Assembly: GCF_050624435.1 (NCBI RefSeq)
Contig: NC_134536.1
Span: 7,816,758-7,880,757 of the forward strand
DNA from: Tenrec ecaudatus
Lineage: Eukaryota; Chordata; Mammalia; Afrosoricida; Tenrecidae
Reading direction: 5' to 3'
Length of the DNA stretch: 64,000 nucleotides
The notes under the pieces are model-generated. The model saw nothing but the letters and a program-made list of their open reading frames with translations. It was not told where the DNA came from and did not search any database. This document shows positions 1 through 64,000 of this stretch, in pieces. The stretch's first letter is position 1, and each line of letters begins with the position of its first letter. Made by a program: the position numbers and the translations under genes.

Positions 1-45
1 GTTTCAAGATCAGGATTTTCAATTCAATGCATATACTTGAGATAG

Positions 46-91
<46 letters not shown>
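46..91. repeat. (TGA)n microsatellite
   Basis: An uninterrupted run of TGA/ATG trinucleotides of about fifteen units. It lies in IGF2R intron 2, about 200 bp outside the CpG island, and is probably polymorphic in length. Confidence 0.95.
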
Positions 92-363
92 ATGCACCTC
101 TCCCCCACTCCACCCCTCAAAAAGAAAAAATGGGGGATCAAACTGAATTTTGCCAATTAGGGAGGTCAGGGGAGAGTGCATGGCAGTCACCACAAGGGAC
201 CTTCGTGGTTCTTTCGCTCACCTGCCTACAAAGGTTAGCCTAGGATCATCTGCCCGAAACTCCCAGTCTATCCTAGCGGTTTCCTGCCCCTGCCAGGCCC
301 AAGCGCGAGCGGCGAGCCCGGTACCAAGGACAGCGCCCCCTGGCCCCACCTGCTCTTGGGCTC

Positions 364-480
364 TTGGTGGGCGTGCCTAAAGGCGGGGCCAGTGGGCGTG
401 TCTGGAGGCCGGCCCAGGTCGCGGGGTGGAGCTTCCGAATGACTTGCTGCGTCCGCTCCCCCGGAAGCTCAGAGAGCGGC
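364..480 (+). promoter_or_regulatory. TATA-less promoter-like segment at island edge (candidate AIRN promoter)
   Basis: This segment contains a GC box (AGGCGGGGC near 383), two GTGGGCGTG-type KLF/Sp sites near 367 and 392, and two opposed ETS cores, CTTCCG near 432 and CCGGAAG at 461-467. There is no TATA box. These are the usual parts of a CpG-island promoter. Orientation is not fixed by the motifs; plus is chosen because the tandem repeats follow to the right, as they follow the Airn promoter in mouse. The transcription start is inferred, perhaps near 470-500. Confidence 0.5.
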
Positions 481-529
481 GGGCGATCGCGGCAAGCGGA
501 GCTGAACCAACTTAGCTGTGCACCCACGC

Positions 530-571
530 GGGCGATTCACCGCGAACCGCGGGCGATTCACCGCGAACCGC
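530..571. repeat. Perfect 21-bp direct repeat x2
   Basis: Two abutting identical 21-bp units starting GGGCGATTCACCGCG (530-550 and 551-571), followed by a decayed third (GGGCGTACCTCGGGCGAACC). They lie just downstream of the ETS-rich edge and are distinct from the 180-bp repeats further on. Confidence 0.9.
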
Positions 572-999
572 GGGCGTACCTCGGGCGAACCACCGAACCA
601 CCGATCGACAGATTGCGCTTCGCAGACTCGCATCCTCAGAGAACCGCGGAGGCCGGAGCCACCCTCCTCCATCCGATGGCTGGGCTCGGAACGCTGGTAA
701 CACCGGGCCTCTGTGGTCCACCAGGCGCAGGAGATGGGCGCGAGCCACGGTCAACGCGCCGGACCACCAAGCCACGCCGCGAGCTTTCACTCCGCGCAGC
801 CGAGCTGCCCCGGGTCCGCCTGGCGCCCAGCGCGGCGGCGGCGGCGGCGAGTCCTCACGCAGGCCCGTCGAGACCACGCGTGGACCCCTCGCTGCAGGCG
901 AACCTGCTCCAAGCCTGCCTCCCCTCCTCGGACCGCGACCCTCTAGCGGCCTCCCCGCGAGCGCGGCACACCACCACGGATCGCATTGCCGCCGCGCTC

Positions 1000-1990
1000 C
1001 GGCAGCCTCACCGGCCCAGACCACCTCATTACGGGGAACCGGGGGTGCCGCGGCCGCCTCATCGCGAAGGGCCCGCCATATCTCCCCGCACCAGCTCGCT
1101 CCGGGCGCCTCATTCCGAGCGCCCCACCGCCCGGACCGCTTCGATCCGTGCCCGACTCACCGCCCAGGAACGCCTCAGCGCCTCCCTCCGATTCCACCTT
1201 AGCGACCCGGACCTCCTCACTCCGGGGAACCTGGAACGCCACGACCGCCTCACCAGCTCGGGACGCCACCTGGGCCCGCCCAGCTTCCGATACCTCGCGG
1301 CGAGCAACCGGGAACGCCTGGGCCGCCTCATCGAGGCGGAACCGGAACCGCCCGAGCACCCCGGCCGCCTCACCCCGCCGAGCCCGCCACACCACCCCGG
1401 CGGCGGCGGCGGTGCTGCCGCGCCTCACCGCCTCTCTCCGAGCCCGCCGCGCCACGCGGGATGGCCACACCGGCCGGGCCCGCCCCAAGCCGAGCCCCCG
1501 CTCCCGCACTGGCACGCCGCGTCGCCGCGGGCCAATTCTCTGCGCGCCCGCCTCGCGGCCTTGGACCGCATCAACGGCCTGGAGAACCCCGCCGTCCAGG
1601 TCCAGGACCACCTCCCGCCGAGCCCGCCCTTCCGCCCGGGGCCGCTCCACCGCCTGGGTCTGCCGCTCTCGGAGCCCGCCTTGCCGCCCTGGATCTCCAC
1701 GCTGCCCCGCACCTCCTTGCTCCGAGCGCGCCTCAGCACCCTGGACCACCTCTCCCCAGGGAACCGGAACGGCGGCGGCTCCCCGGAGCGCCTCACCCCG
1801 AGCCCGCCGCCCTACGCCGAGCCGGCTCACCACGCGGCGCTGCCCCCCTCGGGGGAGCCCAGAGTGCCTCACTGGCCCGGGCCGATGCACCGCCCCGACC
1901 GCCTCACGGCCACGCTTCGGCCCTCTCACCGCGCCGCGCCGCAGCACTTGGGCTACCGCGACCACCTGGGCCGCCTGGCCGGGGCCGGCC
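1000..1990. repeat. Degenerate ~180-bp tandem direct repeats in the CpG island
   Basis: The landmark GAGCCCGCC recurs with its AGCCCGCC part starting at 1441, 1621 and 1801, exactly 180 bp apart, and once more at 1381. A second landmark (CCGCACCTCCTTGCTCCGAGCGC-like) occurs near 1085, 1525 and 1705, and a third (GGACCACCTC then GGGGAACC) near 1018, 1208 and 1743. These give about five diverged copies. The 180-bp period is a multiple of 3, so stop-free frames persist across copies. Mouse Airn's island also has tandem direct repeats downstream of its promoter. Exact copy boundaries need a dot plot. Confidence 0.75.
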
Positions 1991-2262
1991 CGCTGCCTCC
2001 TCGGGGCGCCGGCTTCCCAGAGCACCCCCCGCCGAGCCCAGACGAGCCCGCAGCCCTGCCGCCCGAGTGAGCCACCACCACTGCCACTCCACCTGCCAGG
2101 TGGCCTCGCGCCACGGCCAGGTGCCCCAACAGGTCCTTCAGCGCATCCCTTCCCCCCCTCCACACCTGAGCCCGCGCCGCCCACCCACCCCACCCCCGCC
2201 CGCATGCCCCCAGGCTGCTTTCCTTGCCAGATGGGCCCTCGCATTATTAAACCCATTTTCTT

Positions 2263-3086
2263 GGCCACCCTCTCTCTCTAACCTTGCCCCTGGGCTCTTT
2301 ATAGCGACACTCTTTCCAAAGACTTCCGTTCCCGCGCCCGCTGGCTTCCCCTCTAAAGGTCCCTCCTGGCACCTGACTGCCCTTAGGCCACGGCGCCCCG
2401 GGGCTCTATTCCCTCAGCTCCAAGTCTTGGTTTAACTGTCACCTCCTTAGTGGACTCATTCCACTTAATACCCCGCGTTTCACAAAGTTCCATTATTTTT
2501 CAAGTCTTAACACATACTTTTTCTAGTCATATTATATATATATATATATATATATATAAACCAATCTCGCTCCTCTCGCTCTCTCCCCCACACACGTTCT
2601 TGTGAGCTTCTAGCACTCCTGATTCGGAACGTCTTTTTAAAAAAATATATATATATATATAGCATTAATTATATTCTAGCATAGTCGTGTGTTTGTAACA
2701 CACTATACCCACCGCGCCAGAATGTAAGCTCCCTGACTGAAATGAATTTTTGTTTCTTTTGGCAATTGATTCATTTCCAGTTTTGAACAGTGCCTAGATA
2801 TAAGAGGCACTCAAATATTTGCTATAGTTAACGTGAATATTCCGTATTAGCTGTTTTATGTATCTTTTTTAGAAATTTTGAACCTACTATATCAAAATAT
2901 ACACTCCATTGGGCTATTTGCCTACAGCTTAGATTGTTGTAGCATATTTTCCATAATGATTCTACGTTAAAAAATAGTGTACAAATATCTATACATCTAG
3001 TACTTATTCCATTGGTGATATTCATAAAACTAGGTCATGTATTATGGTGCAGTATATTACTTCAAATAACCCTTCTATATTAAGGG
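2263..3086. other. IGF2R intron 2, AT-rich, no recognised element
   Basis: A GC-poor stretch directly after the CpG island with two TA-dinucleotide runs (near 2533 and 2645). I see no exon, promoter or named repeat in it. Confidence 0.6.
2533..2558. repeat. (TA)n microsatellite
   Basis: A run of about thirteen TA dinucleotides; a shorter one follows at about 2645-2660. Confidence 0.9.
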
Positions 3087-3275
3087 ACATAGGAGTCCCT
3101 GACACAAAGGGTTAAGTGTTGGGTAGCTAACCGTAAGATGCGCAGTTCAAACCCACTCACCCTTCTATGAAAGATAAGACTGTCTCTTCCCATCAAGATT
3201 TACAGTCTTCGAAACCCGTAGAAATTCCGCTGTCTTTACAGGTTCGGAGTCTAAATCCACCTTAAGGCAGTAGGC
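3087..3275 (+). mobile_element. AfroSINE, plus orientation
   Basis: A tRNA-derived SINE with the left part GGGTTAAGTGTTGGGTAGCTAACC (B-box-like GTTCAAACCC follows) and the right part with the CAGTCTTCGAAACCC block and a GGAGTCTAAATCCACC tail. It is diverged. The family is specific to Afrotheria. Confidence 0.8.
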
Positions 3276-3724
3276 TTGATTTTTATTTTGGTGGGGGGTA
3301 GGGAGTTCTTAAGAGCTCTACGTCCCTCTTGGGGTTCCTACAAAATGATTCGGTGACACTACATATAAAGTTGGGCTCTCTTCTGGGCAGCCTGTTAACA
3401 ATGAAAATAAGGGGTGTGTGTATCCCCAAAGAGGGCCGTTCCCCTAGACTTAAAGATTTCTTCTCACTGCCATCAAGTATATTCCTACACCCAGCAACCC
3501 TAAAAGTCAGGGTAGAATTACCTCTGGGTTTCCAAGACTGTATCTCTTTCCCCTTACCCTGGCCCCACCCAACCCTGCCTGGCCTATTAAAAACAAACAA
3601 ACAAACAAAAGAGAAAAACAACCAACAATGCTCTGTTTGATATCAGGGCTGTTGCCATTCCTAGTCTGGACAGTGGGGATTCAACACTAACCCTTTTCGG
3701 GAGTAGAAAGCCTGGTCTTTCTTC

Positions 3725-3821
3725 AGCAGCATGGCTGGTGGTTTCAAGCTCCCGAACTTGTGGTTAGCAGCCCAATGTATAACCACTATGCCTTAACCAC
3801 TATGCCACGAGGACTCCAGGA
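3725..3821 (-). mobile_element. AfroSINE fragment, minus orientation
   Basis: It keeps the GGCTGGTGGTTTCAAGCTCC, GGTTAGCAGCCCAA and AACCACTATGCC blocks, the reverse complement of the SINE's tRNA-related half. A short internal duplication of AACCACTATGCC is present. Confidence 0.8.
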
Positions 3822-5074
3822 TTAAAAGACAAGTCCATTGAATCCCAGAAATGGAGAGAGGGACCGCAGTATCAAGAGGCAGCAAGAAATGGAACATGGC
3901 CTTGTGGCCCAAGGTCCTGGTGCTGAGAATCTCCAAGTGGACAGCTGTAACACTGAAGCCAGGGACAGAGCAAACATAACAGTCTCTAGTGGTAGAGAGA
4001 TGCTGGCACCAGAACCAGGAGACTGCCACAGAACAGCAAGGTGGCTACCGTGGGCATGCCAACCCACTGAGCAAGAGACCTCTAAGCATGAACATCAGGC
4101 AGGAGGCTCACTGGTGAAGCTAACGCACTTTGTAACACTGGCCTGAGAAAGGCTGAGGACTGCAAAAGAGGTCTCAATGAGCATCACCAAGAACAAGCCG
4201 TCTTAATCAAAAAACTGTATCCAGTGATTCCTGATCCTGGGCTGTAGACTGCTCCTTCCTTCCCAAAGAAGCTACAGAACTGTAAGTATGTTCTATAAAT
4301 TCTATATGTCCATTGCAATGACTTCTCAAACCTAGCAGAGACATAAAGAGTGCCATGGAAGGGGGTGGCTGGTGTGAGAATTGGTTAAAAAAAATTAAAG
4401 GTTGGAAGATTGATTTATAAAGTGGATTCCTGTGAGGAATTCTGTGACGTACTACGTCAACAGTGATGATAATTCTCCCTCCCTGTGTGAAGTTAGGTGA
4501 GGTGTTTCACATCTTACAGGGGCAAACTGCAATCCAGTGATAGGCCTGGATAGCTGCTGCAGATTGCTGTGAGTGGACCTAAGAATCGGGGAGGTGAAAT
4601 CAGGGAGCAGGCTCCATGGAGCAGTGATGTCATCTGTACAATAGAATTCACTGTGTCCTATCCAGGTCACCAGCCATCAGTCAATCAGAACCCCACATTC
4701 TGATAGGGAGAAACCTGGATTAATATGTTCCCCAAATGAGTACGTTATCGCAATTAAAGGAGCTCGCTTCAGTCTTCCTGAGATGGATTAATTAAATTAA
4801 AACAATAGTAGTAACATTTGGGGTGTGGTTAGGAAGGTGACCATACTCAGTATCTTTACATGCTTGGAATGTGTACCATTTTAACTCGAAGTCAAAGTTT
4901 CTACCTACCTGAGCAGGTGATTTAGACATGCGATCCGGTAAATGAATAGCTAAGAGAACATTATGCTTATCGTATTTATAAATTTAAGCTATGAAAATGC
5001 TAAGAATTAGTAGTAATAGTGAACTGTTAATTACAAAACCAGACTTTAAATGGAAATAGACAAAATGTGAATGA
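3822..5074. other. IGF2R intron 2, no recognised element
   Basis: Ordinary mixed-composition intron sequence. The open frames are short and unconvincing, and I recognise no repeat family. Confidence 0.5.
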
Positions 5075-5131
5075 AGGGGCTCCAAAACGTTTGAGGAAAG
5101 ACATTTTTCCACAAATTTTTGCAACCCCCTC
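5075..5131. mobile_element. Short palindromic MITE, mariner-like
   Basis: About 57 bp whose two halves are imperfect inverted repeats: AGGGGCTCCAAAACGTTTGAG facing CACAAATTTTTGCAACCCCCT. It resembles the copy at 14132-14208 in layout. Confidence 0.5.
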
Positions 5132-5716
5132 AAACATGCAATATTACCTAAGGGAGAGCAACTGTAAAGTTTTTATAAGTTACATTCCTTCAACCAAAAC
5201 TGAAGGCTTACTCGTCTTTTCTGAGCAGAAACACTGCCCTTGAGGGCACTATGAAACGCCTGTCAATTATCTTCCCCAAGGGTTACAGACAACCATCTTC
5301 CCATACACAACATGAGTGTGCCTGCCTCCGGGCTCCTGGCCAGCACTCTGCTTCAAACCATTTTAATGTCTGCCAGTTTGATGAGGAAAAAGGAGGTCGT
5401 ATGATTGCTTGGACTTGCATTTATACCCAAGGCTTACCAAGTTGTATTGACCACTCTGCTGTTCTGTATGCACTGCCTGAGCTTAGGTTTTGCCATTTTT
5501 CTCCCCAGTTACCAATTTTCAAGAGGAGTCCTCACCCAATCAGTACATTGGCACAAAAGCTGAAATCTGTTTTCCCAATTTAGCATGCATCTTTTGACTT
5601 AAGGATAATTCTTCTTGTCATCAAAATAGATATATTCACCTTGTCTTTTATGGATCTTAGGTTTCTACTTCTATTTCATGAAAAATTTTCTTAGTATTCT
5701 ATTGGCTTGTTATGCA

Positions 5717-5849
5717 AACTTACCTATAATTTCCGTAAGAACGGGTGCAGCTTTGTTTTCTAATAGATTAATGTCTTATTCGGCTTCAATTTTAACTTAC
5801 CTTTAATTTCTGTAAGGAGAAGTGTAGCTTTGCTTTCTAATAGATTAAT
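5717..5849. repeat. Diverged tandem duplication, 77-bp period
   Basis: The block from AACTTACC to TCTAATAGATTAAT occurs at 5717-5772 and again at 5794-5849 with about ten differences. It is a local duplication in intron 2 rather than a known repeat family. Confidence 0.75.
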
Positions 5850-6137
5850 AATTCCAGTTTTTAGTTGCACACCGTTCCTATATATATTTGATCGATTTCT
5901 ATACTATTCTGTTTCTCTGATCTACTGGGAGCTTCAGTTTTTGTGGTTGGTTGTTTTGAAAGTCTCCCACCCCCCAACCCTCCCAACACACACACCTCTT
6001 TTTGGTTCCTTTTCTAGCAAGCTACCTAACTTGTTAGTTTCTCAGCTAGGGATTCCAGTTTGCTATCAGGGCTCCCATGAAGCTCTTAAGAACTGTCTGA
6101 TGTGCCCTTTTGACCCCCAAAACACACGACAACCTTA

Positions 6138-6310
6138 GATGAGCACAGGCACTGGAGTCTGGCAGTCAGAAGGTAATCCTGCCCCAGCGCTTCCTGCTTT
6201 TACCCATTGTGTGCTTCAGCATGTTCATTTGTGAAACGGGGGAAATGATGATCACCTCTTTCAAAAGCTTGTTGAATGATAAAGGAGCTGCTTATAAATA
6301 TAACGTAGAA
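6138..6310 (+). mobile_element. MIR SINE, plus orientation
   Basis: The ancient MIR pattern is readable: GCACTGGAGTCTGGCAGTCAGA, a degraded TGTGTGCTTCAGCATG, then TTCATTTGTGAAACGGGGG and a GATGATCACCTC block. It is heavily diverged, as expected for its age. Confidence 0.65.
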
Positions 6311-6633
6311 GGAACACCATTTAAAAAACATTTCTCTATCAATAAGTATATAGTCATGTGTTTCTTAATAAATGATTAGGCAGAAGTAACCTTATTTAAT
6401 CTCAGATTGATTAAATTGTTAACTTATGAAACATGTATACAGATATATAATTACCAACACATATATAACAGTTCTCTGCACACATATATAGAGTTACGAG
6501 TCAGAAGCAACACAGAAACATACATACATATATATATATATATATCTTAAATGTGGAAGACATAAATGTGTGCATATCATTTTATAAAATTAGGATATTT
6601 TCCATATAATGACATAAAGATAGATTTACTTAC

Positions 6634-6773
6634 CCACTGAAAGATAGGTCTTTTTCTTCCAATTATACATACAAATAGCACTTGATTGCCCACACTGGGA
6701 AACAGGCACATTTCCGCAGACATTTATTTTATAAAGTATGTTACTTTCGATATCAACAGCTTCCCATGTATAG
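6634..6773 (-). CDS. IGF2R: IGF2R exon 2 (first luminal repeat, N-terminal part)
   Basis: A 140-bp internal coding exon. Read on the minus strand, a polypyrimidine acceptor (TTTTTCTTCTTCAG) is followed by codons for (S)[15 protein letters not shown], then [20 protein letters not shown], then [12 protein letters not shown], ending G|GTAAGT. The first base completes the serine codon left open by exon 1 (AG+C) and the exon ends with one base of the next codon, so the frames fit. The human receptor has SYTWEAVD at the same place and closely matching cysteines. This begins the first of the fifteen mannose-6-phosphate-receptor homology repeats that form the luminal part of this large sorting receptor. 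It binds mannose-6-phosphate-tagged lysosomal enzymes and IGF2 and cycles between Golgi, endosome and cell surface. The reading frame is intact. Identity is very secure. Confidence 0.97.
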
Positions 6774-7810
6774 CTGAAGAAGAAAAACCACATATTACTG
6801 TCAATGATCTGTCAATATTTAAACTTCTAGCTTTACATCCCAGACACATATGCTTAAAACTACCACAAAGTAGGAGACATAGTTGACTAATCAAAAATAC
6901 TACAGTTAAGAGTATGTTAAGTTTAATAGAAGCCAGGGCAGAAACCACTCAGCCACCTCATTCTGGATACGGTAAATATGTTCAGAAGCCAGCCCAGGAT
7001 TCTACAACCATCAAAATACTATAATTCTATTACTAATTTAAGAATATTAATTTATATAAGTAATTACTCTAGAGTCAAGTTTAGTGTAAGACAGTACACC
7101 CTCTCTCCTCACTAATGGGCTATCAATAACCAATATTTCACATTTCCTAAAAACTGACTTGACCTTTTACAACTTCAGTCCAGCTCTGAGCTGGCCAGAT
7201 AAAGTTGTGCAGTGAAACAACTATTCTGATTCACAACTACACAAAGGTGTATGACTTCTAGGTCTTTAAGACAGGTATCAAAGGTATCTGGGCCACAACA
7301 GATACCAAAGCAGTACTACCTTGAGAACAGAAAGCACTACCTTGGTGAAGTGACTGTTCATTTCCTAGAACTCACCTTCCACTGTACATCGGGTAATGAC
7401 ACAGCACAAAACACCAAGCAGCCCACCATTCCTTGCCTAGACGCTTTTTGGTATCTCCAGCAAGAAAGGAGCCGGCTCGTTCCTGTTGGCACGCAAAGTG
7501 CCCAACTGTTCCTGTAAACCTAGTCTGGGACCTGATCAGAGCCTCCTGCCAAGAAGTCCAGCTAGCTAAGCACGTGTAGGGTAGGGTTGCAGAGTATTCC
7601 CTGAAGGTTCTGACAGCCACGTAACGGCCACAAACCTGAAAAACAGGCTGGGCTCATGCCAGGCTTGAAAGCAGCTACCAGTGACATCAGCTTTTAACAT
7701 CGATAATAGCTGAGAGTCATCTCCTCGAGTTAGGTTTAGACAACATGAGAGAATAACCCAAGGACTACCAAGCTGAGAGAAGGTAATTAGCAAAGGCTTG
7801 TCTCCTTGGG

Positions 7811-8330
7811 CTCTCATTAACTTGATTCATTTGCTTCACCAATGATTAAGCCCTTGCTATGTGGTAAGCACTGGAGAATAAGTACAGCAATGAACCATAT
7901 AGTGGGAAAATTCTGCTCTTTTAGAGTATAAAGTCCACTGAAGAAGGCATAAAATAGGCACCCAAAAATGCACTGGATAATTCCACCAACTAGTAGCTGC
8001 TCTGAAGAGATCGAAAAAGTGTAAAGTGATAAGAAATAACTTAGTGGCCACTGTAGACTGGGAAATTTTCTGAGAGTTTATTTGCACTGAGACTTGAACG
8101 ACAAAAAATGTAAAAGCCCAGGTGGAAAATGGAGGCCAGGGGGATTGCTGAAAGCAGAAAGCAAGCCATTGCCAAAGTCCTGAGGCAAGAATGAACTTGA
8201 CCCATCAATGCAGGAGAGGAAGGGTTACACTAGCCGTGGGTTGGAGGAGAGTGGTCCAGATGAGGTTTTGAAGGTTTGGTGAGGACTCAGTCACAGAGAG
8301 GTCAAGCAGACAGATAGAGAAGACCATGTG
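7811..8330 (+). mobile_element. Ancient L2-like repeat
   Basis: A diverged copy of the common mammalian pattern CTTGCTATGTGGTAAGCACTGGAGAATA ... GTACAGCAATGAACC, then a segment resembling GCAAAGTCCTGAGGCAAGAATG and further decayed sequence. The family assignment is from memory and approximate. Confidence 0.45.
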
Positions 8331-8394
8331 ATTTTACACTAGAAACAAAAAGGAAAACCATTTAAAAATGCAAAGAAGTTTCCCATAATTAAAA

Positions 8395-8875
8395 AAATGT
8401 TTTTATTGTGGTTTAGATGCAAGTTTATAAAGCAATTTGGCTTCTCATTCAACAGATTATTTATAGGTCATTTCATGGCAATGGCTGCAGGGCCCCTCAG
8501 GGTGTCAGCACTCCCCCCCCCCCCCACTCTCATCTTATTCCCTATCTCCATTCACCCAGCTTCTCTGCCCCTGACTTTTACTTTTACTCTTTGGGTTTCA
8601 TCCAGTTGAATGTTCTGAGAAGCACATTCCGCAGGGGTTTCAGTGTTCACTTCAGGCCTATTTGGCTATAGGGTGGTCTCACGGACTGGTGGGTTCAGTT
8701 CTAGGTTTGAAGGGTACCCAAGGACCAGAGTCTTGGAGGTTCCACCAGGCTCTTATCAGACTTGAATTTTGTTCAACATTTTCCTCACCCATCTGGGACC
8801 TTCTTTTGTATTGCTGGTCAGAACTGTCTGAAGCAGTAGTTGGGCACCATCTATTTCTTTTAGTCTCAGGCTAGT
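8395..8875 (-). mobile_element. L1 3' UTR fragment (afrotherian type), minus orientation
   Basis: It begins with TTTTTATTGTGG (reverse complement of an AATAAA-bearing end) and continues with TTCATTCAACAG, CACCCAGCTTCTCTGCCCCTG, ATGTTCTGAGAAGCACATTCC and GGGCACCATCTATTTCTTTTAGTCTCAGG. The copy at 19398 shares this layout. It is 5'-truncated with no coding part left. Confidence 0.65.
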
Positions 8876-11800
8876 GAAAGGGTGTGGTTCTCGCTCTTAA
8901 ATTTTCTGCTAGTGTTTGTATTTGCAGCATGCCAGTAAAACTTTCCCATTGTCAACTGCTGCTTTGGCAGAGGCACGTTTGTAAGTAAAGTAAGGGTAAG
9001 GACTACGTGGGCTTGGGAAGCAGAGACCCTGATTATTTGGAAATCGGGGTTCCTAGAAAGGAACATGTTGCTCTATTCAATTCTGACTCTGTTCCCTATC
9101 CTCATTTCGGGTTTTCTTTGTCAAAACATATCAAAATAATAAGTGATGTGGGATGATGAACGGAGGACCTATTAAAGTGCTTCCCTGCTGGCTTTTCTAA
9201 AGGTGGGTGAATGAGCAACAGATGGCAGGGCTGCCCTCCTTCCAGCTGGGGCCTTCAGTGCCACGCAGTGCCATCTGCAGTGGAGGCAACCGGACCTCAT
9301 ACTCCTCTGCCCAGCCTTTGCCAGTAGCTTCATGATATGACATGACGAGCTAAGAATAAAGCAGTCACAGACTTAAAAGAAGAGCTTGTACCAACACGCG
9401 TGTGAAAGCATCTGAAAAATGCCCACCGAACTTTGTCACGACACTTAAAAATGAAGAGGTCCCCACTGCTAAGAGTCAGTACTTGGGAACGTTCTGGAGA
9501 GCAAGTGCTCGACCCATAAGTGAAACTGCCTCGTGTAAGTAACATTGTAAAGAATTTAGTTTTTCCATTTTAAGCGCTTTAAGAAAGGATTACTTTCTAT
9601 TCCAATCCTGAAAGTGGTCAAATATGCCACAGTTTAAATCTTGTCACAATTAGTGTCAACCAAATGGCGACCTGGAGATGGCATAAGATTGTCAAGTTCC
9701 TGTCATACTATAGAGTAACAGATCGATTTGATTTTAATAAAATTCTAACAAAACAGAAAAGGCCATCCCTTTCCAGCTACTTGCTTGTTGGAAGAGGTAC
9801 TTGTAGGAACACTTCCCACTTTTAGCAATTGTTCACATGGACCGAAATCATCGGATAATGACGGCCCTTGTGGAAGAGACTGCGAACTTTCTTCATGTAT
9901 GGGGACACCACCACATGCTGCTGATCGACACATCTGAGGTTGTTCCTAGTCGGAGTTCTTCCTCAGACTGTAAGTGTGGGCCATCCCTTTACCCCCCACG
10001 TCCAATTCTGCTTTCTCCGTTTCATCAGCTCGAACGGGCAGAGATGAGGCAGCCCGTCCGACCACCTCTCTCCCCCTCTGTTGGGGTCCCTGGCAGTACT
10101 ACCAAGTGGACTCCGCCCTGCTTGCACTCTCCTCTGCAGCCAGGTTGGGCTGTGCGCTCCAGTGTCTCTGTCCTTCTCAGCTCAGCCGACAGCGGCCGTG
10201 ACAAAATCCTCACCAAGAGCCCAACCCTAATTGTCATCAATATCTCAGATACGCTGTCATCGGCCGTCAGCGCCAACAAGAAACGGGAGGAGGGGCAGAA
10301 GTTGCACATGAGGCAAGTGGAAAAAAGAGATCTTGGGTTTTCAACCCGAATTCTGTGGTTGAAATACACCTCAGATGTGGATAATTCCACTAGAAGTACA
10401 AGCTAAACATATAGGAATTGTAATGCCATTTTCCTCCTGACTCTAACCACATTGCTTCTGCTGAAACCATCTTGGAATACTGTAGTCAGTCTGCATCTGT
10501 TCAGTGGCACAGAGGTTCCATTTTAACCTCGTTTGGTTTAAATTTCATAATATCCTGAAAGATGCTGGCAGATGACCAATTAGAAGAAAGCGCACAAGTC
10601 ATATACTGTCAAGCAACCTAGAGACAGGAAGGCGTTTCTACTCTCCCAACACCACTCCAACAAATGCCACATTGAAAGCAGCTCTGCTCAAGACGAAACC
10701 GTCTAGTGGCAGCAGTGCAGAAGCAGCAGAGTGAAAATGTCAAGTGTTAAGCCGTGTCGAGCTAACTGGCCAGCACAACTGCTTATAATTTAGAAAGTTG
10801 ACTTAATGAGAAATACAGGGCCAGCGCTACCGAGTAAGTTATAAATTTTGACCTAAAAGGGGAAAAAAAAGTTCTAAACCAAAAGCCCTCCGGGTTTGAC
10901 TGTACAGTATTTATAACTATTTCACATTGATGGATTACTGTGATACCTTTCAAGATTTCCGTGTCATTTCTGGATAGCTGCAAAACTGCAATACAATGCC
11001 GCGTGCTGCTTTGGGTTCGGTTTTTAAAAGAGCTAGCATCTGAAGTATATAAAATGCAATTATAAAATTTACGGTATGCCCAACCCTTGAAAAAAAATCT
11101 TACAAAGCCTGACTCCTTCCCTCCAACACCACACATACCCATAAATGGTAATTCTGTTCTCTCATTTATCATCACGTATCCATATTACTTTGAAATATCA
11201 TATGTCCCTCACTCCCTATGAACCTTGGGTTTTGTGATAATGGTCAAGTAGCTATTAAACCGTTTATTACTCACCTACCATGATCAGTATATAAAGCAGG
11301 ATAGAAGCACAGTGGACGCTGTAGTGAAATTAATAAATATATGTGAATCTATAATTTAGGTGCCTTACAAAAATCCCTGTTGGACCTATAGGAGCTAAAT
11401 TATATAATGCATGGGAATGGGCTGGGGGTTTTGTTTCCCCCCAATCCCCCCCCAAAAAATCTAAATTTTCAGGGACAATGGAAATGCTGTCTTTCCTACC
11501 TGAACATCCCACAAGATTTTCCTAATTTGGGCATGTATCCAAGTACTTGAACAGGATATTCAAGAAATCATTTAGCTCACTACTGCTCCAACTCAAACAT
11601 CCAATCCACTGGCCTTCGAAAATCCGGAACAGTCCGAAATTGAGCAGGAAAAGAAATGACAAGAAAGAATAAGGGCATAGAATGAAAGAGGCAGGCCTCC
11701 CAAAACGGGTATTTGCAGCAGAATGTCAAGTTCATAATACAACCACTGTTGTCAACAACTTTCTTCTGTTGACACTAAGAGAAAAATTTGATCTTGGCAT

Positions 11801-12239
11801 GATGATCTAATCTGGAGGCTGGGAGAACACATGAGTTTGACACAGCATGGCCAGAGCTTATATAGGAAGTAATTCACTTCCTATTTTAACAAACCCACAA
11901 AGCTGTGTATAAAGATATGGGGCCTGAAGAGGAAAAAAAAAAGTGGGGGAGTGGTAAGGAAGCACCGGGTTTGTCTTTAGTTTTCACTGATAGTGCTAGG
12001 CAGGGCTGGGAAGCAGGAAGCCAACAGTTCAATAAAGAGAGGTCAAGGCTGGAAGCAAGACTTTAAGTCAAGCATGTCGTCTAGTTCAGCCTCAGAGCCA
12101 AAGGCACTGGGAGTAGACTGTGGAGGAGCCAACAATGGTTTTTAAAACAGCATCAAAAGTGAACAGCATAGTCAACTTGAAATGAGAGGCCAGCTTCCCT
12201 CTAAAATATGTCCTGCAATAGAGGAAAAGGGACTCACAG
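8876..12239. other. IGF2R intron 1, no recognised element
   Basis: About 3.4 kb of unique-looking intron. A 189-codon open frame lies at 9837-10406 on the plus strand, but it resembles no protein I know and has no gene structure around it. C and A homopolymers occur near 11448 and 11932. Confidence 0.5.
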
Positions 12240-12410
12240 CTGCACCCACAAGCCTGCCTCTCAATCCTAGCCCCACCACTAACCAGCATTGTGGGGACAC
12301 ACTTGATCTCTCTGAGCCACAACTTCCTCATCGACAAAACTATGCTAGCCTGCAAGGTCACTGGGAGAGAACATAAGACAGTCAACATAGACTAGGAGGT
12401 AATGCTTTCA
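12240..12410 (+). mobile_element. MIR SINE, plus orientation
   Basis: The MIR landmarks AATCCTAGCCCCACCACTAAC and TCTCTGAGCCACAACTTCCTCATCGACAAAACTATG are clear, followed by decayed sequence. Confidence 0.8.
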
Positions 12411-13449
12411 CCTGGATGAAAGATGCAAAGGGCTTCAAAATTGAGTGTACCCACTAAAGTTGGGTGACTTGGGAAGTCCCAACAGAGTGTCACATGACAA
12501 CAGGGCCTGCTGGGAGGCAGTCTGGTATTTGGAAGGAATCAGAGATGGCATTGAAGCAATAAGCACTTATCTCTTGGATCATCTCCACAGAGCTGAGAGA
12601 GCTGAGATTCAAGATGGCGTGGGTGCATACATGCACACACTGGCTGCCACTGTGGACTTCTCAGGTCAGGCAAAACAGTGCTGGGCCTACCTAATCCTGC
12701 ACCATTTAGCCACCATCTGCCACAAGGGCAGAGGCCTACGGAGACTGGACTTCTGGCAGAAGAGCAAGGAAAGACAGCACACATTCTTCTTAGAGAGGTT
12801 TTATTGCAATGCATGGGATTTTTAGTAAGTTGGCCAACCACAACAGCAATCTACCAAAAAGGAACCCAGCCCTGGACGTCAGGAGCCAGCCTGTCCTCTC
12901 TCGGCTGCTAGCCACGTCTGCTGCAAGTTTTTGCTCAGGTTGTCTTGCTGGGACCAGGATACAGCCATGCCTCCCCGAGACCCTGCTCCAGGCTGATTTT
13001 CTAAAGTCATGAGGGTCTCTCCTTCTTCATCCCTTCCTAATGAACTGCCTTGAAAGTCATTCCAGCCATGGGCATGGCATATCCTTCCTTTCAGAGGTGT
13101 CATGACAAGAATATAGGTCTGGCCTTCCCTAATTTCTGGGCCAGTCAGCTCAATTAAGGAGCTCACCACGCTAATGAGGCAAAGGTCAGGAGCTCGTAGC
13201 CCTTCACAAAGTCCAATTCGGTTGACACAGGAGGGGGGAAAAAACCTCTACTCTGAAGACTGGTCGGGCTTCAAATGGCAAGCTAGCACCAATAGTTCAG
13301 CAAAACCCAACACAGTCGGGGAAGAGGAAACACACTCCATACACATACACACAGCCAGATCCAGTCTCCGCTTTATGCCCTCATGGAAGAGTGCATACGG
13401 AACAATATTATGTCATCCTGTCCTTAAAAGCTGAGCAGTTACACACCCT

Positions 13450-13600
13450 GCACAATACTAAAAGGATTGCAAGCATCATCATCAACCTTTTCACAGTACC
13501 AGACCTAGAGTCTAAGGAAGTCAGCAGCCTTACCTAGGGCCGCAAATCCAGAATGTGATAAAAGCTGGCATTTGAATGAGACCCATCTCTGGGGCATGTG
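13450..13600 (-). mobile_element. MIR SINE, minus orientation
   Basis: Reverse-complement MIR features: a GTCTAAGGAAGTCAGCAGCCTTACCTAGGGCCGCAAATCCAG-like block, then GCTGGCATTTGAATGAGACCCATCTCTGG. Strongly diverged. Confidence 0.55.
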
Positions 13601-13699
13601 TTACAGCTACTGTTAACCTACCAGTTACCTTAAGGAGAGAAACCAGCTGTTCACTAAATTGCTATTCTTACCTGATACTCTTGCTTCCTTTCTTCTTAA

Positions 13700-14390
13700 G
13701 AACAGTAATCAGAACAGCACATATTTCCATCACAAGTAACAGCCTACTTGACTTTGTCCTTCTCTGTCTCCTTGCTGGTTAACATCATTGTTCCTCTTAA
13801 GGCCACTCCCTCCTTCTTCACCTGTTCATTGGCCCCCTAGTTCTGTTTTCATCTTACTTAACAACCAACCCTTTCTTCCCCCGGCTTCTAGGGCATCACT
13901 GGCCCTTGATTCTCAGGTGCTCTTTCTGTCAGCTCTGGTTTTGCTGGTTTCTTGTCATCTCATTGGCCTCTGACGGTTCGGCCTACAGTCCCTAAGTAAT
14001 CTCGTCCAGTCTTAAGGTTTTCCACCTATCCCAGAGCAGTTCCCAGATTTCTACCCAGCCTCTTAAACTCCACATTCACCACTTTAACTGCATCTCAGAA
14101 TCAATATGCCCAAGCCAACGTCCTTATCCAAGGGCACTTCAAAAAGGTCGTGGAAAAAAAGATCCATTAACTTTTCATTTCATTTTTCCACCAACTTTTT
14201 GAAGGTCCTCCAATTTCCCTTCCCTAGACTCGCATTTCCCACAGCCTCCTTCATCTCAGAAAATGACAACCCCATCCTTTCCTCTGTTACTGTCAATACC
14301 CCTCCCTCAGTCAAAACTGCAAACGCCAAGTGTTACCAAACCGTGAACCACATTACCACCACCTGCTCTAAAGGGTCAACTCTATAGACA
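13700..14390 (+). mobile_element. Ancient LINE ORF2 relic, probably L2
   Basis: Pyrimidine-rich, decayed sequence with the order of segments expected for the reverse-transcriptase part of an L2-type LINE: CTTGTCATCTCATTGGCCTCTGAC, GTAATCTCGTCCAGTCTTAAGG, CATCTCAGAATCAATATGCCCAAGCC, then TTTCCCACAGCCTCC and ATCTCAGAAAATGACAACCCC. It is interrupted by a small inverted-repeat element at 14132-14208. No frame is intact. Confidence 0.5.
14132..14208. mobile_element. Mariner-like palindromic MITE inside LINE relic
   Basis: About 77 bp with inverted termini of about 25 bp: GGGCACTTCAAAAAGGTCG at the left and, reverse-complemented, GGACCTTCAAAAAGTTGG at the right. It lies within an older LINE relic, which dates it as the younger of the two. 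Confidence 0.65.
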
Positions 14391-16019
14391 GAGAAGGCGG
14401 GGAGGGAAATTGGTGTTTCTAATCTTCATTTCTTGGTGGTGAGTCACACATTTGCAGCAGCAGACACCAGGTGGAGGGGGCGCAGAGGAACAATAAGGGT
14501 GACTCATTGGAGGTGAACCCCTGTCACTTCTAGGAAACCCTGTCTTCAGTCCGTCCATTCTGGTGACTTCCTTTTCTATGTTGGCAGGCCAGGAGCTGAG
14601 AGAGTGCTTGAGGGAGTTTGGGTTTTAAATATAAAACAATGTTTTAAAAAGTGTAATTGATTTGAGAAGTTCTTATTACAGATGAGTGTTACACGTGGCC
14701 AAATCCTACAGCCAGTGTGTTCTTGTGTGAGCTTCCCATTCCACTTCTGTTTTATTACAGCACACAGATGTGTGAAGACTATTCACACAAAGGCTTTAAT
14801 TAAAAAGATTGGTCCTAAACTTCCCCCAAGGCCTCCCACTAGCAATCGAATTTCAAAGCTCATTTGCCAGTTTTCCATACCCCTTCCTCCTCCCACTGCC
14901 CCAGAAGACCCTAGAATGAAAACTGCATGAATGCTTTCACAACCTCTGGGCGCCTACAAGGCTTCTGGAGCTCTAAGAGCAGTCGCTCCCGCAGGAATCT
15001 CTCCTTCACCCAAGGAACTTGCCCTCCTTGTTTATTGCACCTTGATCCCCCAGGGGATCTCAAAGCAGTATTCAAAGGGGGTGGGGGGGATGGAAATCCC
15101 ACTCCAGGTCTCCAGCTGCCCGGAAGGGACACATTTCCTTTTCAAAGGAACTGGGAGGGCCTCGAATCCATCCACTGTGAAAGCCCACCACCAGGCTAAC
15201 TACCAAATAACTGAATATAAAAATAGGTCTCTGGCACAGGTCTGTGGGCACCTCAAACTTAAACAGGCAGCTGTTGGAGCTAAATGGTTCCGGGAGTGCT
15301 CCTGCCATGCAGCCCCACCGCCACCTCACAGATACCAGGGACCTCAGTATATGCCCCCCCTCTTCTAAAGGGGAAACCAGGAGCTCCTTCTAACCACCAA
15401 GGGGGAAAAAAAAAGCTTCTGGGAAAGTGGCCTGACTCCTACAAGAGACCCACAAGGAGTCTCCCTTTTTCCTGTCAGCGGGATGTGGCAGCCCTCCTTC
15501 CCCTCGGCCTGGGGGTGAAGCCAACACCAGGACTGGCAGGAAAGGAGCCTGGGCCCCACCATTCCCCACCTGGCACCCAGCCTAACCCCACAACTCCTGT
15601 GACCAAGTCCCGCACCATTGACGCTCACTGGAGTCAGAGCTTCCTGTACTTCACCACTGAAGGAATCCTGAGCAATGTCCACCTCAGCCGCCCAGAATTT
15701 TGGAGTAAATCAGACCCCGAGCTCCACATAGTTTAGTGGTTTCAGACTTTTATTTTTTAAACAGAAGCCTTTCATTCTCACTGGGATTCTACACGGAGAA
15801 CCTTATCTAAGACAGATAAAGAAGAATTGCTCTCTGGCTGAGATGGAAACCCCCAAGGCAGAGGGAGAACCCCAGGTGCAGGCTGCTGGTTGAAAAAATA
15901 AACCACTGACCTAATGCAGGACTATAATCAGTGGTGAGAAGCAGCAGCAACTACCCCCACTGCCAGGCAGAGTGAGCCCCTAGGATAGCCCAGGCAATAA
16001 ATACCTTCTTGTGCTGACC
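14391..16019. other. IGF2R intron 1, no recognised element
   Basis: A stretch of moderately GC-rich intron without recognisable exon or repeat. Open frames (for example 14931-15368 plus) overlap on both strands and show no known domain. Confidence 0.5.
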
Positions 16020-16170
16020 CCACTCCTCCCCCGCCACATGTCAGGCTCCGGAAAGAAACTGAGCCTTGGAGAGCCCATAACTTGCCCAAGGCCTTCAACT
16101 AGACATGGGAGGAGCCCAGATTTAAAAACTGTACACTGACTTCCAAACTCAGCTCCCACAACTCTCAAAG
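16020..16170 (-). mobile_element. MIR SINE, minus orientation
   Basis: Contains the diagnostic reverse-complement MIR run: AAACTGAGCCTTGGAGAGCCC, ATAACTTGCCCAAGGCC and a GAGCCCAGATTTAAAAACTG block. Confidence 0.7.
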
Positions 16171-17817
16171 AGGAAATGGAGGATCTGCAAAAAAGGAAGG
16201 GATGCGAGCAGGCCAACTGAATAGTCCAGGACTCCTGCCTTGGACCCCATGCAGGCTGGGTGCTCCGCACCCTGCCAGAAGCAGGCAACAGGAGGTTGCA
16301 GCTGCTCCTGCTAGGAACAGGGCTTGGATATGTCTCTTAGGAGGATGGAAAAGCACCCAAGCCCAAAGGCCAGCCTGACACACCAGCCGGAGGCACACCC
16401 TGCCCACCCCTCAGCTGCCCCACAAATACTTTCCAGCCAACTGCTGACAACTGCTTCCAACCCTACCCTATGCAGCTGCACAAGCAGGCAGCGAGGATCC
16501 AACTGGAGAGTGAACTGCCAAGAGCACAGTGGAGAATCCCGCCGTGAGTGGGGCACCAACCCTGAGAACGAGATGGCAAATCTAAACAAAGACACGGGAC
16601 CCAAGGAAAAGGCATTAACAGAGGCTTTGGAGCAGAACTTCAAATACACCCTCAGAGATGACGATGAGAGCCTAGTCACCAGGCAGAAGGAGCGGCCACC
16701 AGAAAGAGGCATCAGTGAAGACTTTGTGGAAAGAAGAGACAAACAGCAGACAAGATACGCAGCACCTGCACAGCCCCTAGAAGCGAGGTGGTGAGCTGGG
16801 AGACAAGGCAGTGCAATTCTTCTGGAAGCTTGTCCTCCGACGAGAACCAGACACAACGTATAAGCAAGCAAATAAACAGGAAGCAACACAAAGTATGGGA
16901 AGACAAAGTGGGGGAAAAGGACGGTTGAATAGCCCAAATAATCAAACTCAGACCCAAGCAGAGAACATTTTTCCAAACACACAGACACTCACAGCTTGAC
17001 TAGGTGCTAGGCCACAAGGGAAATGTCAATAAATTCCACAGAAAAGCTGCGATTATACAGACCACACTTACCACAATGGAAAAAAAAAAAGCTAAAATAA
17101 CCCCCCAAAAATCCACTTGCCTGGAAAAATTTTCTAAAATATTAGTGGGTCCAGGAAGTTGAAATATTTCGAATGATTGGAAAGAAATGTTTTAAAATTG
17201 AAGGGTGAACAAAAAAACAAAGCAAAACTAGGTTCGTGCTCCAGAACAAGGGTCCTCTGCTTTTATGGGCATTTCTTAATTACATAAAGAGGCCAAAAAG
17301 CAAAAATCTAAGCTTTTGACTCCAACTGGAGAAAGGAAAACCTAGGTAGCAGTAAGAGGAGAGCAAAAAAGGAACACAATGAAAAATGAATGGTGAAGAC
17401 TAAACAAAAGTGTCTCTGAAAAAGTAAACAACTCTTCAGTGAGTCTGAATAAAGACCACACAACAAAACATGGGGAACTTTTAATTCATCAGCAGACAGA
17501 TATTTCTGAAAGCATATCCCCGAAAGAAAGGCCTGAATAAGCATTTCTTCAAAGAAGGCACCCAAATGGCCAATAAGCGCATGAAAATACACTGGGCATC
17601 ATTAGCCATTAGAGAAATGCAAATCAAAATCACAGTGAGATGCTAACTCACACTCAACTGAGATGTGACACAATGTCTGCAGGTGACAATAAGGGGGGGG
17701 GGACGAATCCTCATACACTGCTGGTGGTGATGTCAAATGCTTCACTCAGACCCTATGGAAAGCATTTTGGTAGTTCCTCCCCAAGTTAAACATAGACTTG
17801 TCATTTTAAAAAACCCA

Positions 17818-18005
17818 AGCCCCAGGCTGTTGAGTGGATCTTGATGCAAAGTGGTCCCAACAGGACACAACTGAACTGCCCCCTTGGGTGCTCAGTGTGG
17901 CAGAGCTGCCACATCTTTTCTCCCAGGGAACTAGGTGCATTCAAACCGTGACCTTCGGGTTCGAACAGCTGAGCACTTGGCCACCAGGCCACCAGGGTTT
18001 CAAGA
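17818..18005 (-). mobile_element. AfroSINE, minus orientation, inside L1
   Basis: Near full length: CAGGCTGTTGAGTGGATCTTG at the tail end, ACTGAACTGCCCCCTTGG, TTTTCTCCCAGGGAAC, and the tRNA-like end ACCACCAGGGTTT... written as CCACCAGGCCACCAGGG. Confidence 0.85.
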
Positions 18006-18507
18006 ACTGAAACGGGTTCTCAAAGACGTGTGTTCTCCAGAGAACCCTGGGGAAGCCACTTGGTGAAACTATGACAGTAGTCAAGACTCTGTCCCCTGCC
18101 AGCCACCACTTCCTTAAAAGCACCGACAGTCTTACGGGTGAATTCTACCAAAACTGAGGGAACAGAAAATGTCAACCTTATATAACAACTATTCCACAGC
18201 ATACAGAAATACTAGAAGCTAACTAGCTCATTGCACAAAGTAAACATCCTAAATTCCAAAGTATGTCAAGAATAGCATAGCAAAGAAAATATAATATTGC
18301 AAAAAAAAATTTTAATGAAAATATAATATTGCTTTAACGGCAGCTCCAAACATCCTACTTAAATATGAGCAGATAAAACTGAATATCTGCATAAACGGGA
18401 AGGAAAAGAACTTTCACCCTTTCCTCACAATACACAAAAATTAGCTCAAAAAGTTACCAAGGAGCTAAACTTTTAAAAAAAACTAAAACAAACAGAAAAA
18501 AATATTT

Positions 18508-18692
18508 GTTCTCAACGAGGGTGGATTTTGCCCACTATGGGTCATTTGGCAATGTCTGTAAACATTTTTTGGACCCCTTTGGGTAAAGGCCAGGGATAAT
18601 GATTAACATCATACAATGCATAGGACAGCCTCTACAATAAAGAATCATCTACCCAAAATGTCAATAGTACTTAGGTTGAGAAACCCTAGGGT
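18508..18692 (+). mobile_element. MER20 (hAT-Charlie MITE) inside L1
   Basis: Matches the MER20 consensus as I remember it: TTCTCAACGAGGGTGGATTTTGCCC, CATTTGGCAATGTCTGTAAAC, GGCCAGGGATAATGATTAAC, ACAATGCATAGGACAGCC, AAAATGTCAATAGTACTTAGG and TTGAGAAACCCTA. The inverted ends (TTCTCAACG / TTGAGAAACC) are visible. MER20 copies have been implicated as endometrial enhancers in placental mammals, so its place in IGF2R intron 1 is noted. Confidence 0.8.
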
Positions 18693-18989
18693 AAGCAATG
18701 AGTTTTGAGACTATAAAAAGCACAAACCAAAAACAACAAAAAGATTTTAAAAAGATAAATTCGTGATCACCAAAATTAAAAGTATCTGCCCTTCAAAAAC
18801 ATTTACATTTTAAAAAATGAAAAGGCAAGCCACACACTGGAAGAAAATATTCATACTAGTTACTATACATCTCTGTCAAAGGATTTGTTTCTAGAATACA
18901 CAGACCTCTTAAAACCCAGTAAGACAAAAAGAAATTCCAGCCCCCTTTCCCTCCCGCTCCACCTCCCCACCAAGGAAAGGATATGAATA

Positions 18990-19385
18990 ATGTGAATTGG
19001 GTTCTCCAAAATGGCTATCTACTCAGATTGTGACCTTAATAAGAAATTGGGGCTTTGCAGGCACAATTATGTAGTTAAGAGGATACTCGATAATTAGGGT
19101 AGGCCCTGAATCCAGCGACTGACATCCATATAATACACAAACTCACTCAGAAAACTATGTGGAGGAGGAGAAAGGGATGAGAGTGATGGGTCTGTAAGCC
19201 AAGGAGTGCTGAAAGCCACCAGGCGTGGAGCAGAGACTTACTTCCTCAGAACCTCCAGGAGGAACCATCCGTGCCATCTCGACTTCAGATTTCTGGCCTC
19301 CTCAACCAGGAGAGAAGATGTTTCAATTGTTTTAAGTCACCCAGTTTGTGCTAATTTGTTGTGGCAATCCAAGAAAATCAATAAC
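18990..19385 (+). mobile_element. Ancient LTR-like repeat (MaLR-like), copy 1
   Basis: It has the widespread mammalian pattern GTGACCTTAATAAGAAATTGGGGCTTTGCAGG, TAGGGTAGGCCCTGAATCC, TCTGTAAGCCAAGGAG, CTTCAGATTTCTGGCCTCC and GTTTTAAGTCACCCAGTTTGTG. The copy at 40525-40935 has the same order. I recall the family as LTR-derived but cannot name it with certainty. Confidence 0.5.
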
Positions 19386-19397
19386 AAGAAGCAGGTT

Positions 19398-19830
19398 GTT
19401 TTAATATACTTTTTATTGTGAATTGAGTGGAAGGTGCACAGAGAGCATAAGGTTTGACATTCAACAGTTCAAGTGCATTTTGTTTTCTCTGCTCGACTAC
19501 AGCCCCCACAGTGGCACATCACATATCCCACATCTTGTTTTCATTCTTCCCTTCCTCCTGACCTTCTGAACTTCTGCCCATATTTTTCTCCTTCTCTGTC
19601 CTGGACTTTCTACTGTGGTGACCCCCTTTCAGCACAATTGGTAGTGGTAACTAGGTGTCATTTGGTTCCTCTGGTCTCAGGGCTGTGCTTGTTTGATTTT
19701 CATGACTCCTCTTTCCCCTGGCGGCAGCGATCGATAGATGCCCCTTAGATAGTGGCTTGCATGCTGCAACCTCGGGGGCTACTTACCAAAGCCGGCTACA
19801 GAACACTGCCTTTGTTTTCCAGCTTTGACC
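19398..19830 (-). mobile_element. L1 3' UTR fragment, minus orientation
   Basis: Same family as 8395-8875: TTTTTATTGTGAATTGAGTGG, AACAGTTCAAG, TTCTCCTTCTCTGTCCTGGAC, GGTAACTAGGTGTCATTTGG, then TAGATGCCCCTTAGATAGTGGC and CTACTTACCAAAGCCGG. Confidence 0.65.
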
Positions 19831-20214
19831 GCTGAGTCTTGCCACACTGTTCTGTCACTATTAATGGAAAACAATTTCGTTTTCTTTCTCTGACACAGGT
19901 GATGGCTGTCACAGGTTTTAGTGTATCAGAGTTGGTCTTTTAAAATATTAGCAAAAGATTCCAGCAGTCTGTGATAAGAGTAGTACAAGGCATGACTATT
20001 CTAGCAATAAACAATACAATGGAAAGTCTATCATTAATACATGAAAAGTGGGGCGGGGGCAATAACAATCTCTGCCAGAAAATGCTCAGTAACTTTCCTG
20101 GTGAGCCATCAGAAACATCCCCATTACAGTGAAACACCCCTACCCATCACTGCAATAACCAGCATTATACCGTGAGCCTAGTCAATATGCTCAGGCATGA
20201 AGGCATAAGAGGAA

Positions 20215-20480
20215 TTAAGTTTAAAAAGTCATCCAACATTGTAACCATGTGCAGATGACCAAAGTGAGTAAAATCTATCTAGAAAATTCAAGGAACAATG
20301 AATCAATTGGCAAACTATAAGAACTAATAAAAATATAGAAACAACCAACTACTGGTGTGTTTCTGAGATGCCAATAAAGACAAAAAAATTTTAAAAAGCT
20401 ACAGATTAAAATAGTTCATAACATGAACAGCAACAAAAAAGCTACCAACATCTAAGAAGATGCAAGGCTTTCCTGGAGGA
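20215..20480 (+). mobile_element. L1 ORF2 fragment, plus orientation
   Basis: The A-rich coding-like sequence follows the L1 ORF2 order AACTATAAGAACTAATAAAAA, GTGTGTTTCTGAGATGCCAATAA, then AGCAACAAAAAAGCTACC. Short and decayed. Confidence 0.5.
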
Positions 20481-20805
20481 AACTGGATTACTTTTACCAA
20501 AGAGGCAAAGGGCCAGTGGCTGCGATGCAACGAACAGAAAGCGTGGCACGCTCATACAATTAGGGAAACTAACAGGTCACGATAACTTATGAATCCTATG
20601 GAAACTCGGTCAGTGTAAGGCTGGTGGTGAAACTTGACGAGATGGATTTTTTTTAATTCATGACAAAAATAAATGCCCATGTCTCCCAAAATCATGCAGG
20701 GAGGGACTGGGGCAGCAGATGCACCCCTTTCCAGAGAGAGGGATTTGGAGAGCCTGAGACCTAGTTATTGCAAGACTCTTGCTGGCCAAGATCAAAATTA
20801 AGTAT

Positions 20806-20980
20806 TAGAACCCACTGCTGTTGAGTTGATTCCAACTCACAGGGTCTCACGTGGCAGAGGAGAACTGCTCCCGAGGGTTCCTGGGATGGAAATGTTGGTG
20901 GGAGCAGACAGCTCCATCTTTCTCCTAAAGAAAGACTTGTGAATTAGCAGCTCAGTGCTCATACCCCACTGCACCAAAAT
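20806..20980 (-). mobile_element. AfroSINE, minus (cluster of three, first)
   Basis: AACCCACTGCTGTTGAGTTG, GATTCCAACTCACAGGG, then CATCTTTCTCCTAAAG and a decayed tRNA-like end. First of three same-orientation copies within 570 bp. Confidence 0.8.
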
Positions 20981-20982
20981 GG

Positions 20983-21145
20983 TCACACGTGACTTGATTG
21001 ACTTATAGCAACCCTGTAGGACAGAAGAGAACTGCTCTTGTGGGTTTTTGAGAATGAGTCTTTATGGGAGCCGTTAGCCACCTCTTTCTCCCAAGGAGTA
21101 GCTGGTGGGTTTGAATTGCTGACCTGGCAGTGAGCAGCCAAAAAT
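20983..21145 (-). mobile_element. AfroSINE, minus (cluster, second)
   Basis: TGACTTATAGCAACCCTGTAGG, GAGAACTGCTCTTGTGGG, CCTCTTTCTCCCAAGGAG, GGTTTGAATTGCTGACC. The tRNA-like end is cut short. Confidence 0.85.
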
Positions 21146-21172
21146 GTAGGGGGAGAAGAAAAAAAAAAGAAA

Positions 21173-21370
21173 ACCTCAAACTCACTGCCATCAAGTCAAT
21201 TCTCAGTCATCCATAGGACAGGGTAGAACTGCCCCTGTGGGGTTCTGAGACTGTCATTTTATGGGAGTAAAAAAACCAAGTCTTTCTCCTTCGTATAGCT
21301 GATAGGTTCACACTACTGACCTTGTTGGTAGCAGCCCAGCAAGTAACTACTGTGCCACCAGGGCTCCTTG
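21173..21370 (-). mobile_element. AfroSINE, minus (cluster, third)
   Basis: Complete: CAAACTCACTGCCATCAAG at one end and TGTGCCACCAGGGCTCC at the other, with the internal GTAGAACTGCCCCTGTGGGG block. Confidence 0.92.
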
Positions 21371-23732
21371 AATAGAGATGAGAACCCCAAATGAATATTC
21401 TCAATCGCCTTCTGAAAATTCCTTTCTCTATGAAACACTGATAAGAACTGAGAATGGAGCGTACCTTCCTGGGACTTTGTTGGGGCGCTGCCACTCTACA
21501 ATGTAATCAACGAGACGGGATGGGACTGTAATCAGCAATCCTGGGCTCCTACACTCACACACACGTTTGGTTGAAATACATACATACAACTGGACGTTGT
21601 CCAGGTTTAACATGTGGTTCAAATTAAGCATATAAGCATTGTTCTTTTGGAAAAAATCTCAGGGAAAAAAAAATCTCCTTAGAAACAGCAACTAAACCAA
21701 TCTCAGCTCCCAGCTGGCTTCGTTATTCTCTTGTCCTCAATATAATGAAAACTTTCCAGCATCTATACCCAAACAATTTGGGGGGAACTTGTTCTGTATA
21801 AAAGTTAAAGTACTTAACTGCCTGAAATACTCTTAAGTACTTAACCATGCCAGCCCAATGTATTATTTTATAATTAGTACAAACCGTTAGGACTTCCCTC
21901 GTTAAGGATGTTGTTAACCCTGAAATAAAGGGTGGAAACCCGCCTATTATATAGGTAATAGGGCATCTTGCAACGTTTAAATTGTACAGTGCGAGGAGAG
22001 GCTACTAACAGGCAGCATTTTGATCACGCCCGCCTGGTCTCTGCGCCCACAGCTGCCCCCTCCCAAGGGCTTTGTCTGGTCCTGCCCCTTGATTAGAGCT
22101 AGTCCTCCCAGCCTCAGATTCCTTCCTGCCCCCGTGCCTCTGCGCCTGGGCCCCAAGGTCTGTAGCTCTGACTTCAGGAAACGGGCTCTTTCCACCACCT
22201 CCTGAGAAACACCGGAATGGCCAGAATCACTACCTTCTTCCCCTGAACAATTCTCTTGATGCTTAAAAAACATATTACTGAATCTCTCCAAAGAATCAGC
22301 ACTTACTTCAAGTGCTACTTGGGGCCAGAGACTTTGGGAAACATGCCTGAGTTGGCCTTGCCTTTCCTCACCGCCCCCCCCCCCCATCCTCCCCCAGAGA
22401 CCTGGCCTCTCCCTGTATGAGAAGGTAGTTACAGCAGCTGCTGAGATGGCCCCTCCAGCCAGCTTCCTGTCGCCCCACCCCCACCCTCACTCCCCAATAA
22501 CTCATTACACCAGGAATGTACCCCTGCCTACTACCCCCACCCAGGGGAGGGAGAGAACTTCTCCCCCACCTAGCAGCCCCTGACCTCCCTTTCTCCTGGC
22601 TCCTTCAGGCCAGTAGGTAAAAAAACCTCAGGTTCTGAATGCTGAGCTTGGGGGAGAGGCCGTTTCCTAGGAAATCTAGCTCTAGTCTCTAAAGTGCCGG
22701 TGAAATGGTGTACCTGGGCTCTGCTGGGTTGGCGGTGGCCCCAGGCACCGAACCACAATAAGCAGGGAACAGTGGTTACAAATTTCTAACAGCCAACTAA
22801 CTCACTGCCATTTGGAATATGAGTCTGGCTGCCAGGAGGGTTTGCCTCTCTGAGCACATGGAGTTGGGTGAACTATTTACACCAAGTAGCCACCAAGGCA
22901 GGCATGAAATGGCGCTGAGCACACTGCTTCGAGGGCACTTGCACGTGAGCTCGCCAGACTGGGTTTCAAAAATGATCTCGTCAGACTGGGTTTCAAAAAT
23001 GATCAGTTCATATGTGCACGCCCCAAATAGGCACTAGGGTCAGCAAACTTTTTTTTTTTCCGGCCTGTTTTCTCATTAAAATTCACAGCTTTTTGACACT
23101 TCTCAAAACAAAAACCTTTAAGCTGAGGTATCAATTTCATACAGGAACAGGGAGGAAGAGGTTCCCCTTGCAGGTAGGTACTGCGTTTAAAGCAGAGATG
23201 GAGGATAGAGGGGCAGGAGGGGGGAAGGGGGGTGGAAAAATCTCTGAACACCAGGACAATTCCTCAGGGAAAAGAAGTGGAGCAGAGCCCAGGTGTGAAT
23301 AGTCCAGTAGATTGGATGTCCATAGGGAAATGGGCAAAACACCTAAAACTGCAACTTTGAAGAAGCCAAGGGTCAGAAAAGGCACAGCTTACCATCCCAG
23401 CAATGCATAAAACCAAATCAACCAGACTCCCTGCCAGAATTAGAGCTCCTTTATTGTGAAATACATAACACAATAAAGGAGTAAGATAGCATGATGATCA
23501 AATTTGGGTGTTGAGTATCTTCTAGAAAGTTACCCTTCTACGTACTACTTAGCTGGCTCCTAAGAGTATTTCAGGATTTATGAGTTGGGAGCAGAGTGCA
23601 TTTGTAGGCTAGGGAGTTCTGCAGTTTGTATCAGAATGAATCATCAAAGGCATCTCAGAGTGCAAAAGATTGTTACAAGCATTCTTGATGTTGTGTTTCT
23701 GTGTTTGAGTGTGACTGAAGACTATAGCTAAG
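21371..23732. other. IGF2R intron 1, no recognised element
   Basis: Mixed sequence including a C-rich run near 22373-22385. Apart from a small tandem duplication (22950-23003) I identify neither exon nor mobile element. A region near 23035-23090 may be the start of a decayed hAT repeat. Confidence 0.45.
22950..23003. repeat. 27-bp tandem duplication
   Basis: Two abutting 27-bp units (CTCG[C/T]CAGACTGGGTTTC...) differing at one base. A recent local duplication of unknown significance. Confidence 0.95.
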
Positions 23733-23885
23733 CTCAAGCCCACTACCAGGGAGCCAATTCCAATTCATAGCAATTCTGTAAGACAGAATTGAACTGCCCT
23801 TATAGAAAACCTTTATCCCCAGGAGTGGCTGGCCTTGAGGTTAGCAGCCCAACTCAGAACTCCTAATGTGATCAGGGCACCTTAC
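23733..23885 (-). mobile_element. AfroSINE, minus, diverged
   Basis: AGGGAGCCAATTCCAATTC, AGAATTGAACTGCCC, GAGGTTAGCAGCCCAACTC, and a degraded GGGCACC end. Confidence 0.75.
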
Positions 23886-24448
23886 AATGCGTACCAATGC
23901 TCATAACACTCTAGTCCCCAAAAGTATGTAAAGAGAAAAAAGATTCCATGTATAGATAGTCTGACTAGTCAGACGGGTCATTTCATATTGCGAAAGCAAG
24001 CCCCCACCACTACCAATCCCCACCCTTATCAGCCATGGCATCTGGGTCTACTCTGGAGGCCAAGTTTACCCTAACTATTGAGAAACAAATTCCAATTTTC
24101 TAACATCTTCAAAGGGACCGCCATCACCAACCCCGCTTAATTCCTTTCTTATGGATGTTTCGCCCAGCCAGCAACTCTGACCTTGCTTCAGAGATACCAA
24201 GGGCTTCTAAGTTGCCACCTTTCTCTTTATCAAGCACGTGTTCCTGGAGCAACTATGTATCTCATGGCGGCTAACTGGCTTCCCTGCTCCCCTTTCTGCC
24301 CCGCCCTCCCAAAATGAGAGGGAAAGAAATCGCGAACGCGGGCCTTGCCTAAGGGTGGCTGTTGTAACCTTTGTCTTTCTCTCCTCCTAATGCTGGTTCC
24401 TGCAACTTCTCAACTCCAGTGTGCTCCTAAGAACAACTCGGAGACAAA

Positions 24449-24650
24449 GGAAACCCACCCCCTCTGCCACGCAGTCCATTCCGACGCAGAGCGACCCTAC
24501 CATGGACAGAAACGAACTGCCCCCGGAAAAATTCCGAGTGTGAATCTTTACAGAATCGGGCACTTTCGGCTTTCTCCCTCCAAGTGGTTAATGGGGTTTG
24601 AACCGCTAACCTTCAGGTTAGCAGAAGGGAAGGATAAGGGCCTCATCCCC
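24449..24650 (-). mobile_element. AfroSINE, minus, about 0.6 kb inside the promoter island edge
   Basis: Tail end AAACCCACCCCCTCTGCCACG, CATTCCGACGCAGAGCGACC, then GGGGTTTGAACCGCTAACC and GGTTAGCAG. It retains more CpG than most copies. Confidence 0.8.
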
Positions 24651-25594
24651 GTGCCACACACTAAAACTTCAGCTCCACTTAGAAGGGCCTTCCTTTCATT
24701 CTGCGAAGGAACGTGCGAGCGCCCGGGGACCTCGTCGGGCTCACCAGAGGCTGGCTGTTCGCTACTCTTTCAAAACTTTTCACTAGGTTTCCATTTTTTT
24801 TCGAAAGTTTAGAAAAGAAAGGAAAGCTTGGATTTCCGGTCATCCCAAATCGTCCCGCGAAGGCGAGTCACACAATTCACAGGACTGGAAGTTCCCGCCG
24901 CGTGACCCAGCCAGCACTCCGTGGGGTGAGCCGCGCGGGTTCCCAGGGCGAAGGCTCCACAGGCAGCCCAATCACCCCGACACAATGACATCATGTGAGC
25001 AACTAGACAGGAAGCTATGACTGGAGAGGTGACGGCTGAAATCTTGACAGCAGAATAGGGGATAACCACCACCCATTCCCCCAATTTAAAAAAAAAAAAA
25101 AACGTTTTTTGAGTCGTCTACTGCAGAGAAGCCCTCCACGACTTTAAAAAGAAACTGGAACCCCACATGGAGGAAATCACTCAGAAATGAAAGCAAACCC
25201 AGCCGGCCCCAAGCCATGGTGGGCTGCCACTCACTGGTAAGTCTCTCCCAAGCCCAGGGACCCCACCCAAGCCCCTCGCTGGTGGGATGAGGACGGAGCA
25301 AAGACGCCGTTCCTGCCCCCTGCAACTTTCCCCGGCGTGCTGCGGACTGCGCTCGGGCTGTCTGTCACCGGGCTGCGACAGGACAGCGCACCGAGCGGCC
25401 CCTCACTTAGGGACAGCTACAAGTGGTCCGGGCCAGAGGGCGTGGGGAGCCAGCACCCCACGCGCGGAAGCAGAGGAACCTCGGTCGCGGCTCCCTGGCC
25501 AGCACGCGGCCAACTTTCCCTGCCGGGGTGGGGTGAGAAATGGACCGGGACCAGCGCGGGACCCCCGGGTCGAGCGCGGCCGCCGACGACCCAC

Positions 25595-25737
25595 CTGCAC
25601 AGCTCCGAGAAGCCGGCGCCCTGGGCCGCGGCGCCTGGGCCCCGCGGGCCGCCGATCGCCGAGACGAACAGCAGCAGCTGCAGCAGGAGCGGGGCGCGCA
25701 GCGGGCGAGCGGCGAGCGCGGGCCGGGCGGCCACCAT
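25595..25737 (-). CDS. IGF2R: IGF2R exon 1 coding part (signal peptide)
   Basis: Minus-strand ATG at 25737-25735 in good context (GCGATGG). Forty-seven codons plus two bases end at 25595 with a donor reading TGC AG|GTGGGT. The product starts MVAARPALAARPLRAP, then a leucine-rich core (LLLQLLLFVSAIGG), and ends GAGFSELC with serine completed by exon 2. It is a classical signal peptide: arginine-rich n-region, hydrophobic core and an Ala/Gly-rich cleavage region near residue 40. The human receptor has a similar arginine-rich start, LLLLQLLLLVAA core and a PELCS end. It targets the receptor into the endoplasmic reticulum as a type I membrane protein. The start is chosen because it gives this signal peptide and no in-frame ATG precedes it. 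Exon 2 lies 18.8 kb away; later exons are outside the window. Confidence 0.95.
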
Positions 25738-25907
25738 CGCTGCGGGCTCGGGGCGGCCGCGGCCGGGACGGGGTCGCGCCGCCAGGGCGGAGGCGGTGGT
25801 GGTGCGGAGACGCTGGAGCTGCGGAGCGGCAGGAGCGGCGGCGACGGCAGCTGCGAGCGGCTCGGCTGAGCTCGGCGGCGGCGGCGGCGGCTACCCAAGA
25901 ACCGCGC

Positions 25908-25998
25908 GTCACGTGAGCACGCGGCGCCGCCCCCTTCCGTCACGTGACCGTCTTGTTCAGGTGATCCTGGCGCTCTTGCCCGGGGCGCGTCACGTGAA
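25908..25998. promoter_or_regulatory. Three GTCACGTGA boxes in IGF2R promoter
   Basis: GTCACGTGAG at 25908-25917, GTCACGTGAC at 25939-25948 and GTCACGTGAA at 25989-25998, 31 and 50 bp apart, between 170 and 265 bp upstream of the start codon. All share GTCACGTGA, matching the TFEB/TFE3 CLEAR consensus (GTCACGTGAC) found at lysosomal genes and also the USF/MYC E-box. IGF2R delivers lysosomal enzymes, so CLEAR control is plausible. Sites are seen; the factor is inferred. Confidence 0.8.
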
Positions 25999-26169
25999 GC
26001 CTGGCACTGCGCCCGGGTGGCTGGGCGGGCTGGCCCAGGTGTGAGCGGGAGGCACGAGGGCCAGATTGTCCGCCCAGCCTCAGTTTCCCCTCCGCTGCTC
26101 CCATGGGGTTATCACAGGAGCTCTTCCCAACATAGAATCACCATTTCCCATCTACCAGGTACCGCAGAA

Positions 26170-26368
26170 AAGCTGGTGATACAGTGGTTTCGTGTTGGTC
26201 TGCTAACCATAAGGTAACCCGTTGAAACCCACCAGCTGGTCCACCAGACAAAGAGGAGGTTTCCTACTCCAGTAAGGAGTTGCTGTCTGGGAAACCCACC
26301 AGGGCAGTTCTACCCTGCTCAAGAGGTTCACTATCAGTCGGAATCGATTCGCTGGCAGTAAGTTTGAC
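26170..26368 (+). mobile_element. AfroSINE, plus orientation, just upstream of IGF2R promoter
   Basis: ATACAGTGGTTTCGTGTTGG, CTGCTAACCATAAGG, GTTGAAACCCACCAGC, then GGGCAGTTCTACCCTG and tail TCAGTCGGAATCGATTCGC. Only about 110 bp beyond the island edge. Confidence 0.88.
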
Positions 26369-26379
26369 CAAGGTACACA

Positions 26380-26533
26380 GGAGCCCTGGTGGCAGAGCCC
26401 GCCAGTCGCTACCGCAAAGAGAGATAGGACTTTCAACTCCCTTCTGTAAATATTTACAGCCTAAGGAACCCACAAGGACAATTCTACCCTGTCCTCTAGG
26501 ATGTGAGTCCGAATCCACTTGATGTCAGTGAAC
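26380..26533 (+). mobile_element. AfroSINE, plus, short copy
   Basis: AGGAGCCCTGGTGGCAGAG, CGCTACCGCAAAGAGAG, ACAATTCTACCCTGTCC and tail GAGTCCGAATCCACTTG. The middle is deleted. Confidence 0.85.
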
Positions 26534-26772
26534 TTTTGAATACATGTACCAGGTACATCTACGGAATGGTAAATGGAAGCAAAGAAGACTTGGTAAAGTC
26601 TAGGGTCAGTGAACCAGGAAGGCCCTCAACAAGATGGACTGATACAATGGCTGCAGCAGTGGGCTCAGACAGAGTAACGATTGTGAAGGTGGGTCAGCAT
26701 GTTGGACCAGGTAGTGTTTTGTTCTGTTGTACCGAGTTGGAATTGATTCCGAGGCACCTAGCAACAACCAGG
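26534..26772 (+). mobile_element. RTE (BovB-like) LINE 3' end, plus
   Basis: The C-terminal ORF2 tail can be read as RVSEPGRPSTRWTDTMAAAV, characteristic of the afrotherian RTE, then GTTGTACCGAGTTGGAATTG and the terminal GGCACCTAGCAACAACC. 5'-truncated and frameless. Confidence 0.82.
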
Positions 26773-26824
26773 TATAAGGAGAGTTGAGGACTTACTCGCA
26801 CCGCCTAGACACCCTCACAGCCCT

Positions 26825-27030
26825 GTTCTAGATCCGGGTTGGCCAGATTGGACAGGTGTCTCTTTTTCTATGTAAAGTTTTATTTGACCATACCCCTTCA
26901 CTTACGTATTCTCTATGGTTGATTTTTGTCTATGACAGCAGAGTTGAGTAGTTTACAACAGAGAGCACCTAGACCACAAAGCCTGGCATACTTTACTGCC
27001 CAGCCCTTTATAGAAAAATGTTGCATATCC
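26825..27030. mobile_element. hAT-Charlie-like MITE, diverged
   Basis: Shares with a common mammalian MER the order TAAAGTTTTATTTGACCATACC, ACGTATTCTCTATGG, GCAGAGTTGAGTAGTTTACAAC and AGCCCTTTATAGAAAAATGTTGC. Same family as 60455-60600. Subfamily name uncertain. Confidence 0.55.
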
Positions 27031-27038
27031 CTGTTCTG

Positions 27039-27232
27039 CTGAGCTCACTGCCATTGACTTGGTCATAGCCACCCTATAGGCCAGGTAGGACTATCCCTTG
27101 TGGGGTTCTGAGACTGTAACTGTTCATGGGAGTAGAAAGCCATGTCTTTCTCCTGTGGGAACAGCTGGTCATTTCCGACTGTCAACCTTGGGGATCACAG
27201 TCCAATGAGTTACCACTGTGCGACCAGGGCTC
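27039..27232 (-). mobile_element. AfroSINE, minus
   Basis: GAGCTCACTGCCATTGAC, CCACCCTATAGGCCAGGTAGG, GTCTTTCTCCTGTGGG, GTGCGACCAGGGCTC. Full length. Confidence 0.88.
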
Positions 27233-27233
27233 T

Positions 27234-27269
27234 TTCTCCATAAGGGGTTCATTCTCCATAAGGGGTTCC
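27234..27269. repeat. 18-bp tandem duplication
   Basis: TTCTCCATAAGGGGTTC is repeated with one intervening base, directly after the SINE at 27039-27232. Confidence 0.85.
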
Positions 27270-27306
27270 CAAAAGTGTGAAACTTGGACCACACTCATAG
27301 TATGTT

Positions 27307-27718
27307 GCTAAGAGACTAGAAGCTATGCCACTGATATTTCTAATACTAACCAAGTCACCCATGGTTGACAGGTTTCAGCAGAGCATCCAGACATATACAG
27401 ACTAGGAAGAAAGGCCTGCTGATTTACTGCCAATGAATGCCTTGTGGATCACAACAGAACATTGTCCAACTCAGTTGCTTGGATGTGTCAGCTTTGGGGA
27501 TCAATCGCTAGAGGAGGACATCATGTTTGGCGAAATAAAGGACCCAGTGAAGGCAAAGGAGACCCGTGGTGAGATGGATGGGCACAAGCGCCAAACCGGT
27601 GAACTCAAACATGACAGCAGCGGTGATGATGACAAAGGACCAGGCAATGTTCTGTTCTCTCCGAGAGTTCACCATGAACTGGAGTCAACTCAATGGCCAC
27701 TATGTATCCCTAAGTGAT
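27307..27718 (+). mobile_element. Internally deleted RTE: 5' end joined to 3' end
   Basis: The left half matches the 5' region of the RTE (GAAGCTATGCCACTGATATT, ACAGGTTTCAGCAGAGCATC, AACAGAACATTGTCC), as also seen in reverse at 56870-57095. The right half, from GGAGGACATCATGTTTGG, is the extreme 3' end with the C-terminal codons and ATGAACTGGAGTCAACTCAATGGC. The roughly 2.5 kb or more of coding region expected between is missing. The product is a SINE-sized RTE derivative of about 410 bp. Confidence 0.75.
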
Positions 27719-28431
27719 AAATAAAGCTACCTTGCCTGAAATTTTCGTCTAGATTAGTGAGTCAATGTTAAATGTCTTGTGTGTGATGGCCTCCTGATAA
27801 CAGGAGAATGTCCTGGTTCTCGAATGATACATACTGAGTGTCATGATGTCTGCAACTTCCAAATAGTTGAGTTTAGAAAGGGGAGGGGGACTTTATTATA
27901 GTAAGTTAATGTCAAAATATTAACAATTGGTACATGTAGGTTGCCCTACCTTGCTAGGACTATCATGATAAAATCCTCCAGATGAGTGCCTTTAAGAACA
28001 GAAAGTTGTGATCTCCCGTTTTGGGAAGCTCGAAACCCAAATCATGCCCTCGGTGCTGGAGGGAGGTCCTTCATAGCTACTTGTAACCTTTGGGATTCCA
28101 CGAGTTACTGATAAATCTGACTCCATCATCACATGGACTGTACGCACTCTTTATAAGGCGTCACTTGGAAGGAAGTAGGCTTATGCTCCACTGTACTCTT
28201 GGTGTGACCTGATTAACATAAAAGCTCTTCCCAAACCACCTCGGATTCTCTGGTGCCAGTATTAGGACTCCAACTGATCTTTATGGAATGTGGATTCCAC
28301 CTCTGTTGTAGGTGGAGAATGCACCATCTTGTTTCACTATTCTCCCAACTTCTCTGTAGGGAAGATGGATAGGTATCGTGTGATAGAGGATAGATATCAT
28401 GTGATAGAAGAGAGGCTTTGGGGCTTGGGTT
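27719..28431. other. Intergenic, no recognised element
   Basis: Upstream flank of IGF2R. A small 24-bp imperfect tandem repeat (GATAGGTATCGTGTGATAGAG type) lies near 28372-28412. Nothing else identified. Confidence 0.5.
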
Positions 28432-28614
28432 AGCCAAAAACCCATTGACATCGAGTAGATTCTGACTCAAAGTGAACCTATAAGGCAGAGCAGCACTGCC
28501 ACCGCCAAAGGGTTTCTGAGGCTGTAAATCATTATGGAACCAGATTGTTGTTTGAACTGCCAACCTTTCCATTGACTGCCAAGGGCTTTAACCACTGAAT
28601 CACCAGGGTTCCTT
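28432..28614 (-). mobile_element. AfroSINE, minus
   Basis: AAAACCCATTGACATCGAG, TTCTGACTCAAAGTG, TTTAACCACTGAATCACCAGGG. Confidence 0.85.
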
Positions 28615-28784
28615 GTGGCCAGAGGATTTGCTAAATCCTTACATTAGAAAACATAACCTTTCCCTTAAAGGGCTTATCATTTAGTAGGTAAAGGAGTCAA
28701 CTTGATATTTTATAGCCCTTTAACTTTTCGGGGAGCCAAGGAGCCCACCTTCTTGATACACAAAGTTGGCCTCCCACCCTCCAA

Positions 28785-28976
28785 AAGAACTCCCTGCCAT
28801 CGAGTCCATTCTAACTCATAATGACCAACAGGACACAGCAGAACTGCCCTGTGGGTTTTCCAGACTGTACGCCACACTTTACCAGGGTAGAAAGGGTCTG
28901 AGCAGCTGGTGGCTTTAAATGGCCAACTCTGCAGTTAGCAGTCCATTGTGTAACCCACTATGCCACCAAGGCACCT
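28785..28976 (-). mobile_element. AfroSINE, minus
   Basis: AACTCCCTGCCATCGAGTCC, GCAGAACTGCCCTGTGGG, GCAGTTAGCAGTCCATTG, CACTATGCCACCAAGGC. Confidence 0.9.
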
Positions 28977-29410
28977 CTGGCTTCCCGTGGGCCCTGTGCA
29001 TTCACTCTGTAAACCCCCCCCGCCCCCTCTCCCCGTGCCACCCCTGCATGGTATGTGGGGTCCTCATCCCCTGGGCTGTGAGTCCACGTGGCTAATAAAC
29101 TGTCAATCTCAGCCGTCCAATGTGTCCAGTCATTCAATCACCTGAGGGCAGCAATCTCTCCCTCACCTTGGAGGTGACTAGGAGGCAATTAAACCAATCA
29201 GTGACCAATTAATGTGTTAAACGCACCTAAGAAAGTAAGCTAAGAGTTAGTGAAAGTAAATTTTACACTCAGCTCTGCTGTTATCTTACTGTGAGAAACC
29301 AGCAAGTCACTGGCCCGGAAAGGACGTTATTTTTACCCTTCTCTTTGTGCTAGCATTCTGCATTCTTCCTTGGGGCTATAGAGTTTAAAGTACAGGGCAC
29401 TCATGAGGCA

Positions 29411-29438
29411 TACACACACACACACACACACACACACC
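29411..29438. repeat. (CA)n microsatellite
   Basis: About fourteen CA dinucleotides. Confidence 0.95.
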
Positions 29439-29892
29439 AGTGTGCAGAATGCATTTCTTAGCTGGTGCCCTGAAGGAGTCACTTTGCTGTCTTCTTGCTG
29501 GGGTTTGAGGGCTTGAGGATGCTTGTGCTCTGCTTCCCTTTCTAAAACAGTAGATATCAATAGATAGAACACAAATGACGTAAGCTCTGTGGGGCCCCCG
29601 TAACTTGAGAGGGCGCAAAGAGGCTGGGGACCCGCTGACCTGCCTATATCTGTCCTTGACCTGTCGACCTCGGAACTGGAAGGTTCTGTTCCTGGCTACC
29701 AAATAAAGCCACCGCTGCCATAAAGCAAGTCACTTACACGTTTCTGGTTTCAGAAAGCTATTTGACGCTGGACTGTGGAACAGCCTAATGGGGGAAGTCA
29801 GAAAAAGTGTGAGAATGCCCCATGTGCCGCAGAGACAGAACAGGAGAGCCCGCTACCGGAAAGGTGGCGTGGAGAAACTTGCTCAAACCCAA

Positions 29893-30085
29893 ACCTAAAC
29901 CCTCGCTGCCATCAAGTCCATGCTGATTGCCCAGCAACCCTATGGGACAGGGCAGAACTGCCCGTGTGAGCTTCTGAGACTGTACTCTGAGCCAGAGGAG
30001 AAAGCTGGCGGAATGGCTGGTGGTTTTGAGCCATTGACCTGTGGTTAACAGCCCAGGTTGTAACCACCACAGCACCAGGGCTCCT
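29893..30085 (-). mobile_element. AfroSINE, minus
   Basis: AAACCCTCGCTGCCATCAAG, GGGCAGAACTGCCCGTGTG, GTGGTTAACAGCCCAGG, CACAGCACCAGGGCTCC. Confidence 0.92.
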
Positions 30086-30494
30086 CTGCTCAATACAGAG
30101 TTGCTCCAAACCTTCAGTGTGATGTTATTTATTGATTTCTTTTTTAAGTGCAGTTTCTGCCTTACTTTCCAGGTGCACTTTATAGCACGGCCCCACCCAC
30201 ATCTCTCACTCGTTTCCCAGGGATCGAGATCTTTGTCATCAAGGGTTGTAAAGCGGTGAGGAGGGTGCCCTTTGGTTTTAGAATGCATTTTTCTAATGGG
30301 TCTGTTTAAATAAGTCCTGCCAACGTTCCCACTAAAATTACAGTTGCTAAGTGAGCAGGGCGGGAATCTTCCCACCACCCAAGACCTACAGACACCCTCT
30401 CCCCAAAGAGCCAGGCTTCCCTGTGGGGATAACAAATGCCAGAGGCTGTTGGTGCAGGCTGGCCAGCGACTTCTCCAGGAAGCAGACTCTACAG

Positions 30495-30721
30495 CAGAGA
30501 TCCTCAAACTTTTTAAACAGGGGGCCAGTTCACTGTCCCTCAGACCGTTGGAAGGCGGACTATAGTGTTGTTTGTTTTTTAAAACAACTATGCACAAATT
30601 CCTCTGCACATATCTTATTATAAAGTAAAAAAAACAAAACAGGGCAAAAACACCTGGCGGGCGGGATAAATGTCCTTGGCGGGCCGCATGTGACCCGTGA
30701 GCCATAGTTTGAGGACGCCTG
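30495..30721. mobile_element. hAT MITE resembling OposCharlie1 (OC1), with exact 8-bp TSD
   Basis: 227 bp from CAGAGATCCTCAAACTTTT to AGTTTGAGGACGCCTG, imperfect terminal inverted repeats. It is flanked by identical 8-bp duplications CTCTACAG (30487-30494 and 30722-30729), the hAT hallmark. The interior includes GGGGCCAGTTCACTGTCCC, ACATATCTTATTATAAAG and GGCGGGCCGCATGTGACCC. The second copy is at 42814-43042. It has no coding capacity and must have been moved by a hAT transposase in trans. Family name from memory. Confidence 0.88.
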
Positions 30722-30729
30722 CTCTACAG

Positions 30730-31603
30730 ACCAGCTGCCTGGATCCATCTCTTTCCTTGGCCTTTGGCTTTGCATCTTAAAAGCTGTGCTTTGCTTTTAA
30801 GTAATTCGACTCTCCTTTGCAACATGTCTGCAGTGTAATCACTGAGCAGTTCTTACAATGACTTCCTGTTTCTCAAGAGCACTCTGCTGGGCGCTTGTGT
30901 TTCAGAAGTCAGAGTGGCTACCTATGGGGTGGGCTCATTACTCATAGATTCTTGCTTCACATTTTCTGGCCCCGCTGACTCCACGGAGATGGCGTGGTTG
31001 TCACACCACAGGGGCTACATTGCTACCAAAGGGACAGGGAATGCTGGCAAGAGGCACAGGAGCACCAGGGTGGGTCTCCTGATGGCCTTAGCACCCCTTC
31101 AAATCTTTCCCTTGTGTCAACCCGGCCAGACTGGGGCTCAGGTCTGTCCTCAGCTCAGCGCTGACTGCTTCAGGTCAAAGAGAGAAATGAGATGCACTAA
31201 AAAGCACAATGAGACCGGCAAGTACACATTTCCCTCCAACTGACCCTCACTGGCTGTTTAATCATTCACAAACTGGGCGCCTTCCTAGGGAGGAGGTGGA
31301 GGGTGGGAGTTGGAGAGGGGTCCTCCCCAGGAGATGCAAAGTTCAGCAGACAAATGGTTCCTGAGTGTGTTTACAAAAGATACTTGCCTGTCTTTGCCTA
31401 GTTGTTGCATCAACCATACATGATATAGAATAGCCAGAGCCAGGATACATTCAAGATGAGCCTCGTCTAGAAAAGAGCCGAGCGGGCTGAAACAGACCGT
31501 CTAGAATCCACCGCAATCAGTCCCCAAAGGGCCTGAGAGACACGGAACAATAAAGCCCCTGCCTTAAAGACACGCACAGCATTCCAGGAATGCCCCCTTC
31601 CCA
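30730..31603. other. Intergenic, no recognised element
   Basis: Upstream flank; no exon-like frame with a known domain and no repeat I can name. Confidence 0.5.
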
Positions 31604-31802
31604 CCAAGCCCAGGTAGCGCAGGGGGTTAAGTGTTGGACTACTCACTGAAAGGTAGGTGGTTCAAACCCACCAGCTCATCCACAGGAGAAAGATGGGGCT
31701 GTCTGCTTTGGTAAAGAGTACAGCCTTAGAAGCCCTATGGAGCGACTCCTCTGCCTTACATGACCACTATGAGTCGGGACCTACTGGGCGGCAGTGGGTT
31801 AT
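31604..31802 (+). mobile_element. AfroSINE, plus
   Basis: CCCAGGTAGCGCAGGGGG, GGTTCAAACCCACCAGC, GAGAAAGATGGGGCTG, and tail CCACTATGAGTCGGGACC ... GGCGGCAGTGGG. Clear A/B-box-like tRNA half. Confidence 0.9.
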
Positions 31803-33354
31803 GCTCTTTCTGTCTCCAAAGCATCCCCCATTCCCAAATATGCATCACCCTCACCTCCTAACCAGCCTCACTCCAGCCCCTACAATGATGGCAGCCAGGG
31901 AGAACATTCTAGTGGCCGAATGCTATGTCAAAGGACTCCTCTGTGAGTCCCTCTGGGCTTCCCGCCCCTGGCCAGCAGGCATGAATCACCCTCTTCAGAC
32001 CAGAAACGAAGTTGGCAAAGACTCGGCAAGTAGGCCTGGCAGCCACGGGCTTGAGGGTTAGAGGAAGCGTCCGGGGCAGGTTTTCTTTTTTCCAGACTCC
32101 TAGAAAATGATGCTGTGGGCTGAGGAAGCAGAGAGGCCCCTGGGCTGTACAAACAGTTTGCACTTGAGCGCCAACCCTAAAGCTTGGTTCAGACATATAC
32201 GCCCCCACCCCTACCTCTACCCACCCCCACCAGGGACCCCATGGAAGGAAGGGAGGGAGGGGGCGGGGCTACTTCTGTAAAGATGACAGCCAAGAGAAGC
32301 CTCCGGGACAGTTCTACTTTGTAAGACACGGGTCGCCATGAGTTTAGAAACAACGAGATGGTGGCAGGTCGGGTTTGTTTGGGTTTTCTTCCATTGTGGT
32401 GATCTGTGGGTTTGGGGGAAAACAGAGAGAGGAAAGCGGGCAGAGAGGCGACTGAGCAGCAGCGAGCAGGGAGTGTGGGGCTGGCAGTGGCGGGCTGAGC
32501 CCCACCCCCAGCTGCCTGTGTGGGGCCCACCAGCCTGTTCCTGTCAATTAGATGGTTGTCAGAAGCCAGGCTTGCCCAGCCCCTGTCAGGGGCCCCAGGA
32601 TGCTCCTGAATCATCTACTGCAGAGGGCAGGGCTACTCCCTGTGCAGGTGGGGGCTGGGCAGGCTGAGCTGGAACCAACCGGTTCCACCTTCCTGAGTGG
32701 AAGATGTGTGGCCTTCACAAGAGCATGAGAAGTCTGGAATGACAGAAGCAATGGGGTTTTTCCGTGAACCTGTTGAGGCCCTCACCTACAGCTGACCCGG
32801 TGACCTAGCAGCAGAGCTGAGGCATCCGCTGCTGAGCACGAGGGCAGTTATAGAGAGCAGTTGTGGAGGGTGGCCAGGCCAGGCCTCAGGCTCAAAGGGG
32901 AGCTTCCAATATTGACCTCATTGTAGAAGGCCAAGGTGGGGACAGAGGACTTCTCTGGAAGCAGGGGGAACCCAACACCTTCCCCAACAACAAAACCACG
33001 CAAAGCAAGCCAACTCCCAGCAGCCCCACCCCCACCCCCTGGGCTTTCATCTCAGGCACCTCTGGGTAGATGAGAACCTTCAGCCTTTCTGCTAGCAGCT
33101 GAGTACATTAACCCCAGAACCTCTGAGTTCCTACCCGGGAAGAAAAAGAAACCTAGGAGATAGGATGGAGAGAATCCTGAGCTAACGGAATGCTTTCCCG
33201 TCCCGGGACACTGGACTCGGGCAAGATCAAGTTCTCTACCAGATGAAGAAAAAAGCTCTTGTCAGCCAGGTTGGATTAAGTCTTAGAGAAGTCAGCCTTC
33301 CGCACATCTGAGTTTGTAAATGGAAAGGCTGACTCGATAGCAGTGTGGTTTCTG
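31803..33354. other. Intergenic, GC-moderate, no recognised gene
   Basis: Includes G- and C-rich stretches (near 32240-32270 and 32460-32530). Overlapping open frames on both strands have no recognisable domain and no splice context I would trust. Confidence 0.45.
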
Positions 33355-33545
33355 GTGGGCAGAAAGGGCTACACGTTGCGCTGCCGACGTCAAGGTCAGT
33401 GGTTCAAACCCCCCAGGCACTCTGTAAGGGGAAAGAACAAGGCTCTCTCCTGTAAAGATTTTCAAGTGTCTGAAACCCAAAGGGGGCAGCTCCGTCCTGC
33501 CCCACAGGGCTCTCAGGAGTCAGAATCCACTCTCTGACAGTAATT
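33355..33545 (+). mobile_element. AfroSINE, plus, diverged
   Basis: TTGCGCTGCCGACGTCAAGG, CAGTGGTTCAAACCCCC, CTCCTGTAAAGATTTTCAAG, and tail AGGAGTCAGAATCCACTC. Confidence 0.82.
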
Positions 33546-34401
33546 TTGTTTTGTATTTTTGACTCATGAATGGAACAGACAAGCTCACTCCCAAATGGGA
33601 CCCTCACCACAGGCACTGAGGCTAGGATTTACATCAAACGGAAGATTGTGGCATCTGATCCCCAAATGAGAACAACTATATCATTACACAACGTCCAAAT
33701 TCCATCATTACGTAACTGTCAAGCCACTGAAAATCAGCCCAGCCACATTGACACAGGACTTCACCGCCATAGGCTGCATGCCCCTTATTTGCAGCAAGCT
33801 GCCCAATCCCCTTAGTGGGACACAAGCACCCCCATTATGTGAGGCTCACAAAGACCCTGGCGAGAGGAGGAGGAAGTCCTGCCTGCCCTGCATCTTCCTG
33901 GCAGGAATTACTGCGACAAAGCACTGGAGACAATCCCCCACTGGAGTCCTACGGTGAGGTGCACGCATGTAAAACACAAAAATAATCCAGAAAGGACATA
34001 GAAAAGGAAACCGGGTCCTTTATTTGTGGGAAATGGGTGGTATAAACAGGATACAGGCACCCCTCGTATAACTGTGCCACACAATCGCTGCTTATTTTAC
34101 AAGCGGCAGGTTCATAGCAGCCCTGCATCGTCCAAGCCACTTGGCGCCACTTGTCCATGGATGCCATTCGTCCAACAGCATGTGTCGACTTGGCGTCTCG
34201 TCGTGTCATACTCGGGTCACGCTCACGATGTTCCGCAGTGCTTGTGGTACTTCGTAGACCACTGAGCCACCCCTCCCTGTGCACAACAGAACAACGCACT
34301 GCCCTGTTCGGGATTATTGGAATTGGCAGAGGGCCTGGCGAAGCCTAATAATCTTTAGCCTTCTGCTCCCTCCACCAGTGAGATTCTAACCGGGACAAAA
34401 A
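33546..34401. other. Intergenic, unidentified; possible decayed repeat at 33950-34380
   Basis: The minus strand of 33950-34300 has a 116-codon open frame beside an AATAAA-like motif (reverse of CCTTTATTTGTGG near 34020). The protein is unfamiliar. An unrecognised repeat or retropseudogene is possible; I could not decide. Confidence 0.3.
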
Positions 34402-34586
34402 CCAAACCAAACCCATGACCCGTGTCAACACCGACTCCGAGCAATGCTACAGGACAGGACAGAAAGCTGCCCCACCTGTGTGGGAACAGAAGGCCGTGTC
34501 GCTCTCTTGAGGAGCAGTGATGGTTTTGAACGGCCAACTTTGGGTTAGCAGCCAACCACTTAACCTGTGCGCCACCAGGGCTCCTT
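34402..34586 (-). mobile_element. AfroSINE, minus
   Basis: AACCAAACCCATGACCCG, CACCGACTCCGAGCAATG, GGGTTAGCAGCCAACC, GTGCGCCACCAGGGCTCC. Confidence 0.88.
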
Positions 34587-34690
34587 ATTCAATAGGACAA
34601 TGCATCCTAATTATACTCCCAGATTTCATGCACCTTGCAAAGGAGCTAAGGGAGCCATAGCGGAGAAAGTAGAAGCAATTTATAAGCTGT

Positions 34691-34881
34691 GAGGAGCCCT
34701 GGTGGTTACCAGTTGGGCTGCTAACTGGAAGGTCCACAGGTCAAAACCACCAGCCGCTCCTCAGGAGAAAGACGGGGCTTTCTACTTCCGTAAACAGCTC
34801 TTCTCGGGAACCCACGGGGCAGTTCTATCCTGCCCTGGAGGGTTGCTATGAGTTGGCACTGACTTGATGGCAGTGAGGGAG
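34691..34881 (+). mobile_element. AfroSINE, plus
   Basis: GAGGAGCCCTGGTGGTTACC, GTTGGGCTGCTAACTGG, AGCCGCTCCTCAGGAG, CGGGGCAGTTCTATCCTG, tail GCTATGAGTTGGCACTGAC. Full length. Confidence 0.93.
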
Positions 34882-34982
34882 TGAGAAGACATGGGAGTCG
34901 AGTCTGTCTAGCTGAACGCTGTGTAGCTGAAGCAGGACGCTAATGTGAGAGGTCTCCTCTCCCAGTAAGAAAAGGAGCTCTT

Positions 34983-36013
34983 TAGGAGGCAAAGGTCATT
35001 TATAGAGGTCTAAATACAGGCATGTACATATGTAAATATATTTATATATGAGGATGGGGAAATAGATTTATGTGCATATTTTTATGTTTGGTATTAAAGT
35101 AGCAGATGGACATTGGGCCTCCACTCAAGTACTTACTTCCTCAATGCAAAAATACTTCGTTCTATTAAACTGGCATTCCATGATGCTGACCTTCCCGAAA
35201 CGATCGCTGAAGACAAAGCAGGTGCATAAGTAAATGTGAAAAAAGCTGATGGAGCCTGGCTATCAAAAGATAATAGCATCTATGGTCTTAAAGACTTGAA
35301 GGTAAACAAGCAACCATCTAGCTCAGAAGCAACAAAGCCCACATGGAAGAAGCACACCAGCCTGTGTGATCACGAGGTGTCGATGGGATGAGGTATCAGG
35401 CATCAAAGAGTGCGGAGTGGGGACTCACAGCCCATCTGTAGGCAATTGGACATCCTCTTATGGAAGGGTCGTGGGGGAGGAAATGAGCCAGTCAGGGTGC
35501 AGTGTAGCAATGATGAAACATACAACTTTCCTCTAGTTCCTAAATGCTTCCTCCCCCTCACTATCATGATCCCAATTCTACCTTACAAATCTGGCTAGTC
35601 CAGAGAATGTACATTGGTACTGACAGGAACTGGAAACACAGGGAGTCCAGGATGGATGATCCCTTCAGGACCAGTGCTGAGAGTGGCTATACCAGGAGGG
35701 TGGAGGAAGGATGGGGTAGAAAGGGGGAACTGATTCTAAGAATCTATATATAACCTCTTCCCTGGGGGACAGACAACAGAAAAGTGGGTGAAGGGAGACA
35801 CGGACAGTGTAAGATATGACAAAATAATAATTTATAAATTATCAAGGGTTCATGAGAGAGGGGGTAATGAGGAGCTGATGCCAGGGGCTTATGTGAAGAG
35901 CAAATATTTTGAGAATGATGAGGGTAACGAATGTACAAATGTGATTTATACAATGGATTGTGGTACGAGTTGTATGAACCCCCAGTAAAATGATCTTTAA
36001 AAAAAAGAAAAGA
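34983..36013 (+). mobile_element. 5'-truncated L1 (3' UTR only) with 16-bp target-site duplication
   Basis: 1,031 bp of L1 3' UTR ending in AGTAAAATGATC then an A-rich tail, flanked by AAGAAAAGGAGCTCTT at 34967-34982 and again at 36014-36029. Internal landmarks are GATGGACATTGGGCCTCC, GGCATTCCATGATGC, TGTGTGATCACGAGGTG, CAATTGGACATCC and ACAGAAAAGTGGGTGAAGGG. The intact duplication and modest divergence suggest a comparatively young insertion. No ORF2 remains. Confidence 0.85.
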
Positions 36014-36029
36014 AAGAAAAGGAGCTCTT

Positions 36030-36509
36030 ACAGAAGAGATCAACCAGGTCTGATATTTTCCTTATCAATAATCCCCAAAGTTTGTCCCCCACCACATGTT
36101 GGCTGTTTGTGCCATGAATCAATGTTTGTCATCACGACGAGGACTTGGCGGGGTGCATCTGAGGCCGAATACATGCTGAGTTTGTCCAGTACAGAGAATG
36201 TGGCTACCTGAGAAGCAGCTCTGTCCACCATGTTGTGGCCACCTGTCGATTTCACTCCAGAAAATTCCATGCCATCAGTTTCAGATGAGGATGGCATCCT
36301 TGAAGGATTACCCGGGCTGTTGGGATTCTTGGCTGAAGAAAAGAAGTGCTGGTATTTAGTTACTCTGTTGAGCCTCATGACTGGTCTTATGGACACTTTT
36401 AGGACATGTTTAAAAATAGCATGACACATGTGTGAAGCTCATAAGGACCTTGTCATCTCAGGCTGGGTGCTCTCAAGTATTCGCTTCCTTTAAAGACCAG
36501 GCACCCTGT
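36030..36509. other. Intergenic, no recognised element
   Basis: Sequence between two L1 insertions; its right part may already be decayed L1, but I cannot align it by eye. Confidence 0.4.
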
Positions 36510-36847
36510 GACAGTTCCATCAAAAGACAAGTCACCAACTCCAAAACTTGGCAGAGGCAAATCTTTCTCTCAGGGGACAAGACACATGACCAGCAGCCCA
36601 TGAGAAAGCACTCAGCATTCTTAGTTGTCAAGCAAGCCACAGTGAGATACCGCTTCATACCCATGAGAGTGGATCACTTCCAAAGTCAGGGAAGAAGTGC
36701 TGGTAGGGATGCAGAGAGCTCCGAGCCCTCCTACACTGCTGGAGATACACCATGGTGAGGTTGCTTTGAGGGGGAAATGGGCAAGTGATGGAGCACAGAG
36801 CTACCATATGACCCAGGAATTCCACTCCTCGGAACACGCTGCTCTTG

Positions 36848-37032
36848 TGAGGTGCTCAGGCCATTCCAACTCTTAGGGACTCTGTAGTACAACTGTCCCA
36901 TAGGGTTTCCAAGATTGATAACTTTATGGAAACCTTGGAGACCCACATCGCTCTCCCACAGAGTGCGGGTGAGTTTGAACCACTGACCTTTTGGCTAGCA
37001 GCCAAGCTAAGCATTGTACCACCAGACTCGCT
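36848..37032 (-). mobile_element. AfroSINE, minus, nested in L1
   Basis: GGTGCTCAGGCCATTCC, CCCATAGGGTTTCCAAG, GTTTGAACCACTGACC, GTACCACCAGACTCG. A variant subfamily. Confidence 0.82.
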
Positions 37033-37356
37033 TCCTGGGAATATACGTAAGAGCAATGAGAACCGTGCATACACAGAAGCCAGTATATGAGTGTTTGCGT
37101 CAGCATTATTCCTAGCAGCCATCAAGCATAAATATCTCAAATGCTCATCCGCTGACAAATAGATCCATACAATATGGTCTATCTGAACGGTGGTGGAGGA
37201 TTTGGCTATAGAAAGCAATCAAGCACTGCACATGGCACAGCTGAGAGGAACCTGGGAAACATGCTGGCGCAGGAAAAACGCTAGGCATGAAAGGCCATGT
37301 ATGATATGATCCTATTTACATGAAATGTTCAGAAGAGGAAAATCTGCAACCCATAA

Positions 37357-37556
37357 ACCAACACACTGCCATCGAGTCAATGCAAATGCACAGCGATCCT
37401 GTAGGACTGGGTAGAATTGCCTCTGTGAATTTCTGAGACTGTAACTCTTTAAGGGAGTGGAAAGCCCTGCGGCTCCCTTACAGCTGCTGGTGGTTTCGAA
37501 CTGCTGACCTTGCAGTTAGCAGACCAATGCTTAACTGCTACACCACCAGGGCTCCT
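37357..37556 (-). mobile_element. AfroSINE, minus, nested in L1
   Basis: AACCAACACACTGCCATCG, GGTAGAATTGCCTCTGTG, GCTGGTGGTTTCGAACTG, ACACCACCAGGGCTCC. Full length. Confidence 0.93.
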
Positions 37557-37835
37557 CAGGGAAATCTTTTCGGACAGAAATTGGAGGAATGGTTGCTTGC
37601 AGCTTGGATGGGGAGAATGGAGAAGTGGTAACTAATGGGCAGGGGCCTAGTTTTGAGATGATGAAATTGTTCTAGAAATGACTGCGGTAAAGGGTACACA
37701 GAAAACCACTGAAGTACGCACTTCAAAGAGGTGAGTTCTAGGAGATGTGGATTGTATCTCCATAAGAATGTGGTGTTTTGTTTTGTTTTGTTTAAAAAGG
37801 CAGGGTAGCCACAAATTAGGGTTGAACAGGGTGGG

Positions 37836-38045
37836 TCCTGGGGCCCTGTGGCACAGAGGATTAAGCGTTTGGGCTGCTCGCCGCAAGGGTGGTGGTTCAA
37901 ACCCACCAGTGTTCTACAGGAAAAAACTGAGACGGCCTGTCTGCTCCTGTGAAGATTTGCCGCCCCACAAACCCCAAGGAGCAATTCTGCTCTGCTCCGC
38001 AGGGTCACTGTGAGCCGGAACTAACCCAATGGCAGTGGGTTTATT
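37836..38045 (+). mobile_element. AfroSINE, plus
   Basis: GGGGCCCTGTGGCACAGAGG, GCGTTTGGGCTGCTCGCC, GTGGTTCAAACCCACCAG, GTCACTGTGAGCCGGAAC, then ATGGCAGTGGGTTTATT. Full length. Confidence 0.93.
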
Positions 38046-39635
38046 ATGGGAAAAGGAAGGCATGCCTATATTGTCCTAGCAGAACTCCTGGCCACCCGGC
38101 ACCACAAAAGGCATTTGTTCCTGTGGCCTCTAGTTCCGGAATGCAAGCCTGCGCCCTCACAGCCCTCCAATAAACCAGGAAAGTAATGTTCCCGTGAATA
38201 ACTGTTTTCTACTTTTCCTGAACACAGTGTGGGAGAAGAGGAACACATACCAGGGAGAAACATCCCTGTCAGGCGTTCGGAAAACAGTCTAACCTGAAGG
38301 ATTGCGTCATTCTCTAGGATAATCGGTTATGGTTCGTTCATTACCAAACTGAAAATCAAGTGGGTCCAGGAAATGACTTCATGACCTTCTCTCTCCTGAG
38401 AGGCCAGTGAGTGAGCCCATTCCGTCTTCATTCACTGGCCCCTCTGTGTCCTCTGCTGTGCTAAACACCCTGCAGAGTCCAGAGCAGCTTCGAACATTGC
38501 CAGCCTACTTAGAGAAGAAAGCTCACACGCTTTGGGCCACCCAAGAGGCAAAGCGCATCTGGGGGTGTGATTCCGAGAGAGAGACAGAGAGAGAGAGAGA
38601 GAATGTGTGTGTGGAGGGGGGATGACATCTTTCTCTTGTTTGTTCAGATCATCTTGCCCCCTCTCCACTCTGGTATGGCATCTGAAGTGATTTAAAATGG
38701 ATTCCATTTTCAGCTTGCCCGCCCCTCTGAAATAAACACATCCCGAGTGATCTAAAAACAGGCCCAGGAACTCTGGAAATGGGATCTGATGAACCTTCCT
38801 TAAGGTTCATGGGAAAAATTCCATATCATCTGCGGCACAGTTTACTTAAGAGAGCATGTTTCACTTACCATTGGAAAAGGAAGCGATCTACAATAAACAG
38901 GGTAAAAATGTCCTCTCCTTTCTCCTTACTGTTCACATGCATACACAGAGCGTTAGTGTTGGAACTGGGCCAGTTCTTTCCTAACAGGCCTGTGGGGACA
39001 GAAGGCCTCTCATGGCCTTGTGCCCCCCTTTCCTGTGAGGAAGGGGAATCTCCCCTCCCCCCTCAGAAAGTACTTCGGGGTCCTCTACAAGGGTCACCTG
39101 AGTCAGTTTGAACCCAAGGAATAGTTCGACTCCCACCGAACAGGAAGCCATGCATGTCCCCACGTCACACAAATGGGACCAGCAAAAGACAATGGTTAAT
39201 GGGCCCATTCCACTCTAGGATCTGCAAGGTCGGTCCCAGAGAAGGGGTGCTTCCACCGGGGGACACAGCTCTCCCCAGGTCCAGGAATAAAAGGACCCCC
39301 TACCCACCCCATGCCAGCAGGGGCAGTTGACACTGATCCCACAGAAGAGAAAGGGTGTCTGGCACATGGCAGACTAGGTGATGGCCTGTGGGTGTGTCTC
39401 CAGATCAGCTCAACTCCTGGTAAACCTGAACTGGTTCTCTACAACGTCTGCCCGTGCCTCCAGGCCTAATGGCTTCCCAAGGTCATCTGTTTCTACTTTG
39501 TCCTTCTTCCTGCCTGTCCCAGTCTCCACCAGCAAGTTCCCAAGTGGCATATGCTTGGGCCTCCCATGGGATGCAAGAAGAAAAGATGGCTTTTCTAGAT
39601 GGCTACGGTATTGTTTTTATCTCCTGTTTTAATAT
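38046..39635. other. Intergenic, no recognised gene
   Basis: Contains a short GA-rich microsatellite near 38575-38602. No supported exon or repeat family otherwise. Confidence 0.5.
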
Positions 39636-39808
39636 AACCAGTTGCTGTCGAGTGTGTTCTGCTACATGGCAACAGGGGGTTATCGATGGCTGGTTTGGGT
39701 GGGAGTTAGATTGCTGGGACTTTCTCCCAAGACCCCTCTTGATAGACCGGAGCCTCCAGCCTTTCCCTTTAGCAGCTGAGCTTGCGCACTGTTTGCACCC
39801 GGCAGGGA
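39636..39808 (-). mobile_element. AfroSINE variant, minus
   Basis: ACCAGTTGCTGTCGAGTG, CTACATGGCAACAGG, GAGCCTCCAGCCTTTCCC, TTTAGCAGCTGAGC, ACTGTTTGCACCCGG. A divergent subfamily, shared with 51214-51385. Confidence 0.7.
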
Positions 39809-39864
39809 CTTGCTTCCTTTCCACAGTCGCCTTACATCGTGCCTGGGATAGCGTAACAAAATCA

Positions 39865-39985
39865 CCAAACTCCCTGTCCCCCGTCCATTCTGGTTGAGCG
39901 GAGCCCCTTAGGATGGAGCAGAGGTGTCCCTGGGGGTTTCCCAGAAGATAAATCACAGGAGCAGAAAGCCTCGTCTTCCTTCCCT
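39865..39985 (-). mobile_element. AfroSINE fragment, minus
   Basis: ACCAAACTCCCTGTCCCCC, CCATTCTGGTTGAGCGG, GCAGAAAGCCTCGTCTTCC. The tRNA-like end is absent. Confidence 0.65.
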
Positions 39986-40524
39986 GTCTATCAATCAATG
40001 CTTCTAATTTGGCAATAAAGTATCTTTCATGGGATACACGCTCACTTTCGTTTGTTTGCTTTGACTGGTGTGAGACCAACGCAGTCTGTGGGTCACTGCC
40101 CTGCACCCTGAATCCTGGGATCTTTCTAGCACACAGCTCCTCAGGGGTCCCTCCTTTACTCCAACATGCTCCCTGACACCTTGTGCTCACATGCCATCTC
40201 TCTTGTCGGGCCGTTGCTGGGGCCACTCACTGTCATCAGCTTCTTTCACTACTTATCCAGGGCCTCTCATGAGGCGCATACCTTTTTGCCTTGTAACGTA
40301 GGCATTTGTGGAGAATGTCCTGATTCGTCCCTGGCACGTTTTAAGCTTCTTGTCGACAGAGGCCATGTGTGCATTTCTCCCGCGCCTAGCCCTGCTCTGT
40401 GCAAATAGAAAGGCATCCCATGAATGTGTGTAGACTGAGCGATCACAGATCTCAAAATCGCCTCTTAATGATAGGTCTTATATTTTTAAAATCCATTCTT
40501 CAAAGGAAATCATGTTGATTCTTA

Positions 40525-40935
40525 AGTGTTGAATTGTGTCCCCCTAAAAGATACGTTGTAGCTCTCACCCTTGTACCTTGTCCATGGGACCTGGTTTGGA
40601 AATCGGATCTTGGAAAATTTAATTAATTATCTACTTCATACTGAAGTACTGTGGGTGTTGATACAATCTGAGTAGCATCCTCTTAAAGGAGGAGACACCA
40701 ACGTACTTCGGGAGGAGAGCCATGGGACAACAGAGGTAGAATTGAGGTCCTGCTGTACCTACAAGCCGATGAAAGTACAGGGCTACCAGGTAGCAGTGAA
40801 ACAGTAAGAGCTTCCCCTCCAGTCTTCAGAGAGAACGTAGCCTTGTCCACACTCTGAAGCGGACTTCTAGAACTGAAAGACAATACATGCCTGTGGTTTA
40901 AAACCACCTACTTCGTGGTACTCGGTTTCCAAAAC
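40525..40935 (+). mobile_element. Ancient LTR-like repeat (MaLR-like), copy 2
   Basis: TGTTGAATTGTGTCCCCCTAAAAG, CTGGTTTGGAAATCGGATCTT, CTACAAGCCGATG, GACTTCTAGAACTG and CCACCTACTTCGTGG give the same order as copy 1 at 18990-19385. Confidence 0.5.
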
Positions 40936-41100
40936 ATCAGGAAACCAGCACAGTGGTTATTAAGACGTTCTGTAGACTTAAATAGATGTCCTTTTCAGGA
41001 AATGTCCATGATCCCTACCAGCCTCTAACAGCCTCTACCAGCAGGGCCACAACAATCATTAGTTTAGAGAATAAAATTTCCACAAGATAGCAGGATGGCC

Positions 41101-41104
<4 letters not shown>

Positions 41105-41141
<37 letters not shown>

Positions 41142-41170
41142 TATATTATAATATATATGTATATAATTTA
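41105..41170. repeat. (TA)n microsatellite with interruptions
   Basis: About 17 perfect TA units followed by degenerate TA/AATT sequence, abutting the 3' end of the RTE copy at 41190. Confidence 0.95.
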
Positions 41171-41189
41171 CCAAATTCTCTTCAAAATC

Positions 41190-42760
41190 ATGCTTGTTGT
41201 CCTTAGGTGTCCTCGAGTCGGCACCGACTCACAGTGACCCCCGCGCCACAGAAGGACGCACCCAGTCCGCACTGTCCTCACAATCGCTCTTCTGCTGCAG
41301 CCACCGTGTCACTCCATCTTGCTCGGGGCCTTCCCCCTTTCAATCCCTTCACTTTATCAGGCTGGACGTCCTGCCCCAGGAACTGCTCTCTCCGAGTCGC
41401 ATGCCCACAGTCCATGAGACAAGGTCTCACCAGCTTTCCCTCGAAGCAGCATTCTGGCTGCACTCTCACCAAGAAAGATCTGTCTGTTCTTTTAGCCCCG
41501 GTGCTTTCAGCAGTCTTTGCCAGCACCACCGTGCAACTGCATCGGTTTTTCTCAAGTCTCCCTACTGAATGTCCAACTTTCACATGCATGCGCGGTGGTT
41601 GGAAATCCCATGGCGTGAGTCAGGCACACCTTCATCCTCACAGTGACATCCTTGCTTTTAAAAAGGTTTCACGCACCAGATTTTCTCATTGCAACCCATC
41701 ATTGGATCACTTGACTGTTAGGTCCAGGAGCATTGACTGTGGATCCAGGCGGGATTAAATCCCTGAGAACGTCAGTCTTTTCTCTGTGTATCGTGATGTT
41801 GCCGACTGGTCCAACTGGAAGGATTCGGGTCTTCTTTACATATTGATTTGTACTCCACACTGAAGCCTGTGGTCCTTGATCTCTTCTTCAGTAGGAGCTG
41901 CAAGTTCTCTTCAGTTTCAGGAAGCAAGGTTGTGCCATCTGCACATCACAGATTGTTACTAAGCCTTCCTCCGACGCTGGTGCTGCATTCTCCTTCATAG
42001 AAGCCAGCTTCTCTGATGACTGGCTCAGCATACACATCGAATAAGTATGGTGAGAGGATAGATTCAATAAAATAACCCCCTAAAATCAGGGCAGGTGTGC
42101 GTCTCTTCCACAGTTGGCCTCTGGCCAGGTTTTAGCTGCTGCTATTGAACCTGCCTCTGGTCTATTCCCACAGATGTAGTTGATTTCATTTCGGTGTACT
42201 CCATCTGGAGATGTGCATGTGGGCAGTTGCTGTTTGTGTTGTTGAAAAAAGATATTTGATATTTAAGGAGAAGGAGCCTTGGACACATGGATAGATGTAT
42301 GGAGGGATTGTGGTAAGAGCCCCCAGGAAAATGATTCCATAAATAAATAATTTTTAACATGTGGAATGAAAATTCTATCAGGCGGTCTTCAGGTTCGTTT
42401 CTATCATCACCACCATGGTTTCTAACTGCTGATCTTACCTCTTTATTTCTAACGTTTGCATTCCAATCACCAACAGCTATCAATGCACCTGGATTGCATG
42501 TATGATCAATTTCAGACTGAAGACGTTGGTAGATTTCTTCAATTTCTGCTTCGCTATCTTTTGTGGTTGGTGTGTGCATTTGAATAACAGTCCCATTGAT
42601 TAGGTTTTCTGATAGATTTTATCCTGTATGCTGATAGATTTTATCCTATCCCAGACCGCATTGTACTTCAAGGCTGATCTTGAAATGTCCGTTTAGATGA
42701 TGAATGCAGCGCCATTCCCCTTGATTGTGTCATTCCCAACATAGTAAACCACATGGGATT
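41190..42760 (-). mobile_element. RTE (BovB-like) LINE, minus, internally deleted, with endonuclease remnant
   Basis: Reading minus, the element's 3' end is at 41190 (GAGTCGGTGCCGACTCGAGG and a GACAACAAG end). The C-terminal reverse-transcriptase part extends to about 42060. After a deletion, 42104-42760 holds the apurinic endonuclease region. There, 42579-42142 stays open for 145 codons and contains APE-like ALIAVGDWNANV and a DRLIEFSF block, matching the GDWNA motif of RTE endonucleases. A small L1 tail (42262-42355) is inserted. The element cannot encode a working protein because most of the polymerase is missing. Confidence 0.85.
42262..42355 (+). mobile_element. Short L1 3' tail inserted in the RTE
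   Basis: ACATGGATAGATGTATGGAGGG, GATTGTGGTAAGAGCCCCC, then AAATGATTCCATAAATAAATAA: the last ~90 bp of the afrotherian L1 3' UTR, cutting the RTE endonuclease region. Confidence 0.65.
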
Positions 42761-42813
42761 TTTTTGCTTCAAAATGTCCATGGGAAAAGGCACCCTTAGC
42801 CTACCCATTAACT

Positions 42814-43042
42814 CAGGGGTCCTCAAACTTTTAAAACAGGGGGCCAGCTCACTGTCCCTCAGACCCGCTGGAGGGCCAGAGTATGGGTATTAAAAAAAAA
42901 ACAGCTATGAACAAATTCCTATGCACACTGCACATATCTTATTTTGAAGTAAAAAAAAAATGGGGGAAAAACACCCGGCGGGCCAGATAAATGTCCTCAG
43001 CGGGCTGCATGTGGCCTGCGGGCCATAGTTTGAGGACGCCTG
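42814..43042. mobile_element. hAT MITE resembling OposCharlie1, second copy
   Basis: 229 bp from CAGGGGTCCTCAAACTTTT to AGTTTGAGGACGCCTG. Strongly similar to 30495-30721 and carries the same GACGCCTG end variant. The flanks share TTAACT but I cannot align an exact 8-bp duplication. Confidence 0.87.
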
Positions 43043-44631
43043 CTTAACTTATCCACAGGGCCCACAGGCCCTCCCAGCAGTCAGTCAGCCAGGGGATCAG
43101 CATCTGAGGCCTGATTGAGGGCAGAGCAAAACAGAGAGAGCCAAAGAGCTGCCACTTGGATTTCAATTCCAAGAGCCTGGCCAAGGAGCCAGTTGTTGGC
43201 TTTGGGTTTTGAGCGCCAGGTGGAGGGATTTTTTTTTTAATTAATTTCTAGAAGAATGAATGAGCAGCAGCTGGGAGGGTTCCTGCCTTTGCATTTCCCT
43301 TCTCCTCCTCAAAGGAGACAAGGAGTTGCAGGGCCAGGTCTCTCCAGTGTTGAAAACACATAGTGAGTCCACCCTGAGGGCCCTGTGCCCTCCCCGCGCC
43401 AACCCTCAGAAGCCCCAGGTCATTTGGGAACATAAGATGAGAGTGGCTAAGTGCCACCTTCTCTCCCTCAGCAGAGCCTGGAGGAGCCAAAAGCTGGAGC
43501 AGAAGGGCAGGCAGGGCTCAGCCTGGCAAAGTAAAGGACACAGAAAAACGCTGTGCCTTCATTTTCACAACAACCCTATGACTTGAATTGCTTTAGTCTC
43601 TACCCCACCCCACCACCAGCCTCCTTTTTGGACTGGAGAACTAAGCTTCTGCTGTTGCCCGGAAGTGGTGGGTCAGGCTCCATGGCCCAGCAGCTGAGTC
43701 TAGCACCCCTGCCTCTAATCTGTGCCCACCCCCTCCCTGAATGAGGCGTGGAGGAACCTGCAAAGACAACCTTCAAAGGGCTTGCGATAACACGAGCTGG
43801 TGGACTCGCAGGGACCCATTTGTGATGTATGGGGCACAATCAGGGAGCAGAGAAGCAAGGCAGCCTGGGTGCTGACGCCCAGACCCCGTGGCCACTGCAG
43901 CCATCCTCAGCACAGAAGCCTACTCAGAGGGAAGGCACCTAGCCAAAGTGATGGCTAGCTCGAAGCAGAAATGAAACTCAGTGCTGAAACAGTACAGGTA
44001 ATTCCGATCCCTCGCATGTTGGAGTTGGTGAACAGAGCTCCTTACCAAGATAAGGGAAAGGAAGAAAGCAGGTGTGTACCAAGAGCCTGCTCCGTGCCAG
44101 CTGCTCTTCAGTATCCTTCCCTGATGCTAACCACTGCCTGAGAGGAGAGGATCCCTCTCAAGTGCACTCGGGGCTGGACAGGCGAATGGCTGCTAAGGCA
44201 AAGGGTAGGATGGGGTGGTGGTGGTTGCTGGCTTCCAGGGCTGCCACTGGAAGATGAGCCTTCTGCCCCTGGACCACCACTGCCACCTCTGGAACCAGGT
44301 GTGGCCGAGTTCCAACCTATCTTTGTCCAATTAAAAATCATATGGTGTTTCCGGTGAACTACGTCCATGTGGCCATTGTAGAAGAGGAACCTCAGCCCCC
44401 ATATGGGAAGGGTGGCCTAGCGGCACGTCCGCCAGATTTCTGAGTGGCCATATCTCACCCAGTTCCCTCCTCAGCAAACTCACAGAGCTGGAAAATCTCT
44501 CATGCTGTACAAAAGACTTTTTTTTTATTTGCATCTTTTGGCACAGTCTTATCTCTGATTCTGATAAAGGGAGCTTTGCTGAAAGCCTCTTGGCAGTGGT
44601 TCACCAGAGGAATGTTCTTCAAAATTTAAAC
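43043..44631. other. Intergenic, no recognised gene
   Basis: Moderately GC-rich, with possible scraps of MIR-type sequence (TTCACAACAACCCTATGACTTG near 43563; GTACCAAGAGCCTGCTCCGTGCC near 44077). No coding evidence. Confidence 0.45.
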
Positions 44632-46545
44632 AGCTTTATGGAGGTATCCTTGACATACAATAAACTGTCCATCTCAAGTGGACACTTTGATAAGTTTTGA
44701 CACATGTAGATACCATGAAACCACAGCCCCATCAAGAGAATGAGCTAGCCATCACCCCCCCCCAAAAAAAAAATTCTCTGTGCCGCTTTGTAATTCCTCC
44801 TCTCTCTGCTCCCACAAACAATTACAGATCTACTAGCTGTCGCTATAAATCAGTTTAAATTTTCTAGGGTTTTATATACACAGAATTATGCAGCATACCC
44901 TCTTTTTAATCAGGGTTCCTTCACTCAGCAAAAATTGTTTTGAGATTCACCCATCTTGTTGCACGTAATGATATCTTATTTTTATTGCGAGGTAACATTT
45001 TAATGTCTGGATATACCTCAATTCATATATCCATTTACTTGTTGATGGACATTTGATCTGTTCACTGTGCATATTTATTTGGGTGCCCATCTCTGGCCAT
45101 ATGTCTTTTTGTCTTGGATAGATGATGGGATGATGGATCGTACATGAGGCATCTATTTAATTGTTCAGATGCCTCTACTGTTTTCATAAATGACTTCACC
45201 ATTTTACATTTCCAGTGGCCACGGATGAGATTTCAGTTTCTCCCATATCCTCATCAGCACTTGGTCTCGCCAGTCTCTCATGTTAGTCCTTCTAATAGAT
45301 GCCTGGTGGCATACTATTATGGGTTTCTGTTATATTTCTCTAATGTCTAACAATGCTGAGCATCTGCTCATGTACTTACATGACATTCGTGTGTTTTCTT
45401 TGGTAAAATGTTTATTCAAAGCTTGCTCATTCTGAATTGAGTGGCTTATTACTAAGGTTAGAGGAGACTTTTTGTAGAAATACTTTGTACGTACATGTTT
45501 TTCAATGATTCAATCTCACTCTATGATATGATTCCACCCTCTCACCAGAATTTTGTGAAGAGGACACTTTTGAATTCTGATGAAGTAAAATGTATACATT
45601 TATTTTATAGGCTGTGCTTTTAGTGTTGTATCAGTAACATCTTTATCTAACTGTGGTGGTTACATAATCCGGTGTCAATTTGGGACTTGAGAGGATTAAG
45701 AGTGAAGGGGAGGAGTCTAGTCTGTCAATCAGATCATAGCCAATGAGGCCTCTGTGTGGGCCTGGTCTTCTCCTGAGAATTCTGGGAACTCCTGGATTTC
45801 CTTTTTGGAGGCGGAAGATACCATCTCTCTCACTACTTCACTCCCTGGGAGACTTTGTAGCTGACAAGACACATGGAACTGCACTAGTGCCCTGAGTCGG
45901 AGAAGCCACATAGAGACCCTGCCACCCTGAGATGCTTACACCACCACTAGATCCAGGAGACTTCCAACCCACGGGCCTCTGATCTTCCAGCATTCGGCGT
46001 CATTGTATGTGTTTCATGAATCTGAAGAGGATTCTATAGATTGGTGTCAGACATATGGGCTAATATCGGACTTGATCTGGACTGGGTTGGGATGCTTTCT
46101 TAATGTTCAATTACCCTTTATATGAAATTCTTTCTTATACACATATGAGTGTCTCTATGAATTTGCTTCTCTAGTCTACCCAGACTAACACACTAACCTA
46201 ATGCACAACAATCTTCTTCTATACTTTAGTCTACAAGTTTTATACTTTTTTTTTGCGGGGGTGGGGGAGTTGTTTTGCTTTTGTTTTTCTGAGCTTAGGA
46301 AGAGTACTTTCAGGTTCTATGTTTGGATCTATGAAATAATTTGGATTCTGTTTGATGTGTTGCTTATATTTAGGTGGACCTTCTTTGTTTCCTGTGGATG
46401 TATGTTGTTCCAACACCATCCTCCTCCAATGGACTGCCTTCACCTTGGCTGTCCATGTATGCTTGCCTTTACTTCTAGACTCTTCCTTCTGCTTCACTGA
46501 TCTATTGATCTTTATGTCAATACCACGTTGCTTATGTAACCATCG
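44632..46545 (-). mobile_element. Old L1M 3' UTR and ORF2 end, minus, split by a solo LTR
   Basis: Minus-strand L1: TTATGGAGGTATCCTTGACATAC and CAATAAACTGTCC at the 3' side. Further landmarks are GATAAGTTTTGACACATGTAG, CAGAATTATGCAGC, ATTTCTCTAATG and, beyond the LTR, CTACAAGTTTTATAC, GTTCCAACACC and TTCACTGATCTATTGATC. The sequence continues collinearly on both sides of 45652-46192, showing the LTR came later. Confidence 0.8.
45652..46192. mobile_element. Solo LTR (ERVL-like) with 5-bp target-site duplication
   Basis: 541 bp starting TGTGGTGGTTACATAATCC and ending CCCAGACTAACACA, with the canonical TG...CA ends. Identical CTAAC flanks at 45647-45651 and 46193-46197; a 5-bp duplication fits ERVL-class integration. 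No internal viral genes remain, consistent with LTR-LTR recombination. It sits within an L1. Family not recognised; orientation undecided. Confidence 0.8.
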
Positions 46546-47115
46546 AGGAATTGAAGGTGTGATGAGAAGCTTAAAAAAAAAAGGATACCAAGGTTCATTC
46601 TGGCCTGAAGATTCTGGGATCCCCACTTTCATCCCAGCACAACACAAGAGGTTACAGGCTCTTTCAAAGATCAGCATGGTCTATCTTTGGCTCCAATGGT
46701 CTTAGAACTCACAGCAGAGAATTTTGGGGGCCTGTGTGGAGAAGAGAAGTGACAGAAAGTGCTACAGAAAAATCACCCCCCTTCACTCTCAGACCAGCAC
46801 CCCATCACAAACCAAGCCGAGACCTGAGCGGATGACCCTCTCAGTGACCCCCCACTCCCACCCCCACCTGGGTAAGGGTCCTCCTGCAGGAACAAGGGTT
46901 CTGGTGCTCTTAGCAGACACTCAAGCAGTTTCAGGAAAGCTCTGCAAACAGAGGTCCTAAAAGGAGCAGTTAAGATACAATCTGAGGATATTAAAGAACC
47001 CCCTGTACGCCCTGCACTTTCCCACTCTCATCGCTGTGCCCAAAGCCTTAGTTCTAAACACTGTGAGCCAATTGTGTGCTAAAGACTAAGCAGGAAATGG
47101 GCTTCTCTGGTCCTG
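46546..47115. other. Intergenic, no recognised element
   Basis: Unassigned sequence between an L1 relic and an RTE scrap. Confidence 0.45.
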
Positions 47116-47212
47116 TTGTCTGGTGCCATTGAGCTGGCTTCCAAGCGTCATAAGCTTGTACAGCAGATAGAAACAAAACTCTGCCCTGCCCTGCACCATC
47201 CTCCAAATGCCA
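47116..47212 (-). mobile_element. RTE 3' end fragment, minus
   Basis: CTGTTGTCTGGTGCCATTGAGC, AAACTCTGCCCTGCCCTGCACC and CATCCTCC match the reverse of the RTE 3' end, diverged. Confidence 0.6.
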
Positions 47213-47214
47213 TC

Positions 47215-47400
47215 TTCCGGCCCGCGAACAACAACAAAATGATCATGAAGTTGACCTCACTTGCAACAGCCCTACCCTGCTCCACTGGGTTTGCAAGGCC
47301 TGAGCGCTGAGTTGAGCGGTAGATCACCATATCCTTCTTTTGAGATACCTCTGGGTGAACTTGACCCTCTCACTTTGCAGAGAGCAGCAAGCGGGTCACC
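47215..47400 (-). mobile_element. AfroSINE variant, minus
   Basis: GAAGTTGACCTCACTTGC, AGATCACCATATCC, ACCTCTGGGTGAACTTGACC and CACCTGTTTGGAGCATCCAGGGG fit the variant SINE subfamily seen at 51214. Confidence 0.6.
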
Positions 47401-47555
47401 TGTTTGGAGCATCCAGGGGTCCCCCTCTCACACCACAGTGAGTTGTGTTTCGTGATGTGTGTGTGCTCCTGGGAAGTGTTGAGCACAGGCATTAGGCCGG
47501 GAAGTTACAGAAACTCACCATCCTGTCTTCCTAGTTTGTGGGTCAATTGAGAAGT

Positions 47556-47766
47556 TGCTGGTGTTGCCGCTGCTGCTGTTGCTCGGTGGTGTCCAGTTGG
47601 CTCCAACTCACGGTGACCTGTGCGCATCAGAACAAGACGCCACCTCGTCCTGCGCCAGCCTCACACCTGTTGTTGTGTTTGAGCCATTGTTGCTGCCACT
47701 GCGTCCCCCTCTCTGTCCCAGGACCTTCCTCTTTTCTGCTGCTCTTCCACTTTCCTAAGCGTGATG
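47556..47766 (-). mobile_element. RTE 3' end fragment, minus
   Basis: GTTGCTCGGTGGTGTCCAGTTGG, CTCCAACTCACGGTGACC, CGTCCTGCGCCAGCC and GAGCCATTGTTGCTGCCAC in the expected order. Confidence 0.78.
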
Positions 47767-49040
47767 CAGGCTAACTGGGAAGCGGCCTAACACTGAAAGG
47801 TGGTTTAGAAAGAAATGAAGTAACCATTGAAGAAAGTGAGAGGAGGAAATGTTACTAAGACTGATAAGAAACTAACACTATCGTTCTAAAGAGGCAGCAT
47901 TCTCTTTGTTTACTATGGTCCCAACTGAAAAATGACCATTACTCTTAAACCTTCCAGATGCTCCTGTTTGATTGGGTGTTTGTTTATCTCTGCAAGCTGT
48001 AACATCGTCTTTCGGTGGCTCTGTGCAACAAGGGAGCCTGTTTCCGTTTCTCCTCCACCCTTTTCTTGACCCAGACGGCCCCCCATCTGTTCCTCGTCCT
48101 CCCCACCCCAGTCATGTCGTCTTTTCTGGGTTAGGCAGCGATAAGAAGAGACATTGGAAATCTTCTCAAGGGGGCGTCTGGAAAAGCTCCATGCCCATGG
48201 GTGATATAAAAGGTTGAGTGATTGCAGACGGGAATGTCAGTCGTGGTCACTGATCATAGCTGTCCTGATACAATAAAAAATGAAAGGCGTGCACCCTGGC
48301 AGTCAGCGTCTCCCGTGGGAGAGACGGTCTTCTGAAAAGTACCCCCACGGAGGGGAGAATCTGACAAGAGCACAAAGAAGAAACGAGGGGCTGGGTGGCC
48401 CACGAACACCAACAGGGTCACCCTGTCTCCGAAATAATAGCTCTGTCATCTAATCTGTCCGTCTAATCTGACAGAGGAAGGAGGCCCAGGGAGGGCAGGG
48501 TTTCCCAGGTCACAAAGCTGGTTGGTGGCAGGCCCAGAGGTAATGCTGGTGTTCTCGTCCTCAATCCAGGACTTTATCAAGAGCGCTCACTGCATGACTC
48601 ATGGTTTGGGATGATTTCATTTCTCTTTTCTTTTAACCTATTTTGAAATATTCATTCAGTGAGTAAGCATTGAAATCAAATAATTAGTGAAAATAAACTA
48701 AAGTTTTGGGTTTTTTTTTTAATCCTACAGTAGAATCCAACTTGTTATTTGAAAGAATAGCACTTCTTTGGCTACCCTTTCAAAACATTTCCAACTGATT
48801 TTTAGTTAATTTTTTTGGCATACTTGAGACTACATTCCTCCCACAGTCAGGAACAACTAACTAGCAAATATGAACCTGTGAAACAAAGAGAAAAGATCAT
48901 TACATTGATTTTGTTTCTAATTTCTATTCTCCCTCCATTTTTCCCCCTTGAAAATGCTTATGGGAATTTCCATGATCTTTTCCTTCGATTTTGCCATGAA
49001 CTTTGGAAGTGCCCCCTCCCGTAAACAGCATCCTGATAAA
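47767..49040. other. Intergenic, no recognised gene
   Basis: Holds a diverged MIR (listed at 48465-48600); nothing else I can identify. Confidence 0.5.
48465..48600 (-). mobile_element. MIR SINE, minus
   Basis: AGAGGAAGGAGGCCCAGGGAGGG, CCAGGTCACAAAGCTGGTTGG and TGGCAGGCCCAGAGG resemble the reverse MIR core with its ...TCACACAGCTAGTAAG block. Confidence 0.65.
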
Positions 49041-49455
49041 TGGAGGAAATGCTGCAGTGGTCAAGGATTTCATTTAACTTGGACCTGCAATCACCACCCG
49101 TGGTATCAGCAGCCCGGATATCAAATGATGTATGGTGCCGGACAATTCCACTGCAAGCGTGTTCCAGAGCAAAGACGGTACCGTGGAGACTGAGGCACGC
49201 CTGCCCTCATCCATGGTCTCGTCCTGTGCCCCATCTGCCCGTTAGAGCTGGACAGTGAATCAGGATGACCACAGAGGAATGGATGCATCTGAATGATGGT
49301 CTTGGCAGAGAATACTGCACATATACCATAGACTGCCAGAGGAATGAGCAAATCTATTTTGGAAGAAGTACAGCAGAATGTTCCTTTAGAAGGGAGGATG
49401 AAGGGACTTCATCTCACGTACTTTGGACGTGTTATCAGGAGGGACCACTTAACTG
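49041..49455 (+). mobile_element. RTE ORF2 3' part, plus
   Basis: GTGGTCAAGGATTTCATTTAAC, CTTGGACCTGCAATCACCACC, GCAGAGAATACTGCACATATACC, ATAGACTGCCAGAGGAATGAGC, GGAAGAAGTACAGCAGAATG, TACTTTGGACGTGTTATCAGG: collinear C-terminal RTE sequence with a decayed middle. Confidence 0.85.
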
Positions 49456-51213
49456 GCTTCACAGTAATAATAGCTGACACTTACAGAGAGCTTGCTGGTG
49501 CCAAGAGTTAACGCTCACTCCCCTCCCTCTCCATCTCCACTATCTGCAACCTCTCCCGGGCCCTCTCTGGTCTGGTGCTCCTGCTCCCCTTTCTTGGGCC
49601 CTGCCTCAGGAGGACCAACTGTCTCTTGGGTCTCCCTTGAGCACGTGAGCTTTCTCTGGGTCATGTCTCACTCCCATTTTGCAGCCTGAGAGGGATTCCA
49701 CCTGGTCCAGAGTTTATCTAGATGGGGAGTTTTTGAAAAACAAAAACATTGCTAAAGCCTATCACATCAGCAAGGCCACCTTCCTGAGTGATGCCTTGCC
49801 AGAAGGCTGCATGATTAGATACCAAGGCAGCTGAGACTACACCGCCCCGCCCGGCCCTGGTGCTAGTGGAACCGAGAGTGGAGCTAGCAGAGACTGGAAG
49901 CTCCAGGCCAGCTTCCTTCCAGTGACCTCCAGGTGACCCAGGAGAAAACGGCGTCACAGCAGCAGCAGAAGAGTTGGCACAAGGGTTCCGAGCTGCTGCA
50001 ACACAGATTAAAAAAAAAAAAAAAAGTTCTGGCAAGTTCCTGGCAGAGGAGGAGAGGGAGTTGCCAGCCTCCCTCAGCATCTGTGTGCAGGCTCTCTGGC
50101 CCCGCGCCAAGCGTGGCAGTGAGTAGCCAGCAATGTGCACCTTCTGCGTCAAGGGCTTGCTCGCCATTTTTTTTTCTTTCTCTTTTCAGTTCATGCCAAT
50201 GTGTTGCCCACAGTTTTAAGTTTGGGTGGACAGGAGTGGGCTTTTTTTTTGGGGGGGGGGGAGTCCAGGTGTTTACAACCAGAAACCCCTCTTAGCATTC
50301 ATGGCGATGACTGGCTAACTGCTCGTGACAATCTCAGAAACCGTCAGGGTGTCCAGGAGAAGGGGAGACCCCGTGGTAGAGATCGTGGGGTGCAGATCAC
50401 CACGGTGGAGTTGGCTGGTATCTTATCACTGGGGGACAGAGGGTAGGATGCTACCCTCTGGGGTACAGGTTGTGGTGGGGGCACATCACAGCAGACATAG
50501 GTGTCTTATTCCTCCTCCCCCTCCTCCTCTTCTTCCTCCTCCCCTTCCATCCTTCCAGCCTCCTTCCTGAGCCTCTGTGAGCAGAACCTAAGAGGGAGCC
50601 AAGAGAACAACTGTGAGGCTGCGGTCGGACAGGATGGTGCTTTGTTGCCATGGGCGGGGGTTCTCTGAGTTGGAACAGCAAAGAGGGCACATGGTGAAGC
50701 GGGAGCAGGGTTTGTAGAGTCCCGGCCCCACCAAGGCGCGGCAAGGCTGAACCATCAAGGGACAATGACTTCGTCGCCCGTCCAGGGGCTTCCTCTGGAC
50801 CCTGTGCTTGTGTTCCTCCTTCCTAAGTTGAGGCATTCATTCAACAAGCCTTGAGCACCTCCTGAGTCAGGCACTGTGGTCCCAGATGCAGAAGATGCCA
50901 TGTGAACAGGGAGCTAGAAGCCCCGCCCCAGGAGGTTTGCAGTCAACCCTGATTCTAGGCCCACTTCTCTTGCAATCTTGCCCTTCCCTGCCAGGTTCCA
51001 GCCCTGCTCTCACTTGCTGCTGTGGAGCATGCCCATTGCGCCTATCGATATGGTGGGCTTCCTGGCGTTTTCAGACACTGCCTTGTTGTGATGGGCCCTT
51101 CCACCACTGCAGACTCCAGCCAGCCCAGCTCTTCCCTCCTGTCTCCAACCAGTTTCAGTTTGGTTGTTTTGGGGACTGCAGCACTTCCCAGAGAGGAGGT
51201 CTGTGGGCCGTGG
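49456..51213. other. Intergenic, no recognised gene
   Basis: Includes A and T homopolymers near 50009 and 50166, a G run near 50250 and a TCC-rich microsatellite near 50505-50548. A MIR/L2-like scrap may start at 50830 (TTGAGGCATTCATTCAACAAGCC). Confidence 0.5.
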
Positions 51214-51385
51214 ATGAAGCCAGTTCCAGTTGCCATCAAGCCAACTCTGACTCAAGGCGGGTCTGTGTGTCAGACTAGATCACTGTCCCATGGTGTCTGC
51301 AGCGGTGGCGTTCTCAGCTAGAATTGATGCACCAGCATCTCTCTTAACAGCCCAGCTCTTGGCCACCATTGCACCATCCAGGGAT
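51214..51385 (-). mobile_element. AfroSINE variant, minus
   Basis: AAGCCAGTTCCAGTTGCC, CTCTGACTCAAGGCGG, TGTCAGACTAGATC, GCCCAGCTCTTGGCCACC, CACCATCCAGGGATGCC. A second subfamily whose end reads CATCCAGGG rather than ACCAGGGCTCC. Confidence 0.72.
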
Positions 51386-51818
51386 GCCTTGGGTGCAGAG
51401 GGAAACCAGGAAAGTCCTTTCCTCTTCCGTGAGACCTAGAAGTATGAAGACTGATGGGCAGAGTGAGCCCTGCCCAAGCACATCAGAAGCCACCCCAGAG
51501 GGCCGGCTAGGCCCTTCCAGGACTGCAGCACTGTCTGTCAACAGGCAAAACAAGAACCAGCCTGAGTGCTCAACCATTGGGCTGATTCTGCTACAACCAC
51601 CGAGTGTGATTTTATGCTGCTGTGAAAGCAGTACTCCCAAAATATTTCAGAACACAGGGAAATGCATATAAAGACCAAAGAGCTGGCTATGCCACGGTCA
51701 TGTTCGTAGACATGCCTTTACACAGACTAAGAAGTATTATCACAATGTTAGTCGTGGTGGGATGGGGTGACTTTTCACTCTCAATATTCTTCTACTTCCC
51801 AGCTCTCCTGTCAACTCA

Positions 51819-51993
51819 AAGTCACTGTCAGTGAGTCAACGCTGACTCACAGCGACCCTGCAGGACAACATAGACTTGCCCCTGGGGGTTTCTAAGACCA
51901 ACTCTATAGAGCAGCTGGTCTCGCCTTTCTTCCTTGGAGTGGACAGTATTGAATTGCTGACCTCGAAGATCGTAGCCCAATGTGTAACCACTA
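51819..51993 (-). mobile_element. AfroSINE, minus
   Basis: AAAGTCACTGTCAGTGAGTC, CTGACTCACAGCGACCCTG, GAATTGCTGACCTCGAAG, TGTAACCACTAGG. Slight 3' loss. Confidence 0.85.
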
Positions 51994-52004
51994 GGAAGTG
52001 CTAT

Positions 52005-52345
52005 TAGGGGTGGTCTTAGGTACCACCAATTTGGTTCAGACTCATAATGACCCTCCCTCCAACAGAAGAAAATGCTATCCGGTCCCCTCCACTGTCCCAA
52101 TCCTTGCCATGCCCGAGTCCCCTGTGGCGGCCATTGTGTCCATCTGTCTCATTGAGAGGCTTCTTCTGCTGCTGTTGCTGATCCTGTTCGTGACCACACA
52201 TGCTGTCCTTCTCCAGGGACCGGTCCCTCCTGATGAAATGTCCAGAGTACGTGAGACAAAGCCTTCCTATCCTCACTTCTAAGGCTCATTCTAACTGCAC
52301 TTGTAAGCAGATTGTTCCGCTCTCCTGGCAGTCTGTGGTATAGAT
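52005..52345 (-). mobile_element. RTE 3' part, minus
   Basis: GTCTTAGGTACCACCAATTTGG at the 3' end, TTGTGTCCATCTGTCTC, TGCTGTCCTTCTCCAGGGACC, GGTCCCTCCTGATGAAATG, TTCCTATCCTCACTTCTAAGG in the order of the family. Confidence 0.85.
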
Positions 52346-52827
52346 AATCAAAGTTTATTATCTCTTAATCAGAAAGAATAGATAAACCCAGTTCAATGTA
52401 CACAACAGTGGCTGCCAGCCAAAGCGGGCACATGGCCTGCCTGGGATCCTGCCGAGGAAAGTGAGGATGTGGTGGGGCCCGAGGAGGCCCAACCTTCCTG
52501 TGATTGTGGCTACTGCTGCCTAAGGCCTCGCTTCCCTCCGAGGGCTGCTGGGCTGCTGGGCTGTGGGCAGAATCAGAGGATTCCGATGAAATGGAACACC
52601 CCCAGCTCCGTGCCATCTGTAACAGAGAGGACCCCAGAATTAGGGGCTGCTGCTGAGAAGTGCACACACGAGGAGCCCCCATCTCCTCTAGCTCCCTGCT
52701 GGTGGCGTATAATAGCTTTCTTTCGACTTTGCCAGCCCAAACTCCTGAGAAGAGACTGCTAACCTTGGCATCGCCGTGGCCTCATCTCCTATCTGTCACC
52801 CAAACCCGTGACCTTAGCTCTCACCCA

Positions 52828-52978
52828 AGACCAGTTGCCATCAGTGGGTTCCAACTCGTGGCAAGCCATGTAGGCCACAGTAGAATTGTGCTCTGTCGAG
52901 TCCTCAGGGGCTCTGATTTCAGAAACAGATCACCAAATCCTTCTTCTCAGACACCCCTGGGCAGGCTCAACCCCTCAA
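52828..52978 (-). mobile_element. AfroSINE variant, minus
   Basis: CAAGACCAGTTGCCATCAG, GTTCCAACTCGTGGC, CACAGTAGAATTGTGCTC, CAGATCACCAAATCC, ACACCCCTGGGCAGGCTC. Confidence 0.7.
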
Positions 52979-53004
52979 GACTCAACCTTCAATTCGTGTC
53001 CAAG

Positions 53005-53120
53005 TGTATTCATCAGAAGGAGAGGGCTTTCGAGAGCTGTCTCAGCAACCAAGAGGGACAGTTCTGCGCTGTACTCTAGGCTCACTGTGAGTCAGCCAAG
53101 GCTCAATAGCCAGCAGTTTA
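53005..53120 (+). mobile_element. AfroSINE 3' half, plus
   Basis: GTATTCATCAGAAGGAGAGGGC, GGGACAGTTCTGCGCTGTAC, TCACTGTGAGTCAGCC, then AGCCAGCAGTTT. Confidence 0.7.
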
Positions 53121-53359
53121 ACTCGGACAGCCCCCAACACCTCCCCCCCCCCCCCACCGCCCAGCCAATGGCTCCTTCTTATCCCTATCCCCAGGCTGTC
53201 TGGGACCTAGCGTTTGTGGGATGAAGAGAAGCATGTGGTGAGAAAACTACCCTATCTCTATATCCAATAAATTTTTCTGAAGCAAGTTTTCAGGGAGGAC
53301 TCAAAACTGATTAAACTACTTTAAGATCCTCGACTGATCCAACAAAAAAACAAACATAC

Positions 53360-53660
53360 AAATTCACTGCCAAGCAATTTGATTCTGACTCATAGCGACC
53401 CTGTAGGTCAGGGTAGAACTGCCCTCTGAGTTTCCCAGACTGTAACCCTCTATGACAGGGGTTCTCAACCTTTCTCATGTCAAGATCCTTTCATGCAGTC
53501 CCTCAAGTTGTGGTGACCCCCACCCATAAAATGATTGTCGTTGCTCCTTCATCACTGTCATTTTGCTACTGTGATGAATCAGGTGACCCCTGTGAAAGGG
53601 TCGTTTAGGTTGAGAACTGCTGCTCCATGGGATAGAAGGTGGGTAGCCTGTAATGGCTTG
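53360..53660 (-). mobile_element. AfroSINE, minus, split by a SPIN element
   Basis: Left part AAATTCACTGCCAAGC ... GACTGTAACCCTCTATG ends at 53455. It resumes after 53622 with CTCCATGGGATAGAAGGTGGG, matching the SINE's CTCTATGGGAGTAGAAAG segment. The tRNA-like end is lost. Confidence 0.75.
53456..53622. mobile_element. SPIN hAT element, 167-bp internally deleted copy
   Basis: From CAGGGGTTCTCAACCTT to GGTTGAGAACTGCTG, with TTGTGGTGACCCCCACCC, TTTTGCTACTGTGATGAATCAGG and GACCCCTGTGAAAGGGTCG inside. Flanking octamers CTCTATGA and CTCCATGG are a decayed target duplication within an AfroSINE. Much shorter than 58455-58788, so the middle is deleted. Confidence 0.85.
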
Positions 53661-54111
53661 TTTGTCCTGTTGGTTGAGAACTGACAAGTATATTTGGAGA
53701 GGGTCCCTTTTTTTCCCTACAAACATATTACACCAGAGAAAGCATGCTCCTCGTAAAAAGATGACAGACACAATGTGTAAAATGCTATTTACATCCTTTC
53801 CACGGAAATCTAAAGAATACGTTAATTGGCATATTGAGCTCTGCCTTGCTCTGAAACCAACAAAACTCTGACCCCCCAAGTTCTCAAATGTCAGAACCCC
53901 ATGATTAACTGCCTTGATATCTGAAATTGTGATCTGCAGAAATGGATTCACTTCTGTCAATTATACAGAAGTGTGTAATTGTGTAACAGTTATACACGGT
54001 ATGATTGTGTAAACAGTATGTGGCTGAGCTTTGCTCTGGGGTCACAGTTAACTAACACGAGAAGATGCCCCTAATGGGGACCCCCGGCTGGCTACACGAT
54101 GGTTTCACCAA

Positions 54112-54271
54112 ACCAAGCACATTGCCACCCAGTCGATTCTAGCTCACAGTGACCCTTTATTTCTGAGGCTGTACATCTTGATAGGAGCAATCTGCCTTCT
54201 GAGGAGCCGCTGGTGGACTTGAACTGCTGGCCTTGCAGTTAGCGGCGTGACGGCACCACCAGGGCTCCTTA
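54112..54271 (-). mobile_element. AfroSINE, minus
   Basis: AAGCACATTGCCACCCAGTC, GCTCACAGTGACCC, CTTGCAGTTAGCGGCGTG, CACCACCAGGGCTCC. Middle deleted. Confidence 0.88.
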
Positions 54272-54371
54272 AACACCATGGTTAGCTATACTAGAAATAA
54301 TAATAAAATAAAAGTATCTTGCCAAACACATAACAATAGGCCACGGGGTGGATCAAACTATTAAGCCAGCC

Positions 54372-54572
54372 CAAACTCCAAACTCACTGCCATGAGTAGA
54401 GGCCAACTCATAGCGACCCACAGGACAGGGCATAACTTCCCTATGGGTTTCTGAGGCTGGTGCTCTTTATGGGAGTTGAAGCCTCGCCTTTCTCCCAAGG
54501 AGCAGCTGGTGGTTTCAAGCTTCTGACGTTGTGGTTAGCAGCCCAACTCGTAACCACTGCACCACCAGGGCT
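54372..54572 (-). mobile_element. AfroSINE, minus
   Basis: CTCCAAACTCACTGCCATG, CATAGCGACCCACAGGACAGG, CTTTCTCCCAAGGAGCAGC, CTGCACCACCAGGGCTC. Full length. Confidence 0.93.
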
Positions 54573-54654
54573 CACTGAACCACTAACTGAAAGTCTGGAG
54601 GCTAGAAAGCGCCCACCCCCCACCCCACCCCCGAGAAATGGCTCAGAAGAGAGG

Positions 54655-54745
54655 CCACCACCTTGAAACACTACCGAGCAGCTCCGCTCTGCACCCCCGA
54701 GGCCGCCCGAGTCAGAACCAGCTCATGCAACCAGCAACAACCTCT
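54655..54745 (+). mobile_element. AfroSINE 3' end, plus
   Basis: GAGCAGCTCCGCTCTGCACC and tail GCCCGAGTCAGAACCAGCTC match only the SINE's 3' segment. Confidence 0.55.
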
Positions 54746-54856
54746 GGTCGTGCATGAGAGTCGGTTCCGGGTGGATTAAGAATTTAAAAACTCAAAAGGA
54801 AACTTTTGTTTTTAAGTATGCTGTTTTCTTTCGGCTCTTCTGATCATCAAAAACTG

Positions 54857-54965
54857 AAACCCAAACTCACTGCTATCAAGTTTGTACCAACTCACAGCAG
54901 CCCTACAGGACAGGAACTCGCTTTACCGGAGTAGAAAGCCCCGTCTTTCTCCCAGGATGGACAGA
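54857..54965 (-). mobile_element. AfroSINE fragment, minus
   Basis: ACCCAAACTCACTGCTATC, CAACTCACAGCAGCCC, CCGTCTTTCTCCCAGG; tRNA-like end missing. Confidence 0.8.
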
Positions 54966-56149
54966 AATTGTCAAGTGTCAGTTTGACATTTGGACCCGAT
55001 CTGGTGTGTAAACTTTCACCCAGAACACAAAATATTATTCGAAACCTTTGTTTAACAGCTCAGCCCCACACTACGTCTCTCCTGTGGAGGCACTCCCTAA
55101 GGCCAGCGTCCGTATAACTCTGCCAGCTGCCTTTTCAGGAAGCCCTGGGTGGAGGTTTGGGGAAGGTGAGGAGTAAAAGTTGGGGGAAGTTCTGCGTGGG
55201 TGCTCTAGAGCATGGGCGATGAGGGGTGCATGGCACAGTGTGATGGCCATCTGGAGTGGCCCCTAGGGGAGGCAGAGCCCCAGATCTCACAGAAAGTAGA
55301 TCGTTACAGCTTAACTTTTGCCCCTTTAAAAGATATTAGGAATGGGGTCTTCACACATGTAATTAATTAAACTAGCATGAGGGCAAACCGAGTCTTCAGA
55401 GTGGCATCTGTGCTTTATAATAGTACAAAGTGATCTCTTCTGGTGACCTGGCTTATGCTGGGTTCTCGAGAAGCAAAATCAGGGAAGCTTACATATGTAC
55501 AGAGAGAGGTAAATACACATCAAGAAAATGGCTCACACAATTATATACACAGGCATTCCTGGGGTCATAAACGGGATCCATTCTACTAGCTGCATCTGTA
55601 AGTCTTTAAGTGGGATTTGTAGGTGAGTTGAAACCAGCCCATATGTTTCTTGTTTAGCCTTACTTTACGACAAGGACAGGCTCACAGCCTTTTCAATGAT
55701 GTAAACACTACATGTGCAGCCAGTGAAGGTGGTTTTGATGAAGACTTTGTTTCGGATACAGGTTGGTTCAATCCTTTCAAAGGCAGGGCAATGCACAATC
55801 TCTTAGAGGGCCAGTCGGCGTGTCTGTCAGTCAGCGGTCTCTGAGTTCACTGAGGAGTCGGAGACGATGCGCGTAGTTAGTTCGGCTGCTGAGAGGTTGC
55901 CTGTGCGAGTCCAGCCAGAGGCACCTCGGAAGAAAGACCTGGTGTTCTTCTTGCAAACATTCAGCCACTGAAAATTCTGTGGAGCTCAGTTCTGCTTGGA
56001 TACACAGGAGCCGGCTCTGAACCATCGTCACTTGGACAACACCTGGCAGTGTTTTCCAAAGATGCAGTGTAGGATCGTACCAGGCTGCCACAACAAAGTA
56101 CCGCAGACCGAATGATTTCAAGGAATAGAAATGTGCCACCACGTCAGGT
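54966..56149. other. Intergenic, possible LTR scrap, otherwise unassigned
   Basis: Near 55450-55600 (GGTTCTCGAGAAGCAAAATC, GAAAATGGCTCACACAATTAT) it resembles the start of a mammalian LTR, but I cannot define ends. No gene seen. Confidence 0.35.
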
Positions 56150-57095
56150 CTGACTCAGGGAAACACTGCCCCGTTGGGCAGCAGCTTCACAATCATTGTT
56201 ATGTTTGAGTCACTGGTGTAGCCACGGTGTCAATCCACTGACCCGTTACTTTGCCAGGTATGAGGACCTTCTCCAGGGACTGGTCTCTCCTGATAGCATG
56301 CCCACAGTGCATGAGACAAACTCTCCCCATCGTCACTTCTAAGGAGCATTCTGGTTGTACTTCTCCCGAGACAGATTTGTGGCAGGTATATGTAATACTC
56401 TTCACCAACGCCAAATTTCAAATACCGTATATACTCAAGTATAAATCGACCTGAATGTCAGCCAAGGCACCTAATTTTACCACAAAAACTGCATTTAAAA
56501 TGTGCTGAAAAAACTCGGCTTATACACGAGTATGTACGTATATCCACTCTTCTTCCATCCAGCTTTTGCATGCCTAGGAAGCAACGGAAATCCTACAGCG
56601 TGGACCAGGCAACCCTAGTCTTCAAAGTGCCCTCTTTGCTTCTGAACACATTACAGAGATCTCGTCTGGCAGACTTTCCCAGTGCAGTAGGTCCTTTGAT
56701 TTCCTGACTGCTCTCCTGTAGACCTGAGCGGTGGGTGGATCCAAGTGAACTGAAATCCTTGACAGTTTCTATCTTCCCTCCGTTTGTCCCGAGGTTTCCT
56801 GTTGTCCAGGGGTGAGGAAGTTTGTTCTCTTTACGTTGAGTTGTGATCCATCCTCAAGGCGATGGTCTTTGAGCTTCCTTGTCTTCTGGCACTAGATCAG
56901 ACAATGTCCCGCGGCTTTTCAGGTTTCCCGTGGCTAAGTCCTCAGGAGTGGGCCGTCTCTTTCGGCTTCCTCACCTGTCTTCGCCCGGAGGCTCTGTTGA
57001 AACCTGTCCCACAGGGGTGACCCTCTTGGTCGATAAAGCACTGTGGCAGCAGCGCTTCCAGGGTCACAGCCACCATGCTGCCACAAATGAGTCTC
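56150..57095 (-). mobile_element. RTE, minus, 3' and 5' parts, with nested MITE
   Basis: 3' side: AAACACTGCCCCGTTGG, TTATGTTTGAGTCACTGG, CCTTCTCCAGGGACTGG, TCGTCACTTCTAAGGAGC. Next comes the mid region CAACCCTAGTCTTCAAAGTGCC and TTGATTTCCTGACTGC. 5' side: ATCAGACAATGTCCCGCGG and GAAACCTGTCCCACAGGGG. The endonuclease and most polymerase sequence is missing. A small inverted-repeat element interrupts it at 56423-56540. Confidence 0.82.
56423..56540. mobile_element. ~118-bp MITE with long inverted termini, TA-flanked, copy 1
   Basis: Left end CCGTATATACTCAAGTATAAA; right end, reverse-complemented, CGTACATACTCGTGTATAAGCC. TA on each side fits a Tc1/mariner-type insertion. Centre CCTAATTTTACCACAAAAAC is shared with copy 2 at 57563. 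Inserted in an RTE. Confidence 0.75.
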
Positions 57096-57562
57096 CCAGT
57101 TAGTTCTGGGGCTAGACGTTCAAACCCAGCAAATCAGCAGGGCCCTGCTCTTGGGAGACTTAAAGGAAGTCCTTTCTGGTCCTTTCTAGTGTCTGGTTGC
57201 TCCAGGTGTTTTAAGGCTGGTAGCTGTTGCTTCACATGGTGCCTGCCCCCGAGGTGACCCCCTTGTATAAAACACTGTTCAGCAGAGATTAGGACCCACT
57301 TTATTCCAGAATGACCTCGTTAGCTGATAACAACTACCAAGCAGCCTTGGAGCAAGGTCCCACTCCCAGGTGCAGGGATTAAGATTTCAGCATATTTTGG
57401 GGGGAACAGGATTCCACTTAGAACAGGCCCACTTTCTGTTTGTTTTTGTTAACGGCCCTTTGCAGACCAAGCAAGGGTTTCATAAAAACTGATCAAATCA
57501 TCTTGCTTGAAACAGAAAATTAAACATAGAGTCTTATAAAATATAAAGTCAGTATTTGAATT

Positions 57563-57680
57563 GCCTATATATACTCGAGTATAAGCCAGCCCGAAAATCA
57601 GCTGAGGCCCCTAATTTTAACCACAAAAACTGCATTAAAATGTGCTGGAAAAACTCGGCTTATACTCTAGTATATATGGT
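57563..57680. mobile_element. ~118-bp MITE with long inverted termini, copy 2
   Basis: CTATATATACTCGAGTATAAG at the left and CTTATACTCTAGTATATATGG at the right. The centre CCTAATTTTAACCACAAAAAC aligns with copy 1 throughout. Confidence 0.75.
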
Positions 57681-57844
57681 TTTCAATTAAGCAGACAAAA
57701 AATTAATCTATCAGATTTCTATAAAAATTCTAAAGGCTCCCTTTCGATCAGCACTTATCTCTTCCTGGCTCGGTCTCCACCACAGGAGATCAGTCTCCAA
57801 CACTGGCCTTGGCTGCGAGGATTAAGTACACCCAAGTCCATCTG

Positions 57845-58060
57845 AACTCACTTCCACCCTGTGTACAACAGAGCAAGACGCCGCCTGGCCTACACCACCC
57901 TCACAGCCATTCCTCCGTTTGAGCCCTATAGTGGCAGCCACTGTCAGTCCATCTCGTGAAGGGCCTTCGTCTTTCTCACTGGCCCTCTGCTTTACCAGGC
58001 AGGATGTCCTTCTCCAGGAACTGATCCAGAGGAAATCTTTCTCAGACTCATCTCTGTCAT
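57845..58060 (-). mobile_element. RTE 3' fragment, minus
   Basis: CCTGTGTACAACAGAGCAAGACG, CCCTCACAGCCATTCCTCCG, GTGGCAGCCACTGTCAG, CAGGATGTCCTTCTCCAGGAAC. Confidence 0.82.
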
Positions 58061-58454
58061 ATTCCAGGCTGGGAACCAAGGAGGGAGGACTGTCCCCCAG
58101 AAAGAAACTGCAGGTGGAGGACCAAGGCCATACGCATAAAGTTGGAATTGGTTTCTCCTGTTTCGCACGCCCTTCAGAAAGTCCTTGTTTTGAACTGAGC
58201 TGTGGCCCCACAAGGATACATGGACAGCATTTACGCCAGCCTTGTAGCTGTGGCCCTGTTTGTGCAAATAGGGTTTCTCTTTGCAGTGTTGTCAGTTAAG
58301 TTAATGACATCATAGCTAGGTCCTCTTCTGAAACCCTTCTGCGTGGTTTCTCATAAAAGAGGAACATAGTCACCGCAACAGAGACAGCTCATGACAACAG
58401 ACCACTGGATCGTAAATAGCACAGGGACCTTGAGGATTGCAGCAACCTCTAGAA

Positions 58455-58788
58455 CAGGGCTTCTCAACCCTCCTGAGGCCGCGACCCTTTCATACAGTTC
58501 CTCATGTTGTGGTGACCCCAACCATCACATTATTTTTGTTGCTACTTCATAGCCGTAATTTTGCTACTGTTAGGAATCATCATGTAAATATATGATACGC
58601 AGGATGTATGTTCACTGTTACAAATTGAACATAATTTAACATAACTAAAGCATAGTGATTAATCACAAAACAATATGTAATTATATACTGTGAAATATTT
58701 ATGTGTTTTCCGATGGTCTTAGGTGACCCCTGTGAAAGGGTCGTTTGAGCCCCCAAAGGGGTCACGACCCACAGGTTGAGAACTGCTG
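58455..58788. mobile_element. SPIN hAT element, 334 bp, with near-exact 8-bp TSD
   Basis: From CAGGGCTTCTCAACCC to GGTTGAGAACTGCTG. Contains GTTCCTCATGTTGTGGTGACC, GATTAATCACAAAACAATATG, TTCCGATGGTCTTAGGTGACC and CCCAAAGGGGTCACGACCC, which match the SPIN consensus as remembered. Flanks CTCTAGAA (58447-58454) and CTCTGGAA (58789-58796) differ at one base. Non-coding. SPIN entered several tetrapod lineages by horizontal transfer, including tenrec. Confidence 0.93.
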
Positions 58789-59093
58789 CTCTGGAAGGTA
58801 ACTCTAGGCACATTTCGTTATGATATTTTACTTTATCTTCTCAACCTGCTCTTGGAAATTTCCTGTTCAGCTCTTTGGCTGCCTCATTTCTCCCATGTGC
58901 CTTAGCTACTTTAGGATGAAGAGCAAATTTCAGCCTCTTCTGACATCCACTTTGATTTGGGGATCTACTTCACATATCATACCATGGAATCACTCAATTA
59001 TAGTAGGAAGGTCTGGGCGATTATCACCACAACCAATTTCAGAGAGTTTTCTTCTTGTGTTCATTGTCATTGCTACCATTTCCATGCACATGC

Positions 59094-59094
<1 letters not shown>

Positions 59095-59131
<37 letters not shown>
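59095..59131. repeat. (AC)n microsatellite
   Basis: About eighteen AC dinucleotides. Confidence 0.95.
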
Positions 59132-59134
<3 letters not shown>

Positions 59135-59294
59135 CTGGCGTCCACTTGGATCTGTTCTTTCTTTCCTGTCTTGCTGATAACGTTCCGCTTTCTTCATGTA
59201 TGGGGTTCTTGATGGCCTCTCACAGCTCATCAGGTCTCTGTCATGAGAGTTCCATGCATGAAATCTGTTCCTGAGATGGTCTCAACGTGCAGGG

Positions 59295-59500
59295 AAGTCC
59301 AGTCTGAACTTACAGAGGAACAGCTGATGGCCTGTTCCGCAGTCGGGCCCTGGCCTGGTTTTAGCTGCAGATATGGAGCTCCTCTGTGTTTTCTCCTCTC
59401 GGGTACAGGCCCTTGGAGTGCTGTGTATTCCATCTGGTGAAATACACCTGTGTCGTCTCCTTTTATACTGTTGAAAAAATGATATTTACCATGAAGAAGT
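59295..59500 (-). mobile_element. RTE endonuclease-region segment, inverted
   Basis: Minus-strand RTE sequence (CTGATGGCCTGTTCCGCAGTC, GTGTATTCCATCTGGTG, ATGATATTTACCATGAAG) that abuts a plus-strand 3' segment of the same family at 59503, in head-to-head arrangement. Confidence 0.75.
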
Positions 59501-59502
59501 CA

Positions 59503-60045
59503 CTGTCGAGAAATCAAGTGATGTGTTTCTTTAGGCAAAGCCGCTCCACAAGATCTCTTTGAACTACGGAAAAGCAAGGATGTCACTTTGAAAACCAAGA
59601 TGCACCTGACCCAGGCCAGGGATTTTCAGTCAGCTCACGTGCACGTGAAGGTTGCGCAGTGAAGGAAGAAGACGAGAGCTGAACCCACGCAGGTGAAGTC
59701 TGGGGCTGCTGAAGAATGTTGAAAGGACCGCGAGCTGACCGATGGGCAAGTAAACGTGTCTTAGAAGAAGGCAGCCAGAGTATTCCTTGGAAGTGCAGAG
59801 GATGGCGAGACCTCAGCTCACACACTTCGGACATGTGATCAAGAGAGGCCAGGCTCTGGGAAAAGGACATCATGCGGGGCAAACAAGAAGATCCTCAACA
59901 ACATGAATCTGAATCGGCGCAGCGGCTGCACCAACGGCCTGGAGCAGTGAGGCTGGCTAGCGGTCAGGGCAGGGCTCTGTGCCGGTGGCACGTGGGGTCA
60001 CGGTGCATCAGAACGGGCTCCATGGCACCTGACAACAACACGATT
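59503..60045 (+). mobile_element. RTE 3' part, plus, with inverted 5' neighbour
   Basis: GAGAAATCAAGTGATGTG, GGATGTCACTTTGAAAACC, TGCACCTGACCCAGGCC, AGAGTATTCCTTGG, TTCGGACATGTGATCAAGAG, GAAAAGGACATCATGC, and the end GGCACCTGACAACAACAC. Frames are broken. Confidence 0.82.
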
Positions 60046-61196
60046 CACATGAAGGCGTGTGTTAAAAAGAAAGGGAAAACAGTCTCCATCATTTCCTAGA
60101 ACTCTCTTGAGATTTTCCAGAAATGGACCGTTTCAACTTTAAGCCAATCTCATCCTTTGCGTTTTGGAGAAGGGGATGTCTCTCGGTCCTTCTGCAAAGT
60201 TAAATCCACCAGGAAATGACTAAGGTTTGCCGCACTGAGGTGAGGATTCTCAAACGGATGTGGCAAATCCACAGGAGGGGGTCCCAACTACCCTGGGCCT
60301 GAGATGCAAAAGCCAGTCACTGCCAAGCCCAGCCCATCGCTTGTTTTTACAAGACCTGCAAGCTAAGAATCGTTCTTACATTTTCAATTGGTTAGTAGAG
60401 AAAAAGAAAGGATCTCTGTGAGACATGACAGTGATATGAAGGTCAAATGTTAGTATGTGTAAATAAAGTTTTATTGGTGCATCACCATGCTGGTCCGTTG
60501 ACATATGGTCTGTGCCTGCCCTCACATAAAATCAGCAGACCTGAGGAGATACAGTACTGATATGGCCATAGGGCTGCAAAGACCTGCTAACTGGCTTCAC
60601 AGGAACAGGCATGGGGCTGCGTCAGAGCTGACAGCTTCATATGAAACGATCAAATCTGCTCCGTTGTTCAATGAGTCTCGCGTCGTGGTGCACACACTGG
60701 GTTGAGCACCTTCCCTAAGCAAAGTGCAGTGGTAGAGGAAGCTTGTCCCTGGTTGGCAGTTGCTTACCGCCTAGGTCAACCCTGTCAGGTGGGCTGAGAT
60801 GCTCGTCTGAGCCTCAGAAGTGTAGTAATGACTTTGATGGATGTAGTCCAGTGGACACAGAGATCCACGTATGAAGCCTTCCTCACTCCTCTCAGATATC
60901 CTGGGAGGCGAGCTGTTCTGTCCTATTGTAGCCAATGCTGCTGCTGCTGTGAGCTGATCAACTGAGCACATCTGTGGGCGGATCCTGTATGCGCCCACAG
61001 CTCCCTGTGTCTCTGCCCCAACGTGTCCCCTGGACGAGGGGTACGCACAGCCTGAGCCCAGAGCAGGCCAGGAAGGACTAGGACTGGCCCTCCGTAAAGG
61101 AGCAAGTGGTGGTCGGCACCAGTTTCTCCACTTCTCCGGGAAAACAATTCTAAAATGGGCTACACTCTCCCTCTCAGAGGGTCCCCTTTGCCTTAG
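60046..61196. other. Intergenic, one MER-like repeat, no gene
   Basis: A 188-codon minus frame (60771-61337) shows no known domain and its 5' part overlaps RTE sequence, so it is not supported as a gene. Confidence 0.5.
60455..60600 (+). mobile_element. hAT-Charlie-like repeat, diverged
   Basis: GTAAATAAAGTTTTATTGGTGC, CCATGCTGGTCCGTTGACATATGG and ACAGTACTGATATGGCC give the same family as 26825-27030. Confidence 0.5.
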
Positions 61197-62625
61197 ACCC
61201 TTGTTGTTGGTGTCCTCGGGTGTCCTCGACTCCGTTCCCACCGACAGCGACCCTACGCACAACAGAGGAAACACTGCCCGGTGGTCCTGTGCCCTCCTCA
61301 CCAGTGTTCCTGTGCCTGAGTGCATTGTTGCAGCCACCGCGTCAGTTCATCTGGTCAGGGCTTCCCTCTTTTTCACCGCTCCTCTGCTTTATCAAGCACG
61401 ATATCGTTCGCCAGGGGCTGGTCTTTCCTGACAACGTGTCCAAAGAGTGGAACTTTCTCACCATCCTTGCTTCTGAGGAGCGCTCTGGCCAAGAGTGACT
61501 GCTTGGTTCTTTTTTGTTGTTGTTGTTTTTTGTTTTTTTAACAATTTATTGGGGCTCATACAATTCTTATCACAGTTCATACATATACATACATCAATTG
61601 TATAAAGCACATCTGTACAGTCTTTGCCCTAATCATTTTTTCTCCTCTTTTCTTTTTTTACATTTTATTAGGGACTCATACAACTTTTATCACCATCCAT
61701 ACATATATATGCATCAATTGTATAAAGCACATCCATACATTCCCTGCCCCAATCATTCTCAAGGCATTTGCTCTCCACTTAAGCCCCTTGCATCAGGTCC
61801 TCTTTTTTTTTCCCCTCCCTCCCCTTTCCCCCCTCCCTCATGTGCCCTTGGTAATTTATACATCGTTATTTTGTCATATCTTGCCCTATCCGGAGTCTCC
61901 CTTCCCCCCTTCTCTGCTGTCCCTCTCCCAGGGACTGCTTGGTTCTTTGGGTAGTCCGTGGCCCTCTCCGTGTTCAGCACCAGCTCCACGATCCAAACAC
62001 ACTGATTCTTCTTTGTGCTTCTTTCTTCATTGTCCAACTTTCCCGTGGACATGTGGTGATTGAAAGTGCCCTGGCTGGGGTCAGGCCCACCTTGGTCTCA
62101 AAGTAATTCCCTTGTTTTTCAACACTCTAAATGCAATGTGTCTTTTGATTTCTTGACTGCTGCTTCCATGAGCATCGATTGTGGCTGTAAGGCAAAATTC
62201 TTGGAGACTCTGATCTTCTCGCCATTTATCATAATTGTCGCCTGTTGGTCCTGTTGTGCGGATGTGGGTCTTCTTTACATTGAGCTGTATCCACACGCAT
62301 CTTCATCAGCAAGTGTTTCAAGTCCTTCTCACTTTCAAGCAAGGCCAATTGTGTCATCCTCATAGTCCTGGCAGGTTGTTCATAAGCCCATCAATCCTCC
62401 CGCTTCATTCTTCTCCGGGGAATCCAGCTTCCCTGGTGATTCGCTCAGCAGACAGCTTGGACAAGGATGGTGAGCTGACACGCACCTTTTCTCATTTTAA
62501 ACCATGCGGTATCCTCTTGCTCTGTTTGCACACTTGTCTCTGGATTCGTGTACAAGTTGTGCCCGAGCACAAGGAAGTGTTCTGGAATTCCCATTCTTCT
62601 CAAGGCTATCCCACGCTCATTAGCT
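61197..62625 (-). mobile_element. RTE, minus, long 3' copy split by an L1
   Basis: The longest collinear RTE piece here, from the 3' end GTCCTCGGGTGTCCTCGAC through CTTCTGAGGAGCGCTCTGG. It continues after the L1 at 61513-61932 with GTAGTCCGTGGCC, TTGTCCAACTTTCCCG, TGTCTTTTGATTTCTTGACTG, ACATTGAGCTGTATCC and TTCTGGAATTCCCATTC. It covers the C-terminal third of ORF2; no frame is open. Confidence 0.9.
61513..61932 (-). mobile_element. L1 insertion with two tandem 3' ends, one 16-bp TSD
   Basis: Bounded by GACTGCTTGGTTCTTT at 61497-61512 and 61933-61948, interrupting the RTE. In minus sense it is an L1 3' UTR (61932 to about 61660) ending ...CCCTAATAAAATG and an A tract. A second, shorter L1 3' end (about 61650 to 61513) follows, ending ...CCCCAATAAATTG with its own A tract. 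One target duplication encloses both. Confidence 0.88.
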
Positions 62626-63480
62626 AACCCCTTACTGGCGTCCTTTCTCCCCATCTCCCCTCCCCACTCTGATCACATTTCTTGGGATACCCTCCTGAAT
62701 AAATTACTCCCATCATGTCCTTGCTCAGGCTTGTTTTTGAGAGACCTCAGACTCAGTCACCGATTATATACATAAAATAACCAGGGGTCACAGAGCTTAA
62801 CTCGTGACTGGTCCACAGCTAATAAGTAACACGGTCAGCTGTACTTGCCCTTTCCAGTATTCTTCTCACTGCTTCCCCATATGGGCCAAGGTCTCCGCCC
62901 CAGACGCTTACACTCAGGTAGGGTGGCGACTGCATGGGGTGAGAAAGGAAAGTGCTAGGAGGTCTGTACCTCTCTCCTTCCTTCAAGGTATATCCCTGGA
63001 GGGCTTATGGCAACGATGAGGCCTTCTTACAAAAAATCAAATCAAATCATGAATGGCCTTCATCAAATGGCTTCATGAAGGGTGTAGATGCCCAATCTGT
63101 CAGGACGACCTATGGAAGTAAACCTGAAACTCATAGATTCATGGGCACGGAAGAGTAGAGAAGGCGAGGGTAGTCCCTTAGCATTTATTAACAGAGGGCC
63201 CCCAAACTTAACTGGCTCCTTGGAGAACAGTGTGTTTGCATGCATTGCTCACAGCTCATTAGTCTGAAGCCAGTGCAAGTTCTCCTGCAAGTGAAGGAGG
63301 CGTGCTTGAAGGTTGCTTCTCCAACAGAGGTGGTTTCACTTGTGCCCTTGGCACTTGCCCGAGTCACCGGAATCATTAGTTCAATGTTGGGTTCGATCTA
63401 TAATTTTCATCCAGTCTGCTCTGATAATTCACCCCCTTGTGTTTCCTGGGATTCATATATATTTATTATAGTAATTAATG
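62626..63480. other. Intergenic, no recognised element
   Basis: Unassigned sequence; no exon or repeat family identified. Confidence 0.45.
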
Positions 63481-63690
63481 CCGGAAACCTACTGCACGGA
63501 GTCAGTTCTGGCCCATAGCAACCCTCCGAGACAAGACCAGAACTGCCCTTAAGGTCTGTGAGGCTGTAGGGTTCCTGGGTGTGTAAATCAGGTTTTTTTC
63601 CCGAGGGACAGCTGGTGGGTTTGAATTGCTGACCTTGTCAGGAACAGCCTAATGAGTAGTCCATTACTCAAGGACTCCCTTCGTCAAGGA
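63481..63690 (-). mobile_element. AfroSINE, minus, diverged
   Basis: AAACCTACTGCACGGAGTC, GGCCCATAGCAACCC, AGCTGGTGGGTTTGAATTG, AGTCCATTACTCAAGGACTCC. Confidence 0.82.
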
Positions 63691-64000
63691 CGACCGATTT
63701 TAGTACAATTTCGCTAGAAGGAAATCTCATTAAAATGAGGACCAAAATGTTACTGCAAATCCTTTTTAAAAAAAGAATGAAAGCTTAGGAAATTATCTTG
63801 AAAAGTGAAATTAAACTGAGAAACCAAGAGGTGATCTTTGGGGGCCTCTTGGAAAAGCTGCCTCTCACGAGGCTTTACATCAGAACACAGTCGCCAAGCA
63901 GTGAGAAGCCCGAGCCCCATGTCTAGGAACCTGGGCTGATGTCTCCAGCTGAGCCCCCAGCCAATGGCCCCCACCATCCATGTGAGCTCACCATCCTGGA
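63691..64000. other. Intergenic end of window, nothing recognised
   Basis: No feature supported. MAS1, the expected next gene upstream of IGF2R, is not reached. Confidence 0.5.

Follow-up and report, generated by a model that had tools for sequence, protein, structure and literature searches.

The IGF2R gene of Tenrec ecaudatus has a CpG island in its second intron, and the question is whether this island corresponds to DMR2, the imprint control element that other eutherians have in that intron, and, if so, whether it also works as an AIRN promoter. In several eutherians the intron-2 islands are maternally methylated (PMC6162910), and the reports of an intron-2 DMR that we found cover rodents, primates, carnivores and ungulates. 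The preliminary description of the locus had listed rodents, carnivores and ungulates as the known cases; that list was incomplete, as an intron-2 DMR is also present in human, macaque, pig and horse (PMC6162910, PMC4417110, PMC12189881). A copy in an afrotherian, with the intron and the layout unchanged, would trace the island back to the ancestor that all placental mammals share, an inference that requires evidence of both orthology and methylation. The island also bears on whether therian IGF2R imprinting had one origin or two, both models being drawn in PMC6162910. Among the matches listed in the literature search on Afrotheria and Xenarthra, no title concerned an afrotherian IGF2R island, and an older mention is possible; in the excerpt of a paper on the tenrec placenta (PMC12328210) IGF2R occurs in the reference list only and AIRN is absent. 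Judged from sequence alone, the island is probably the placental imprinting switch. The reading that we favour, with moderate confidence, is that it represents, in the tenrec, the imprint control element of eutherian IGF2R intron 2.

The window, that is, the whole analysed stretch of 64,000 nucleotides, is C65:7816758-7880757 in the 3.92-Gb genome of T. ecaudatus. IGF2R lies on its minus strand. The coding part of exon 1 has 143 bases and exon 2 has 140, with consistent phase (counted by eye; Table 1). Exon 3 has a match left of the window, at -4763 to -4912 in window coordinates, and a collinear series of exons follows beyond it (the query was the human protein); further along, on the same strand as IGF2R, there are 16 matches to the CIMR domain (PF00878). 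MAS1 is situated 49 kb upstream of the IGF2R ATG. Its best PDB match is Proto-oncogene Mas, and the protein is 92% identical to that of Echinops telfairi, 85% to that of Chrysochloris asiatica and 83% to that of the aardvark. Downstream of IGF2R, on the same strand, we find an SLC22A1-type gene, so named from a comparison with SLC22A1, the one member of its family that served as query. The gene order around the island is MAS1 - IGF2R - SLC22A1-type. Intron 2 measures about 11.4 kb; the island begins 4.1 kb and ends 6.4 kb past exon 2, at 23.2–25.5 kb from the ATG. The preliminary description had put the island in IGF2R intron 2, about 23.6 kb from the start codon, and both statements hold: the distance agrees, and the location is supported by exons 1 and 2 with their splice sites, the exon 3 match, the CIMR domains and the neighbouring MAS1 and SLC22A1-type genes. 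Since the island is inside an intron of a minus-strand gene, any plus-strand transcript that it produced would run antisense to that gene.

The island had been delimited at 290-2100, and this core, with 240 CpGs, GC content 0.746 and an observed-to-expected (o/e) CpG ratio of 0.99, is a real island, the 200-bp sliding criterion making it slightly larger (Table 1). A DNA-level search of the tenrec's own genome with the island yields one match, the island itself. In 264 kb of contiguous sequence from the same genome, 17 runs of at least 400 bp meet a loose island criterion, and an o/e of at least 0.9 is seen only for the intron-2 island and the IGF2R promoter island, the next best value among the 17 runs being 0.86. 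Left of the window there are weaker runs (o/e 0.58–0.76), all outside intron 12; intron 12 itself (approximately -26771 to -28094 in window coordinates, by exon count) contains none of the 17. This is relevant to the marsupials, which, as had been stated earlier, imprint IGF2R without an intron-2 island: their DMR is in intron 12 and has an antisense RNA of its own, ALID (PMC6162910). The marsupial and tenrec elements are both CpG islands within IGF2R, but the intron is different. The Rfam scan of the window at the gathering score gave no match.

Table 1. Features of the IGF2R intron-2 island and its surroundings (window coordinates)
Feature	Position	Strand	Remarks
CpG island, IGF2R intron 2 (candidate DMR2)	261..2490		200-bp sliding criterion: 261 CpGs, GC 0.72, o/e 0.95
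CTCF-core-like AGGGGGCGC	333-341 (341-333)	-	left edge of island; element entry 328..341
Promoter-like edge	367..467	+	two 25-bp repeats, each with GGGCGTG (369, 394); CCGGAAG at 461
Orphan ORF	439..2070	+	543 codons from first Met; codon-like 3-base periodicity from about 1001 to stop; coding doubtful
21-bp tandem repeat	527..576	+	2.4 perfect copies
Imperfect repeat pair	958..1252	+	958-1061 vs 1147-1252, 70% identity
Imperfect 180-bp repeats, about 3 copies	1427..1966	+	distal half; 1427-1713 vs 1607-1896, lag 180, 61% identity, 92.9 bits
ATTAAA, possible poly(A) signal	2246..2251	+	about 175 bases past ORF stop
TATAAA, possible sense promoter at right edge	2298..2303	-	faces IGF2R-sense direction
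IGF2R exon 2	6634..6773	-	canonical splice sites; ends counted by eye
IGF2R promoter CpG island, within-locus control	25231..26140		112 CpGs
IGF2R exon 1, coding part	25595..25737	-	ATG 25737, donor after 25595; counted by eye

The internal anatomy of the island resembles that of the mouse Igf2r DMR2/Airn island in several respects. A promoter-like edge comes first; its GGGCGTG motifs are of the KLF type and its CCGGAAG of the ETS type. Imperfect repeats occupy the distal half, with a monomer of about 180 bp present about three times. The best self-alignment of this array far exceeds the maxima of 37.9 bits in 60 order-2 shuffles and 36.3 bits in 60 order-3 shuffles, and further lags, such as 52, 78, 128, 232, 284 and 360, are found in the same half. 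The mouse island has two classes of imperfect repeats, of 172–180 bp and 30–32 bp, each occurring three times, also in the distal half (PMC3291542), and the likeness of the tenrec 180-bp class to the long mouse class is striking. The 30–32 bp class was not found in the tenrec island, where lags such as 21 and 52 bp occur instead. Moreover, the tenrec island, at about 2.2 kb, is nearly double the mouse one, which measures about 1.24 kb (a deletion of 1129 bp that leaves 106 bp; PMC3291542). The match to the mouse element that had been claimed for position, size, edge and following repeats is therefore good for position, promoter-like edge and repeats, and only loose for size.

Sequence comparison, which covered one 14-base fragment of the horse intron-2 DMR, adds little to the position. 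The left edge of the island carries the CTCF-core-like AGGGGGCGC. Overlapping it, at 338-328 on the minus strand, is GGGCGCTGTCC, which represents 11 of the 14 bases of the horse fragment (PMC12189881). A match of this length is reached in 0.8% of 1000 order-2 shuffles; since it overlaps the CTCF-like site, the likeness may stem from a factor site that both species have and not from common ancestry. Sequence conservation of imprint-control islands is said to be missing even when mouse and human are compared (PMC3291542), and synteny is therefore the main evidence of orthology. The tenrec island shares its place with the intron-2 region of horse and dog, species without AIRN, and with the human and macaque intron-2 DMR, which it also resembles in having ZFP57-type sites. 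The number of these sites differs: eight TGCCGC hexamers in the tenrec, compared with a single site common to human and macaque in the primate paper (PMC4417110). For the horse element, methylation has been measured in tissues and gametes (PMC12189881). By synteny, the island is best read as the counterpart of this control element, and the interpretation in the preliminary description, taken as a whole, is partly supported.

Imprint-type signatures were assessed against control islands collected at NRF1-motif loci. The motif matched 84 times in forward and 71 times in reverse orientation. Of 30 loci taken from these matches, 15 carried no island where the motif stood and four were duplicates, which left 11 islands, assumed to be promoters. 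The eight longer ones (without L028, L044 and L045) were used in the repeat and codon-periodicity tests. The NNAT island served as an imprinted control; MEST was left out as a second one, the available piece having no island of at least 300 bp and probably missing the promoter. A bacterial-type promoter scan was set aside as not meaningful for a mammal.

The ZFP57 hexamer TGCCGC occurs in the core at 4.4 per kb, the eight copies comparing with a mean of 3.1 in 300 shuffles (P = 0.010); for the full island P is 0.033 (300 shuffles), and in both cases the excess is modest. All 11 control islands have 0–2.4 copies per kb and the IGF2R promoter island 1.1, while the NNAT island has 3.3 (P = 0.047). 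The other signatures are less favourable. The full island has 11.7 CpGs per 100 bp and the core 13.3; the 11 controls range over 5.0–12.0, and the IGF2R promoter island has 12.3. Among the 14 islands compared, the full island ranks third, after the IGF2R promoter and one control (12.0), and is no sparser in CpGs than islands of the promoter type. There is no TG/CA excess that would indicate decay of methylated CpGs (o/e 0.98 in the full island, 1.00 in the core), a test of little power, because the imprinted NNAT control also yields 0.99. Nor is there any signal of 8–10 bp CpG periodicity in the island (P = 0.29), a spacing that has been tied to DNMT3A (PMC3291542). The same source reports imprint-control islands to be less CpG-dense than promoter islands, as a tendency and not a strict rule. 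As to the repeats, the score is high in two of the eight longer controls (z of 10.2 and 24.9, with 18.3 for the intron-2 island), one of them, L036, lying above the intron-2 island; repeats by themselves are not diagnostic.

These values raise the possibility that the island is an ordinary CpG-island promoter within the gene, never methylated and either cryptic or tissue-specific, which stands at the place of DMR2 in a lineage without imprinting of the gene. Its CpG density and its o/e ratio, both near the top of the comparison, are what such a promoter would have, as are the missing TG/CA excess and the missing 8–10 bp periodicity, and IGF2R imprinting does differ among eutherians (PMC4417110, PMC6162910). 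We nevertheless regard this explanation as unlikely. The excess of ZFP57 motifs and the repeat layout speak against it, the TG/CA test misses the NNAT island as well, and maternal methylation of intron-2 islands has been reported even in cases where the gene is expressed without imprinting (PMC6162910).

If the island is DMR2, is it also the promoter of AIRN, as the preliminary description had it? Here the chances that an AIRN-type RNA is made from the island seem about even, judging from its sequence. The promoter-like edge makes such a promoter plausible, and beyond this edge the sequence gives it no support. On the other side, no good early 5' splice site is seen on the plus strand near 470 (in the mouse a shared one is 53 bp from the start): the best donors in 470-2100 score only 5.4 and 5.1, whereas IGF2R exons 1 and 2 score 9.9 and 8.9 with the same weight table. 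By that table, strong donors are present on the minus strand, at 1161 and 1254 inside the island and at 222 beside it. Since 95% of mouse Airn is unspliced (PMC3291542), the absence of a donor is weak evidence against AIRN. Furthermore, an intron-2 island does not imply AIRN, as follows from three species. In the dog, IGF2R is imprinted and the intron-2 region has no AIRN (PMC12309131); on the browser track of the same paper, the intron is without a CpG island. The horse has a gametic DMR in intron 2, likewise without AIRN (PMC12189881). In the macaque, RACE yielded no AIRN, though amplification across intron 2 did give a monoallelic transcript (PMC4417110).

Strand composition also sets the tenrec island apart from the mouse one. 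Over the island the plus strand, that is, the AIRN strand, is C-rich, with a GC skew of -0.225. A skew of -0.22 is reached in five of 524 overlapping 2230-bp windows of the 264 kb; three of these fall on the island, and the other two lie near 85 kb. Along the direction of Airn transcription the skew of the mouse island has the opposite sign, and skew is not known to define the AIRN family. It is a difference, not a refutation of AIRN, because the skew rule fails for the IGF2R promoter and NNAT islands (plus-strand values of +0.04 and +0.03 for minus-strand genes). In the mouse Airn island, a high-skew, R-loop-forming region lies downstream of the start (PMC6442632).

A sub-case of the DMR2 reading, possible rather than probable, is therefore a germline DMR of the dog and horse type, which makes no antisense macro-RNA and leaves IGF2R to some other control or to none. 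The two precedents, the C-rich AIRN strand and the distribution of donors, poor on the plus strand and strong on the minus strand, are consistent with it; the promoter-like motifs at the left edge of the island and the largely unspliced state of mouse Airn speak in the other direction.

The same strand features could instead point to a promoter in the IGF2R-sense direction. This would be an alternative minus-strand promoter at the right edge, marked by the minus-strand TATAAA at 2303 and reading through the island to exon 3; a G-rich minus strand and the donors at 1161, 1254 and 222 would suit it. However, a protein starting at the right edge would have no IGF2R signal peptide, and the failure of the skew rule at the IGF2R promoter and NNAT islands deprives the composition of its weight, so that we hold such a promoter to be very improbable.

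Altogether, the DMR2 reading is favoured by the place, the gene order, the mouse-like geometry and the excess of ZFP57 hexamers, and is weakened by the high CpG density, the absent 8–10 bp periodicity, the opposite skew, the lack of a good plus-strand donor and the size. The island is likely to be an afrotherian member of the eutherian DMR2 kind.

One observation is left unexplained by a plain DMR2 reading, namely, a codon-like open reading frame on the AIRN strand. The plus strand is free of stop codons over 277-2067, a stretch of 597 codons, for which shuffles of order 1 give P = 0.017 and shuffles of order 2 P = 0.023 (300 of each). A database protein of 543 residues, identical to the ORF, is recorded as encoded by the window. 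The GC contents of the three codon positions over 439-2067 are 0.775, 0.656 and 0.816. The range between positions is weak in 439-1164 (0.05), clear in 1001-1426 (0.14) and strong in 1427-2067 (0.80, 0.64 and 0.91), and the signal is gone past the stop codon. For 439-2067 the range of 0.160 narrowly exceeds the maximum of 0.158 in 1000 shuffles of 100-bp blocks; for 277-2067 it is above all 400 shuffles at each of the orders 2–4. None of the eight longer control islands has codon periodicity. The in-frame repeat copies agree in 99 of 205 residues in the frame of the ORF and in 82–92 residues in the five other frames, and their third positions diverge more than the others when all ten overlapping alignments are pooled (P = 0.003); in the lag-180 alignments alone this excess is not significant (P = 0.147).

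Imprinted islands reportedly occur in retrocopies nested in a host intron, such as PPP1R26P1 in RB1 (PMC3760807), and the tenrec island is similar in lying in a host intron and having a long open frame. It could be the CpG island of a protein-coding gene without introns, which would sit inside IGF2R on the AIRN strand much as known imprinted retrogenes sit in their hosts. The stop-free stretch, the codon-position signal that ends with the frame, and the behaviour of the repeat copies are on the side of this explanation. Unlike PPP1R26P1, however, the tenrec frame has no parent or relative that we could find. There are no homologues among the best 7,989 and the best 7,991 of 5.77 billion proteins, apart from the window's own entry, and no protein relatives in the tenrec genome; the Pfam search at E 0.001 gave nothing, whether for the ORF or for three other frames, and nothing for the ORF at E 10, and PDB gave nothing for the ORF at E 10. 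A retrogene origin of the ORF or the island was rejected, no second copy being present in the tenrec genome at the DNA or protein level. In addition, three other frames are open for 410–444 codons, 14 of the 25 repeat lags are not multiples of three, the start contexts look weak, and the periodicity is weak in the first part of the frame and the third-position excess is lost at lag 180. A nested gene is thus improbable, and the ORF is probably non-coding, a product of repeat expansion with triplet phase in a C-rich island.

A combination of the two ideas should be mentioned, even though its probability is very low. The AIRN-strand transcript could be a protein-coding mRNA of an intronless orphan gene of at most 543 codons, whose CpG island is the imprint control element. 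If this were true, the AIRN promoter that is "non-coding" in other placentals would be what remains of a nested gene, or else the seed of one.

Under the DMR2 reading, to which we return, the mechanism may be outlined as follows. Transcription of IGF2R across the island in the oocyte would lead to its methylation, by analogy with the mouse. The ZFP57-type sites, seen here as motifs, would bind their factor and hold this methylation on the maternal allele. On the paternal allele the island would be unmethylated and might work as a promoter. Its plus-strand product, if made, would cross exon 2 and then, at a distance of 25 kb, the IGF2R promoter, and would decrease the paternal expression of IGF2R. 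As a minor observation, some of the interspersed repeats resemble AfroSINEs.

The left edge of the CpG island in intron 2 of IGF2R has a microsatellite a short way to its left and carries a candidate CTCF-core-like site, overlapped by an 11-bp match to a horse intron-2 DMR fragment. On the AIRN strand there is an orphan ORF with codon-like 3-base periodicity; among the matches listed, the only database protein resembling it is recorded as encoded by the window itself. The IGF2R-sense strand features two strong splice donors inside the island and a TATAAA motif at its right edge.

Positions of the features (window coordinates unless a contig is named)
Feature	Position	Strand
(TGA)15 microsatellite	46-91	
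CTCF-core-like site	328-341	-
ORF, 543 codons	439-2070	+
Splice donors	1161, 1254	-
TATAAA	2298-2303	-
Tandem repeat	61528-61757	
Open frame past MAS1 (L019:2461-3453)	126461-127453	+
Intronless NNAT match	G000:C109:63395672-63395908	

The tandem repeat (120-bp unit, 1.9 copies) has a T-rich stretch at its start. Beyond the window and past MAS1, the gene upstream of IGF2R, lies a second open frame that on visual inspection resembles a Mas-related receptor.

The copy of NNAT, whose island is the imprinted control, is exon-split and lies on contig C96 of the tenrec genome. In addition, contig C109 has an intronless stop-free match spanning all 81 NNAT residues (76% identical to the human protein used as query), possibly a retrocopy.
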